64,000 nt of DNA from Cliona cf. orientalis (taxonomy: Eukaryota > Porifera > Demospongiae > Clionaida > Clionaidae): NCBI GenBank assembly GCA_963930775.1, contig OZ005689.1, forward strand, positions 35,914,694 to 35,978,693, in the 5' to 3' direction. Below the pieces are notes generated by a model, which saw only the letters and a program-made list of their open reading frames with translations, ran no database searches and was not told where the DNA came from. A program made the translations under genes and the position numbers. Shown piece by piece: positions 1-64,000 of this stretch (position 1 is the first letter of the stretch; every line of letters starts with the position of its first letter).

Positions 1-164
1 GCATAGACAAGGTTCTGGTTCTCGAGCAGAGGGGCTCCTGCTGGTGTCATCAACCTACGGACGTTCTGTAGTCTCCGTAGAAAAGCTTCTTTCTCCTCCA
101 GAGTCGCGAAGCTCAAGTCAAACCCGTAGCGTTCGCGTTTACGTTTCCTCAAAGAACTCACCAT
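1..164 (-). CDS. 5' end of an unrecognised basic-start protein (partial, runs off the window)
   Basis: Reading the minus strand from an ATG at 164-162 gives 54 open codons to the window edge. The product begins MVSSLRKRKRERYGFDLSF and continues through a charged Leu/Arg/Glu-rich stretch (EEKEAFLRRLQNVRRL) that looks helical. The basic start could be a nuclear signal. The context is fair: the DNA just upstream is AT-rich, and another gene start lies on the plus strand at 663, so 165-662 could be a shared promoter region. I do not recognise a named domain. The rest of the protein lies outside the window, so function is unknown. It could also be an ORF of a mobile element. Confidence 0.5.
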   Translation of the reverse strand, partial: MVSSLRKRKRERYGFDLSFATLEEKEAFLRRLQNVRRLMTPAGAPLLENQNLVY

Positions 165-662
165 TTTCGCTCTTTAATTAGATACACCACGTGTTTTGTG
201 TGTTGTTAGCTTTATTTTGCGCTTCAATAAGTGCGATGTGTGTATCGTGTATATTCATAGTACAGCTAGCTTGCAGACATTTTTGAATCTTGCTGCAATC
301 CGTTTCCTGTCGGCCATTTTCTTACCGGGCCACTCCCCTTTTATACTCAGCCTCCTCGTTTAAGAAGAATAGTGTATATCTATGCCACTGCTTGATTTAT
401 AATATGTGGGATTTAGCGATACTATATCCCTACGCTATTTTCCACCTACATGTATATACATGTGTTACATGTGTGTACGCATACATACTATATCTAGCTA
501 CCCCATTTTCAAGTAGGTGATTTGTTTATACTAGAATGGGATCTGGAGTGTCAAGATTCACACAGCTTTTTTTGCATGCAGCTACCCAATTATTTTAACA
601 AAGCTGTAAGTTAGATTGGATTGGATTGATATGCATTTATTAGGGATCTGAACTTTAAGGTC
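165..662. other. Gap between two divergent gene starts
   Basis: About 500 bases with no convincing coding sequence. It lies between the minus-strand ATG at 164 and the plus-strand ATG at 663. It contains short TACATGTA-type words around 450-475. A divergent promoter is possible but no defined motif supports it. Confidence 0.3.
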
Positions 663-743
663 ATGCCAGGTCGTCGAAGTTGTACTGGGACTGGATGCCA
701 CAATAAATCACGTATTGGAAGGATTAGGAAGCGGCATTTCAAG
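663..743 (+). CDS. Candidate first exon: Arg-rich, Cys-containing start
   Basis: An ATG at 663 opens 27 codons (starting MPGRRSCTGTGCHNKSR) that end exactly at AAG|GTAAGC, a consensus splice donor at 744. The peptide has two Cys and a His close together and a strongly basic tail, so it could start a DNA-binding domain. It may be the first exon of the PHD-finger gene that follows on the same strand. The stretch between them (744-1640) holds an assembly gap and no clear exon, so the link is an inference. Confidence 0.4.
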
Positions 744-1640
744 GTAAGCAGTTAAAGTAATTGTTGGAGTTTGGGTTTACCTTGTTTATCCTATATTCTG
801 AGGAGATTGTACAAGTCCATATCTAAGGATGGATGGCATGATAATACTCAACCTAGTCTAGTCAAGAAATCCAGCTTTTCAAGGTGCAGCGACAAAGTGA
901 TGGAGAGCCTATCGTTATTACCATGTGACTCCTTATTGACAAAAATTGCACCTGGAGAGTCTATATTCATGGTCGCCTGGTTGAAAGTTGTCCAGCATTG
1001 TTGGAAATTCCCAAAGTATTGACAAAAAATTAAATGTGTGTGTTGGCCAGGCGGACGCCAAATTCGTTGACATTTGTGTTGTTAAAAATGGGCAAATTCT
1101 TTCCCATAACAAGCAGGTGGTCATGTACTTGGATTCTACAGCTTGTGTGTCTGATGGACAGACGTATACCAAAACTGCGTGACGCTGAATGTGAAATGCT
1201 GGTGCTTGGAATACATGTAAATGTGCTGGTCACAGGGACAACCTGAGAGCAATATCTCGTAATCATTCATTAAGAAAAACCCAGACCAAGTACTCTAAGC
1301 ACACTAATGCANNNNNNNNNNNNNNNNNNNNNNNACAGCTATCCGTTCTTAATGAAATATTGTATAGACCGTTGCAGCTAAGAAAATTATTGAATTCGAT
1401 TAATTTTTCAAAGGGGTGACGCATATTGCTCTCCTGTTTATGGTACTTTTGCAAGTCTTTATTTCCACCAGTTTGAAGCCATACTGTGCATTCGCCACAT
1501 CTGTGTTCACTGTCTAATTTACTCTTACGTCCACGTTTGGATGCATATCTGAGTCATCAAAGAAACATACCTCTCCCCATGCACAAGCATCGAATAATGT
1601 CTTTGTTTCTCATTTTAATGGACTAACCCTTCAACAGTAT
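744..1640. other. Non-coding or unresolved stretch with assembly gap
   Basis: No convincing exon seen. A run of 23 N lies at 1312-1334. Several overlapping short ORFs at 1030-1266 read on both strands and show no family features, so I did not call them. Confidence 0.4.
1312..1334. other. Assembly gap (23 N)
   Basis: Undetermined bases. Any exon crossing this point cannot be judged. Confidence 0.98.
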
Positions 1641-2668
1641 GTCCAAGCACGTACTCGCCACTGTGCTGCTGCTCATAACCAGCCATGCAAGACATGTATG
1701 GGTATGCTAAGTGCAGCCAATATCGTGCTACAAGAAGGTTATACCACATTAGCAGTAGCATTCCGATTGGCATCGCCTACAGTTACATATACAGCAGAAC
1801 GGGTAAAGAGAAAGCTCCTTCAGATGCCACTAATGTGTATTCGGATCGGAGATCCTGCCAAAGGTAACTCTCAACACATCTTAATGGAGAATATTCCTGG
1901 AGTAAACCACACCAAATTTGGCATTGTGGTTAATGCTTTATCATGTAGTGTACAGAAGACGGTGCCACACTTTGATAAAGCCTGTGTTAAGATGTTGCTT
2001 AGTCTTGGTCAGTCGGAAAGGGAGCGTGCATGTTTGAGGTACACAGTTTGCAAAGCATCTGATTTATCTGCTACAAAAGCTCGTAAACTCTATGGTTTCG
2101 AGAATATGAACAAAAACTTTTCAAAGGTTGAAGAAGCCATTGTTGAAACAGAGTGTAAGAGAAGCGATAGACGAATTGGCCAATGTTGAAGACAAAGCTA
2201 TGCTAGCCAGTTTCGGTATGGTATGGAAGACGACACATGCAGTGAAAGTGACAAAGATAGTTCTGTTGAGTTGGAGAGTGATGATTTTACATCTTCATGC
2301 CAAGTACCACCTGAAATACGTACTAGGGCCATCTCTGCTCTGAAAGAAAATGAGTGTAATTGGTTTGCATTGATTGAGGATCTTGAAGCTGTGATAGAGT
2401 GACAAACTTGACATCAAAAACTATTTTCTGAAGTTATTCAAGAGGACTGTGACCTTTTCTCTTTTAATGAAAAATTCCTCAAACAGTCTAAGGTAGCCTT
2501 TGAATCTGCAGAGAGAGATGGCTATGAACAAGATAAAATTGCCAGAGCACTTAACAGTGAAATTGTGACAGAGTCCGAGTCTGATGATCCGGACAGTTAC
2601 TGTGGAATGACAAATATCTTAAGTGAGAGTGGGAAGAAACTAATTCAGAAGAAACGAAAAGCAATTTG
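1641..2668 (+). pseudogene. N-terminal part of the PHD-finger DDE-like gene, broken
   Basis: The plus strand reads continuously from about 1641 to 2189. It starts with a Cys/His-rich piece (residues like RHCAAAHNQPCKTCMG), then VTYTAERVKRKLL and a block ending KLYGFENMNKNFSKVEEA. A frame change near 2150 leads into REAIDELANVEDKAMLASFG, then an acidic stretch rich in Ser/Asp/Glu (2235-2300). In that frame there are stops near 2399 (TGA) and 2668 (TGA). The order and spacing fit an N-terminal extension of the protein encoded at 2725-4131. The acidic linker recalls nuclear proteins. I judge it an inactive copy of a multi-copy gene. Confidence 0.5.
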
Positions 2669-2724
2669 AAGAAGTGCTCAAAGGCTAAAATTTAAAGCAA
2701 TTTCAGAGCAAAGATTTTTATTAC

Positions 2725-4131
2725 ATCGAGTATCACCTCGAGGAGTGTCCAAACATTGGAACAGTTGTTGAAGAATTTGTTCAAAAGGGAAACGTTGGTG
2801 CGGATGCATGGCGAAGAACAGGGGTGCTCACCTTTGATGGGAATATCAAACTTTCACACAAGGTAACATACAACAGAATCAAGAAGCATCTTGAAGAAGT
2901 TTACCATCGTCATTTTTCTTATGGTAGCGTGGTTGAGCTATGTGTAGCTCGTAACCGAAGATGCCGCTCTGCTAAGCGATACAAGGGTCTGGCAAAAGTT
3001 ACTAGCAGACATGCAAGAAAAGGATTTAACATTCGTTACAATCCCGACTCCCATTGGAGTGGTGCGTTTTACAAAGGCTTGAACAGTTTTCAATTTGCAG
3101 ATGGTACTGACATGTTACTAATCAACAGAGATGATGCTGCTGGTTTTCGGCTAGATACTCTTACAACCAGTAAGCAGTATACCACCCCTGTCGTTCGTGG
3201 TCATGATGTACTCACAACCCGCACTGACTATGTCAACAAACATCCCTCTGTTGTACAGACAACATCATACAACTTTCCTCGTACGATGACAACACCAGAG
3301 GTGTGTGTTGGTGTGGTCACAGCTCCAGGGCTTCATCAGAAAAATCCTGTTCAGCACTACGAAGACCTTTGTATGCTTGAACAAATGGATGATCTCAGAT
3401 CTGCTTTTGTTAATCCAGCTGGTGAGAACAAGTCAATAGACTGCATTAGAGTTGATGGTGCATCTGACGAGGGGCCATCTCATCTTGAGATTCAATTTCT
3501 GTGGACAGAGTGGCACTGGAAGAGAAAAAAGACAGCTACTCTTGTGACCACTAGATGCAGTGGTTGTAGCTACATGAATCGTGTGGAACTACAAAATGGC
3601 TGTTTATCTAGAGGGCATTCCAACACATTCATACCATCTACTATTGCTGGGACTAATTTGGACCCATCAACTGGAAAACTTAGTGAAGAAAAGGTAAAGG
3701 AGAATCTCTCGCTTGCTATTGATGCGTACATAAGTCGAGTAGATGGGTGTCCATGTGGCAGTACAACCATCAAATTATACAAAGGTCCTGACTCAACCAT
3801 ACGTCAAAGGATGCGCAGTAAGCTGACAATTTTCCTTAAAGGCTCTAACAAGAAGAAAGAAGAATTACGAAGCAGTGACCCCGAGTTGTTCAAGTACTTC
3901 AGTGAAGTATGGAGCATCAGAAACTCCCATATGGTCGATGGTCTTCCATCACAGTATGTGTTCTTTCTTCTGTGCTGCTATGACAAAGAATGGCACCCTC
4001 CAATTACACCTACATGGTACCCTGGTGGCTTAATGTTGACACACTTACCTCTACCTGTGGCTGATCCTGAGCATACTTGGGGGTCTCCATGCAATAAGTG
4101 CAAGGTTTCTGTCCTGGACACTACAAGTTAG
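2725..4131 (+). pseudogene. Core of a large DDE-like, PHD-linked protein family (transposase-like)
   Basis: About 465 codons are open from near 2725; no ATG is needed because the frame is continuous with upstream sequence. The opening block reads PNIGTVVEEFVQKGNVGADAWRRTGVLTFDGN in two halves. Next comes a basic Arg/Lys region (RNRRCRSAKRYKGLAKVTSR, near 2955-3010). Then come IRVDGASDEGPSHLEIQFLW (near 3450), SYMNRVELQNGCLSRGH (near 3570-3620) and VDGCPCGSTTIKL (near 3740). The first block has a D..DEG..E pattern that could be part of an acidic catalytic site. From memory, long proteins with these same blocks and a C-terminal PHD finger are common and uncharacterised in cnidarian and sponge genomes. 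The frame shifts by one base near 4103, and the C-terminus continues in another frame to the PHD finger. A transposase is my preferred reading; a domesticated host protein is the alternative. Confidence 0.6.
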
Positions 4132-4201
4132 AGGCTGTGGACATTCATGATGCCACAGCTATGGAGAAAGTACTTAAACCACCTTCTACAGTTTAGAAGA
4201 A

Positions 4202-4558
4202 ATGTTTAACGTATCATTCACAGATGACGACATTGAAGCAGCAGCAAGAGCTGTGTTACTATCTGTAGGTGACGTTAAAATCTGGTTCGAGCATCTTCAA
4301 ACTGTAGAAGAAAACAGACGTCGTGGGGCTACTAAAGCAGCTGCTACACGTAGAGCTAAACAAACACGATCTACTCAAGAAACAGAACCTGAGCATGTTC
4401 TCTGTGGTGTGTGTGGAAAGGAGTATGAAGAAGAAACTATAGAGCCAGAACTATGGATTGCCTGTGATCACTGCAACCTGTGGTTCCACTGTACATGTGA
4501 GGGACTAGTGGAACCCCCACAAGATGATACATACACATGTAGTAAATGTAGTCAGTAA
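4202..4558 (+). CDS. PHD finger C-terminus of the same gene
   Basis: The 118-codon frame starts FNVSFTDDDIEAAAR, passes through a basic helix (ENRRRGATKAAATRRAKQ), and ends in a PHD finger. The finger follows the Cys4-His-Cys3 pattern: CGVCGKEY, then WIACDHCNLWFHCTC, then YTCSKCSQ and stop. PHD fingers generally read histone H3 tails, so this tail could steer the protein to chromatin. The finger looks complete. The frame differs from the 2725-4131 block through two one-base shifts near 4103 and 4195. The ATG at 4202 is probably internal rather than a true start. Confidence 0.75.
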   Translation: MFNVSFTDDDIEAAARAVLLSVGDVKIWFEHLQTVEENRRRGATKAAATRRAKQTRSTQETEPEHVLCGVCGKEYEEETIEPELWIACDHCNLWFHCTCEGLVEPPQDDTYTCSKCSQ

Positions 4559-5199
4559 TATTATTATATTATGCATATTATAATTGTTATGTATTATTAT
4601 GACATTATAGTTCACTTGGTAAAAAAAACTTCTTTGAACCCTTAAAGTTGTAAGATCTTGGTCACAACAGAAGCAGCATGAATGCAATCAAATCCCCTAT
4701 ATTCCCCTAGGGACATACTAGGTTCTGGGTAGGGGATTTTACTTGGAATGTTGCTCCCACCCTGGGGCAATTGAAATGATCATTGTCAAATCCCCTGGTA
4801 TGCCCCTACTTGGAGCGGGAGGGGGATACTGGGGCATACCATTGACAGGTGCATTATTATTAATCCAGCATGTTCGCACAAGTCATATACTATTATATAT
4901 ACCTGGTCTATTAATTTTGTCAACAAAACTATGACACAATGCATCTCTGCCATTAATCAAGTATCATAGGGTAGTAGAAATGTTTTCAATTTCAGTATGA
5001 TTGTACATGATTGTCATAATTGTTATAAGTTCAAGAGTAGTAGGCAAGTAATTAAGTTAAACAGTATTTTAATAATACTCATTGAATTTCATTCATCAAG
5101 TCTGATGTGATTTGAATAAAGTTAAGCACAGCTGTTTCAAGAGCAGAGTCTGACCCAGAAATTGTTGCTGAAAAGATCTCATCTACATCTATTCCACAT
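4559..5199. other. AT-rich stretch, no gene; small repeat-like piece
   Basis: 4690-4850 contains repeated AAATCCCCT and CCCCTA words in both orientations, which suggests a small decayed inverted-repeat element. Otherwise I see nothing. Confidence 0.35.
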
Positions 5200-5366
5200 T
5201 TAATTATCCATTGCTGTTGCCTCTCTGCATAAATCAGAAGAATCTTGCAAAGGGTCTGTTCCAAAATCTGCAGGATCTCTCAATCGACCTCCCTGGTCCC
5301 TGTACAGGGTTACAGCAACTGATGGCAATGGGATTTCAGCTGCAAGTACTGGGATGGTACCACAAG

Positions 5367-6206
5367 CAGCCGTTAAGCCAGCGGTCCAATTGTTGCAGAT
5401 CCAGGAAGTGCATCCGGTGGCACATTCCAGTGCATGCAATTTTTGCCGTTTTTTATCTATTTTTCTTACCTTAGGTCATCTTTCACTTCTAGGACTCCAA
5501 ACAAAGACCAGAAGACAGAGCAACTCTTCTACTTTCTGCTCGTTCAAGTCCCATAACCCGGAGACATTCATGAGCTCCGCGGCAAGCGCTTTTGTGCATG
5601 CTACTCTAAAGCGCTTACAAAAAGTGCCTCGTGTAAAAAGTGGGGCATTTAGGTTCCCCTGAATGGATTCCCATGATTCAAGCACCATTCAATAGATCTT
5701 GTGTTGCTCTATAATATAAGACTGGAACGAAGTTTTTCCATCGAGCGCTTCAAGAGTTACAAGGCGTTGAAAATCACAAAATTTCAGTACAACCGCGTGG
5801 TATTTTCCATATCTTCTCGAAGGTTTCTAGAGTCTGCCCAAGAACAAATCGTAAATGACAGGAAAAGAGTACTCCTTGTCTACTGCCAAGCTTCTAGGGA
5901 GGAGGCATCGTCATCCAGATGGAAGGATTCCTTCTCTATAGTCAAGTAAGCATATCTGAATGTTGGCCAGTGCCCACAGTAAATAATAATTATCTTGACA
6001 AAGCGTGTGTAAGGCGAGTGTATCAGCATAAGTCCAGGGATGGGGTGAGCCGTACCAGTGTACATCAGAGGATGAGTCTGTGTTAAAGCAGCTCACACCA
6101 AAGCTGAAAACTAGTCTCGCGCGCCAGGCTGGGGACAAGACTAGCTGAAAATCGCGAGTGTATACTTACAATTGGGTGGTAGCTAGTACTTTACTAGTGT
6201 CTTGGT

Positions 6207-6241
<35 letters not shown>

Positions 6242-6879
6242 TGTGATCAGATTACCAAGTATTGGAAGAGAGTGCTTTCTGTCAACCATAGCCGTGATGA
6301 TGGAATAGGAGACTGATTGTGAAAACTCCAACAACCTTCAGCAAAACTTCAAGATGGCCTTTGATAGCTAGTAGCAATACAGCTAGCTTGTACTATGTTA
6401 ATGTCATTGGTTTGTATGTAAACGTACACAGTGAAATAACAATTTTTGTACTATTTTTAACAGTGTGTAACTCTGGAACCGCTCGATGGAAAAACTTCAT
6501 TCCAGTCTTATATTATAGAGCAACACAAGAGCTATTGAATGGTGCTTGAATCATGGGAATCCATACAGGGGAACCTAAATGCCCCACATTTTACGCGAGG
6601 CACTTTTTGTGAGCGCTTTAGAGTAGGATGCACAAAAGCGCTTGCCGCGGAGCTCATGAATGTCTCCGGGTTATAGGACTTGAACGATCAGAAAGTAGAA
6701 GAGTTGCTCTGTCTTCTGGTCTTTGTTTGGAGTCCTAGAAGTGAAAGATGACCTAGATAGAACAGGTAAGAAAAATAGATAAAAAACGGCAAAAATTGCA
6801 TGCACTGGAATGTGCCACCGGATGCACTTCCTGGATCTGCAACGCTTGTATGTGTTTTGGACCGCTGGCTTAACGACTG
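5367..6879. mobile_element. Long-terminal-inverted-repeat element (foldback-type, non-autonomous)
   Basis: The two ends are inverted copies of each other over about 400 bases (roughly 5367-5770 and 6465-6879). They start CAGCCGTTAAGCCAGCGGTC on the left and CAGTCGTTAAGCCAGCGGTC on the right, read inward. The 4-bp target duplication CAAG flanks it exactly at 5363-5366 and 6880-6883. The 700-bp middle has no coding region, only a CT microsatellite. It sits inside the C-terminal coding part of the integrase-like transposase, so it inserted after that gene. The long ORFs seen in the arms are mirror images and not genes. Confidence 0.85.
6209..6239. repeat. (CT)n microsatellite
   Basis: About 14 CT units inside the spacer of the foldback element. 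Confidence 0.95.
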
Positions 6880-7843
6880 CAAGCTCGAAGTTGAAGGTCA
6901 TTTGGAATTCCACGGTGGGGGATGGGGTGGCTGTTCCACGCAGCTATCATTGTCCACATTCCTACTTCACAAACCTGGCAGAGCACTGCTGACACACAAA
7001 ACTTAGTTATGGGGCAGTCCATATTGATCAACCTGGTGTCATCCATGGATTTGATAATTCGTTTCACAGGGTAAGTTACTCTTTGATTCATTTCGACCCA
7101 AATCCTTTCGATTATATGATTACATGTAGACGTAGTCTGAACATATGGATGAATGGTGTTATCCTCACGGCCAGTGCGCAGCCTTTCTTGAATGTAAAGT
7201 GATAGAAAAAACTCTTTTCCATGATCCACTCGTAGTTGATTCCATAAACCAAATTCTGCAGTTGCTGCCCTGTACACATGGGTAAATCAGTTCATTGTTC
7301 TTTCGTGGCATGACTGCAGCCCCAACTAGTTTACCGGAATACCCATCCCTTGCCATTACATAGGTTACTCCGTAATGAACTAACTTCTCATTCTGATCCT
7401 TAATAGCGTGCTGAATATATTGCTGGATTTCTTCGTTCATAGGAGTTACTCTGCCTGCTGGAGTGAGATACGGGTGATATTGAAGGCATAATCTTCTTTA
7501 ACTTTCACTCAGATATATTTATGCCTTTATATCCTCTCAAATAACCCTTCATCATCTTTCTACCATACGTTTCACCCACCTGCATGTAATACACGTAGCT
7601 ATATAATATTTATGCAGGGTTTTACTTGCAGCCAGCTAGTGGACGTACAGGTGTTCCATATTATGTATACAATGTCCTAGAGTATAGCCAAATCAGCCAT
7701 TTACTACTGTAACCTTCAGTTTGGGTATAGTTCCCGCAAAATACCTGTACCTCCTACACTGGCAATACCATAAAGAAATGGCTATAGCTTTTGGGAAATC
7801 CTGACAATCATACAATCATTGATAAAACTAGGGAGGAGAGTGA

Positions 7844-8151
7844 CCTAGAAGTTCTCCCTATCAAAGTGCAGCTACCGTAGATCTTGAAATTTTCGTGTAA
7901 AGAAACTTTCGTACGATAAATTTTCGTGTAAAAACCTAGAAGTTCCCCCTATCAAAGTGCAGCTACCGTAGATCTTGAAATTTTCATGTAAAGAAATTTT
8001 CGTATGATAAATTTTCGTGTAAAAAACTTTCGTAGGAATGACCCCTTACCGCATTAGCGTTAATAGTGCGCGCTAATTTTCGTAAGATTAATTTTCGTAG
8101 CCACCATTGACTACGAAAATATTTTTACAATGAAAATTTCCAGATTTACGG
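7844..8151. mobile_element. CCGTA-type small element with a 91-bp tandem duplication
   Basis: An element with ends CCGTAGATCTTGAAATTTTC (from 7875) and the inverted match ending near 8151 (GAAAATTTCCAGATTTACGG). The unit starting CCTAGAAGTT at 7844 repeats at 7935 with a period of 91 bases, so the left end and its flank occur twice. Motifs of the form TTTTCGTA repeat throughout. There is no coding region. Confidence 0.6.
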
Positions 8152-8604
8152 TGATAGGATATAACAGTATTATTATTAATCTTCTCTTTTGGGCATGGAG
8201 GTAGGGACACTGGTACCAGGCCCCTTTCTGAAGCACCTAGAGATAGTAACCCCATTTGTACACAAACAATATACAAATTAAGATAATATATGAAGAAAGG
8301 TGAACACAGTGAAGCTGATGAATTGAATAGCTAGACACAGCTCCGAGTCCAGTACTAGCTGCTAGAACCAGATCAAAACTTGTGACTTCAACTTCAAGAA
8401 AATTAAAAAGTAGCTAGTAGCTTAAGTTAGTGCCACTGAGATAACGTTATACATGCTAGTATTGGCCATCAGTGCATTTGGCTATTCATGTTAACTGCAT
8501 GCATGTCCTTGATTGACATGAAATATTTGCTACTGAGTATCACAAATTCCATACTGAACCGTACGTAGTAGCTAGCTATGTCGACTTATTAAACCTTTGC
8601 ACCA

Positions 8605-8876
8605 AGGGGTGGTCATACATTGTCACATATATGCATGCCTACTGTACTGACACCCGCAACCGGGAAATCAAGCGGTCAAGCAATAAAATTGGAGATGATC
8701 AAGATGTCCATTTCCGCTGCTCAAGGTCAATTGAGATGGGTCCTGTTGACTCCACCCACCCCCGGTTGGCAATCAACGGTCAAGGCTATTTCAGTGGTGC
8801 GATCAAGGTCCAAAAATGGCATTTTGATCCCGGTCCCGGGTGCTACAGTACAACAAGTATATATGTGACCACCCCT
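8605..8876. mobile_element. Small inverted-repeat element, ends GGGGTGGTCA
   Basis: The left end AGGGGTGGTCATACATTGTC and the inverted right end AGGGGTGGTCACATATATAC match imperfectly. The body is about 270 bp and not coding. A short piece with the same end word lies near 34010-34070. Confidence 0.55.
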
Positions 8877-9600
8877 AGCTAGCTTGTGCACACAGGCTGA
8901 CCCCAGTGAGACCCTCCATACATTTCATAATTATGCTTTCTCATAGTAGAAGTACCCAAGTACTTTTCCTGCCCACGTACTGCCCTCACAGAACCATACA
9001 TAGCTACACACACAAATCATGCACATCCCTGGTCGATTGTAGTATGCTTTATTTGGAATTGTGCCACCATAGGCTGTAATTTTACCTCAATACCACTTTC
9101 CCGTACAGTTTCTAGTACATATCCTTCTACTTGTGCTCTTAAGTTGTGGTCCATGATATATCTCCGTATACTCCTTTCAGAAAGGCCGTGTTGAATTAGC
9201 GGATAAAGGGCCTTCAATTCCTGCGATATATCCTTGTAGGATCGTCCGGAGGCTAACAGGCTAGTAACTACTTCAGGGCATACGGACTCCATGTCATGCA
9301 CTGCCTTTTAGTCACGACGGTTGCCAGGGATTCTTCCAAAGAAATGGTGACTCAGTCCTCAGTAGCAATGGTTCGGCGGTGCTGTAATCAGTGCACTGTG
9401 TACGTACTGGAATGTTAATAAACTCTGTGGCGCGAGCAGCCCTCTTGGCTGACCAATGGCGTTGAAGCACGTACATGCACCCGCGCCAGGCCCACAACTA
9501 ATCACAGCTGAGCCGCCGCGATATCTGTGTCACTGACTTGAAGGTTGAAGGGAGGGAGACTCGTGTTATTTCATGAAAGTGTTCATTCGAGTCAGTCGTG

Positions 9601-9924
9601 ATGTCTTATCCAGATCTTGTGACTTTAGAATTTGAAGGAAGAAGCCTACAGTTGCGTCCAGAACAACTCACTGTCAGCAACGTTGCCAAAACTTTTCGGC
9701 TGATCGAGGACACAATCATTTTGGTGTCAGAGCGGGGTACCGTTGCTATTCCCGAGGATGGCGTGTTTGTAGACGTTGACAGTTTAGACCAGTGGACCGT
9801 TCAGGGCGATAAGACGACAGGTCCCAGGGTCACAGGTCAATCTGGCCCATCCACGTCAAAATGGAGGCCTCAGGCATTTCCACCGCCTGTTCGTGCTTCC
9901 AGCAATCCAGGACCAAGTAGGCAG
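9601..9924 (+). CDS. First exon of an unrecognised gene, divergent from the integrase-like transposase
   Basis: ATG at 9601 opens 108 codons (MSYPDLVTLEFEGRSLQLRP...) that end at AGGCAG|GTAAAT, a good donor at 9925. The first 70 residues look like a small folded domain (VTLEFEGRSLQLRPEQLTVS; then FRLIEDTIILVSERGTVAIP). The rest is Pro/Ser-rich linker. It lies head-to-head with the transposase start at 9292, about 310 bases apart. It could be a second protein of the same element or a host gene. I do not recognise the domain. Confidence 0.5.
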
Positions 9925-10047
9925 GTAAATGTAACAATAGGTCATATTATAATTGTATAAGAAATGTCGCATTCTAAAACTTGAATACATAGCTATTAAT
10001 TTTAATAATAATTATTATAGTAGTGACAAGATTGTAATATTTAAATA

Positions 10048-10233
10048 CCGTATAGCCGGAAATATTGGCGGGGAATTAAATTTGGCGGTTTGGCGGTCTA
10101 CATCACAACTGCCAAAATTTCCTACTCGCATATATACGTATGGCGATCCTGTACCGAACTGCCAAATTTAAATCCGCCAACATTCTTGCAATAGCGATTT
10201 TGGGCTTAACCGCCAATATTTCTGGCTATACGG
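10048..10233. mobile_element. 186-bp element, ends CCGTATAGCC, TA target
   Basis: Ends are CCGTATAGCCGGAAATATTG and the inverted match GGCTATACGG, flanked by TA on both sides. The body repeats TTGGCGG-type words. Non-coding. Confidence 0.75.
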
Positions 10234-10237
10234 TATA

Positions 10238-10419
10238 CCGTATACATAAACTTTTCACCGGATAAAAAATTGCCAACCTTTCCATTGCAGAAAAAGTTGG
10301 TGGAATAAATTTTTGCCATTGCGTACAGTAAAAGATTGCCATATCCTCTTGCAATCTAGTACTATAAAATTTTGTCAACGAGAACAGTGGCAAATTGGTG
10401 AAAATTTCTACGTATCCGG
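10238..10419. mobile_element. 182-bp element, ends CCG(T/G)ATAC, TA target
   Basis: It begins CCGTATACATAAACTTTTCA, and its inverted right end reads CCGGATACGTAGAAATTTTC. TA flanks both sides. It lies only four bases from the previous element. Non-coding. Confidence 0.6.
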
Positions 10420-10790
10420 TACCATATGTACTCGAATAGAAGCTGCACCCTGATTAGTAGTAGCCACCCTTGAACAGTGTGTGAACACAATTAAGTGTGA
10501 GTGGCCACGATCACAAGCCATATGAGTGATCATTAGTACAGCAAAAACATGGCAGAAGACATCCTGGGCCTTGTTTTTTAAGCATGCAGTCCTGAATAAC
10601 TACTCTCTTTATGTTAACAATACCAACAGGCACCACTTGGACAAGGCCCCATGGTGGGGTGGGGTGAAAGCTACATATTATTATACAAAGCTCAACATAC
10701 CTGGTAGCTAGGTGATACAAGTTGACACTGTATAAATCCGCCCATAGATGTTAATTTGACTGCAACTACACTTAACTTATATATATAGAC

Positions 10791-11000
10791 AACTTCATCG
10801 TGGAACAAATCATTTGTTGTGTACGGAATGGCTCTGGTGAAGTTGTTGCTAAATCTGAGCACCCAATAACGTTGGATGAGAATTCGGCGAATGTCCCCTG
10901 CATTCAAGAGAAGCTTTCACAGGAAGCATTTGGTGGTGCTAAGATTCGACTGCTGAACTCAAATCTTCCAACGGCCTATTTGTTCTCGATTTACATTGCT
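10791..11000 (+). CDS. Coding piece, possibly the second exon, cut by a small element
   Basis: After an acceptor-like TATATATAG (to 10788), a frame reads FIVEQIICCVRNGSGEVV, then SANVPCIQEKLSQEAFGGAK, and then stops being protein-like exactly where the element at 11005 begins. Its phase does not match the exon at 9601-9924 by one base. Either a small exon is missing from my model, a frameshift exists, or the pieces are unrelated. I do not recognise it. Confidence 0.35.
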
Positions 11001-11004
11001 ATAT

Positions 11005-11672
11005 GTGACCGGATTTGGGAAAACCCTCCGTATGGGATCCGTGCGCGATTTGCGCAATGCGCATTTTTAGTAGCTCAGGTCGAAATTTGTCAAAGTCCAG
11101 ATTTTGTCATATACATGTCGAACAACCCTTCTTCTAACTGTTGCCGTCTTCTACGGAGGCTAGTCGTGCTATACGAAGGCGAAATAAGCCTTCATTTTGA
11201 TCCACCTAATCAGCACAGCCACCGTACACGGAGCCCGTTGCTATGGGCGGTAATTAGAATTCTCTACCTAGATACAGCTAGATTCATCGATCTACTGTAC
11301 GTTCGCTCACCTTTTTAGCTTCTTGAGCATCTAAGAACAATCGGCTGTCGTTGTCAACAACGAAATTCAACTCTTGCTCGATCTTTACGTTTATTTCGAA
11401 CGGCTCCGCCCAGGTCCATTTAATTGATTTCCGGGTCACGCGTAGTATGCGGAAACGCCATACGTGTGCATAGCAACGCCTTTAGACTGTAATTTCTCGA
11501 TTATTGGGGGTGTGGCACGATTGCAAACAAAGCGCTGTATCTCCACAACCAAGCACACGATCGGCCTAAGACTTGAACGCAGGTTAGCTCTATGGTAGAG
11601 CTTATCAACCACGCATCAAACTCAATTTTCTGAAAAAACTCCCATACGGAGGGTTTTCCCAAATCCGGTCAC
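11005..11672 (+). mobile_element. GTGACCG-family small element, copy A
   Basis: The 668-bp element starts GTGACCGGATTTGGGAAAAC and ends with its inverse. ATAT flanks both sides (11001-11004 and 11673-11676). The long ORF inside is repeated in other copies and is not a gene. Its inner sequence does not match the protein gene of the large DUF7869 elements; only the tips are shared. Confidence 0.85.
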
Positions 11673-13972
11673 ATATATTGTGCACGTGATATTACATCGA
11701 CGTCATGACAAGTCATGCCTTCTGTTACAGAACGGTCTTCCTTTGGAGCCTTGTACACTACTACTGCAACTAAAATCACTATTTCTGTTCATTACTGGTC
11801 AAAATACCGTATAGCAGGAAATTTTCGTATGGTGCTAATTTTCGTATATGTGACCGTCTATGAGAAAACCCGGCATAATCGCTTTATCTTGAAAACTGCG
11901 ATCTCAGCACAATATCATTGCGTGACCTTTGAACTATCTGCCGTTCAAATTTGAGAGCGATCGCCCGCTTTATTTTTGAGATATGACACTTTTTATGCGA
12001 TCGCCTTTGAAATATTAAATTCGCGATCTAAACGCGTTGCTATGGGCGTGAACGATGCTTCCGTATACTATCCGTACTCGCGCGCGCATTGCGCAATGCA
12101 CGGAACGTGCGATTACGTAATCGTCAGCTGACAGAGCTAGCTACATGTAGCTAGCTACACGAACGTACGTAGCAAGCTACTAGCTACACGAGGAAATGAT
12201 CCATTGATCGTCTGTCAATCTAGGTAAGTCCAAGCGATTATGACTGTGATGAAGATATTTTGCACGCGTATTCTAACAAAGCGTTTATACTCCTGCTAGA
12301 AATCTTGCTCGGTCAGACAATGCTGGAGCTGAGGAGGTTGTTCTCAGACGAGTAGCCATCGCCATTGGAGAGGCGAGGTAAGTTATTATAAAAAGGCCAT
12401 AAAATAGCCTTAGAAGCATGCACAGTAATATACAGAGAAGGTGCCAAAGAAGTCACAAAAATAAATAAAAATGATAATAGGCTTGGATCCATTAGTGCCT
12501 CCTCTGGCGTTTTGGAGTTGGTGGGGCACCTGTTGCTGGCTTGGGACAGACAAGGTCACGACAGTTCTCAGGACAGAACTCCCTTATCTTCTCGAATAGG
12601 TATTGTTGTCGTTCGAGGGACAGACCGGGGGGTGCTATCTCTGGGGGTAGATGGTGTGCTTCTGGTTTCCACTCCTCGTCCTGTACCAGTTTGATTTCCC
12701 TTTCAGGACTATCAACGGTGTCTTTGACGAAGACGTACCCAGGTAAACCTCAGGTGGTGCATGGCTTTTATGCCCTTTAGTGCTCGTTGTCGAAAGGGGG
12801 CATCAAAAAATTCAGCCCAGTCATACGTTGGCACTAGTACTCGGCCATCCTGGGTTCCAACAAGCTGTGCGTGGTTCGCCTCGGCCGACTTCTCCACCAC
12901 TCGTGCAATATCATCCAGACATCCAATTTTGGTCCTCCGATACAGCTGTTTAAAAAGACCAAAACACCAATCGGGTGAAAATTTGGTATGTCCGACGATG
13001 AGGAAGGAGAGAGTGATGGATTTATTCAGGCCAGACAAGACACGCCATGCAAGGTATTGCATAACGTATCGATTCTTGTTCTGGCCTGAACAATTGTCTG
13101 CATGCAGGTGGAGGTTGACTTCTCCCAGACTGTGTGTGGCAAGGAAATGGTGGACTATGCTGATGATACTATTGGCCCCCTTTCCTGTATTCACAGCTTC
13201 GTCAATGAGGTAGTTGATCTGTAAAAGGTTAAGTAGGTTCCCTTAATCACATGTGCACCATTGATTTTCTAATTAAATTGCACCTGTCTTGGGATTGCCT
13301 CGCAGCATATTCCGAATATTGCACACTTGCGTGGTGTGAGAAAATAGATGGGACCGGGTTGCTGTGGGTCACTGGGATAGTGCACCTGTACAGTGCATGT
13401 ACATCAGTATTACAGTAATACTGCTAAACTTAGTATCTAACATACTTGCTGTGCCATGTCAAAACTGAAGTGCATGGTGATATTATTGGTTCCAGGTGAC
13501 AGGCATGCACTGATGGGAGGAACTTGAAGCTGGCCAGCGATGGTGAACGTCTCCTTCAGGGACCTCTTTGGAAGCGTCTATCACGCTCCTGTAATAAGAT
13601 CGCTCCTGTGTAGCCAGCTGAAGATGAGCCTGTGCGTCTTTAAGCACCTGATGGTCAGAATGAATGTAAGCCATCCCTTGTATTACTGGTACAGTCTTGT
13701 TACCTGCGTCTTCTCTTCGTCAGGGGTGTTTGCAGCCCTCATAATAGCCATGCTATTTTGCTGGCACACCCAGCATAAATCAGACATAGGCTTCATTACC
13801 ATGATATGCGGGACCAGCTGCCGCCAAAGAGTGCAAAAGGTGCTGTATGCAGCAGCTTTGACGTCTGCCTCATCTGCTGAGAGTTTGTACTCCACCCATA
13901 CAGCCTATTATGTACAGGTACACATGTAAGTATACACTTGCTTAGTGAGAGTGTAGTCATAAATTTATGTAT

Positions 13973-13998
13973 TCTCTCTCTCTCTCTCTCTCTCTCTC
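13973..13998. repeat. (CT)n microsatellite within the transposon
   Basis: The same repeat is present at the equivalent place in copy 2 (about 55987-56015), so it belongs to the element. Confidence 0.9.
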
Positions 13999-14412
13999 GT
14001 TGGATACCTTCTTGGTCGTGCTTGATGGCAACAGCTGCAGGTCGTCACGCTTATAACCTGGAATCCGGCCAGGGAGGAGGATAGCATTCTTCTCTGCGAA
14101 GTTGCTAAGTAACGAGGTTTTTAACCTCGTGTAGCTTCAAAGCATGCTTTGGTACTCTCCTGACATTGCCATGGATCCTCGTTGTCAGCCCCGTGGCGAG
14201 GTAACTAGCTTGAGGGCCATAAAACGGTCTTTCCCTGCAAGGTACATGTAATTAGTAACTGCTGTACAGTGGTGGTCTATGGTTGGCGCAAGTATTCAAG
14301 ACAGAGTGAGATGAGAGATTTAAAGCTAGAGTGGGGTGTGAGTGTGGGTGGGTGGGTCTTTATGTATGTTTTATGCTTGCATGCTGTGTATTCATGTGTG
14401 TATGGCGTGATT

Positions 14413-14413
<1 letters not shown>

Positions 14414-14453
<40 letters not shown>
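14414..14453. repeat. (GT)n microsatellite
   Basis: About 20 GT units, present in copy 1 of the transposon and absent from copy 2. ORFs across it are artefacts of the repeat. Confidence 0.95.
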
Positions 14454-14455
<2 letters not shown>

Positions 14456-16206
14456 AACCTGTAGTCACTACAAAGCGTTTTGGTTGTCCCCATTCCCCAC
14501 ATCAAAGAGAATTCTATACTGAAGGCTTATAGGACTGACATGCCTTGGGTATGCTAGGGAGAACTAGCCTAGGTGTTGTGTATTATACTGTAATACCTAT
14601 TCCATGCAGTTTCTGGAAAGTCTTCCTGCAAATTTGAACTCCTCCATGATAGAAGGCCATGCTGGAGCGCTGTCGTGGTACGGGCTTGGGTGCGATTGTG
14701 TCACTGTTGTTTGCGAGGAGTGCTGCTATCTGGCCAAGGACAAGATCAAGCTCGTCCCTACTAAGCTCGCTGCACTGCATCCTCATACCATCGTAGTGGT
14801 CCCGGGAGAAGAGAGAGGAGCAAGGCTTGCCCTTATTCCTCTTGCACCCGCAACCTTTCTCCAAGAACGCACTAAGGTCAGGGTCTTGGTCTACCTATGT
14901 AGTCACATGCATTGTATGTTAGTTTACGAGGTCCTATAATCACAATGTGAGTGCATGTACCTCTCCCTCCCCTCCCTGTGTATGTGCTTCAGGAGCTGGT
15001 GTTGGTGACTGCTGAGAGGATGAGGGTGTGTGCTCTTGCTGGGAGGGTTCTAAGAGATCTGCTGGGATTTGTCCAGTTAGAGCATCAAGGTCCAACTCCC
15101 TGATGAGTGGGTCGCTGCCACGTTCCTCCTCCTCTTTCTCCTCCTCATGAGCAATTAAATCTACACATGCATTATTTTATTTAACTGTCATTGTTGCTTT
15201 ATAATAATTCTCTTTGTGTACCATTAAACTGGAAGGGTGTGTCTTCTTCCTTGTCTTCATCTAAGAGTAGTGTTAGTCAGATGGTAAGGTGTGGTCGATA
15301 CTGGAAGTTGATAGCTTACCTGGGGAGTCATAGGCAGGGTCATCCCCACAAAAGAATTCATGAATAAAATCTGTGAGGGCGAGGCCATCCCCACTTCCGA
15401 GGTAGGCGAGGCCTTCGCGAGTCAGGGAGTTGAGAGCGCGAGCGCCTTCTCTGTCTCGCGACGTCGACATAGCTCACAAGGAGAAGTCAAGACTTGAGGT
15501 AACCTTCGCTTCAAACGTCTTCAACGCTGTCGTTGCAGGTGGCGTTTCGCGCGCGCGCGCCTTTCAATTAGCGTCCCTAGCAACGTACTCCGTACACTAA
15601 GGTCGCGGAGATGCCGTTCGGCCGACATGACGGCACGTTTGGGCTTATTCTCTTCATTTTATAATAATATATCGAAATCGCGATTTTCACAAGATATGAC
15701 CCATCGCGCTAAAAACGCCCATAGCCATAATAATGTACACTGCAATTATGCCGGGTTTTCTCAAATCCGGTCACATATTTCGTATTTTCCATCCCTTATA
15801 CGAAAATAAAAACTGCGAAAATTTGAACGTACGAAATTTTTTTCCTTTCGCGCGTGATCTTTGACCTATACGCCTACCACAGCCACAAGCGGTCGCTAGC
15901 GGCATGTGCTAAATGCAAGACTAGCTCACTGAACGATGTCTCTTTATCGATTCTTTGCCAAGGCGTTGAAATGAAGTGACCTTTCTGATCCCAGTGGACC
16001 GCTATCGGCGTCGATTACGATCATGGAAGCCAGTGATGCTAGCGTTACCGTATACTGCACGTAAGTACGAGCGCTACCAGCTGCACATGCGCGCAATGTC
16101 CCGCAGCAAGTATACTATTAATTTAAAAAAATGAAAATTTATTCTAAGGGTGTTTTGGCCAATCATACGAAAATTAGCACCAACGAAAATTTCCCGCTAT
16201 ACGGTA

Positions 16207-16900
16207 AGTGCACATACAAAGTTATAAAAATATACTCTTGCTCAGTAGCACTGTAATAGTATATGTAATACATTACAAACACCCAAATATCTCAAAAATG
16301 TAACTTGCTGAACTTTTTTAGTGCCAAAGTCAGTATCTCCAGCAAATTATCTATTGACACCAAGATCATTCATCAAAACAATTGTAAATGCCAAATGAAA
16401 AATTATGGACCACAATGCTTTGGGTGAAACGGCCATTTTGATCCAAGGTAATAACTTTCTATATTTTTTCACGTTGAAAACTAAAATTCCATGTGCAGAG
16501 CAACAGTGTGGCCGTTTCTATGTATCTTGACACAAAAAACCAGTTGGTCACTTTGGTCCACTGACCGTTGAGCTGGATGCATAGTAGAGCCATACAATTC
16601 AAGCAGGCAGCCTGTGTGTGTGTGTGTGCGTGTGCGTGTGCGTGCGCGTGCATGTGCAGAGACCATGGACATACATGTAGAAAGAAGATAAATCCATACC
16701 GTGTGCATAGTCCAAACCATAAGAACCATCCATCCAGCAATGCCAGAGGGAGTATGTGTATGTGTGTACGTATGTGTGTACATGTGTGTACATGTATGTA
16801 TGCAGGGATATAAAAATAAAAAAGAAACAGGAGTAAGAATAAAGTATTCATCAAAAATACATAATACCATACCATACCATACCATACCTTGCTACACACA
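16207..16900. other. Non-coding stretch with GT-rich repeats
   Basis: No gene seen. Imperfect GT/GC and GTAT repeats lie at 16612-16655 and 16750-16800, and a CATAC repeat at 16863-16887. The long ORFs on both strands here come from these repeats. Confidence 0.6.
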
Positions 16901-16911
16901 ACACACCTTTA

Positions 16912-18822
16912 TAGTGCATAATAACAGCCCAAGTGGTTCAGATTCTGATTCCGATTCTACTCCCCAACCTTCCAGTGGATCAGCACCTAATACAATCAGT
17001 AAGAACATAAATTGATATAGAGAAGAAATGCATGCAAGCGTTACATTTTATTGCAGAATGGTCAAACCAAGCACACCCTGTTATCATCGATCCCTTTACC
17101 GAGCAGTCTGGCCCTATAATACCACTCCCTGGTGACCCTCTTCGCCTATTTTTGCTCTTTTTTGACGATAATCTAGTGGGTCTAATTATCAACGAGACGA
17201 ACCGGTATGCAAAACAGACACTGCAGGGTACCAACAAGGTGTGGGAAACAGATGCCGATGAGATTAGAACATATATGGGTTTCATGATACCCATGGGCAT
17301 CAACAAGCCCCCAGAGATACGCAACTACTGGTCTGTGGATCCCACCTTCAGGTATGCCCCCATTGCGGAAAGGATAACTCGTGACAGGTTTGAGGAGATC
17401 ACACGTTACCTTCATTTTGTTGATAACGACTCGCTACCATCAAGAGGTGAAGAAGGCTACTCTCGGCTACAGAAGGTGGACCCTGTGATAGCAGCTCTGA
17501 AGAATAACTTTCAGGCAGCGTACTATCCCCACTGTGACGTAAGCATTGATGAGGCAATGATCCCTTTCAAAGGTCGATCATCAATGAAACAATATGTCCC
17601 TCTCAAACCTGTCAAGCGAGGATTCAAGGTGTGGGCAATGGCAGACACGTCGAACGTATACATGTATGATTTCAATATGTACATAGGAGCAACGGGAGAG
17701 AGTAAGACTGGTCTAGGGGAGAAGGTAGTGCTCACGTTGGCAGAGTCCATCAAAGGAAGGAATCATCAGTTGTATTTTGACAACTATTTCACCTCCATTA
17801 GCCTTCTCACCAAGGTGCTCTCTCAACAGACCTACGCATGTGGTATCATCAAAACCAACCGGAAGCAGTATCCTTCTGAGATCAACACAGAGGTTCAGAA
17901 ATTCAAGCGTGGTGAATGCACCTTCCATCAGTGTGGGAATGTCGTAGCAACAGCATGGAAGGACAAGGTGGTGAATGTTGCATCCACACTTGCAAGCCCT
18001 GATGACATGACCACAGTCGACCAACGACAGAAGGATGGCACTCGAGTTTCGTTCACTTGCCCTACTCAGTGCAGTTAAGGCATGTCCGATTATCGTTGGC
18101 ACGCGCCCGACTGCGAGCCAATTAGTGGCTTGTATTGTGACGTCTCTATCATATCTGCCTTAAATAAGCCACTTCAAAAAGCCGCATAGCCGCAGTTTTG
18201 AGCTTACTTCATCGAGCAAATGCCGTCCGGAATTATAGCGCTCATGTTTTCGCAGTACTAACGATCGAAAACCAAAGCTTATGATCGATATTGACGATCT
18301 ATCGGACGGATTGTCGATGGCTGCTTTCAGTTCGGAGCTACATGCGAAACACCGTGCCGTGGACCCCCCAAAATCTAGTTTTTTGCGACTAAAATCGTAG
18401 CAGAGGGGTTTTTTGACAATCTGTCCGATGATATGTTAGATCATCATAGTAAGCCTCCGTTTGTTTAGCTAAGGTTCGGTAGAAGTGGCCGCTAAAATTC
18501 CGGATAGCTCGATTTAGCATTTTAGAGGGCGTGACTGAATGGCGCTGCCACGCCTAATTAGTTAATTGGTTGCGGTTAATAATTAAATATTCGGAAGGTG
18601 CTTGGATTGGTCTTTCATATGGTACCCTCATCAGCCTCTGATACTTTTACTAGGTGCTTAAAAAGAGTCCTTGAATGTGACTGAAAATTTTAGCTTCTTC
18701 AATTCCAGACAGTCCTTAAGTAAGTGCACTGAGTAGGTGTATCCAGCTGTACAACGAGCACATGGGTGGTGTTGACGAGGGAGATCAGCTCACTGTTTTA
18801 GACTGTGGCATAGCCTCTAATG
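16912..18822 (+). pseudogene. piggyBac-type transposase, split by a small element
   Basis: An acidic N-terminal exon (NNSPSGSDSDSDSTPQPSSG, 16919-16997) ends at a GTAAGA donor. A 59-nt intron leads to the main exon at 17057. There the protein reads EWSNQAHPVIIDPFTEQSGP, then INETNRYAKQ, then the piggyBac catalytic blocks SIDEAMIPFKGRSSMKQYVP (near 17542) and LYFDNYFTS (near 17772), then TRVSFTCP at about 18060. The C-terminal motif YNEHMGGVDEGDQL, which in this family carries the third catalytic Asp, appears only at 18752-18793. An inserted element separates it (18061-18737). After GDQL the match ends and the frame stops at 18831. The copy is inactive, but the coding part is well preserved, so decay is probably recent. 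The Cys-rich tail typical of piggyBac is absent. Confidence 0.85.
18061..18737. mobile_element. 677-bp non-autonomous element inside the piggyBac gene
   Basis: The inverted ends start CCTACTCAGTGCA on both sides and continue, after a small offset, into TTAAGG and TGTC. A TTAA lies inside each arm (18075-18078 and 18716-18719). An alternative reading is therefore a piggyBac-type TTAA insertion within a short palindrome. I see no coding region. Confidence 0.65.
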
Positions 18823-18896
18823 CATACACATAGCGTATTTATTTATGTTACGAGCTTATTGCCTCGCTCTTACTCTGTTTTGCTCTCTCCCTTTCT

Positions 18897-18898
<2 letters not shown>

Positions 18899-18929
<31 letters not shown>
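18899..18929. repeat. Poly-C run
   Basis: A 31-base C tract. Its length in the assembly is likely unreliable. Confidence 0.95.
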
Positions 18930-18931
<2 letters not shown>

Positions 18932-18949
18932 AATCAATAACATTTCAAG

Positions 18950-19499
18950 TATCGCTCCCGAAGAGGGGCCTTCCCACTCAATATTGAATCGGTTTGTGTA
19001 AGAATACAAAAATCGTCTTTGTAAGCTTGGTGCTTGGAGCAGCGAGTTCTCTAGAGGCTAAGTGCCAATGGCACTTGTATACTAAAAGCTTCAGCTCCAA
19101 GCGCAAAGCTTATAAAGCTCATGCTCATGAGTATTGAAAATTATATCCATGTTACCGTATAGCATGATCATGGTGCTTGGTAAATATCTCCTTATCCGTT
19201 CTTATTTCGAAATAACGTCCTAACTAACACCAGTCAACTCGTACGCCATGAATAGCTTGTCACCAAAAATGAATCTCGGCCCCACCTCTTACGCGCGTGC
19301 GCGAATGTCGGCCCTAAAGGGTTAAATTTGCTTTTTTTCTACTTAGTGTGTAATTTTTTTCTCTATGACATTTCTGCAAAATGCAAGGATACACAAAGTA
19401 GTGAAAAACAAGAATGAATGTATGCCCTATTAGCTACTTAGAGTAAGATTAAGTGAGATATTAAAATTAATTAAGTAGTTAAATTAAAAGTAACTAAAA
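18950..19499. other. No gene seen
   Basis: Contains an AAGCTT-rich, partly self-complementary stretch near 19020-19110 and AT-rich DNA after 19320. Nothing codes convincingly. Confidence 0.4.
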
Positions 19500-19705
19500 A
19501 GGCTATGTTTAAAGGATTGTACTGACGGGGCAGAGGTAACTGACTGGGAGTGAGTTCCATAATGAAATGGTGGAGGAAAAGGAGTGTTGATAAGTATTAA
19601 ATTTTATATTTGCGAATGGCTGTACATATGTAGCCCTCCTACTGGAGCGAGTATTATGAACACGCACGGGGGACAATGATTCCATCAGGGAGAGTAACAT
19701 GACTG
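19500..19705 (-). mobile_element. LINE fragment, end of ORF2
   Basis: The minus strand encodes RVHNTRSSRRATYVQPFA, then YQHSFSSTISLWNSLP. The pattern NTRSS followed by SF..TI..WN.LP is the familiar extreme C-terminus of non-LTR retrotransposon ORF2 (CR1/L2-like or RTE-like). Only about 60 codons remain, so it is a 5'-truncated copy, as usual for LINEs. The exact clade cannot be told. Confidence 0.6.
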
Positions 19706-19889
19706 TTTACTGCCGAACCCGAACATGACCGTTTACTGCCTCATGTTAGAGAGAGAAGTTTTCTACGATCTGCAAGCTTCTCCAATAATTCTTGATACAG
19801 GGAAGTTTGTTTATTCCTATCAAAATATAAAATACCATGTAGGCTCTAAGCTCAGTGAGTTTTTACTTTTTTGTCAACTTGTCAAATTT

Positions 19890-20375
19890 TATTGTCCCAT
19901 CACCTGTTCGGCATATCTGTAGGATTCATCCACGTCTTGCAGGATATTATCTTTGGTAAAAAAGAGGTTGAAAATGTCGACAGGTGAATCAGGGATAGGA
20001 ACGGTTGGTCCGACAGGTGAGGTGAGATGAAGGGCTTGATGGTTACTGGATTCAATGTAGTGGACCAGGAAGGTGGAACGGTGGGGAGAGAAGCAGGAGA
20101 TGGAGTTGAAGGAGAGAATGCAGGGGACAACAGCAAACATGATGGTGAAGAGGAGAGTTTTTGGGAGATGGAGGTTCAGCTAAGGCTGGATGATCATCTT
20201 CATCAAAATCAGAAAATTCCTCATCGCTACCATCCATCATTGATTCATCTTGATCTTCCCACTCTTCGTCTACAAGAGAATTAGCACTTGCAGGTGACAT
20301 AAGGTTGAGGCCCAGACCTTGCATCCTCGGCAGTTTTTCCATTGGCTTCATCATGTAGAGTGGAACGCGAAACAT
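19890..20375 (-). pseudogene. piggyBac transposase, N-terminal fragment
   Basis: On the minus strand an acidic leader (EEWEDQDESMMDGSDEEFSD) is followed, after a frame change, by SPVGPTVPIPDSPVDIFNLF and VDESYRYAEQVMGQ. This aligns with the start of the transposase domain at 17090-17220 (GPIIPLPGDPLRLFLLFF; NETNRYAKQ). The catalytic part is missing. The protein differs clearly from the first copy, so it comes from another piggyBac lineage. Confidence 0.65.
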
Positions 20376-21024
20376 TGTATTGTATTGAATTGGCCCTTAT
20401 GATACATTTAGTAAGAGGGAGGTTAAGAGCTGACAGCATGTTAAAAAATAATGCAAGATTCAATTGTAGCCAAGTCAGTCTTTCAGGCTCAAGATTTCAG
20501 CTGCCACACACTTCCTTCTCTGCCTGGTGGAACATAAAGGCTATGATAGGCAGCAGATAATTTTATATCAATTTGAGCTTACAAGCATCCACAGTTAACC
20601 AACCAAAAACAGTCAAATTTCGCTAATAGTATTTCAAAAATCACGCGTGTGAACATTGATCACGTGATAACATTCCGCAATAAACTAATACCCCAAACCA
20701 TGAGCCTTGCGGTCAAGCTCCGAGCTACACTATCACCTCTAGTAGGCACAACCACAACCTGAATCCGAAGGCTGTGGGGTGCTCTCATAGATTTCTGCTA
20801 GCAAAGTTTGAAATTTGATCGGTTTGTCCGAAAACTGCTGTTTTCAGCCGCTGCGAACGTAGCGCAATGACATCACTATGCATAAATGCTCAGGGATCAT
20901 CGCAGTTTGCAAGTAGCGCAGAGATCGAGCTACAATTAGGTGTAAGACCGGAGTCCATATCTCTTTCTGTTCTCCCGATATGATCGTCTGAAAATCGGTC
21001 CGGCCAGTTATTGATCGCTAACTC

Positions 21025-21308
21025 TACTAGAGTCTCATCGCTACTTGGCCGCCTGGAACCGCTTTATTGGCTAAGTGAGTTAACAAGAGGCATGGCTATG
21101 CGAACTTCGGCACCTCCCATCTATACTTACTGTATATGTATATAGTTGCACTCATGCAATAAAAATGAAGAACAGAAACAAGTATAAAAACAATTGAATA
21201 AAATTGAAGGATGAAGTAGGGGTGGCGATGCCAATAAGTACACAAACAAGATGTTTAGGGATAAGAGATAATAACAACTACTATACATACATACATCCCT
21301 ATGCTTGA
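21025..21308. repeat. Repeat shared with 59255-59545 (inverted)
   Basis: The segment from CTAGAGTCTCATCGCTACTT to CATACATCCCTATGC has an inverted copy at about 59255-59545. Its second half also matches 58985-59104 in direct orientation. The family is unnamed and there is no coding region. Confidence 0.65.
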
Positions 21309-22841
21309 AGTGAAAAAGGCGTTGAATAATTGAGAGTGGGGATGTGAGTGACTGTGTTAAGTCATTCCAGGAAGGGGGTCCAGATGGCGTTCAGTGCCGG
21401 GCCACAATCAAGATTACTTGTGTTCTTCTGGATGTGGATAGCTTCCAGGATGCTTCATGTCATTACATCATCACTACTGTGTGTCTACTTAACCCCATAA
21501 TTTGTGTGCGTGCTGTCAGAACAGCTGATGAAGGTCCTCGGACTGAAATATTCTGTGATTGTTGACAATTATTGACGTTTCTGCTACGGAAAGCTAACCA
21601 GAAGTGATTGATAATAAGACGTAGCAATGAGCACATCTACCATATAATACAAGTATGTATAATGTCACAACAATGTAATTGTGCACTACAATAATATTAT
21701 GCATGGGCTGACTATAATTATTTGGATTAGCATGACTGTATTCAATAATTATATATATACAACGAAAAATATTTTTCAGACGATCAATTTTCTTATATAG
21801 TCCGTGTCCTAACCTGGAGGGCATAAAAGATGCACTCTCCTACAAGTTCAGAAGACTCACGATTGGTCAGAACAGAATTGTTGCGCCGTGTGCACAAACG
21901 AGGTTACCAAGGCCTAGGGGCCATAGAGATGCATTCTCGAGCTTGAGCGAGTGGCGCAAGCACCGCGCGTTTCGACAGGCCTGCTCAGCAGGCCACCGAG
22001 CCTCGAGCGAAGCGAGAGGTGATGTCTGCTCTTTGTCATGGTCTGGTGGTAGATTCGACGTTCGAGCGGAGTTAGAACTTCGCCATTACATGGTGAGTTT
22101 CATCAGCTACTCTTGGCCTCCAGTGAGGGGTGTGGTCTTCATATGCGCATGCGTGCTATACTTGATTGTACTATAGCATGCTGTTAGAGTGAGTATATAG
22201 TGTTCAGTCACATTATCCCATGATTGTGACGTCAAACATACTTGTCTTAGTCAATGAATACTTACACTGTGTAGCAATGGATAATTATTGGATTCATAGA
22301 GATTCCAGGAATTGTAATAATTAATTTTACATACAATGAAAAATTTAGACTATATCTCTCGTCCCTCAAGAAAAGTATTCACTGCACTTGCAACTGCGCT
22401 CCATATACACGTATATTGGAGCGTGTGGCTTGAGCCGGTTGACCCAGATCACCTGCCAGGTGCTCAACTGAATAGAGAAATCCCCCCAGAGAGCGAGCTC
22501 ACTAAAGAAAGCGAACTGAGAGAATCGCCATATTATATCATCGATAGTCCACGATCTCTTCTACGCTAGATTCGAATTCAGGGTCCCAACACCCTGTCAT
22601 GTGAGCTAAACATGAAGCAATCTTTACCCCAATTTCATCATGAACGTTTCATCATCATTATAATTACCTCGTCGGTAATGTAGTACATACCCCATGAGCA
22701 AGCTTGAGCAATAAAATTAACGGTAAAGGGTCATCAATTTGGGTGGCACCATTTCTAAGGATTTTATATTTAATTTAGTGGTTTGTATTCACAATATCAG
22801 CCAAAACTTTCTTGTTAGAAATGGATAAATGTCATGATGTA
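21309..22841. other. No gene recognised
   Basis: Short ORFs at 21344-21565 and 21943-22176 show no family features. 21930-22020 is rich in CTCGAGC words and partly palindromic. Confidence 0.4.
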
Positions 22842-22845
22842 ATAT

Positions 22846-23478
22846 GTGACCGGATTTGGGAAAATCCTCCGTATATGGGATTTTTTCAGAAAATTGAGTT
22901 TGATGCATGGTTGATAAGGTCTACCATAGAGCTAAACTGCGTTCAAGCCTTAGGCCGATCGTGTGCTTGGTTGTGGATATACAGCGCTTTGTTTGCGATT
23001 GCGCCACACCCCCAATAATCGAGAAATTACGGTCTAAAGGAGTTGCTATGCACACGTATGGCGTTTCCGCGTACTACGCGTGACCCAGAAATCAGTGCCA
23101 TTCGAAATGAACATAAAGATCGAGCAAGAGTTGAATTTCGTTGTTGACAGCCGATTGTTCTTAGATGCCCAAGAAGCTAAAAAGGTGAGCAAACGTACAG
23201 TAGATCGATGAATCTAGCTGTATCTAGGTAGAGAATTCTAAGCAACGGGCTCCGTGTACGGCGGCTGTGCCGACTAGGTGGGTCAAAATGAAGGCTTATT
23301 TCGCCTTCGTATAGCATGACTAGCCTCCGTAGAAGACGGCAACAGTTAGAAGGGTTGTTCTACAATGTCATGTATGACAAAATCTGGAATTTGACAAATT
23401 TCGACCTGGGCTACTAAAAACGCGCATTGCACGAATCGCGCGCAGATCCCATACGGAGGGTTTTCCCAAATCCGGTCA
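22846..23478 (-). mobile_element. GTGACCG-family small element, copy B
   Basis: Same family as copy A but in the opposite orientation. ATAT precedes it at 22842-22845. Its right tip has lost one base. Confidence 0.8.
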
Positions 23479-23485
23479 TATATAT

Positions 23486-24137
23486 GTGACCGGATTTGGT
23501 AAAACCCTCCGTAAGGGATCCGCGCCCGATTCGCGTAATGCGCATTTTTAGTAGCTGAGGTCGAAATTTGTCAAAGTCCAGATTTTGTCATACACATGTC
23601 CAACAACCCTTCTTCTAACTGTTGCCGTCTTCTACGGAGGCTAGTCATGCTATACGAAGGCGAAATAAGCCTTCATTTTGACCCACCTAGCAGCCGCCGT
23701 ACACGGAGCCCGTTGCTATGGGCGGTAATTAGAATTCTCTACCTAGATACAGCTAGATTCATCGATCTACTGTACGTTCACTCACCTTTTTAGCTTCTTG
23801 GGCATCTAAGAACAATCGGCTGTCGTTGCCAACAACGAATTGCTCGATCTTTACGTTCATTTCGAATGGCTCCGCCCAGGTCCATTTAATTGATTTCCGG
23901 GTCATGCGTAGTATGCGGAAACGCCATACGCGTGCATAGCAACGCCTTTAGCCCGTAATTTCTCGATTATTGGGGGTGTGGCGCGATCGCAAACAAAGCG
24001 CTGTATCTCCATAACCAAGCACACGATCGGCCTAAGACTTGAACGCGGGTTAGCTCTATGGTAGAGCTTATCAACCATGCATCAAACTCAATTTTCTGAA
24101 AAAATCCCATACGGAGGGTTTTCCCAAATCCGGTCAC
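23486..24137 (+). mobile_element. GTGACCG-family small element, copy C
   Basis: Follows copy B with only ATAT-type bases between them and lies in the opposite orientation, so B and C form a palindrome of about 1.3 kb. The right flank is ACAT against ATAT on the left. Confidence 0.85.
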
Positions 24138-24785
24138 ACATATGAACCCATTCAAGTCGGTATCTCAACTCAGATAGTCAGGGTTGCTCCTCAATGTTAG
24201 TAAGCTTGAAACTCCCACATTGCCACTAAAATGTATGCGCATGCGCAGACAAACGGATCTGTAGGCCACACCCCTTACTGCAGGTGGAATTCAATGAGCC
24301 AAGAGACTTAGCTCCACTCAAGCATGGATACTATAGTGCCAATATGACAGCGAACAGTTAACTCGCCTCTTCAGTCTTGCTTTGCAAGAAGCATAGATAT
24401 GCGAGAAGTCGGAGACTTTGGTGGGCCCAGCTTGTGAGCACAACAATGACGTTCTCACTCCGCTCAAACCGGCGTCGATGCTGGCGCCGGCACAAGATCG
24501 AGAGATTAGGGCTAGGCTAGCTAGGCTATAGCTAGCTAGCTAGCTGTACTGCAGCCTAGGCCGAGGGCCGGCAGGCCCCAAGGGTGTACTCGTTCGTACT
24601 CGAGTACCTCTGCTTGAGTACTCGAACTCGCAATCGATGGGCGGCCAGCCGCGCCGAGCGCGCGGCGCTTTGCGCCTCATGCATCTCCATGGTTACCATG
24701 TTTTTTGCATACGGCCCTACCGTTCTGACCAATTGGGTGCGCTATGACACTTTCTGTAAATATTTTTCATTGTATATAGTATAAC
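24138..24785. other. No gene seen; TAGC-rich patch
   Basis: 24510-24545 is a run of GCTA repeats. 24640-24670 is GC-rich (GCCGAGCGCGCGGCGC). No coding sequence is supported. Confidence 0.4.
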
Positions 24786-24789
24786 AACT

Positions 24790-25500
24790 CTCTGAGCGAG
24801 CACAAGTCCGACTACCTTATTGCCTGAAACACGGCAAAGAAAAGTTGGCATGTACATGGAACCATCTCACCTTTTTGATCAAGTGCCGAAACAACCATCT
24901 GATTCCAAATAGGCTTCGAGTGACTCTCCTGACTAAGCTATCCAACCAGAAGAAGGCAAACGAGATCGTGAGAAGAGCGAGTGAAGCCTTGCTGCACATG
25001 TGATTGCAGATATCCGAAGAAAGGTGTGACTCGAATTAGAAATCACACCTTATCGGCGAAACTACGTGAGTGGGCGAACAAAAAGCAATGGTCAAAGATT
25101 GACAAAATTGAAATGGGGGGAAGAGGCGGCGGCGACTGAGGCGTCGAGCAAAGCTAAAGCCAGGCAAAGGAAGAAGTTTGCACGATTTAACATACAACAC
25201 CAGAGCAGAACCCTGGATCCAAAATAGGGTTGTGAAGAACATCAGCAGCAAAACTCTCAGGTGAATTAGGGCAAGATTGGGAATATGGTCAGATTTGGCC
25301 AAATTTGACCGTTTGGAGTTCCATAGAGGATGCTAGCGCTCGGCCTGAACTTTGCGGTAGCCCCCAAGTGAGTGCCCTACTGAGAGATCATAGCTTCAAC
25401 CGAAGCAACAGCCACACAACTAGACCAGGACAGAGCAAAACAGCTCAGGATCTGCGTAAGTGGAGCTCCTCACGACGGTGCAGCTATGGCCCCCCCCCCC
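24790..25500 (+). mobile_element. Penelope-like retroelement fragment (fossil)
   Basis: The plus strand shows pieces typical of the N-terminal part of Penelope-like reverse transcriptases: HLTFLIKCRNNHLIPNRLRV near 24855-24915, and further on LALGLNFAVAPK followed by EIIASTEATATQLDQDRA. The catalytic reverse transcriptase part is not present in the window. The element is clearly broken, with several interruptions, and truncated at its 3' side. It looks moderately old. Confidence 0.55.
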
Positions 25501-25840
25501 TTTCACCCTTCAGCAAGGTAGGCTACTTAGATTAGCAACTTTTGGCACTGGTCCGAAGTCGTAACTGTAATGCATAGTGATATTACAGGCCAATAAGTGG
25601 ATTTTTATTACCAAAAGAAGTGTTAGGCACATTTTCAACGAAAAATATTAGTTAAGAACATGTACTTTGCCAGCTACTCCTAAATATGTGTTTTACTTTC
25701 GCCTACCTTTCGTGGCTTAAAAACTTGGTATTTCAGAGATACTCGAATTTTTTTCTCGAACCGTGACCTTCAGGCGCTCTATCACATTTTTGCTGACGTT
25801 GCATACACGTGATAGATCTTTTAGTTCTGTATTGTGCAGC
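25501..25840. other. No gene seen
   Basis: AT-rich DNA between the Penelope-like fragment and the HIRAN gene. It may hold the upstream exon or promoter of the latter. Confidence 0.35.
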
Positions 25841-25858
25841 AAGATGGCTACAGTTTAG

Positions 25859-26572
25859 CGAGACTCAGAGCTGGCGTTCTTTGTATCGCAGTGCCGCGGA
25901 ATTAAGTTCTACGATCTGACGGGTGGTAGCGGAATGATGTTTGGAAGCAAGGTGCGTTTTGTGCAGAGGCCTTACCATCCCAAGGATCGTAACTGCGTTG
26001 AGGCACTAGTTGGGGGGAAGAAACTTGGGAATGTGGCGGCTGAAGCGGCGGAATGGCTCTCTCCATTGCTTCTTGGACTCGTCACCATCACAGGGTGAGT
26101 ACACTAATAAATTAGCAACTTCCATTTTCGCCCTTTTATTTCTGTTAACTCCTATAGGCATGTACTATCGCGTCCATACTCCAGAGCCCGTGATGGTGAC
26201 AGAAACTGGAAGTATCGGGTTGTGGACATCTCTGTCAACATCACTGGCTCAGCACACCTTCTAGAGGCTGTCCAAGAAGCACTGGAGGGAGCTGTGAGTT
26301 TTGTACAGAACTTGACTTTTGGACCGTACAAGTACACTGACATTGCACAATCGACCACTGACTCAACAGACGAACATGTGGACAGACTGATGACAGAAGT
26401 AGTTACATGTACATGTATTCCTACAAAGACACCTATGACAGATCTTCCATCCCTTCTTTCCACTTTTCTCTACCATCCCCAACTACCTCCATCACCCATT
26501 TACCTACCCATCCATCCATTTTTGTCTACCAACTGTGTCAGAGCTATAAATAAGTGTTTGTGTTTGTTCTGA
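25859..26572 (+). CDS. HIRAN-domain protein (two exons seen)
   Basis: The exon at 25859-26094 reads FFVSQCRGIKFYDLTG, then FVQRPYHPKDRNCVEALVGG and KLGNVAAEAAEWLSPLL. This is the HIRAN pattern: an opening strand, RP.HP.D.N...V in the middle, then LG.....A..L.PLL. HIRAN domains occur in DNA-repair helicases such as HLTF, where they bind DNA 3' ends, and as stand-alone proteins. A 63-nt intron (26095-26157, GTGAGT...TATAG) keeps the frame. The second exon reads VVDISVNITGSAHLLEAVQE and ends with a Pro-rich tail at 26572. A TAG at 25856 lies in frame upstream of GAG 25868, and an acceptor-like TTTAG ends there too, so a 5' exon probably exists. It may be a host gene. Confidence 0.65.
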
Positions 26573-26757
26573 CATAATGTCCTAGCAATAGGAAATTTGG
26601 TCGGACGTGTGTCAATAGTGGTCGGCCACATTTATTGTGATCACAAAGCATGCACACTTCACATAGTAAGGTCCATAAATTTTTTAATTCTATTCTGAAA
26701 CCGTATGTATGTACAGACAATAATATTATAATTCACACAAACTATACTGCATATAAC

Positions 26758-29075
26758 TTAATCACAAAAATCATCCATCCAGTGATCCCATTCACCTAAG
26801 ATATCACTGTCACTCGGACTATCACTTGAATCAGAGTCGATGCTGGTGCTACTTGTGCCTTGGACTTCTTTCCTTTTTTCATAAACCTTCCTTGCTGGTT
26901 GATTGGAGCGTCTCATCTTGGATTTCCACCATAAGTCTATACTGTGATCAGCCTTGAATTCCTCGATACTCACTTTGTCGACATTGATCACCAGCAAGTC
27001 ATCCAAGAGTTCATTGCTCATTGATGACCTTTTATCAACTTTGATATTCTTCATTGTTGAAAAAACTCATTCTGGTTTCCCATTAGATCAGGAAGCATAA
27101 ATAGTAGACGAGCGAGAATCAGTACGTTTGTCCAATCAGAAGCATTAGGTGAATGGTGAATGGAAGAGTTTCCACCAGACTACCTGGTAACTGGTACTAG
27201 AGAGAGAGATAAACTGAATTGCATACTGCAGTTGATCACAGAATTCATCACCAACATTAGCAACTACAGCACCTGCTGACTCAAGTGGAACCTTGAATTT
27301 TGAAGTAAGTCGAGCAAATTGCTTCGATATAACTAGGAGTAGACTCTGTGCCAGCCTCATTCTCTTCATCAGCCAGCTTCTGCCAGCCTTGGGTAGCAAG
27401 AAATAGAATCACATCCCGCACAAACTCTAGATCTGTCCATTCCAAACGAGATTTGAGATAGGTAGTAACTGAAGTGCAGTACTCGTCAAAATGGGCTTGA
27501 TAGTAACGCTCAGCTTCATGGAGGTTTCTCAGAATGTGTTGCTGGTGAAAGTTGCTGCCATCTTTTTGAGTGATGTTCTTCAGAGTGGCTGAATAATTTG
27601 GCCATTGCTGTAGGGACTTGGAACTAAGTTTGGCCAATTCTTGAACAGTGCGAAGAAGACTCGTAAATGCTCCCAGGATATCCAAACTGTCTTGCTGAAG
27701 AATTTTGCTAAATATAGCACATGGTGAGAGAAGATCACAAAAAAAAAGCACATCCTAGAATGTACTTTGCATTGCTCCACTTTAAACTATATCCACGAAG
27801 CTTTGTTCTATCAACAGACTTGACTGACGAGTCTTCAGGTAAGGCTATCAAATGATTCGAATATGCACCATATTTGGACAGAATGCGCTTCATAGCGGGT
27901 AGCTTGTGTGACACCCATCGGGACCCACTTGCTCTGACTGGCTTAGTTCCGGAATCCTCAAATTGAATAAATTGCTGGAGATCTTTGATGACTTCCTCCA
28001 ACTCCCTACATTTCTTTGGAGATTTCTCGTAGATGTAATAAAGGCGGAGGAGCATATCATCTATAAGGTCAAATGAAGTGCCTTTCAGGGCATCCTTCAC
28101 AGAGAGCTCTAAGCGATGGGCCAAACATCAACTCCAATAAAGCCACGGAACCTGCTTTTCCACCAACCCTTTCAGCCCACCTGCAGCAACATTGGCAGAC
28201 GCACCATCAGTCCCGATCCCAATTAACATGTTGCACTGCTCAGCATCAATAGCTTGAATTCCAAGTCTGCCCAGGCTACTTTCAAGGCAATCAAACAGAC
28301 CCTGTGCATCAACCTTCTTTGGACGATCAACCGCAAAGTAGCTCATATTGGTGTGGACCATTTCATCCTCGTGATCCACATCATACCATAACACGAGAAA
28401 CATTTCGTCATCAATATTTCCAGTGTCAGTCGAACCATCCATGAGAATTGAAAAAAATTGGGCTTTAGCCAGTTTCTCAACCAGCTGCTCTCTTTTTGAG
28501 TCAGCTATGAAATGACAGAACGTTTTGCCAGCATTTTGATTTCGGTAGGCTGTTCCCACGTCTACGCCATGCTTGGCTTCCAGCTGGCAAAGAGCAGGAT
28601 AATTGGGAAAGGGTAATCGTTGGGTAGCGACAAAATGAGCAATATCAAATTTTATTCTGAGTGTGTTCTTGTCACTCTCAGAGATTTGTTGTAAACCTTT
28701 CGCTACTGGGGCGTAAGTGCTGGCATCAAGGCCTTTAGACCTAGCCTGACTCTGTTTGAGTAACAACATTGCATGAGCATGCTGATCTGATTTTGAATGG
28801 TCCTTGATATTGCTGGTTCTAACAGATAATGCTCCTGATATCCACTTGTCACTATAGTTCCTTCTACCGGCAATTTTAGATTGGAACTGGGTGCATACCT
28901 TACACGTTAGCTTTTCAATGGTTTTCTTGCCAGCAGTGCCACTTGTCTCGCATTCCAGCCAAGAAAGTGTGTTACAATCTTTGTCCATTTCCGTCCTCCA
29001 CTTGTTGTAAGTAGACAAGCTAACCTTGCGCCGCTTGGCCTCAAAAGAGTCGCTGTCTGAGCTGAATCGCTTCAT
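26758..29075 (-). pseudogene. hAT-type, ZNF862/KIAA1586-like transposase-derived gene, damaged
   Basis: The start is ATG 29075 (MKRFSSDSDSFEAKRRKVSL), right after an acceptor TTTCCCAG. An N-terminal zinc finger follows (CKVCTQF ... KDHSKSDQHAHAM), then the catalytic blocks FSILMDGSTDTGNIDDEMFL and IGIGTDGASANVAAGGL, then CLAHRLELSVKDAL and SRWVSHKLPAMKRI. The C-terminus has SLDILGAFTSLLRTVQELAK, then KFKVPLESAGAVV, and an acidic end (SIDSDSSDSPSDSD). Breaks seen: a TGA at about 28125 between WLYWS and CLAHRL; a shift at a nine-A run near 27740; another shift near 27330; and a gap before 27054. Everything else is well kept, so it died recently or the homopolymer break is an assembly error. It could be a host gene derived from a transposon or a hAT element. 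Confidence 0.7.
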
Positions 29076-29086
29076 AGTCTGGGAAA

Positions 29087-29440
29087 AACAGTACAGTAAG
29101 TAACAAAAATATTTTGTAGCCAAGCGCGAGTTAAAGCTCACCAAAATATCTGTTCTCCTGTTTACGAAACAGCCAGCAAAATAGCACTCTCTGCATGCAC
29201 TGTGTACTGTCCACGTGGTAAATTGCTGAGTCATGCAACCCACGTAATTGAATTATCACATGGGTTGCACGTGCAAAATCACATGACAGTGCAATTTGCC
29301 AAGTTGACAGTATTAGTGCTATTGTTATTTTGCTGGCTGTTTTGTAAAACAAGAGAACAGAGATATTTTGGTGAGCTTTAACTCTCGCGCTAGGCTATAA
29401 AGATTTTTTTGTTGTTTACTGTACTGTTTTGCCCTAAAAT
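29087..29440. promoter_or_regulatory. Mirrored leader region between two divergent genes
   Basis: 29087-29192 and 29317-29440 are inverted copies of each other (about 85 percent by eye). Each arm contains GATATTTTG|GTGAGCTTTAACT, a splice donor, and ends in TACTGTACTGTTTT before an acceptor. Each arm therefore looks like a first exon plus start of intron 1, one for the minus-strand hAT-like gene and one for the plus-strand gene at 29488. The 125 bases between them would be the shared promoter. Confidence 0.55.
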
Positions 29441-29487
29441 GTGGCTTTTGCACCCCCAGTCAATCGCTAACAGAATCCTAGGCCATT

Positions 29488-29919
29488 ATGGCAGAACAAG
29501 TAGCATTATGGGCGGTCAAGCAAGGCCATTACTCGGAAAATGACCGAAGGCCGGCTGTTATTTACAGCTCTGCTGTGTGTGCACATACCACTAGCTCATC
29601 AGTTCTTGATGCACTGTGGGCTACCCCACCCCCCTCTCGTCCTGGATATGTGTCCAGTCCTGAGCTATTCCCATCTACCCTGTCTCCTGCAGTGTGTGTG
29701 TCCAGTCCTAAGCTGTTTTCAACTCCTTCCCCTTCTTGTCTCCCTCCTCCTACCTCATCTTCATCCTTCTTGGATGAATTATTCCGTACCTCTACCCCTC
29801 CTCGCTCACGTCTGTTCTCTGTTTCTGCTTCTGTATCTGTTCGTCCACCTACATCCCGACAACCCCCATCATTGTGTCTCTCTCCATCATCACCAGAGTT
29901 TATGGATCAACTCTTCTAA
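29488..29919 (+). CDS. Ser/Pro-rich protein with repeated LD-L(F/W) motifs
   Basis: ATG 29488 follows an acceptor (CACCCCCAG) and opens 143 codons to a stop. The protein starts MAEQVALWAVKQGHYSENDR. It then carries repeated short motifs in a Ser/Pro background: SSSVLDALWATPP, SSSFLDELFRTSTPP and SSPEFMDQLF, alternating with SSPELFPSTLSP and SSPKLFSTPSP. Such repeated acidic-hydrophobic motifs in disordered sequence suggest binding to a partner protein, but the function is unknown. Its leader mirrors that of the neighbouring hAT-like gene, which suggests joint control. The other frames here are Leu/His-rich shadows. Confidence 0.55.
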   Translation: MAEQVALWAVKQGHYSENDRRPAVIYSSAVCAHTTSSSVLDALWATPPPSRPGYVSSPELFPSTLSPAVCVSSPKLFSTPSPSCLPPPTSSSSFLDELFRTSTPPRSRLFSVSASVSVRPPTSRQPPSLCLSPSSPEFMDQLF

Positions 29920-30617
29920 TAACAATTTCCCCTGTATCGGTTTATTTCAAAACCATCATCACTACAAAAGATTCGCCTTTTTTTAAATAAAAATAAGACC
30001 ATACAAACAACATGACGGGCAAGGTGCATTCTAGTATACTGACGACATTACAAAAATTAATAATTATGTAATAATTGAAAACCTTAGATGTGATTTATAC
30101 AGTTTTCCCTACTATCAACATCCCTACATGTACATCCATCTCTATAAGCCTTCATATAGTCCCTACATGTAACAAAGAACTCGCTGATCAAGTCAGTGTG
30201 GCATGTGTCAAGGCTTTCGGGTACAAGTCCAACCTCGATTATCCAAACTCTCGATTATCCAAACTCGAGATGCAAAGAAAATTCGACAACCCCCATCATT
30301 GTGTCTCTCTCCATCATCACCAGAGTTTATGGATCAACTCTTCTCCTAATAACAATTTTCCCCTGTACCGGTTTATTTCAAAACCACCACCACTACAAAA
30401 GATTCGCCTTGTTTTAAGACCATACAAACATAATGACGGGCAAGGTGCATTCTAGTATACTGACGACATTACAAAAATTAATAGTAATTATTATGTAATA
30501 ATTGAAAACCTTCGATGTGATTTATAGTTTTTCCCTACTATCAACATCCCTACATGTACATCCATCTCTATAAGCCTTCATATAGTCCCTACATATAACA
30601 AAGAACTCGCTGATCAT
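29859..30617. repeat. Two direct copies of a 330-bp segment
   Basis: 29859-30190 recurs at 30285-30617 with few changes, separated by about 95 unrelated bases. The segment contains the last codons of the Ser/Pro-rich protein (QPPSLCLSPSSPEFMDQLF) and its 3' flank. The second copy ends exactly where the Gypsy fossil begins. Confidence 0.85.
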
Positions 30618-32760
30618 GTCACACCCGCTATCACTGCACACTCCTCCCCCCTTAAAATCTCGCTCGTGCTGTGCCCCAGCTCGGTGGCGAACATCAACTT
30701 GTAGGGCAGGAGGGTGAGTGCCCAACGAGCCAGTCTTGGATTTTGATTTTTCATCCGTTGCAGCCATGTTAGCGATTGATGGTCAGTCTCCACCACAAAT
30801 TGTTGTCCGTAAAGGTAGGGATAAAAGAACTGCAAGGCCCAAATGATGGCTAGACACTCTTTTTCCACCACTGGATAGTTCTCTCTTGGCTTTAGCTTGC
30901 GGCTTGCAAATGCCGCTGGGTGCTCCTTGTCATCAGCTCCCTTTTGAGTGAGGACCGCACCAATTCTAACATTGGAAGCATCAGTTTGTACCACAAAGGG
31001 TCTGCTAAAGTCCGGAACAATCAGCACTGGGGATTCACCAAGATTCTTCTTTAGGGTTTGAAAAGCCTGCTCACATTCCGGAGTCCATTCTACCTTCTCA
31101 CGCTTTCCTTTCTTCAGAAGGTTACTGAGGGTTGTCGAGATGGTAGCATACTGTGGCACAAATTTCCGATAGTAGCCAGTTAGACCCAGGAATGACTTCA
31201 CCTCAGTTTTGGTCTCTGAACGCTTATAGTGATGTACTGCTTCAAGCTTCCTAGGGTTAGGAAGGATAACCCCACCTCCTATCACATGACCCAGACATTC
31301 CACCTGTTGGCACTTGCTGAGTTTCAGGGATAAGTTGGCTGGACGCAACTATGTGAAGACCCACCGGAGATGCTCAAAATGTTCTTCCCAGGTCGAGCTG
31401 TACACAATAATATCATAGATGTATGCTCGAGTGAACTCCCGACAGTTGTAGAGGACTTCATTCATCATCCATTGGAAGGTAGCTGGAGAATTATGGAGCC
31501 CAAAAGGCATAACACAGAACTCGAAAAGTCCATATGGGGTGGTGAACGCAGTTTTCCCTTGCGACTGCTCCGACATGGGGATCTGCCAATAACCTCTTGC
31601 AAGGTCAAGGGTGGAGATGAATCGAGCAGGGCCTATGCTTTCCAACACTTCGTCAACCTGGGGCATAGGGTATGCGTCGAACTTTGATACTAGACTAGGT
31701 TAAGTTTCCTGTAGTCGACGCAGAAGCGGACATTTCATCCTTCTTTTCGACCAGCACTATAGGGGAGGCCCATGGGCTGCGAGATGGCTATACAATTCCT
31801 TGAGCGAGCATTTTATCAAGCTCTTTCTTGACCACCTCCTTCCGAGCTTCCGGTAGTCAATAGGCTTGCTACCGAACAGGACTAGAACCTTCAACATCTA
31901 TTTCATGCTCCTAGCTTCTCTCCAACTACCTCTACCTACATCAGGGAGCTCCTGTAAGACCTGCTGGAGCTCCTGCTGCTGTTCTGTTGTGAGGCTGTCA
32001 ATGTGGCTAGATGTTGATCATCTGCTGGAAGTAGGTACCTCTCAAGGTCTCCCTCCTCTCCTTCGCTCTCCTCCCCTCGAGGTGGTTCCTGTAGAATGAC
32101 TAACGAGATTGAATTAGGAGGGGTATACCATTATTTGAGGAGGTTAACATGGTATATTCTTTTATTTAGTCTTACGCCTCCCCGGTATCTCTACCTCATA
32201 GTCAACTGGAGAGACATGCTTCGTGAAACTATAGCGCCCCACCCACTCTAGCTATAGCGTACTGCACTTGGTGGGTGCCGGTGCCAGTACCAAAACCTTG
32301 TCTCCTACTTCCAGTGCTTGTGGTTTGGCCTGCTCGTTGTAGTACCTCTTTTGTTTCTTCTGAGCTTTGACCAAATTTTCTGGCTATACTGCTCATCTCT
32401 TGGAGGCGTTCTCTCATCTGCATGATATGGGCAGCAACAGACACGTTCTCCACCTCCTCTCCTGTGCAAACTTCTTTGAGGACATCCAGTGGTCCCCTAA
32501 CTCTGCGTCCATAGAGAAGCTCGAATGGGGCGAAACCGGTGGACTCCTGAGGAACCTCCTGATAAGCGAACAAGAGGTAGGGGAGAAGTTCATTCCAGTC
32601 CTTGTTTCTTGAGGTCAACTTCTTGAGCATAGCTTTCAGGGTGCCGTTGAACCTTTCAACTAGGCTATCCGTTTGTGGGTGGTAAGGAGTGGTTCTGATC
32701 TGTTTAATATGCAGCAGGCTGTAGATCTCCTGCAAAAGAGCAGACATAAAGTTCGTACCT
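30614..32760 (-). mobile_element. Ty3/Gypsy-class retrotransposon fossil with integrase before reverse transcriptase
   Basis: Minus strand, in 5' to 3' order: the integrase C-terminal part (HPQTDSLVERFNGTLK, 32747-32229), a linker, reverse transcriptase (FISTLDLARGYWQIPM, about 31740-31349) and RNase H (FVVQTDASNVRIGAVL, then VVETDHQSLTWLQRM, 31348-30614). No LTR lies between integrase and reverse transcriptase. This order is that of Gmr1-type Gypsy elements rather than the usual one. The element is truncated at both ends, lacks gag and recognisable LTRs, and has a few breaks. It is moderately old. Confidence 0.75.
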
Positions 32761-35700
32761 TGATCTGTTAACCGATTATACGCGGAATGTGGATGACGTC
32801 ATTACCCGTAACCGCTAATTAATTTATGTAAAAATAGTGTACTAGCTATTAGTCTTTGTACAGCATCATAGAACGGTTGTCATAGCTATGAACGCTTTAT
32901 TCACACGTAGGAGTCATTGTACACCCTTCGTAGTTAGTTACTTTAGCTTCGTATGTACATATAGTACGCTATTTCTGAACATAAAAGCTTAAAAGCTTAC
33001 TTACCTCCAAACCGTCACCGTCTCAAGTCCATCTAGAACTCTTCATCTCACTTTGTCTACACAGTAAGGTAGACATAGACCTAGTCTAACTATGCTTAGC
33101 GATATGTCTGTGCTGCACGTACTGTGGCAGAAAACAAGGCTACTTCAACGCTTAGGTCGATCGTGGCCATCTCGATCTCGATAAGTAACCTCGTTAGTAT
33201 TTCCTTTCTGAAGGTCAACAAGTGACCTCGAAGCCACACTGGAGTAAAGTATTTCCTGTACTATTTACTGATTTTCAAGTCCCAGAAAGGCTCCAGCGAG
33301 GCCCTAGATTTTCTCATAATTACCTCATAGGTTGCATCATTAATTTCACCATAGGTTAAACCATAATTATCTAAAAACCACTGAAAATTGATACTGAGGA
33401 TATAATTGTTACGAACAGAACAAACGTTTCCCAGAAGTACCTGATTATATAGTCTCGTACCTACACACAGATCCAAAAAAGAGTGTGATGATGAAACGCG
33501 TTTATTCATTTTTGGTTCCAGGTGTATACGACATAATACTATATTGGTGCAGCAGTCCTCGCTCAGCTAGTTACTATGCCAACATCCTGGCATTGGCCTG
33601 TACTACCCTTACGTGTGCACATGTAGATCACATGACAATTGACTTAGGGTGTGCTGCCCAATGCCTATGCTAATAGCATTAGCAACGAAAGGAGGTCCAT
33701 TATGAAGCCAAGAGTAAGCCAATTGACAGGCCATGGGTAGCAACATCATCACCATCAGTGAAACAACGAACAGCTTTGGGCCAAGAAGGTGCAATCATAT
33801 TTGTATTGATTTATCTGGTGAGCCTAGTCCAGCAGAGCCATAGAATTTATAGGCCTTGCATGATCACCTTGAGGGAACCCATGTAAACCCCAATGTGGGG
33901 GAGCCTGACCAGCATGCTATGATCCATGAGTGCTGACTAAACTTCACCGTACCATGTACCAATGGGATCCATTTCGCCAAATTTAACACCCTAATTTAAT
34001 TCCCTGGTGGTGGTGCTTTGCATGGGTTCTTGACCACCCCTTTAGCTCACATAATATGTATAGGGGTGGTTTGAACTTACTTTGGTGCATGTATAGAAAA
34101 GAAGTGTATAGCTACACTTGATCAATTGACTGAGAGGAGGAGAGGGAATGTGTGTGTGTTTGTAATAGTACAGGGGAGATATCTAGGAGAGAGAGATCTG
34201 AATGCAAGGGTTTGGCACCAATAGTGTTCATTGGAAAGTCCCAGAGGAGGTTGGACATGCACTTGCTTGTTTTCACCCATACATGTAACACCTGCCTGTA
34301 AGGGGCACCTTCCCATGCTAGGCTGGGTGTGAGGTGCAGGTCCCCCCTCCACCTTGACCCATCACAATGGTGTTTGGTATGCAATTATGATACTGTGGGT
34401 GTGGGAAATCTTGCAGTATCCATAGCAGCAGCTGAGGGTAAAAAAATTTGCATTAATTTTAAGCAGCTTTTGGGTATAATAACCCTTGTGTTGAAGGGGG
34501 GGGGTGGTGAGACTGTACATGCTGACTTGAGCACATCAACTAAGTCGACTGCTTCTGGTGGTCACCTTTTGGATAAAAGCAATGGTGTGCAACAGTAGTG
34601 AATATAAGATTTAGAACTTGATTAGTGAGCTACATCAGTAGTTTATTTTTATCATAGAGTGGGTAGATTCTATGAGTAGGGATTGTTATAGTATTCCACA
34701 ATGTCATGCATATTATAACTAGTGGTCATCTGTGCGGGGCGAACCTTCGCAAAAGTCACAAGATTTCTTTGAAAGCACATAGGCATCTGTGGCGCAAATT
34801 CGGCAATAGCTAGGCCTGGGAAGCTACCACGACAGTGAAATATCACAGATTGCTAGTTCAACAATATTGATTACGTATACTATAGTAGTAGATCTACATG
34901 CTGTGACCACGAGTCCAAGTACCTGCTCTGAGGAGATAAGCCTCCACGCAGTCATCTTCATGCTCAGGAAAGTGGTGTCTATATACCAGTGATGTAACCA
35001 CAGCCATGGTATAACTGCCATATACCACAGCTGGCAGATAACGCGTGTATTTTTGGGCATAGCTACCATACATACGCATACACAACACTAAAAAAGAAAA
35101 AAGACAAGATTATCTCACTTGAAACGGACACAAAACCACTCTGTGTCAAGATCTTGAACATCAAACATCTGAATGTCTCAAGATCGAAGGCTGTGGTCAA
35201 TCCAGTTACAGCTATCTGACTGTTAACGCATCGTTAGCGTGACCTGTACCGTCAAATTTAGAAGCCAAAAAAACAAAGTTTGAGCTATTGACTATCCTAA
35301 AAACACGGCTACGTGTCTATGCAGTATGCTTATCTGGACGTGCATGGACTGCTGTGACTCGCGATCGATTGCATGATTGAGACTCCGCCCATCGCATCGA
35401 GCCAGCGATCTCCTGTTACCTTTCCCACCATATGCTCATTTAGTCTCGAGAGTCGCTCCATTGATACTTTACTTTTATTGCTATCAACATTTTTATTGTT
35501 CAACACCTGATCTTGCACTATGGGATTCCTGGAGCTATTCACACTGATCCAGTGCCCCCTGCTCTGCCTGATTGAGGGGAGGGGAGGTACATGCCCCCCT
35601 TGCCCTCCTGCTTCCGTTGGTATATTTATCTGTATGCAACTATCCTTTATGACACTCCCTAAGTTTAATGTGCATCTGTTCTGTGAATAAGCATGCATAG

Positions 35701-36408
35701 TAGCTCTCCTCAGTGCTTGGACTCAACATAGTCCTAGTGACTGTAATGCTACTATTACAATGAAAAGCTGAGAACTATAGTGGGCTAACCCACAAACTAA
35801 TGTAAACTTAGCCCTCTGAGCCGTAAAATTTTCATATTTTTTTTAATTTTGGCAGTTTGGTAGAGTACATACAGTGTATTGTTTTATTGAATTGTTTATT
35901 TCCGGTATATTCTTTTATTGAATTGTTTATGTCCGGTATATTTCCGGTATATTCGAGAAAATCAACACAATTATTATAATCACTTCACTTCGTACATGTT
36001 TTGGATTGGGATCCTCTACAAGTTTAGTGCACCATTAAATTTTATCGACATTGTTTTGATCATCTGCCTTCATTGGCATAATTAAATGGTAGTAAAACGT
36101 GATATTCACCTCGATAATGCTTGCTAGGTCCTTTCCATCCAGGTTATCAGATGCATGCATGGGGTGGCAAAACAGGCAAAAATATCCATTCTATCAATAG
36201 TGCCATGATCTGGTGAGGCCCAGGTTAGGCTTCGGATGCCAACAACCAGTGATACTACCAATGAGTGTTTGCGAGTTCATAGCCTGCCTCCTGGAAGTAT
36301 GCTCCAATTGATGTGCCTGCTCGTTGCACTTCTGAGTAGAACAGACAGTCCTATAGTCCTTTTGGGCTAAGGGGTATGACCACATTGGTGGTGGTCCCCA
36401 CTGGTACC
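32761..36408. other. 3.6 kb gene-poor stretch
   Basis: I see no gene I can support. An ORF of 122 codons on the minus strand (35698-35330) contains SVSMERLSRLNEHMV-like polar sequence but no family features. A GGGGTGGT-type element piece lies near 34020-34070 and a short tandem repeat at 35883-35950. Confidence 0.4.
35883..35950. repeat. Short tandem repeat, about 31-bp unit
   Basis: TTTTATTGAATTGTTTAT followed by TCCGGTATATT occurs twice in a row, with an extra TCCGGTATATTC at the end. Confidence 0.8.
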
Positions 36409-36412
36409 ATTT

Positions 36413-37092
36413 GTGACCGCATTTGGGAAAACCCTCTGTAAGGGATCCGCGCGCGATTCGTGCAATGCGTGTTTTCTAGTAGCTCAGGTCGAAATTTGTC
36501 AAAGTCCAGATTTTGTCATAATATTATGTGGTATTTGTCACATATACTTGTCGAACAACCCTTCTTCTAACTGTTGCTGTCTTCTATGGAGGCTAGTTGT
36601 GCTATACGAAGGCGAAATAAGCCTTCATTTTGACCCACCTAGTTGGCACAGCTGCCGTACCCGGAGCCCATTGCTATGGGCGCTAATTGGAGTTCTCTAC
36701 CTAGATACAGCTAGATTTATCCAACTACTGTATGTTTGCTCACCTTTTTAGCTTGCTGGGCATCTAAAAACAATTGGCTGTCGTTGTCAACAACGAAATT
36801 CAACTCTTGCTCGATCTTTACGTTCATTTCAAACGACTCCGCCCATGTCCATTTAATTAATCTCCGGGTCACGTGTAGTATGCGGAAAAGCCATATGCGT
36901 GCATAGCAACGCCTTTAGACCATAGTTTCTTGATTACTGGGGGTGTGGCGTGATCACAAAGTGCTGTATCTCCACAACGAAGCACGTGATCGGCCTAAAA
37001 CTTGAACGCGGGTTAGCTCTATGGACCATACATACATCAAACTGGATTTTCAGAAAAAATTCGTTACGGAGGGTTTTCCCAAATCCAGTCAC
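36413..37092 (+). mobile_element. GTGACCG-family small element, copy D
   Basis: Tips GTGACCGCATTTGGGAAAAC and the inverted GTGACTGGATTTGGGAAAAC. The flanks are ATTT on the left (36409-36412) and GTTT on the right. The interior matches copy A. Confidence 0.8.
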
Positions 37093-37204
37093 GTTTGTCA
37101 TTTTGCCATTTGTTTGTGTGCGTGTTTGTCTGTACCATAGAGTGTATTATATTATAATCAAATACAATGCATGATCCAATTTAATGGTAACAAATAATAT
37201 ATGA

Positions 37205-37822
37205 CATATGACCATCTACGGATCTGTATGCTATTGGCACAGTGCGCATTTCAGTACTTCAGGTCGAAAAATGTCAAAGTCCAGTTTTTGTCACATTTAT
37301 GTCAAAGAACCTTTCTCTACTAACTGTTGCCACTGCCTACAAGAGGGTAGACGTTAGTTATCAAGGCAAAATAAGCCTTCATTTTGACATACCTAGTCAG
37401 TACAGCTGCCGTACATGGAGCCTGTTGCTATGGGTGCCAATTAGAATTCTCTATCTAGGTATAGCTAGATTCATCAAACTACTGTACGTTCGCTCACCTT
37501 GTTAGCTTCTTGGGCATCAAAGAACAATTGGCGACTGTTATCAACATCGAAATCCGACCCTTGCTTGATATTTTTTAAACGGCTCTACCCAGGTCCATTT
37601 TAATTCCTTTCTGGTTCACACGTAGTATTCCGAAATGCCATGCACGTGCATAGCAGCGCCTTTAGATCGTAATTTCTCGATTATTCAGGGTGTGGCGTGA
37701 TCGCAAACAAAGCGCTGTATCTCCACAACCAAGCACACAGTCGGTCTAAAACTTGAACGCGGGTTAGCTCTATTGTAGAGCTTATCATAGAGGCATTAAC
37801 CTCAATTTTCACAAAAGAATCC
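37205..37822 (+). mobile_element. GTGACCG-family small element, copy E (degenerate)
   Basis: The body matches copy A (CTACCTAGATACAGCTAG-like and GGGTTAGCTCTAT blocks) with many changes. The left tip is worn and the right tip is missing, just before the element at 37827. This is the oldest copy by appearance. Confidence 0.7.
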
Positions 37823-37826
37823 AATA

Positions 37827-38244
37827 CCGTAAACTCTGGTTATTAAGCGCACCTCGCTATTAAGCGCACATTATTAAATTTTATTAAGTGCATGCTCTGT
37901 TCTCGTCACAAGCTATTGTTTATTAAGCGCATGCGCTTAATAGGCGTGGCGTTCTATGAACCTGACCTTGACCGGCTGGAAAGTATGTGGAGTCCAGATA
38001 TCTTTGGAGAAATGATGACCATATCATGCAAGAAGATCGAATTTCAGACAAATCGCCAGCACTCATCGTCTTGAGCCGCAGCTGTAAACGCTAAAGCTCT
38101 CGATCGATCGAGCCAGCTAGCGCTGGCGCTAGCGCGAGCGGGCCTCGCATCCATCACGTGCCCAAACGTTTGTGGGCGTGGTTATGTGCTATATAAGCGC
38201 ATATCCTTTATTAAGCGCATGGGCTTATTAACCTGAGTATACGG
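37827..38244. mobile_element. 418-bp element, ends CCGTA and TTATTAAGCGCA repeats
   Basis: TA flanks both sides. The left end reads CCGTAAACTCTGGTTATTAA and the inverted right end CCGTATACTCAGGTTAATAA. Near both ends TTAAGCGCA-type words repeat four or more times, probably binding sites for the protein that moved it. Confidence 0.75.
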
Positions 38245-38451
38245 TATGGTGGGTTTTCTGATAGCGCATGTGCAAAGGGTAAAGTAATTAGTTTTGTCTG
38301 TTGTCGTCAGCAAAAAAATTGCTAAATCTGGAGATTTGTGTCTGAGCGACTAGGAAGTAGAGCATATCCGTCGATATTGTCAAAAATTGGCTTCATTATG
38401 TTTCAAATCGTTTGGTGACATAATGAGTGTCATAAATACTGCATTTTGTTG

Positions 38452-38816
38452 CAAGGGCGGAGAACAGGTAACAAAAGTGGGGGGGCTCAGACCTTTGACT
38501 GTGATAATAGTTAGGCTGTGGGCATATGCCCACGGCCCACCTAGGGGGGTCTGGGGGCATGCTCCCCCAAAAAATTTTGGGAATTTCGACTCTCTGAGAG
38601 CGTTTCTGATGCATTCTGGCAGCAGTTTTTGGACTGATTTAGCTAGTAGCAATTTTTACTTGAGCACTGTTGCAAATATCTAGAATTATGACAGAACTAT
38701 ATTATGTTGCTGTACTTTTGTAGTATGGGCTTGTGATAAAATGGGGGGGCTCAGCCCTCCTTGTTTCCAAAGTGGGGGGGCTGAAGCCCCCCCTGCCCCC
38801 CCTATTTCTCCGCCCC
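38452..38816. mobile_element. GGGGCGGAG-ended element
   Basis: Ends CAAGGGCGGAGAA and the inverted CAGGGGCGGAGAAAT. The interior is rich in G and C runs (GGGGGGGCTCAG). Non-coding. Similar to the CAGGGGCG and CAGTGGCG elements at 48401 and 53513. Confidence 0.65.
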
Positions 38817-39279
38817 TGTGTTGGCCACGCCTATCAACACTACCCACCATATGCTTTCTGGTCATGCTCACAATCTGGTACAATATGTAGGTAAAAATCG
38901 TCAATAGACTGCTGGTGGCGAGTTCAAGCTTTGTCCGTCTCACTTCGACGCTGCAGTGCACAGGGTATGTGCTCTATAGAGCTCTAGTTTTCAGGGGGTT
39001 TCAAGTGACTTTTTTAATTCACTGAATTTTTTAATCACAAGAACTATCCTCATGTTTAAGAGGTAAAGTTGGAAGCACATATACAATCTGTAATTACTGT
39101 GTAGCGGCGCCTATGGAAGTCTGCAGTATAGTGTTTCATAATCATTGTATTTTTCTACATTTTGCAGCCAATAGCAGATTGAGAGCCTATATTGCTACAA
39201 TGAGGACCCAAGACACATTTACTGAACATCAGATACCCTGATCAAACGTGTTTCAAAATGTCATGAAGTTCTTTTTATC

Positions 39280-40010
39280 TCAGGAGATTATGCAAGAAAT
39301 CCCCTTACATATCAAGTATTGACTACCTCCACTACCTGCACAAACATTTTCCTGGCCTATATCATCTCTGGGACGTTTCTGAGCTTTTTTGGGTCGTGGC
39401 TTAGCTATATTTGTACTCTCAGAAAGTAACGTACCAGGTACTTCTGTCCGGCCACCCCCATAGCTATTAAATCTAAAAACCCGTTTCAAAATCACAAAAG
39501 TGAAAGCAAGTGGAAGCCCTCCACCAAAGGCCCCAACTACTCCAAACCAAACACACAAATGAAAGGTTAATACCTTCTTTCAATCTGCACCATTGAAGGT
39601 TTTCCAAATATTCCATGGAGTGTAATATGCATAGTGCATAAAAATGTTACATATGATGGACATCAAGTTAACGGAACGTCTGGTAGCCCTAAGGTCAAAC
39701 AGGTACCTAAAAATGTGATGAAAGTGCATGTATACATGTAACAAGACAGGACAGGAGACCCGAACACACAGATCGCTATGGTTACAGTTACCAACACAAG
39801 TACAAGATTTATCACAATAAAACCGAGAGTGCACATCACAGGATATCTAACAGGAGTCCTCAAGACACAGAGATTCACTACACAAACACACAGTAACAAA
39901 AATTTTGAGACTTCACCAAGGGATAAGAAGAAAATGAACATGTCTAGAAAATAATTGTACTGGTTTGGGGCATTGAGTATGCTAGTGTTGTGATGAGTTG
40001 TGTATATCAT
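39280..40010 (-). CDS. Possible membrane-protein exons
   Basis: Two minus-strand frames look protein-like. At 40010-39663 there are three hydrophobic stretches (FLLLCVCVVNLCV, LGFIVINLVLVLVTVTIAIC, CTFITFLGTCLTL). At 39558-39280 there is one hydrophobic segment (GAFGGGLPLAFTFVILK), then a basic, polar tail (KPRPKKAQKRPRDD) and a stop. This could be the end of a multi-pass membrane protein with a cytoplasmic tail. The splice sites joining them are not clear and I recognise no family. AT-rich DNA alone can give hydrophobic ORFs, so this is tentative. Confidence 0.3.
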
Positions 40011-40679
40011 TTTACAAAAATGCTAGGTGTTTTGGGGGAAACAAAAAGAGGAATGTGACAGCAACTAAGTAAATTATAAATTAAACTAGCCAGTTACAGA
40101 TTAAATTAAGGAGGGGAAAAATCCTAAAGGACACTAAAAATCAAGTTAGGGTTGGGATAGACTGGTGGAGGAAATGCTAACTAGGGACTACTTTAGTGAT
40201 AAACAACCTTGCAGTTTACACAGAAGGTACCTCAACTCAAAGGATGCACAGTCCAGCAGAAGCCTTGCAAGATAGCGTTAATTATGCTTCTCTACCCCTC
40301 TCCAAGGATTGGCTCTTCTGCGGCCGCCGGCCTTGACTGCCGGAGTGAATGTTTGCAGGAAGCCCAGGAGCATGCCGAGCTGGCTGGCCTGGGCCCCCCG
40401 TTCTGCTGGCCAGACTGACTTCCAGCAGTCCCGGCCAATTTTCTGATAGCAGACAAGGGGGGCTGCCTCCTTCCGCCGAAGGCTTGGGGGCCATATTTCC
40501 ACGGGGGGAGTGCCGCCACTTCCCCTACCATCCAGGCAACAATCCCCCCAAGCCATAATAATGCAATATTAGCATATTTTAATAACAGCAAATTTTTTTT
40601 TTTTTTTTTTTGTAATAATTAATACACGTACATAAGGATTACCCAAGGGCCAACTGCATACATACATACTAGGATGGGT

Positions 40680-41723
40680 CTAACTTGCCAAAATTTTTGT
40701 ATAGTATGCCAACTCCTGTCTTGGAATCCTAACGTATCGTTGGTAAGCGTCACTTTCCCAACGACCTAAGGTCTTGATCATGCTGTCTTCCATACCTCTT
40801 GACGCGGCCGTTGTTGCTGCACCAATCCTAAAGCTATGTCCATTGAAGTCCGAAGCATCCATGCCTACAGTTTCCAACGCCTTTCTCACTGCTGCAACAA
40901 AATTCTCCCGCGTCAGAAATAATCCATTCTTCCATATGAAGAGGGGCCCAGTAGAACTTCCCCTTACTACCAGATAACTTAGAACGGCTGAGAGAGGGCA
41001 TAGCGGAAATTGCTCAGATTTTCCAAGCACTATTGTTACTCCCTGGCGAAGTTGGTCCGTCTTGGATTGCTTCAACCGAACAAAAAGCATAGAGGGGGCT
41101 GACGAACAATCCACCGAGATATCTGCAGGGGAGAGATGGATATTCCCATCGAACGAGTTAACTGTAGGACAGGTAAACTCTCCCACTCTCAAAAACCCGA
41201 AGAAGGCTAAGCAGGTCGCCGCCCACAACATCTTCGCATCCCTGACCACCGGAAGTGACTTCCATACTTCAAATACCCGCTTCAAAATGAGAGGGGTCAA
41301 AGGTTGTCTAGCTCGCCTGCCAGCCTGGCGGTGGGCCTCATCCTTCCGTATTCCCTTCAAAATGTACTCCAGCCGTGACATCTGGGGAATACCATGGCCG
41401 CAAGCAACCTGGTGGTACCTAATCGCTGAGAGGTAGGTACGGATTGATGCATAAGACAATTTTTCTTTTGCCAGAGAAGCCACGAATCCCGAGATTAACT
41501 CCTCCGTCGTGGGGAGAGGAGTTCTCCCTACTCTCACACAGTACGCCGTATACCTCTTGACTCCAGATGAGTATGTTTTCACTGTTGATCGAGCCAATCC
41601 TTTGGCGAAGAATTCATCTGCCGCTGTTTGTGACTTCAACCACTCTGGAGACAATGGATCAACATCACTTGTTATTGATATCAAAACTAACGAGCACACT
41701 GATAGGTAAATAATTAACAACAT
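40680..41723 (-). CDS. Tyrosine recombinase of the retrotransposon
   Basis: The frame begins with a SAM-like N-terminal domain (AADEFFAKGLARSTVKTYSS, then SYASIRTYLSAIRYH). The catalytic domain follows, with LAFFGFLRVGEFTC (first Arg), SFRIGAATTAASRG (the H-x-x-R-type block, here HSFRIGA) and a C-terminal YQRYVR with the Tyr. These are the family's usual marks. Such recombinases insert the circular DNA copy without making target duplications. Confidence 0.85.
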   Translation of the reverse strand: MLLIIYLSVCSLVLISITSDVDPLSPEWLKSQTAADEFFAKGLARSTVKTYSSGVKRYTAYCVRVGRTPLPTTEELISGFVASLAKEKLSYASIRTYLSAIRYHQVACGHGIPQMSRLEYILKGIRKDEAHRQAGRRARQPLTPLILKRVFEVWKSLPVVRDAKMLWAATCLAFFGFLRVGEFTCPTVNSFDGNIHLSPADISVDCSSAPSMLFVRLKQSKTDQLRQGVTIVLGKSEQFPLCPLSAVLSYLVVRGSSTGPLFIWKNGLFLTRENFVAAVRKALETVGMDASDFNGHSFRIGAATTAASRGMEDSMIKTLGRWESDAYQRYVRIPRQELAYYTKILAS

Positions 41724-41867
41724 AGTATTAGCTATTATGGACGCCTAAATAATAGAAACAATCTAAGAATTCATAGAGTCTGACTCCAATTCTCAAGAGA
41801 GACAGGCCCGAAATGCTTCTGACCATTCTGCAGATAACCAGTTTGGTCGACGATGTATCAAAACATC

Positions 41868-41938
41868 TAATAGCTCTGGAGGAATGGAGTACGGAGATGA
41901 CATCTAATAGCTCTGGAGGAATGGAGTACGGAGATGCT
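41868..41938. repeat. 36-bp tandem duplication in the retrotransposon
   Basis: CATCTAATAGCTCTGGAGG and the following bases up to GAGAT occur twice in a row, in the spacer between the recombinase and reverse transcriptase frames. Confidence 0.85.
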
Positions 41939-41992
41939 TCCGCATAAGGTACTGCCTGCCGGAAGGCTGGTATGGAGTCCCTCGATAACGCA

Positions 41993-43537
41993 TCAGCAGC
42001 TCCATTCAGGTGACCAGGCAGATGCTCTGCTTGTCAAGCTGACTGCATACCTTGCGCAGATGAAGAATAGGCACCTCAGTAAATGTGTGGCCACTGGGTG
42101 CCGGCTTGTATGTCTGTTGATCATGGCCACCACGGCGGCATTATCACAACGGCAACGAACATGCAGACTACTCATTTGCTGGCCCCACAATGCACAGGAT
42201 ACGACAATAGGCAACAGTTCCTTTACTGCAATTGGAACATCTCCCCATGATGGACAGGCTATCCATGAGAAACTGAACCAACACCGGCGGAAGTAGGCTC
42301 CACAGCCCCAAGACCCAGACGCATCTGAGGTCAGCCAAGCATTCACAGGCCGACGGCAGAGGGCCGACATTATCGACACTCCATTCCACCCTTCCGCAAA
42401 GGTTGCCCACCAACGTAGGTCAGCTCTGAAGTCATTCAACCTCATCGGGGCATCCAAGTGCATCTGACGCTTTGATAGGTCAATCATCCTCCGGAGAAAC
42501 ACCCGACCAGGTCTGACCACCGTACTTGCATGCTGCAAGCTTCCAATCAGTGATAAGAGCTCCCGCTTAGAGCATGATTTCCTCGGGATCCAGGCCCAAA
42601 GGAGTGACTTGAGGTGATGCAGCTTCGCCTCTGGCAACCTAATTTCCATTGCTGCCGTGTCTAAGACGAAGCCCAGAAACTCCATTTGAGTACTGGGACC
42701 AAAGACCTTCTCCGACATGACCGGAAAACCGAGCTGCTCACAAATATGCAGCGCCAGATCTAAGTTCCTCCTGCAGGTGTCTGAGCCTGGGCTGCCCCCA
42801 AACAAGAAATCATCAAGATAGTGAAGAACAAACTCCCCAAAATCTCTGCTCTCGTTGGCGATTATCCACTCCAGGGCATCAGCAGTGGCATTGAAAATTT
42901 TGGGAGCTGAGCGCAGCCCAAAAGGAAGGCAAGCATCTACGAGCAACCTATCCTGCCACCGCATACCCAGCAGATGCCGATCTCCCGGATGAACTGGGAT
43001 ATTTCTGTAAGCGGACTTAATATCCAATTTCGCTAGAAGAGCTCCCCGGCCAGCCCTCAGGACGAAGGCCGCTGCATCCTCTACTGATGCATACGAGAGA
43101 GAACATAGCGATGGATTGATGAAGTCATTGACACTCCTCCCCAAAGGAGCGGACAGATCGACGATTAGCCGCCACCTTCCTGGCTGACGCTTCTTGGGGA
43201 TAGCCCCAAATCTAGAAATATGGATCTCCCCACACATCGAAAGCAGTACTTCCATCACTCGCTTAGCCTCCACCTCATCCTGAAGATACTTTTGGATGAC
43301 TTCTGGGTGGAGCATAGCCGACGACATATTAGTCAATACTGACTGTAAGGTATGCCGTGAAGCACAGCATCCAATACGAAAGCCCTCACGAAGACCTCGT
43401 GTCAAATAGTCCACAAACCGTCTATCAGGGTGCTCAGTAAGAAATACCTCCCACATGGTAGGCTTCAAGGGGGACACAATGCATCTGCACTCATCTGGCA
43501 GATTTACCGCATACGATACCATCGCCTCCAGGGACAA
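41993..43537 (-). CDS. Reverse transcriptase and RNase H of the retrotransposon
   Basis: The frame holds WRLIVDLSAPLGRSVND, LLAKLDIKSAYRNIPVH, ACLPFGLRSAPKIF and VLHYLDDFLF (the YLDD catalytic box), then RNase H with AWLTSDASGSWGCGAYF and VRCRCDNAAVVAMIN. The block order and the YLDD are typical of DIRS/Ngaro reverse transcriptases. Confidence 0.85.
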   Translation of the reverse strand: MSLEAMVSYAVNLPDECRCIVSPLKPTMWEVFLTEHPDRRFVDYLTRGLREGFRIGCCASRHTLQSVLTNMSSAMLHPEVIQKYLQDEVEAKRVMEVLLSMCGEIHISRFGAIPKKRQPGRWRLIVDLSAPLGRSVNDFINPSLCSLSYASVEDAAAFVLRAGRGALLAKLDIKSAYRNIPVHPGDRHLLGMRWQDRLLVDACLPFGLRSAPKIFNATADALEWIIANESRDFGEFVLHYLDDFLFGGSPGSDTCRRNLDLALHICEQLGFPVMSEKVFGPSTQMEFLGFVLDTAAMEIRLPEAKLHHLKSLLWAWIPRKSCSKRELLSLIGSLQHASTVVRPGRVFLRRMIDLSKRQMHLDAPMRLNDFRADLRWWATFAEGWNGVSIMSALCRRPVNAWLTSDASGSWGCGAYFRRCWFSFSWIACPSWGDVPIAVKELLPIVVSCALWGQQMSSLHVRCRCDNAAVVAMINRHTSRHPVATHLLRCLFFICARYAVSLTSRASAWSPEWSC

Positions 43538-43785
43538 TAAATCATCCGTGTAGCAGTAATGACTGAATGTTATGTTCCCAACTGCATAAAGATAAGAATT
43601 CAGGAATGGAGAATGACTTTATAGCCAGCTTAGCACACACGCATGCACGCCCTCTGCTACCATTATGTTAACAGAGATAGTAACGCACTTCAAGTTCAAT
43701 ATATATTTAAAGCTGTGAACATGACACAATAAACAAATATTATGCATGAATAGCTCGCAATATTAGTTCCATTCAAACAAGCCAA

Positions 43786-44811
43786 CTAGTGTTGGGAACT
43801 CTGCACATATGTGGCCTTGCAGTCGATCATCTTGTGATCCCCACCACACCTTATACATTTGTGCTCCCTATCGCATGGCTTTGGATATCGAAAACGCTGC
43901 CCCTCGTTGTAGGAGAAGCACACCGACTTGGCAGAGCCGGAACCTTGTCCCCCAGACTGGGGAGTGCCCTCTCGGCGAAATCGCTTTTTAGCTGGACCTG
44001 ATTGCCGTACATTCTCCGCCGGCCGGCTGCGGAATGGCTCCTGCTGAGGCTCCAATGCTGAGAGAGCACATTCCGCCTTGGAGTGATCTGAGCCCATGCA
44101 CTTCGGGCAGGTAGAAGCCTCTACTCGCTGGCTGAGAAACGAGAGAGAGTAAAACATGGAGTGAAGCAGTGACCAATTAGAGCTGGGCTCCTTCTCCACA
44201 TGCTCCCTGAACATTCGATCATAGCTCATCCAACCCTTGCATCCAAATCGCAAAGCTTCCACCAGAATGGTAGAGTGGTAGGCCAGCAACTCTTGGCCTT
44301 TTTCAGGGTGCCTCTTGGCTATGATGGCCGCAAACATGTTGAAGCAAACGGACCAGGCAACGAGCCCTTTCCAATCCTCTGATAGCTCCCGCTTCTTTGG
44401 AGATTTGAGGGTGGCACATGAAGAAGTCCCACGAGATTCGGCCGAGCGGCGAGCTAATTCCAAGTTATCGGGGAGCAACTCAGACATATTTATAAACTCC
44501 CACTTTTGAATATTATTGACCACCTTCGCCGGAATTAGTGGGAATCCATGGCCGAGCGAGAAACCCTGGCCCGACACGCTGCCGCTGGAAGATGCCGACG
44601 ACTCCCCTGACAGAGCAAGGGCTCCGGAGGATGTGGGGTTGGGAATAGGGCGAATCTCGCCAACTGCAGATGATGCCAAAGGATCCTCCCCAGCATTCGC
44701 AGCTGCGAGGCCCAAGGAGACCAACTCCCCTGCTGACGGCATCTCACCTAGCGGGGACGCCCCTGCAGGACAATAGAGAACGGGGGAGGAATACTCAATG
44801 GCTCGCGCCAT
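43786..44811 (-). CDS. gag-like protein of the retrotransposon
   Basis: Starts at ATG 44811 (MARAIEYSSPVLYCPAG), has a Ser/Gly-rich region and a helical middle part, and ends with two short Cys/His motifs, CPKCMGSDHSKAEC and CIRCGGDHKMIDC. These resemble nucleic-acid-binding zinc knuckles. It lies directly upstream of the reverse transcriptase frame. Confidence 0.65.
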   Translation of the reverse strand: MARAIEYSSPVLYCPAGASPLGEMPSAGELVSLGLAAANAGEDPLASSAVGEIRPIPNPTSSGALALSGESSASSSGSVSGQGFSLGHGFPLIPAKVVNNIQKWEFINMSELLPDNLELARRSAESRGTSSCATLKSPKKRELSEDWKGLVAWSVCFNMFAAIIAKRHPEKGQELLAYHSTILVEALRFGCKGWMSYDRMFREHVEKEPSSNWSLLHSMFYSLSFLSQRVEASTCPKCMGSDHSKAECALSALEPQQEPFRSRPAENVRQSGPAKKRFRREGTPQSGGQGSGSAKSVCFSYNEGQRFRYPKPCDREHKCIRCGGDHKMIDCKATYVQSSQH

Positions 44812-44856
44812 AAATTGACAACACGTCCTGCCCAGATAAAGATAACCCCTTAAATA

Positions 44857-45237
44857 TCATTCAGTCTCACCCTCATGAGTTGAAGTTGATGTTGACGTGG
44901 AGGAGTTGGAGACGGCCGCTGCCAGCTGCCGCATCACTGCTGGGTCCGAGAGAGCCTCTAAGACCGCCGAACGCATGGCTCCCGAATCGATCGATGCCCC
45001 AACCTCGGCATCACCGCCCCCGCCAGCATTAGCTCCAGAAACATCCGCCTCCGAACCGGTACGAGGCGTCTCCTCATTCTCTCTGGGGGATCTCTGGAGG
45101 AGGGGGAGGAGGCGTAGGTTGATTGGGTTGCCCGCTTTCGGCATCAGCCGTGGGTCTCGTACGAGCTCTTCTTGACGACATAGCTGTATCCCTACGAACG
45201 ATCCTTGCAGCTCCTTCTCTACAAACGCAGGAATCAA
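44857..45237 (-). CDS. Leading proline/alanine-rich ORF of the retrotransposon
   Basis: A GC-rich frame ending in a Ser/Thr-rich tail (NSSTSTSTSTHEGETE) about 45 bases before the gag-like start. It has no domain I recognise. It may be an extra structural protein or 5' leader of gag. Confidence 0.35.
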   Translation of the reverse strand: MIPAFVEKELQGSFVGIQLCRQEELVRDPRLMPKAGNPINLRLLPLLQRSPRENEETPRTGSEADVSGANAGGGGDAEVGASIDSGAMRSAVLEALSDPAVMRQLAAAVSNSSTSTSTSTHEGETE

Positions 45238-45528
45238 AAAACCACTTTAAAATCAGCTCTCTCCTTGCTGTCGCCAGACTTCAACTCATGCCTAGCTCCT
45301 CAGCAGCCAGGCTATAAGTAGGTGTTGCGCGTGCGCCCGCGCATCCTGCCCGTCCCGATCAGACAAGACAGATTAGGGCTAGAGTCAACAGTGCCGCGCC
45401 AGCCCTGGCACCCTGCTTACCCTGGCCAGTGATGCAGCACACTCAGGCAAGGGCTGCTGTTCTTTGACCAGACATAGCTGCCGGTTAAGTGGCGCCGTCC
45501 TTGCCGCGCATGCGCGGCGCCTGTACAT

Positions 45529-45560
45529 GCTGGGCAGCCCTACCCCTAGGGCTGCCCAGC
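45529..45560. repeat. Perfect hairpin at the 5' end of the retrotransposon
   Basis: GCTGGGCAGCCCTA and TAGGGCTGCCCAGC are inverted copies 14 bases long with a 4-base loop, inside the GC-rich end. Confidence 0.8.
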
Positions 45561-45580
45561 CCAGTAGGGTACGATCCTTT

Positions 45581-47421
45581 GATTAACCTGCTTTAAACCT
45601 CATGTAAAAGACAGAACCACGTGTGGTATTTTGTATATTGTGGCCACATACCTCCGTAAACCCTTGCACGCGCCGCTTGAAGTACTACGTCACACCCTTG
45701 CTGGCATGCAGTCAGAATGAACTTTTTTTGATTTTCAACCATCCAGTTCTTCAAGCCCTTACTGGATGTCGGTTCCAACAACTGCCAGTACATTCTCTAT
45801 ATGGTATGGATTGTGAATTTACCATTATTTTTGTTCCGTGCTGTCCATTACCGATTTGCACAAAATTCAAAGTCCATACCAGACAGTAGTTTGCCCAGAA
45901 TGAGTAGATAAGACGGCTCACCTCCAAGAATCTATTTGTCACGAAGAGTTTTCGCTTGGACTGTAGCTAGTACTAGTGCTAAAGTTTAGCCTAACTTGTA
46001 TTTGATAGCTTAGCTGTGTTGTGCTGTGGATGGAGGTCTGTCTAAAGTCATGAATTTATTTTCCTTTTCAAGTGTGTTTGTTGTTCACCAGGTAAGTCCA
46101 GTAGTCTCCAGATTGTGCATGGACATAGATCTGATACTTACCTAACTATAAACTAGGGCTTAGAGGTACAGCCTGCCCATTACTGATTTGCACAAAATTC
46201 AAAGTCTGTCCCAGGCAGGCACGGGTTGTCCACCGTGGCCGCCATTGTCTACAGTAAACAGCCCCCTTCTTGATGATGTTGGTACTGCTAGAAAGCGCTT
46301 TTTGTGCTCTCTTAAATGGTACCTTAGACAAGGTCATAGCTTGTTCACAACAAAAGTTACAAACCAGATAATGTAGGTATAATTTTTACCGCCATGTGCG
46401 CGGCTTGCATATCATTAACCCCCATATACGTAGTACAAATTCCAATTTTCCGATAAAATGTATGGACTTCCGGTCACCTTAGCGTAGACTGTATATGGCA
46501 CGTAATTCTGTGATAACGCAACTGAGTACTAATTTTTGCAAATTTCTGTCGACATTTATTATAATGGTTATCATTGGTAATAATTATCATGTTTTCCTGA
46601 CCACATCACAATTATAATTATAGTCGCAGTCCCTGTCTACATCTGATGACAGTGTACTTGAGCTGTTTCCAACCTGCATGCGTGGCATAAATACAGAGGT
46701 TGCAATTGTCTAGTGTAGCTACATATAACTATAGCTTCTGATGGGACCAATGTACTATAGATATGGCTGAGCTGGTGGAATTGCTAGTAGAATGTCATGC
46801 ATGAGTAGTAGTAGTACCCACCAATATATGCAACTACATCTTCTGTGGTCCTGAATAAAATTGTGGCTGCAGCTGCATGGAGTGGCTTAATTAACTACAG
46901 TGTATTTTCTGTATCACGTTATTGATTGAAAATATCTGATGTATCTGCAAGTAGCAATAATGCACTGACCTTGATTGACATCTGGTTTATAATACAATAC
47001 CAGCTATGATGCATTGAAGTACTCGTGTAGAAGGTTCGTGGGTGGTTCGCTGTAGCCACCCCCAGGCTATGCATAGGCGTAGGAAATGGGGGAGCAACCC
47101 CAAAAGCTGCAAGTTGTGGGGGCATTGCCCCCACAACCAAAGCCATCCAGTATTAATTTTGTTGTATTAGCCCTGACAATTGGTTCACCACATGAAATTC
47201 ATGAACAAGTGTAGCTATAAGGCATGTTCTGCTTATCTTATTGCTTACTTCTCACTGAATCTCAGTCAGAAACACTTGCCTGCCTCCCCTAGGTGCAAGC
47301 TATAGCACCGATAGTGCAAAAAAATGGGCGTGGTTTGAAAGTAATGTGGGTGTGGTCAAATATTAAGCGCTATACGCGTGCTATACACCCCATTGACACC
47401 ACTTATGATAAAATTTTAATT
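45581..47421. other. 1.8 kb without a recognised gene
   Basis: A 40-bp word (starting CATTACCGATTTGCACAAA) at 45847 recurs at 46169. A GGCGTAGGAA-type element piece lies near 47067-47140. Otherwise AT-rich and non-coding. Confidence 0.4.
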
Positions 47422-47425
47422 ATAT

Positions 47426-48097
47426 GTGACCGGATCTGAGAAAACCCGGCATATTGTCAAAATGTGCATATGGCACAATGCCCGTTTTTAGTATCAGCAG
47501 TCAAAAAAATATCAAAGTCCAGTTTTTGTCACATTTTTGTCCAATAACCTTTCTCTACTACTAACTGTTGCCACCGCCTACAGAGGGTAAATGTAAGTTA
47601 CCAAGGTGAAATAAGCCTTCATTTGACCTACCTAGTTAGTACGGCTGCCGTACACGGAGCCCGTTGCTATGGGCGCTAATTAGAATTCTCTACCTAGAAA
47701 CAGCTAGATTCATCTAACTACTGTACATTTGCTCACCTTTTTAGCTTCTTGGGCATCTAAGAACAATCGGCGACCGTTATCAACATCGAAATCCAACCCT
47801 TGCTCGATCTTTACATTCATTTCGAACGGCTCCACCCAGGTCCATTAAATTGATTTCCGGTTCACGCGTAGTATACGGAAACGCCATATGCATGCATAGC
47901 AACGCCTTTAAAACGTAATTTCTTGATTTTTGAGGGTGTGGCGCGATCGCAAACGAAGTGCTCTAGCTCCACAGCCAGACGCGCAATGTGTCTCAGACTT
48001 GGAGGCAGGTTAGCCGTATGATGCAGCTATCCAAATATACAGCTAACTAAAATTTCATAGATGGATGAATATGGCGGGTTTTCTCAGATCCGGTCAC
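47426..48097 (+). mobile_element. GTGACCG-family small element, copy F (GAGAAAACCC tips)
   Basis: Tips GTGACCGGATCTGAGAAAAC on both ends, with ATAT on both sides (47422-47425 and 48098-48101). The tips continue into CCGGCATA or CCGCCATA, which is closer to the large DUF7869 elements than to copy A. The interior resembles copy E. Confidence 0.85.
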
Positions 48098-48101
48098 ATA
48101 T

Positions 48102-48986
48102 GGGACTGGATGTGGGAAAACACTCCGTAAGGGATCGGCATGATTCGCACAATGGGCGTTTTTAGTAGCTCAGGTCGAAATTTGTCAAAGTCCAGATTTT
48201 GTCATATACATGTCGAACAACCCTTCTTCTAACTGTTGCCGTCGTCTACAGAGGCTAGTCGTGCTATACAAAGGCGAAATAAGCCTTCATTTTGACCCAC
48301 CTAGTCGGCCCAGCTGCCGTACCCGGAGCCCGTTGCTATGGCCGCTAATTAGAATTCTCTACCTAGATACAGCTAGATTCATCGAACTACTGTACGTTCG
48401 CAGGGGCGTAGCTTAGTTGTTTCTTTGTTGCCCAGAAACTCCCCCCCCCCCTGGCAGTCAGATTCAGTATTATCTTAGTATGATTTAGCCATCAGGAAAC
48501 CCCCTTGGTTTCCAGATTCAATCTCCAGGCCTAAAACCTAGCCTAGATCTCCTCCTTTTATGCTTTTCTCAGCCAAAATCTCGAGAATCTAGCAAAATCT
48601 TGCTGAAAATGGCGATCGTTAATTAGAGGGCATGGCCGAAAAGTGGGCGTGGTCATTAAAATTTTCGCCCGCAACTGCTAGGAAACCCCTCTGAAAATCC
48701 TGGCTATGCCCCTGGTTTGCTCACCTTTTAGCTTCTTGGGCATCTAAGAACAATCAGCGCCCAGGTCTATTTGATTTACGGGTCACGCGTAGTATGCGGA
48801 AACTCTATACGTGTTCATAGCAACGCCTTTAGACCGTAATTTCTCGATTATTGGGGGTGTGGCGCAATCGCAAACAAAACGCTGTATCTCCACAACGAAG
48901 CATGCGACCGGCCCAAGACTTGAACGCGGGTTAGCTCTATGGTTGAGCTTATCAGCCATGCATCAAACTCAATTTTCAGAATCCGA
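48102..48986 (+). mobile_element. GTGACCG-family small element, copy G, interrupted
   Basis: Adjoins copy F. The left tip is worn (GGGACTGGATGTGGGAAAAC). The interior is split at 48401-48714 by another element and resumes at CTCACCTTTTAGCTTC. The right tip is replaced by the element starting at 48987. Confidence 0.75.
48401..48714. mobile_element. CAGGGGCGTAGC-ended element inside copy G
   Basis: Ends CAGGGGCGTAGCTTAG and the inverted CAGGGGCATAGCCAGG. Flanks GTTCG and GTTTG fit a 5-bp target duplication with one change. Non-coding, 314 bp. Confidence 0.8.
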
Positions 48987-49391
48987 GCAAATTTGAGAAA
49001 AGGGGTAACTTCGCACATTTCCTGAATTGTGGTTTTAAAATACTTATAACTTTGGAACCATAGCAGCTATGAACTTCAAACCTGGCATGAATATTCTTTC
49101 ATCATCCTACTACACTCGCTGCAAATCACGAGCCCCGCCCACTTCCGGTATGGGCGGGGCGAGCGCACACGTCAATCGCGTTCGAAAAATGCCGTTTTAT
49201 GGCCCTCTTTGGTGGCTCACCACTCGGGACAGGAGACTTGCTCTAGCTTCTAACGTTGGATCTGTGAAGTAGGTCCAAACATCTTACAAACCAAGTCTGA
49301 AGCCTAGGGCTCTTATTGGCTTAAAATGGTGGTAGGCTGAAAAGTGAAAAAATTGCGTTTTGTGCGAAGTTACCCCTTTTCTCAAATTCGC
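48987..49391. mobile_element. 405-bp element with long matching ends
   Basis: Left GCAAATTTGAGAAAAGGGGT and inverted right GCGAATTTGAGAAAAGGGGT. The match goes on through AACTTCGCACA, about 31 bases in all. Non-coding. Confidence 0.8.
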
Positions 49392-49559
49392 TAACATAAT
49401 ATGATATTAATGAGGAAACAAGATCAGCACTAATAATAGCAACAATAATAACAATGGAGTGAGTTGAAGATAAACTTGTCCTTTACCACCTTTTTACAGG
49501 GCATCCATTCTCCAGGCCGATTCTGCACCACTGGCATCAACATTTCCTTAGGAGACTGA

Positions 49560-51768
49560 AAAAATATGATTGAATTCAATTTTAAAGTCCAGATAAGAAG
49601 CATACATGGTCGACAATTCAACTGTTACAGGAGCATGTGTGCCCTATTGGCCTTCTTCCTAGTCCAGCAACAGAATTGAAAGTGACATTGATTGCTTGTG
49701 GACAAACGGAACTCCCACTAACAAATCTTAAAAACCGTTCAAGCTCAGCAATACACAAATTTCCAATAGATATCACTCCTCAATGAGCTGTAGAATTTTG
49801 ATACTGCTCGCTGATAGTGTTAGTGAAATTCTTCAGTTGTCATATCTTCTGGGACAATCCCACCATGAATTGCAACAGCAGGCATAGGCTTGATAATGAA
49901 AAGAAAGTTGGCCACCTGTAGTATCTGCTGCCTTAAGTTCATCGGGGATAGCAAAACCCTTGATTCATATCTAGCCATAATGCTGACAATTTTCGACAGT
50001 CACCTGTGTGTATGCTAATCCATTTAAGGGCATCTTTGATGATGACAGCTGCATCCATAGGACTAATACTATTTGATAATGCTTCCACAAACAGACCCAG
50101 AAGCATGCATGGTAGCAAGAGTTGGAAATGCAATGTGCAGTGGAAGGAAGCCAGCTATGAAGTACCCATAAGACAAAAATTTCCCCAGCATGGTGAAACG
50201 GGACATCTCAACTTGTGCATGGAGTAGGGGCGTCAACACTGATTCTCCATCAAAGAGGTTGAGGTATGCTGCCACTCAAAATGCAGATAACATATCACGC
50301 AACACACCTCCAGCATCATGTACTCCTTCGGTATCAGTACAATCATAAATAGCTCCATACTGTGTATCTGTATTAATGCTATAATAATGTAGAGTTACTA
50401 GGTTCTGTACAAGAGGGGTGATTAGGCCTCCCCAAATTGATCTGGGGAGGCCTTAGGGAAAAGAATTCTGTCCTGATGCTTGATCAACTGAATCCTCGAT
50501 AACTACGATGTCTGAAGCACCATGTATATGATCAGGAGAGCACTCGCCGACATGTGTTGGTGAGTTAACATATAAAGTAGGAGTTGTAGTGGGCGCACTT
50601 GGGGTAGAGGATGGAGTAGCTGATGCTTGAGTGGCTGAATCCTCGACAACTACCGGATCAGTATCAGGAGGGTACTCGTGTGTTGGTGAGTTAACATTCA
50701 AAGTAGGAGTTGCACTGGGTGGCAACATACTTGAGGATGGAGTAGATGTCTTTGGTAACAATACAGTAGAGGTTGCAGTAGGCGTCGTAGGGACTGTGCC
50801 AGGTGAAGAATGATCATGGGAGCTACTCATGGGAGATAATACATCAGAACCAGGGCTAGATGCAGGAAGTACACTGTCATCTGATTCTGAGTCTCCAGGT
50901 GTTGAAGTACTGCTGTTTTGGTTTTTCTTCCTTTGTAAGTACCATTGGGATTTATTCTGTTTTCGTGTCCACTCACTCAATTCCCGCTCCACTTGTCTTA
51001 GTTGTTTCTTTACACTTGTCATCTCCTCAGTCAACTGGTCACATAGTTTATAGTTCATAGACTGAGTGGCTTGATCCCTGTTTCTCTTTGTAGCTTAATC
51101 GATCTTTGAGATCCTTAACATCTTCTTGAAGCTCAGTAATATTCTTATTTCTAATAGTTTCATTGACCTTGGGGCATTTCGGTGGTGGAGGTGATGATTC
51201 GTCTGGGTTGGGAGTATGCTTATAACGGCTTTTGCCCTTAACAAACCTGTAGCCTTGCTCACGCACTTTTTGTTGTGCTGCTTTAATCAGTTCCTGTCTT
51301 GGCTGCAATAAAATATCCGGGTTACTTACAGCCAACTCAAACGCCGCATCATTCACTTTTGTGTGCCATGGAGTAAGCTTCTTTCTTGGGTCTTTTCCAT
51401 ATACCATAGCTTGTCTACGAACATACTCTCGCTGTCTTTCGTTAATATCTTGCACCTACATGGTATGGTACAAATAAAAGTGTGGCGGTAAACTATGTTT
51501 ACATACCTGCTTCGAGGGATCTTGAAGTGTTATTCCAGCAGGTGATACGCTTATTGTAGCTTGTCTCGAACTACTCTGCGAGATTATGAAAGTAGATCAT
51601 GATAGCACTGAGACTCACTTGAGATGCTGACGTGGAAGGTTGCTTAGGCGCCGCAGTAGACGTTTGGGCCACGTTAGAAAACAACAGGGGGAACCGCTGT
51701 GGAAGGGATTCAGCTCCAGGTACTCTATCGAGAAGACCCAGGATTGTTGCAGACACTCGAGGATCCAT
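49560..51768 (-). pseudogene. HECT-domain protein gene, broken
   Basis: ATG 51768 opens a first exon (MDPRVSATILGLLDRVPGAE), donor GTGAGT at 51617. Exon 2 is 51575-51507 (QATISVSPAGITLQDPSKQ). Exon 3 starts at 51456: VQDINERQREYVRRQAMVYG, then KKLTPWHTKVNDAAFELAVS and a coiled coil. A frame change near 51085 leads into another coiled coil and a Ser/Thr/Pro-rich region with twin repeats around NSPTHEYPPD and NSPTHVGECSPD, ending at 50453. Below 50390 lies a HECT-like domain: DAGGVLRDMLSAF, then LNLFDGESVLTPLL, then RFVSGSSVCPQAINVTFNSV and GLGRRPIGHTCSC. A TGA at about 50282 and a shift near 49621 break it. HECT domains are E3 ubiquitin ligases; the catalytic Cys is probably the one in GHTC. 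I remember similar N-terminus-plus-HECT proteins from corals and sponges. Confidence 0.65.
50425..50452. repeat. Hairpin next to a stop codon
   Basis: GGCCTCCCCA and TGGGGAGGCC are inverted copies separated by 8 bases, right after the stop of the Ser/Pro-rich part of the HECT gene. Confidence 0.85.
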
Positions 51769-51979
51769 TTCTAGAAGCCAAGCGACAAGTACCCGCCAAC
51801 TACGACATGCACATGTGTACATGTACTGCATGCATATATTATACTGGTACGGGCGCGGCGTATATGTACCACGTCTGATTGGCCGGTTTTGACCACGTGC
51901 ATAGCACAATAAACTCGATTTCATTGGCTGGCTTAAGTCATGTGGACCGAATGTACTACGCGTGCATATGCGCATGCGG

Positions 51980-53512
51980 GAGCAATCAACTTGAAAAGCA
52001 CGGTATCAAGGTAAGGTGACAAACGCATGTTATAAGAGTTTGTTTGTGGGGGGGGGGGGGGGGGGGTATTTTTGCAATAACGAGGTTGGGTCCTACCTCC
52101 AAGTTTAATTTCTGCCAATGTTTCTGGTGATTATTACATGTATATCACCTGATGATTCGGAGGGTGGGGTGTCTAATTAATTATAATCGGTTGAATGAGC
52201 AAACCATTTAAGATAGAATTATGCTGAGAGCATATCCGGCTTTTCCTTCCATTTCTTGATGGTTGAGGTATACACAAAAAGATTGAAGCTATGTATGGAA
52301 AATGACTGTTATCCGATTATACGCCATAGGCGCGATTTCGTGTCATGCACGCGAACCGCCATAGGCGCGAAATACAGTATAGCTGTATTAGCGCTATGGC
52401 ACCACCTACATTCCAAAGAACGAAAAGCCATAGGCTTGGCTTCCTCTCTATGACTACTAGGGGGCCTCCCTTACATACCTGTGGCGTGAGGTCACCTTTG
52501 GCCCAACCCACCACTCGCTACTAAAAATGATTTTGTGAAGATAGACAACAATGGCAATCGATCAGGGTACGAGAGCGGTACGTTTTCTAACACAGGGCAG
52601 GAGGTACAGCTCTGTCGCTAAGTATATAGGTCTATACCTACACAGATATGACGAGCTTTTCAACAGAGCCAAGCGCTTACCTGGGAGCGACTCGAAGACG
52701 GCGGCCATTATGGAGTTATAAGCTTTTGTGTATGTTTGTAGCTTATAGTATGTATAGTAGCGCCCTAGTGGCGTATTAGAATGTAGCAGCTACCTGTCTT
52801 AGATATCATGAAGGCCTGTACTGCCTGTGTGGCTGTGCTGCTATGCTGTACAAGACACTTTGTGTCACTATACTTTCTTGAATACAATTCGGCGTTGGCA
52901 ATACGTATAACGGCATGACCTCTTGGCCTATAATCAGTTATAAGCGTCGAAATCTGTAGTAGAAAGTCGGATGAGAGGCAAGATCAGCACAAAGATCATC
53001 CAGTGATACTCTTTCTTTCTGGACTGAAGATCATAGCGATCACAGTCATCTCCATAAAGATTTAGCTCCTCCAAGTCAGTGGTTACACAAATTCCATGCT
53101 TGATACCAGCGACAGCCAAGAAATGCAAATTACGTAAAAAAATACAATGTTCAAGGCTGGAACAATCTTGCATCCTTTAGTAACTTATCTTAGTAGCGAG
53201 ATAGAATATTAAACTCAGCCCCTTAATTTGGATCAACCTCATAATAATTATACTATACTGAGGAACTTTCTAACAACAATGTTATTAATATAGAAAAGTC
53301 ATGTAACACGCCTTGAGCACAAATATAACCACAAAGTAGGGAAAAAATACGAAATTCTCAGTGTTGTAAGAATGTTAAAGTCCCAATAATATGAGGAATC
53401 CTGGGTAGGATAAGAAGAACTGGAGAGATGTAGTTATGCATAAAAAGGCAGACACACAGTGGGCGGATATGAGACTTCCAAAGGATATATTTTACATACT
53501 ACATGACCAAGG
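51980..53512. other. 1.5 kb without a recognised gene
   Basis: Poly-G tract at 52048-52066. The word GCCATAGGCGCGA occurs twice (52322-52336 and 52360-52372). An 79-codon minus ORF at 53173-52934 (MQDCSSLEHCIFLRNLHFLA) shows no family features. Confidence 0.4.
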
Positions 53513-53844
53513 CAGTGGCGTATCTAGCATGGAGCTCAGGGTGCTGGAGCACCCCCCTCAGCTCTGGCACCTCAGTAGCTCAGTGACAAATACTGCCATG
53601 ATAATCGATAACTGACAGCTCCTACCAACAATAAACTTACTGGCCTCTAAAATTCGCTCCTTAAAGAGCGTTTTCTCATCGCCACTAGGCCTAAAACCGC
53701 CTTCTTTGTCAGCCATCTATCTTCAAGAACGCGTAAATGAGGGGCGTGGCCAACGTTTTGGGGGCGTGGCTAGAAATTTTGCGCGCGCGCTTCGCGCGCG
53801 ATTGATCTAGCACCTACCTCCTTCAAATCCTGGATACGCCACTG
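53513..53844. mobile_element. CAGTGGCGTATC-ended element with 5-bp target duplication
   Basis: Ends CAGTGGCGTATCTAG and the inverted CAGTGGCGTATCCAGG, flanked by CAAGG on both sides (53508-53512 and 53845-53849). 332 bp, non-coding. Same end type as the element at 48401. Confidence 0.85.
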
Positions 53845-53870
53845 CAAGGAGTGATGGCGCTTTACCATTT

Positions 53871-55983
53871 GTGACCGTCTATGAGAAAACCCGGTATAAT
53901 TGATTTTTCTTGAAAACTGCGATCTCAGCACAATATCATTGCATGACCTTTGAACTATCTGCCGTTCAAATTTGAAAGCGATCGCCCGCTTTATTTTTGA
54001 GATATGACACTTTTTATGCGCTCGCCCTTGAAAATTTTAAATTCGAGAAATTACGATCTAAACGCATTGCTATGGGCGTGAACGATGCTTCCATATACTA
54101 TCCGTACTCGCGCGTTTATTGCACAATGCGCGGAACGTGCGAATACGTAATCGTCAGCTGACAGAGCCAGCTAGCAAGCTACTAGCTACACGAGGGAATG
54201 ATCCATTGATCATTTGACAATCTAGGTAAGTCCAAGCGATTATGACTGTTATGAAGATATTTTGCACGCGTATTCTAACAAAGCGTTTATACTACTGCTA
54301 GAAATCGTGCTCGATCAGACAATTGCTGGAGGTGAGGAGGTGGTTCTCAGACGAGTAGCCATCGCCATTGGAGAGGCGAGGTAAGTTGTTATAAAAAGGC
54401 CACAAAATAGCTTCAGAAGCATGCATAGTTAAACAGAGAAGGTGCCAAAGAAGTCACAAAAATAAATAAAAATTATAATAGGCTTGGATCCATTAGTGCC
54501 TCTGGCATTAAATTTTTGGGGTTGGTGGGGCACCTGTTGCTGGCTTGGGACAAACAACATCATGACAGTCCACAGGACAGAATTCCCTTATCTTTTCGAA
54601 TAGGTACTGTTATCGTTCGAGGGACAGACCGGGGGGTGGGGTGTTATCACTGGGGGTTGATGGTGTGCTTCTGGTTTCCACTCCTCGTCCTGTACCAGTT
54701 TGATCACCCTTTCAGGACTATCAACACTGTCTTTGACAAAGACATACCCAGGTTTGGTGTTGGTAAACCTCAGGTGGTGCATTGCGTTCATGCCCTTGAG
54801 TGCTTGTTGTCAAAAGGGGGCATCAAAAAATTCAGCCCAGTCATGTTGGCACTAGTACTTGGCCATCCTGGGTTCCAACAAGCTGTGCGTGATTCGCCTC
54901 GGCCGACTTCTCCACCACTCGTGCAATATCATCCAGACATCCAATTTTGGTCCTCCGATAGAGCTGTTTAAAAAGACCAAAACACCAGTCGGGTGAAAAT
55001 TTGGTGTGTCCTACGATGAAGAAGGAGAGAGTGATGGATTTATTCAGGCCAGACAAGATACACCATGCAAGGTATTGCATAACGTATCGGTTCTTGTTCT
55101 GGCCTGAACAATTGTCTGCGTGCAGGTGGAGGTTGACTTCTCCCAGACTGTGTGTTGCAAGGAAATGGTGGACCATGCTGATAATACTATTAGCCCCCTT
55201 CCCTGTATTCACAGCTTCGTCAATGAGGTAGTTGATCTGTAAAAGGTTAAGTACATGTAGGTTCCCTTAATCAGATGTGCACCATTGATTTTCTAATTAA
55301 ATTGCACCTGTCTTGGGATTGCCTCGCAGCATATTCCGAATATAGCACACTTGCGTGGTGTGAGGAAATAGATGGGACCTGGTTGCTGTGGGTCACTGGG
55401 GTAGTGCACCTGTACAGTGCATGTACGTCAGTATTACCGTAATACTGCTAAACTTAGTATCTACTGTGCCATGTCAAAACAGAAGTGCATGGGGATATTA
55501 TTGGTTCCAGGTGACATGCATGCACTGATGGGAGGAACTTGAAGCTGGCCAGCGATGGTAAACGTCTCCTTCAGGACCTCCTTGGAAGCGTCTATCACGC
55601 TCCTGTAATAAGATCGCTCCTGTGTGGCCAGGTGAAGATGAGCCTCTGCATCTTTAAGCACCTGATGGTCAGAATGAATGTAAGCCATCCCTTGTATTAC
55701 TGGTACAGTCTTGTTACCTGTGTCTTCTCTGCTTCAGGGGTGTTTGCAGCCCTCATAATAGCCATGCTGTTTAGCTGGCACACCCAGCATAAATCAGACA
55801 TAGGCTTCATCACCATGATATGCAGAACCAGCTGCCGCCAAAGAGTGCAAAAGGTGCTGTATGCAGCGGCTTTGATGTCTGCCTCGTCTGCTGAGAGTTT
55901 GTACTCCACCCATACCGCCTATTATGCACAGGTACACATGTAAGTATACATTTGCTTACTGAGAGTGCAGTCATTACTTTTTT

Positions 55984-56018
<35 letters not shown>

Positions 56019-57443
56019 TGGATACCTTCTTGGTCGTGTTTGATGGCAACAGCTGCAGATCATCACGCTTATAATCTGGAATCCGGCCAGGGAGGAGGAT
56101 AGCATTCTTCTCTGCGAAGTTACTAAGGAAAGTGATGAGATTTTTAACCTCGTCGAGCTTCAAAAGCATGCTTTGGTATTCTCCTGATATTGCCGTGGAT
56201 CCTGGTTGTCAGCCTCGTGTCGAGGTAACTAGCTTTGAGGACCAAAAACAGTCTTTCCCTGCAAGGTACATGCAATTAGTAACTGCTGTACAGCGGTGGT
56301 CTATGGTGGTGTGGGTATTCAAGACAGAGATGAGAGATTGAAAGCTAGAAGCATGTGTGCATGTGGGGTGAGTATGGGTGGTTGGCTGGATGGGTCTTTT
56401 TATGTGTTTTATTATACCGTAATACCTACTCCATGCAGTTTCTGGAAAGTCTTCCTGCAAATCTGAACTCCATGATAGAAGGCCATGCTGGAGCGCTCTC
56501 GTGGTAGGGGCTTGGGTGTGATTGTGTCGCTGTTGTTTGCGAGGAGTGCTGCTATCTGGCCAAGGAGGACAAGATCGAGCTCGTCCCTACTAAGCTCCCT
56601 GCACTGCATCCTCATACTGTTGTAGTGGTCCCGGGAGAAGAGAGAGGAGCAATTGTGTCGCTGTTGTTTGCGAGGAGTGCTGCTATCTGGCCAAGGAGGA
56701 CAAGATCAAGCTCGTCCCTACTAAACTCCCTGATGAGTGGGTCGCCGCCACGTTCCTCCTCCTCTTTCTCCTCATGAGCATTAAAATCTACACATGCATT
56801 ATTTATTTAACTTCTGTTGTTGCTTTATAATAAATTCTGTTTGTGTACCATTAAACTGAAAGGGTGTGTCTTCTTCCTTGTCTTCATCTAAGAGTAGTGT
56901 TAGTCAGGTGGTAAGGTGTGGTCAATACTGGAAGTTGATGGCTTACCTGTAGAGTCATAGGCAGGGTCATCCCCACAAAAGAAGTCATGAATAAAAGGGG
57001 CCATCAGCACTTGCGAGGTAGGCGAGGCCTTCGCGAGTGAGGGAGTTGAGAGCGCGAGCGTCTTCTCTGTCTTGCGATGTCGACATAGCTCACAAGGAGA
57101 AGTCAAAATTTGAGGTAACCTTCGTTTCAAAAGTCTTCAACGCTGTTGTTGCAGGTGGCATTTCGCGCGCTCGCGCCTTTCAATTAGCGTCCCTAGCAAT
57201 GTATCTCCGTACACTATGGTTGCGGAGATGCCGTTTGGCCGACATGACAGCACGTTTGGGCTTATTCTGCCCTTTCTGTCGAAGACTGCCGTCTATAACG
57301 CCTACACTGCATAGACAAAAGGTTAATCTCTTCATTTATACCGAAATCGCGATTTTCATAAGGTATGACCCGTCGCGCTAAAAACGCCCATAGCCATAAT
57401 AATGTACACTGCAATTATGCCGGGTTTTCTCAAATCCGGTCAC
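53871..57443 (-). mobile_element. DUF7869-type DNA transposon, copy 2 (3.6 kb)
   Basis: Tips GTGACCGTCTATGAGAAAAC and inverted GTGACCGGATTTGAGAAAAC, with ATTT duplicated exactly on both sides (53867-53870 and 57444-57447). Co-linear with copy 1 apart from loss of the GT microsatellite and a rearranged exon near 56520-56740. It begins 26 bases after the element at 53513. Confidence 0.85.
54516..57086 (-). pseudogene. DUF7869-like transposase candidate, copy 2
   Basis: Same exon series as copy 1, from ATG 57086. The main exon (55212-54841 and onward) has NLHLHADNCSGQNKNRYVMQ and SLSFFIVGHTKFSPDWCFG. The Cys-rich exon is damaged: the stretch 56520-56605 recurs at 56650-56730, and about 270 bases found in copy 1 (14826-15090) are missing. 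The CGCKRNKGKPC block is therefore lost. A stop or shift near 54840 also breaks the C-terminal half. The remaining C-terminus (VFVKDSVDSPERVIKLVQDE) reads well. By eye it is over 90 percent identical to copy 1 in DNA. Confidence 0.6.
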
Positions 57444-57689
57444 ATTTTGTTAAGTCTGGCTAGTGGGGGAGGCCTGGTTGGTGTACACTGGACTGGGAGG
57501 CTGATACATTTTGCTTACATGACATTGTACATGTTCATTGAAAGAAGTTGTCTGTATGCATGCACATCACCGTAAGTTTTCTTTGCCATTTAGGATACTC
57601 CCACGTAAAATAATGATAGTCTCAATGTGACAGTGGAGAGTGATGAAAAGACTGACAGTCACAACGTGACAGTGGGCATGCGGTAGGGC

Positions 57690-58813
57690 CCACAAGAAGC
57701 AGCTGGAAAAGCTGCAGAAAATTAAATCCTTCACTGTTGATTTATTAAGAAAGTATAAACATACTTTTCCCTCTGTTGGCGATGTGGTCTGTCATTGCTC
57801 AAGGCATAAACAGGGATGTGGTTGCTTCTCCAAAGCGTTGATTGAAAAGGCTAGAAACTACTTTTTGCTAATTTTATCGATGAGTGAATCTGCCGAAGAC
57901 TTTGCAATCAGGATGAAAGGATTGGCCAGACATGCCTGAGACAAGCACGATTGGGGGGTAGGTAGGTGTGACTTTAGCTAACTTCGAATATGCAGCTGTG
58001 GTGAGTGTGAGGATGGAGAGGATCTGAAGTGCGAAGGAATAGACTATCACACAAGGCATGCACTGACATGTCCTTTCCACTCTCTGGCTAACGAAATTGA
58101 ATGCTACGAGAGTGCAGAAATGGCTGAACAGCTGGTTCACCCCATTCTTAAGAGGGGGCATTCCAATTGGTTGGAGGCCTCCCACAATGTGTTCATTCGC
58201 TTCAGACCAAAGCACATCTTCCTCGAGAGGCTACACTATGTGGTTTCAACCGAGCTGGCTCTGCTGCAATCCAACATGACATACATGTATGAGAAGCGTG
58301 GGCCACAATATCATTGGGTGGTTGAGCTGTTTGAACATCTGAAGCTACTTGTGTTTGATGGTGTTTGGCTGCTCTGGAGGCATTTAATCGACAGAGAAAG
58401 ATGTACTTAGATCAGGAAAAGACCGATTCCTCCAAGCGGAGGCGAATACAGTTGAAAAGTGAGCAAACAGTGGATGCACTGTGTTGCAAGCTGTGGTCAA
58501 AGAAGCATGGCCATGATACGTATGGCAGTGACGACAGTGACATAGATGAAGATGAACTCAAACGAAAAGGACAGAAGTGTACAACTGGAGGGACATGCAA
58601 GTGTGGGTCCACCACTCACCTCTACGTACCAACCATAGTGAATGTTCTTTGAACGTAAAAAATAAGAGAAGCAGTGTTTCTGTGGATGACAGAGCATCTG
58701 ACAATGATATCATTTACTATTTTGAGGATACCCTGTCAGATGCAGAAAGCATTTCTTTGGAAATAAGTGTGCCTACCCCAACTGGTGACACTAGTTGGTA
58801 TCTTAATAAGTAG
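57690..58813 (+). pseudogene. Unnamed Cys-rich protein family, broken copy
   Basis: The plus strand reads KQLEKLQKIKSFTVDLLRKY, then VVCHCSRHKQGCGCFSKALI, CSCGECEDGEDLKCEG, LTCPFHSLANEIECY, HPILKRGHSNWLEASHNVFI and YMYEKRGPQYHWVVELFE. The tail is rich in Lys/Arg/Asp (SSKRRRIQLK, then DDSDIDEDELKRKGQK) and ends CKCGSTTH and LRTNHSECSLN. The many Cys pairs suggest zinc binding. Breaks: stops near 57938 (TGA) and 57974 (TAG), a shift near 58363, and another near 58618. From memory this is a frequent uncharacterised family in fish and cnidarians, probably transposon-derived. No function is claimed. Confidence 0.55.
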
Positions 58814-58984
58814 CATCTGTGTGTGCGGAGTGCTCGGACAAGCACACAAGAGGGATTGCCCCTCAAACTCACGAAATCATTATGTTGGGTGCACATTGTC
58901 CTCTTCTGCTGACTAACAAGAATGGCAAGAATGATGATTGTGTGAAATCCAAACCTCCTAAAGCAAGCAAGCCGGTCGATATGA

Positions 58985-59376
58985 AAAAACAATTGAATAA
59001 AATTGAACGATGAAGTAGGGATGGCAAGGAGAAAAAGCATACAAACAAGATTTTTAGGGATAAGAGATAATCATAACCACTATACATCCATACATCCCTA
59101 CGCTTGCTTTTCTTGATTATAATATTGATGTCGACTCATGCTATCCTTGGAGTATTCTTGACTTGCATGTGGGAGAAATTAATGTTCTCCCTATCCATAA
59201 TTTTTATATTATTATTGACTATTTATGATCCCCATGCTACTCAAAAAGCTAGCGTAGGGATGTATAGTGGTTGCGATTATCTCTTATCCCTAATAATCTT
59301 GTTGTATGCTTTTTGGCATTGCCATCCCTACTTCATCCTTCAATTTTATTCAATTGTTTTTACACTTGTTTCTGTT
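58985..59376. repeat. Inverted repeat with 120-bp arms
   Basis: 58985-59104 and 59253-59376 are inverted copies (AAACAATTGAATAAAATTGA at the outer ends, TAGGGATGTATAGTGG inside). The ORFs at 59104-59475 are read-through of the arm. A third copy of the arm lies at 21160-21308. Confidence 0.8.
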
Positions 59377-59683
59377 CTTTTTTATTGCATGAGTGCAACA
59401 TTATACATTAAGTATAGATGGGAGGTGCTGAAGTTTGCGTGTGTGCGTAAGAGTAGTAGCCACGCCCCTCGTTAACTCGCCTAGCGCATAGCCGATAAAG
59501 CTGTTTCGGGCGGCCAAGTAGCGATGAGACTCTAGTTATTAATTTTATCGACTATCATTGTCACTACTGACACTGAGTACTGAGCTGGCTGTTATACCGA
59601 TTGCAGAGGGCCGTGCCACGCCCGTACGTTGAGGCCTCTAGTCATCATATCCCAGCACAGTGTTAATAGCGCTCACAGGGAAA

Positions 59684-59941
59684 ATGACCATCAAAGACGG
59701 TATAAACGACTTTCCGCCTTTTTTTATCAACGGACTTATTTACGGTACTAAGACGGACTTGTTGGAAGATGGACTCCGTGAAGACGCCGTAAAACAGACT
59801 CGTAGGAGGATGGAGTCTGTGAAAGCATCGCTGAGTGGATTGCGGTTACACTACCGCAGAGGACGCAAGTTCACCGTCTTCGCCACCACTATAGCCACTA
59901 ATATAGCTAGCTACGTATTGCAATTGTATGACCAGTTTTAA
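59684..59941 (+). CDS. 86-codon ORF, doubtful
   Basis: MTIKDGINDFPPFFINGLIY and onward is open for 86 codons with a basic middle. It starts 9 bases after CACAGGGAAAATG, the inverse of which (CATTTTCCCTGTG) ends another repeat near 63523, so it may be an element's inner sequence. No domain is seen. Confidence 0.2.
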   Translation: MTIKDGINDFPPFFINGLIYGTKTDLLEDGLREDAVKQTRRRMESVKASLSGLRLHYRRGRKFTVFATTIATNIASYVLQLYDQF

Positions 59942-60359
59942 TATTATTGCCATTGATCTTGTCTTGTCTTACTTATAATAATAGCTAGCTGGGAATCATA
60001 AATATTATTTAATAGCAAGGAAAGTGAACGCTTGGCTGAAAGGGCCTGGGGAAGAGGACGTTTCTAGTACGCACGTGCGATTGGGCACTCCAAACAAGGG
60101 TGTGGCTTGTTACGCATGCGCAGTGGATCAGAATTCAAATTCGAGCGGCCATTTTTCTGGGGAAGCAATGACTAGAGGCTGAAGAAGACGAGCTCATGAT
60201 CCCTTATAAATGATGGTGACACCCGAGTACATGATAAATTCGAGGTTCCTATTCTAAGATAAGTGATCTGTAACTACGAGTGATGCCTATATCACAGTTG
60301 AGTATGTTTAATATGTATCAGTGTGGAGTATAAATGGTACCCCAGATAATGTGCTGTCG

Positions 60360-60434
60360 TGAATGAGAGAGCCTTGAGTGGTTCTTGTGCTGTCTGGATG
60401 TTTCGTCTGTTGTAAGCTATGTGAATCGAAAGCC

Positions 60435-60470
<36 letters not shown>

Positions 60471-61720
60471 CTGTGCTCGTAAATTTGAGTGAAAGCTTGA
60501 GTGGGTCTTGTGCTGTCTGCAGGGTTCATTTAGGGGGGGGGGGGGGTGGGAGGGGTCACTCGCCCCCTCCCTTGGAAGCTGGCTGCCCCCCTCCTTGAGA
60601 GTAGCTACCATTCATACATGCAATACATGCACAAGTAAAAGATTTAAACGGAAGTGTCCAAAGTGGCAGTTTTGCTCATTTTTAAGCCATAAATTAGCTA
60701 AAGCTTTGCGCTATGCGTGGTATGAGACACATCCCACATCCTTGCAACATTTGACTTGAAATAGAGGGGAACCAGTGGATATTATTGACAGACATTCCCC
60801 ATCTGAGTGCTCAGAAGCCACCAGAAACAGTCTCAGAGGTTGAAACATTAAAAACTTCCTGGGAGAGCATACCCCAGACCCCCCTACTATAATGAAGTTA
60901 ATGAGCATAATGTCAATCTTTACGGATGGAAAAACTTACTATAGTCTTTACCCCCCCTCGACAAAAATACTAAATGAAACCCTTGTCTGGATGTTTCGTC
61001 CGTTGTCAGCAGCCTGTCGAGATGTTTCGTCTTAAGTCAGGCACCCCGAGTTAATGTGTGAATTGAAAGCCGTGTGTGTATGTGTATCTGTGTTCGTAAA
61101 TTTGAGTGAAAGCCTGAGCGGGTCTTGTGCTGTCTGGATGTTTCGTCTGTTGTCAGCAGCCTGTCGAGATGTTTCGTCTGTCAGGCACGCCGAGTAAATG
61201 TGTGAATCTAAAGCCGTGTGTGTATGTGTATCTGTGTTCGTAAATTTGAGTGAAAGCCTGAGCAGGTCTTGTGCTGTCTGGATGTTTCGTCTGTTGTCAG
61301 CAGCCTGTCGAGATGTTTCGTCTGTCAGGCACCCCGAGTAAATGTGTGAATCTAAAGCCGTGTGTGTATGTGTATCTGTGTTCGTAAATTTGAGTGAAAG
61401 CCTGAGCAGATCTTGTGCTGTCTGGATGTTTCGTCTGTTGTCAGCAGCCTGTAGAGATGTTTCATCTTAAGTCAGGCACCCCGAGTAAATGTGTGAATCT
61501 AAAGCCGTATGTGTATGTGTATCTGTGTTCGTAAATTTGAGTGAAAGCCTGAGCGGGTCTTGTACTGTCTGGATGTTTCGTCTGTTGTCAATAGCCTGTT
61601 GAGATGTTTCGTCTTAAGTCCGGCACCCCGAGTTAATATGTGAGTCAAAAGCGTGACATTGTATGTGTATATGTATCTGTGCTTGTAGATTTGTATGAGA
61701 GCCTTGAGCCAACTATTCCT
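60360..61720. repeat. Minisatellite, about 146-bp unit
   Basis: Units beginning TGTGAATCTAAAGCCGTGTG start near 61055, 61201, 61346, 61492 and 61640, a period of 145-148 bases, with a partial unit at 60420. Each holds GATGTTTCGTCTGTTGTCAG and a TATGTGTATCTGTG stretch. An inserted element (60520-60985) interrupts it. ORFs here are repeat products. Confidence 0.9.
60520..60985. mobile_element. 466-bp element inside the minisatellite
   Basis: Left CAGGGTTCATTTAG and inverted right CAAGGGTTTCATTTAG. TCTG flanks both sides. The sequence next to the tips is GGGGGGGG and CCCCCCC. The interior has no gene. Confidence 0.8.
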
Positions 61721-62117
61721 GAGCAGTAGATGCATTGCGATACGTGTTATGGCAATTAATCACATGATATGCTAAATCCTGTGTGTTCCCTAAGTTCTCG
61801 ATATGTAGATGTGCCAACTGTTTCTCTCCTTGGAGATGGCGTCTGGGAACGAGACTATTTGTGTGGAGATGTTGTGCTGTCTTATTTAGGTGAGTTTTCC
61901 TGAGAAGAAAGACTAACAATTTTCATGTGGTCTATACATAGCAAAGAGAAGGTCCGCTGTCTGAATGTTGTACATAGTGAATTTATGACAAAATGGCATC
62001 ATCAGGTATCATAATTATTATAATTTTTAGTTGCTGTAGTTCACCGGTGACCCTCTTCCAGTTATGAACATGAAGACTCATTCTATATCTCTATTTTTCG
62101 TCACAAAAGAATGTTAG

Positions 62118-62542
62118 CTCGAGTTTAGTACTTGTACTCCAGGTAAGTGCAATAATAATTATTATTATTATATTGAATGTTATAGTTTTTTATTCATAGG
62201 CCAAGTGTACCATATTATTATGATAATATCATTGAGGTAAGTAAAATTAATGTCTATCTTACACAATGTTATGTAGTGGTACCTTACCAAAGGTGAGTAC
62301 GATGTCATATTTTTTCGTATTGTCATATCTTATATGATACAGCTGATTGTTTATACTGCTTAGACGCCACTACAACACAAAGACCTATCAACAAACAAGG
62401 TATATACAACAGTGTGGTTTATTGCATATGGAGTCGTATTATCTTCAGGTTCTGCATAATTGGTAAGTGCACATTAATTTGTTTATTTATCTCAGTGCAG
62501 TTCAGTTACACGATCAAAGCACCAAACTTAACAAGTGCTAAG
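62118..62542 (+). CDS. Chain of possible micro-exons
   Basis: Six short segments are bounded by AG and GT(A/G)AG-like sites: 62118-62142, 62200-62236, 62277-62292, 62364-62399, 62449-62462 and 62506-62542. The introns between them are 40-71 nt. Joined, they total 165 nt, and one frame stays open for 55 codons (starting LEFSTCTPGQVYH). The sites GTAAGTGC, GTAAGTAA, GTGAGTAC and GTAAGTGC match the donor consensus. The start and end of the gene are not found, and the peptide has no recognisable domain, so it may be an untranslated or chance pattern. Confidence 0.3.
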
Positions 62543-62572
62543 GTATATATCTGAATTTTATATTGCTCTCAG

Positions 62573-64000
62573 CAAAGATCTTCAAACACTTAGGACTATC
62601 ACACTGTTTCAAGTTGAACGTTAACCTACAATCAAGATTGATAGAAATTTGCAAGACCATGGCATACATCACCCAAACTGAGTCAAACTTTGAACGTACA
62701 TCACTTGTAAGCTATCATACACAAAAGTAATAGTGCTCATTCTGTTACTTAATCATTGTTAATTTATATCTGATATCAGTTTATGTTCATTTTGTTGACC
62801 TATATTGTATATTTATGTCTTTACAAAAGAAAGCTATTTCACACTAGCCTAATAATGTGAGCTACAATTATTATCATCATTTTTGCACGATCGAGGATGC
62901 TATCACAAGTTTCTCGATGAAAAAATGAATTGTAAGTTGAGTAGAATAGATTTCGCAGCTATTGAGGCACATTTACTCATAATCAGGCCTGGTAAATGTT
63001 TAGAAATCTGTGTTGTAACAATACTGGGCTGGAGAATAAAGGGGGCTCTGCCTCCCTTCCTGGAATATTGGGGGGGCTACAGCCCCCCCAGCCCCCCCGG
63101 TTCCTACGCCTGGTGTGGTTTAACACAAAGTGGGCGTGGTCGTAAACGCGCAGTTGGATATTCAGCCCCTCCAACCCTCAATATCTTCCTACGCCTATGA
63201 TTATCGCAAACGCAATTTATACAAGCGCTTGCAGACGGTGACCTTCGTACTCCATGAATGTAACAAAGACGGGATTGAAGACGGTCAGAACGACGGTTCT
63301 ATCCCAAAGTACGGTGTCGGCCACGGTATGAAACGGGAAGACGTTGATTGACGGTACTGAACGGATATCTTGACGTATGCCGTCTTCGAGGTCTGTCAAA
63401 AATAGTCTCAATACGGTATATGGACGGCACCGCGTAAGTCCGCACGGTTTTCCGTGATTGTCCCGTCTTTGTGGCAAGTACGGCATAAATACGGCACCGT
63501 ATTTGATACCCATTTTCCCTGTGGTTGCACACGCTAGTCTCTAGCTAGGTTCGCTTTATCGCGCTCGCGCTGGCCTAGCTCACGCGGGAGAGCCTGGCGC
63601 TTAGCTATGGCTAGCTAGGCTAAGCTAGCTTGGTTCGAGGCGCTAGCTAGCTGGCTTGCTAGCGGCGGTGGCGCGCACTGCTGACTACAGTCGCATGACT
63701 TCACCATGGCAACACATTATGAGCATGTGCATTAGATGACAAAAATGGTGTATCAGACGCACCCCCTATCTTTAACACTGCACTGTGCACTACAAAATAG
63801 AGTGGATTTATATGAGAACCAAGGTAAGAGGTCCAGAGAGTCTTGAGTTAGCCCTGGAAATGAGAAAAAAAGAAAGAAAGAAGGAAAGAAAGAATGAGAA
63901 ATGGCTATTTATTGAACATCTGGTTCTGGCATATACAATTGAGTTGATGAATAATCTTGGTTTTGTTGGGTAGATAATTTGCTGTAGATTCTGATTTTGA
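62573..64000. other. No gene recognised; repeat pieces
   Basis: 63030-63115 is a G/C-run piece with an end like CAGGCGTAGGAA. 63225-63525 is crowded with ACGGT and GACGG words and ends CATTTTCCCTGTG. 63540-63665 is rich in GCTAGC words. 63865-63895 is an AAAG repeat. Confidence 0.4.

What the first reader, a model, noticed from the sequence alone, without database searches (positions are those of the whole stretch)
11850..15774. DUF7869-type gene sits inside transposon ends shared with a family of small elements
Two copies (11850-15774 and 53871-57443) have inverted tips starting GTGACCG and exact 4-bp flanking repeats (ATAT; ATTT). At least seven short elements (11005, 22846, 23486, 36413, 37205, 47426, 48102) have the same tips and the same type of flanks. 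The protein has DNCSGQNKN and HTKFSPD blocks that I remember as the uncharacterised DUF7869. This makes it a candidate DNA transposase with a defined target (ATNT) and a large non-autonomous progeny. I know of no description of this class, but I could not check.
Basis: partly seen in the sequence, partly recalled or inferred. Interest (0 to 1): 0.85.

Follow-up and report, generated by a model that had tools for sequence, protein, structure and literature searches.

The report
DUF7869 gene encodes a DNA transposase
Two genes of unknown function in this animal (probably sponge) genome look like the cut-and-paste enzymes of a jumping-gene family with hundreds of small copies; the family closely fits one known since 2009 as Sola2, although protein databases still list the enzyme as unknown.

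Summary
The observation largely holds and the transposase reading is well supported. Both window copies (11850-15774, 53871-57443) have ~33-bp inverted ends, exact 4-bp flanking repeats and a minus-strand gene with a DUF7869 (PF25273) domain; both genes look broken. An empty site matching copy 1's flanks holds one ATAT. Of 38 tip pairs chosen without regard to flanks, 31 have identical 4-bp flanks and none match at 5 bp; shuffles average 15.7, maximum 25. The target is AWWT rather than ATNT. Four element families have GTGA tips; 9 of 12 gene-bearing copies with both tips carry 4-bp duplications. A small element is colinear with both ends of a gene-bearing one. The predicted fold has an RNase H-like core resembling Mos1 and retroviral integrases, with a conserved Asp-Asp-Asp triad. 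Bacterial relatives sit between inverted ends with AWWT flanks, but only 3 of 8 show identical 4-bp repeats.

I do not accept 'no description of this class': a DDD transposase with AWWT 4-bp duplications matches published Sola2. Direct comparison with a named Sola2 transposase was not possible. What seems new is the link: DUF7869 as that catalytic domain, plus unnamed bacterial relatives.

The parts
11850..15774 (-). Gene-bearing transposon copy 1; gene probably broken (a frame change near 13560 that copy 2 does not have)
   Evidence: GTGACCG ends, ATAT/ATAT flanks, DUF7869; empty site in L073
11846..11849 (.). Target duplication ATAT, left
15775..15778 (.). Target duplication ATAT, right
12742..13221 (-). 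Exon with the DUF7869 catalytic region (second and third Asp)
   Evidence: Pfam E 2.3e-17; 61% identical to Halichondria panicea P0062 over 160 columns
13275..13901 (-). Upstream exons with the stretch holding the first Asp (HFSFDMAQQ)
   Evidence: tblastn of P0062 residues 328-498
14595..14876 (-). N-terminal exon
   Evidence: tblastn of P0001 and P0062
53871..57443 (-). Gene-bearing transposon copy 2; lacks stretches present in copy 1, gene probably broken
   Evidence: GTGACCG ends, ATTT/ATTT flanks; 85-93% identical to copy 1 in aligned pieces
11005..11672 (.). Small non-autonomous element, ATAT/ATAT
22846..23479 (.). Small element, ATAT/ATAT, inverted relative to the one at 11005
23486..24137 (.). 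Small element, flanks ATAT/ACAT (not identical)
36413..37092 (.). Small element, flanks ATTT/GTTT (not identical)
37220..37827 (.). Decayed small element, 81% identical to the one at 11005; tips not recognised
47426..48097 (.). Small element, ATAT/ATAT; colinear with both ends of the gene-bearing element L087
48102..48981 (.). Decayed small element with an insertion, next to the previous one; shares the ATAT between them

Best explanation
This is a cut-and-paste DNA transposon family. Its transposase contains DUF7869 as part of an RNase H-like nuclease core with an Asp-Asp-Asp triad (D369, D448, D490 in the database relative P0001). Proposed mechanism: the enzyme binds the GTGA-tipped inverted ends, cuts the element out and joins it to a 4-bp staggered AWWT site; gap filling leaves the 4-bp direct repeat. 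Short internal-deletion derivatives that keep the ends are moved in trans. It is most probably a member of Sola2 (Sola superfamily). Shown by computation: anatomy, duplication length, target preference, one exact empty site, predicted fold, conserved triad. Inferred: catalysis, cutting pattern, movement in trans, Sola2 identity.
Against: No activity was shown and no named Sola2 transposase sequence was available for comparison. No Foldseek match reached E 0.001. E414 is invariant too, so the triad is an assignment from fold position. Three of 12 gene-bearing copies with both tips have no 4-bp repeat, and 5 of 17 gene loci show one tip only. Only 3 of 8 bacterial elements have identical 4-bp flanks. 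Both window genes look broken.
Confidence: 0.8

Rival explanations
1. A DDD transposon with 4-bp AWWT duplications that is not Sola2: DUF7869 marks a separate, undescribed superfamily present in bacteria and animals.
For: No NCBIfam model matches P0001 or the Desulfocicer protein; Pfam calls the domain unknown; no paper held mentions DUF7869; the Sola2 sequence comparison could not be run.
Against: DDD triad, 4-bp AWWT duplication, element size and occurrence in bacteria and metazoans all match the published Sola and Sola2 descriptions.
Confidence: 0.18
2. DUF7869 is a passenger or captured gene, and another enzyme moves these elements.
For: The window genes look broken, and some copies have lost one tip.
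Against: Four families with different tips and divergent proteins each carry this gene between their own ends; L091 and the L029 family have one long open frame covering most of the element; transposase-like fold and triad.
Confidence: 0.01
3. The 4-bp flanks are a fixed, palindromic outer part of the inverted ends rather than a target duplication.
For: ATAT equals its own reverse complement and is the commonest left flank (24 of 38).
Against: ATTT and AAAT occur as direct, not inverted, pairs (4 and 4); the permutation test; the empty site keeps one ATAT.
Confidence: 0.01

Closest known systems
Sola2 (Sola superfamily of DNA transposons, 2009; 4-bp AWWT duplications reported in Dictyostelids, PMC3627910)
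   Same: 4-bp AT-rich duplications (AWWT: ATAT, AAAT, ATTT), DDD transposase, short inverted ends, element of a few kb (passages and section seen)
   Different: Inverted ends here are 32-34 bp against 12-21 bp in the Dictyostelid elements; no Fanzor gene was looked for; transposase sequences could not be compared
ISAzo13 family of bacterial insertion sequences (PF07592)
   Same: Its DDE domain overlaps DUF7869 in five relatives I scanned because the listing showed that domain; two pass Pfam's cut-off
   Different: Not hit in the 7 proteins, nor in the Desulfocicer protein and P0195; NCBIfam ISAzo13 model far below cut-off
Tc1/mariner (Mos1)
   Same: Nearest transposase fold; Mos1 is also a DDD enzyme (recalled)
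   Different: 2-bp TA duplication against 4-bp AWWT here
Ginger, Kolobok, piggyBac
   Same: 4-bp duplications (Kolobok and piggyBac; Ginger recalled)
   Different: Kolobok and piggyBac duplicate TTAA, seen in 0 of 38 pairs; Ginger has a Gypsy-type integrase, and no integrase-core profile was hit

Membership tests
Sola superfamily | 4-bp target duplication | tested here: met
   31 of 38 tip pairs identical at 4 bp, 0 at 5; one exact empty site
Sola superfamily | DDD transposase | tested here: met
   By computation only: three Asp at RNase H-like positions, invariant in 14 proteins; no catalysis tested
Sola superfamily | Element size 2-9 kb and inverted ends of 11-1124 bp (PMC10741241) | tested here: met
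   2.5-4.2 kb (L091, window, L087) and 32-34 bp ends
Sola2 | AT-rich AWWT duplications | tested here: met
   All 31 identical pairs are ATAT, ATTT, AAAT or AATT; ATGT and GTAT also seen once each in other families
Sola2 | Sequence homology to named Sola2 transposases | not testable with these tools
   No such sequence held; 2009 paper not held
Ginger | Gypsy-type integrase core | tested here: not met
   hmmscan of 14 proteins at E 0.1 gave no integrase-core family; very distant kinship by fold is not excluded
Kolobok / piggyBac | TTAA duplication | tested here: not met
   0 of 38 pairs TTAA
Tc1/mariner | 2-bp TA duplication | tested here: not met
   4-bp duplication and a 4-bp-exact empty site
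ISAzo13 | Match to its transposase profile | tested here: inconclusive
   PF07592 in 5 of 14 proteins scanned (five pre-chosen for it), 2 over cut-off; NCBIfam model E 0.016, 14 bits against a cut-off of 200

The most novel reading that the evidence does not exclude
DUF7869 marks a transposase superfamily of its own that has not been described. It joins bacterial insertion sequences and animal transposons, keeps one target rule (AWWT, 4 bp) across both, and shares its catalytic core with ISAzo13. Its bacterial members, filed as hypothetical proteins, would be an unrecognised insertion-sequence family.
Probability: 0.18. Interest if true: 0.72.

Novelty: new member of a known kind. Interest (0 to 1): 0.42.

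Why it matters
It gives a function to a Pfam domain of unknown function found in hundreds of proteins (550 and 736 matches in two searches, which may overlap), so genes now called uncharacterised or hypothetical in sponges, molluscs and bacteria can be recognised as mobile-element genes. It also points to a bacterial branch where the enzyme could be studied with ordinary tools, and to a sponge family with five near-identical open frames.

Tried and rejected
Ends by blind search: a generic inverted-repeat scan of L009-L038 recovered clear ends only for L038; the L029 family's ends came from comparing copies. The other loci of that set were not pursued and are not in the count of 17.
Viral contigs: 18 pattern matches, none confirmed. 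Plasmids: no match with the Desulfocicer protein. PDB sequences by profile: only chance-level matches.
Empty sites: two further candidates (L042 against the window, L069 against L091) align with gaps of 1-4 bp near the junction, and a nested insertion in L072 is ambiguous at its junction; none was counted.
Bacterial ends: 8 of 13 loci gave a pair; L104 is the least certain. L102, L103, L106 and L108 gave no convincing pair; L100 is cut at the record's edge and was not scanned. Non-identical flanks in 5 of the 8 are unexplained.
DNA-binding domain: weak profile matches to winged-helix families before the catalytic core (Cdc6_C about 0.09, RFX 0.016 in P0016) were not tested further.
Considered and rejected: Ginger, Kolobok, piggyBac, Tc1/mariner (membership test).
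Third protein search, second structure job and two fold searches: the protein search was used on the Desulfocicer protein; the second structure job was not used.

Full report
What was checked. The window lies at C1:35914694-35978693 of an unnamed 216.8-Mb genome. One named relative, from the sponge Halichondria panicea, is 61% identical over the DUF7869 exon, so the host is probably a sponge; that is inference. Copy 1 (11850-15774) and copy 2 (53871-57443) are 85-93% identical in aligned pieces, with inverted ends of 32-33 bp and exact 4-bp flanking repeats, ATAT and ATTT. The gene is on the minus strand and split by introns. Copy 1 has a frame change that copy 2 lacks, and copy 2 lacks stretches of copy 1, so both are probably broken. 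In the genome, L085 has the same ends and ATAT/ATAT (88-89% identical), and L087 (69-77% in aligned pieces) has AAAT/AAAT.

Target duplication. To avoid choosing copies by their flanks I searched for the tip GTGACCGGATTTGRGAAAAC alone (840 sites, 100 listed) and fetched 73 of the first 75 listed places. The first pairing gave 40 pairs among 58 rows, 32 identical at 4 bp; pairs drawn across copies match in 37%. Some pairs share one right end, so I counted again with each end used once: 38 pairs, 31 identical at 4 bp, none at 1, 3, 5, 7 or 8, 25 at 2 and three at 6. Shuffled right flanks give a mean of 15.7 and a maximum of 25 in 20000 shuffles. The 31 identical words are ATAT (21), ATTT (4), AAAT (4) and AATT (2), that is AWWT. 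Each of the seven failures differs at a single base. For copy 1 a related empty site exists: L073 1775-1942 matches both flanks at 89% over 169 columns and holds one ATAT.

Is the gene tied to the ends? I examined the end regions of 17 DUF7869 gene loci: the two window copies, L085-L091, six copies of the L029 family and two of a third family at C14 and C10. Twelve have both tips (in one, the first base of a tip is changed), and nine of the twelve have identical 4-bp flanks: window 1 and 2, L085, L087, L091, both C12 copies, the C13 copy (ATGT) and the C14 copy of the third family (GTAT). The two C14 copies of the L029 family and the C10 copy of the third family do not. The other five (L086, L088, L089, L090 and the C10 copy of the L029 family) show one tip within the fetched stretch; none lacks both. 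Tips are GTGACCG in the window family, GTGACAG in L091, GTGAAGG in the L029 family and GTGAACG in the third. The L029 protein is 18% identical to P0001 overall in the alignment and 29% over a 249-residue core stretch. The design is therefore shared across deep divergence.

Small elements. The 672-bp element at 47426 is colinear with both ends of L087: its bases 1-80 and 217-256 with L087's last 261 bp, its bases 446-504 and 642-672 with L087's first 227 bp. This supports origin by internal deletion. Movement by the DUF7869 enzyme is inferred from shared ends and flanks.

Bacterial relatives. One scan of prokaryote genomes found 13 loci, among them the isolate Desulfocicer vacuolatum DSM 3385. 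Identity in the best segment is 32-49%, and 10 of 13 match over more than 460 residues of P0001. The Desulfocicer protein is 36% identical to P0001 over 590 columns. In 8 of the 13 I found paired inverted ends around the gene. With the boundary placed after looking (ends starting GG, or GA in L104), all 16 flanks are ANNT and 15 are AWWT, but only 3 of 8 elements have identical left and right words (L096 AAAT, L101 AATT, L107 ATTT). About that many could match by chance given so few words, so a bacterial 4-bp duplication is not shown. Five of 146 genomes sampled from the order of Desulfocicer have a match, three of them already known. Among the 120 listed relatives of the Desulfocicer protein, the named ones are called hypothetical protein, apart from one called chaperonin and one without a readable name.

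Comparison with what is known. PMC10741241 (passages) says Sola transposons encode a DDD transposase, have 4-bp duplications and ends of 11 to 1124 bp, are mostly 2-9 kb, and occur in bacteria and metazoans. PMC3627910 (passages and section 11) gives AWWT duplications, ATAT, AAAT and ATTT among them, for Sola2 elements of Dictyostelids. I take Sola2 membership as most likely, about 0.8. The decisive sequence comparison could not be run: the 2009 paper is not held, and I recall rather than saw its abstract. Searches of the held library for DUF7869 (0 papers), Sola2 (25 papers, many about other things; passages opened in six) and ISAzo13 with Sola and transposase (2 papers, listing only) showed me no statement that DUF7869 is a Sola transposase; most subscription journals are not in that library.

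Verdict. The core observation is real and the transposase reading is right; the claim of an undescribed class is probably wrong. The useful result is DUF7869 as a transposase catalytic domain and a bacterial branch without names.

Noticed in passing
G000 contig C1, from about 17.5 Mb: Of the 100 tip places listed, 10 lie in the first 17.5 Mb of C1 and 90 in the next 2.9 Mb; many PF25273 matches also lie beyond 16.6 Mb. The right part of C1 may be a transposon-rich compartment or an assembly artefact.
   Followed up: no
22846-24137 and 47426-48981: Small elements sit next to each other sharing or nearly sharing the ATAT between them, as if new copies insert into the duplicated target of old ones.
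   Followed up: partly
L089:2251-2927 and L090:4270-4946: A 677-bp element with GTGACCCTCCACGAG tips and ATAT/ATAT flanks, a further non-autonomous family.
   Followed up: no
L096-L108; P0241-P0360: DUF7869 proteins are common in bacterial and metagenomic sequence; many of the listed metagenome contigs are only about 2.0-2.5 kb long, close to the size of one bacterial element.
   Followed up: partly
P0258: A DUF7869 protein from Candidatus Magnetoglobus multicellularis is named chaperonin in public records, probably a misannotation.
   Followed up: no
G000 C10:3521757, C12:1152572, C12:3968119, C14:6119493, C14:7342564: Five near-identical copies with a 699-aa open frame and no stops, apparently a young family.
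   Followed up: partly
L009 (C4:4467771) and L014 (C7:3846099): Among the strongest Pfam matches in the genome are split genes on other contigs; whether any is a host gene derived from the transposase was not examined.
   Followed up: no
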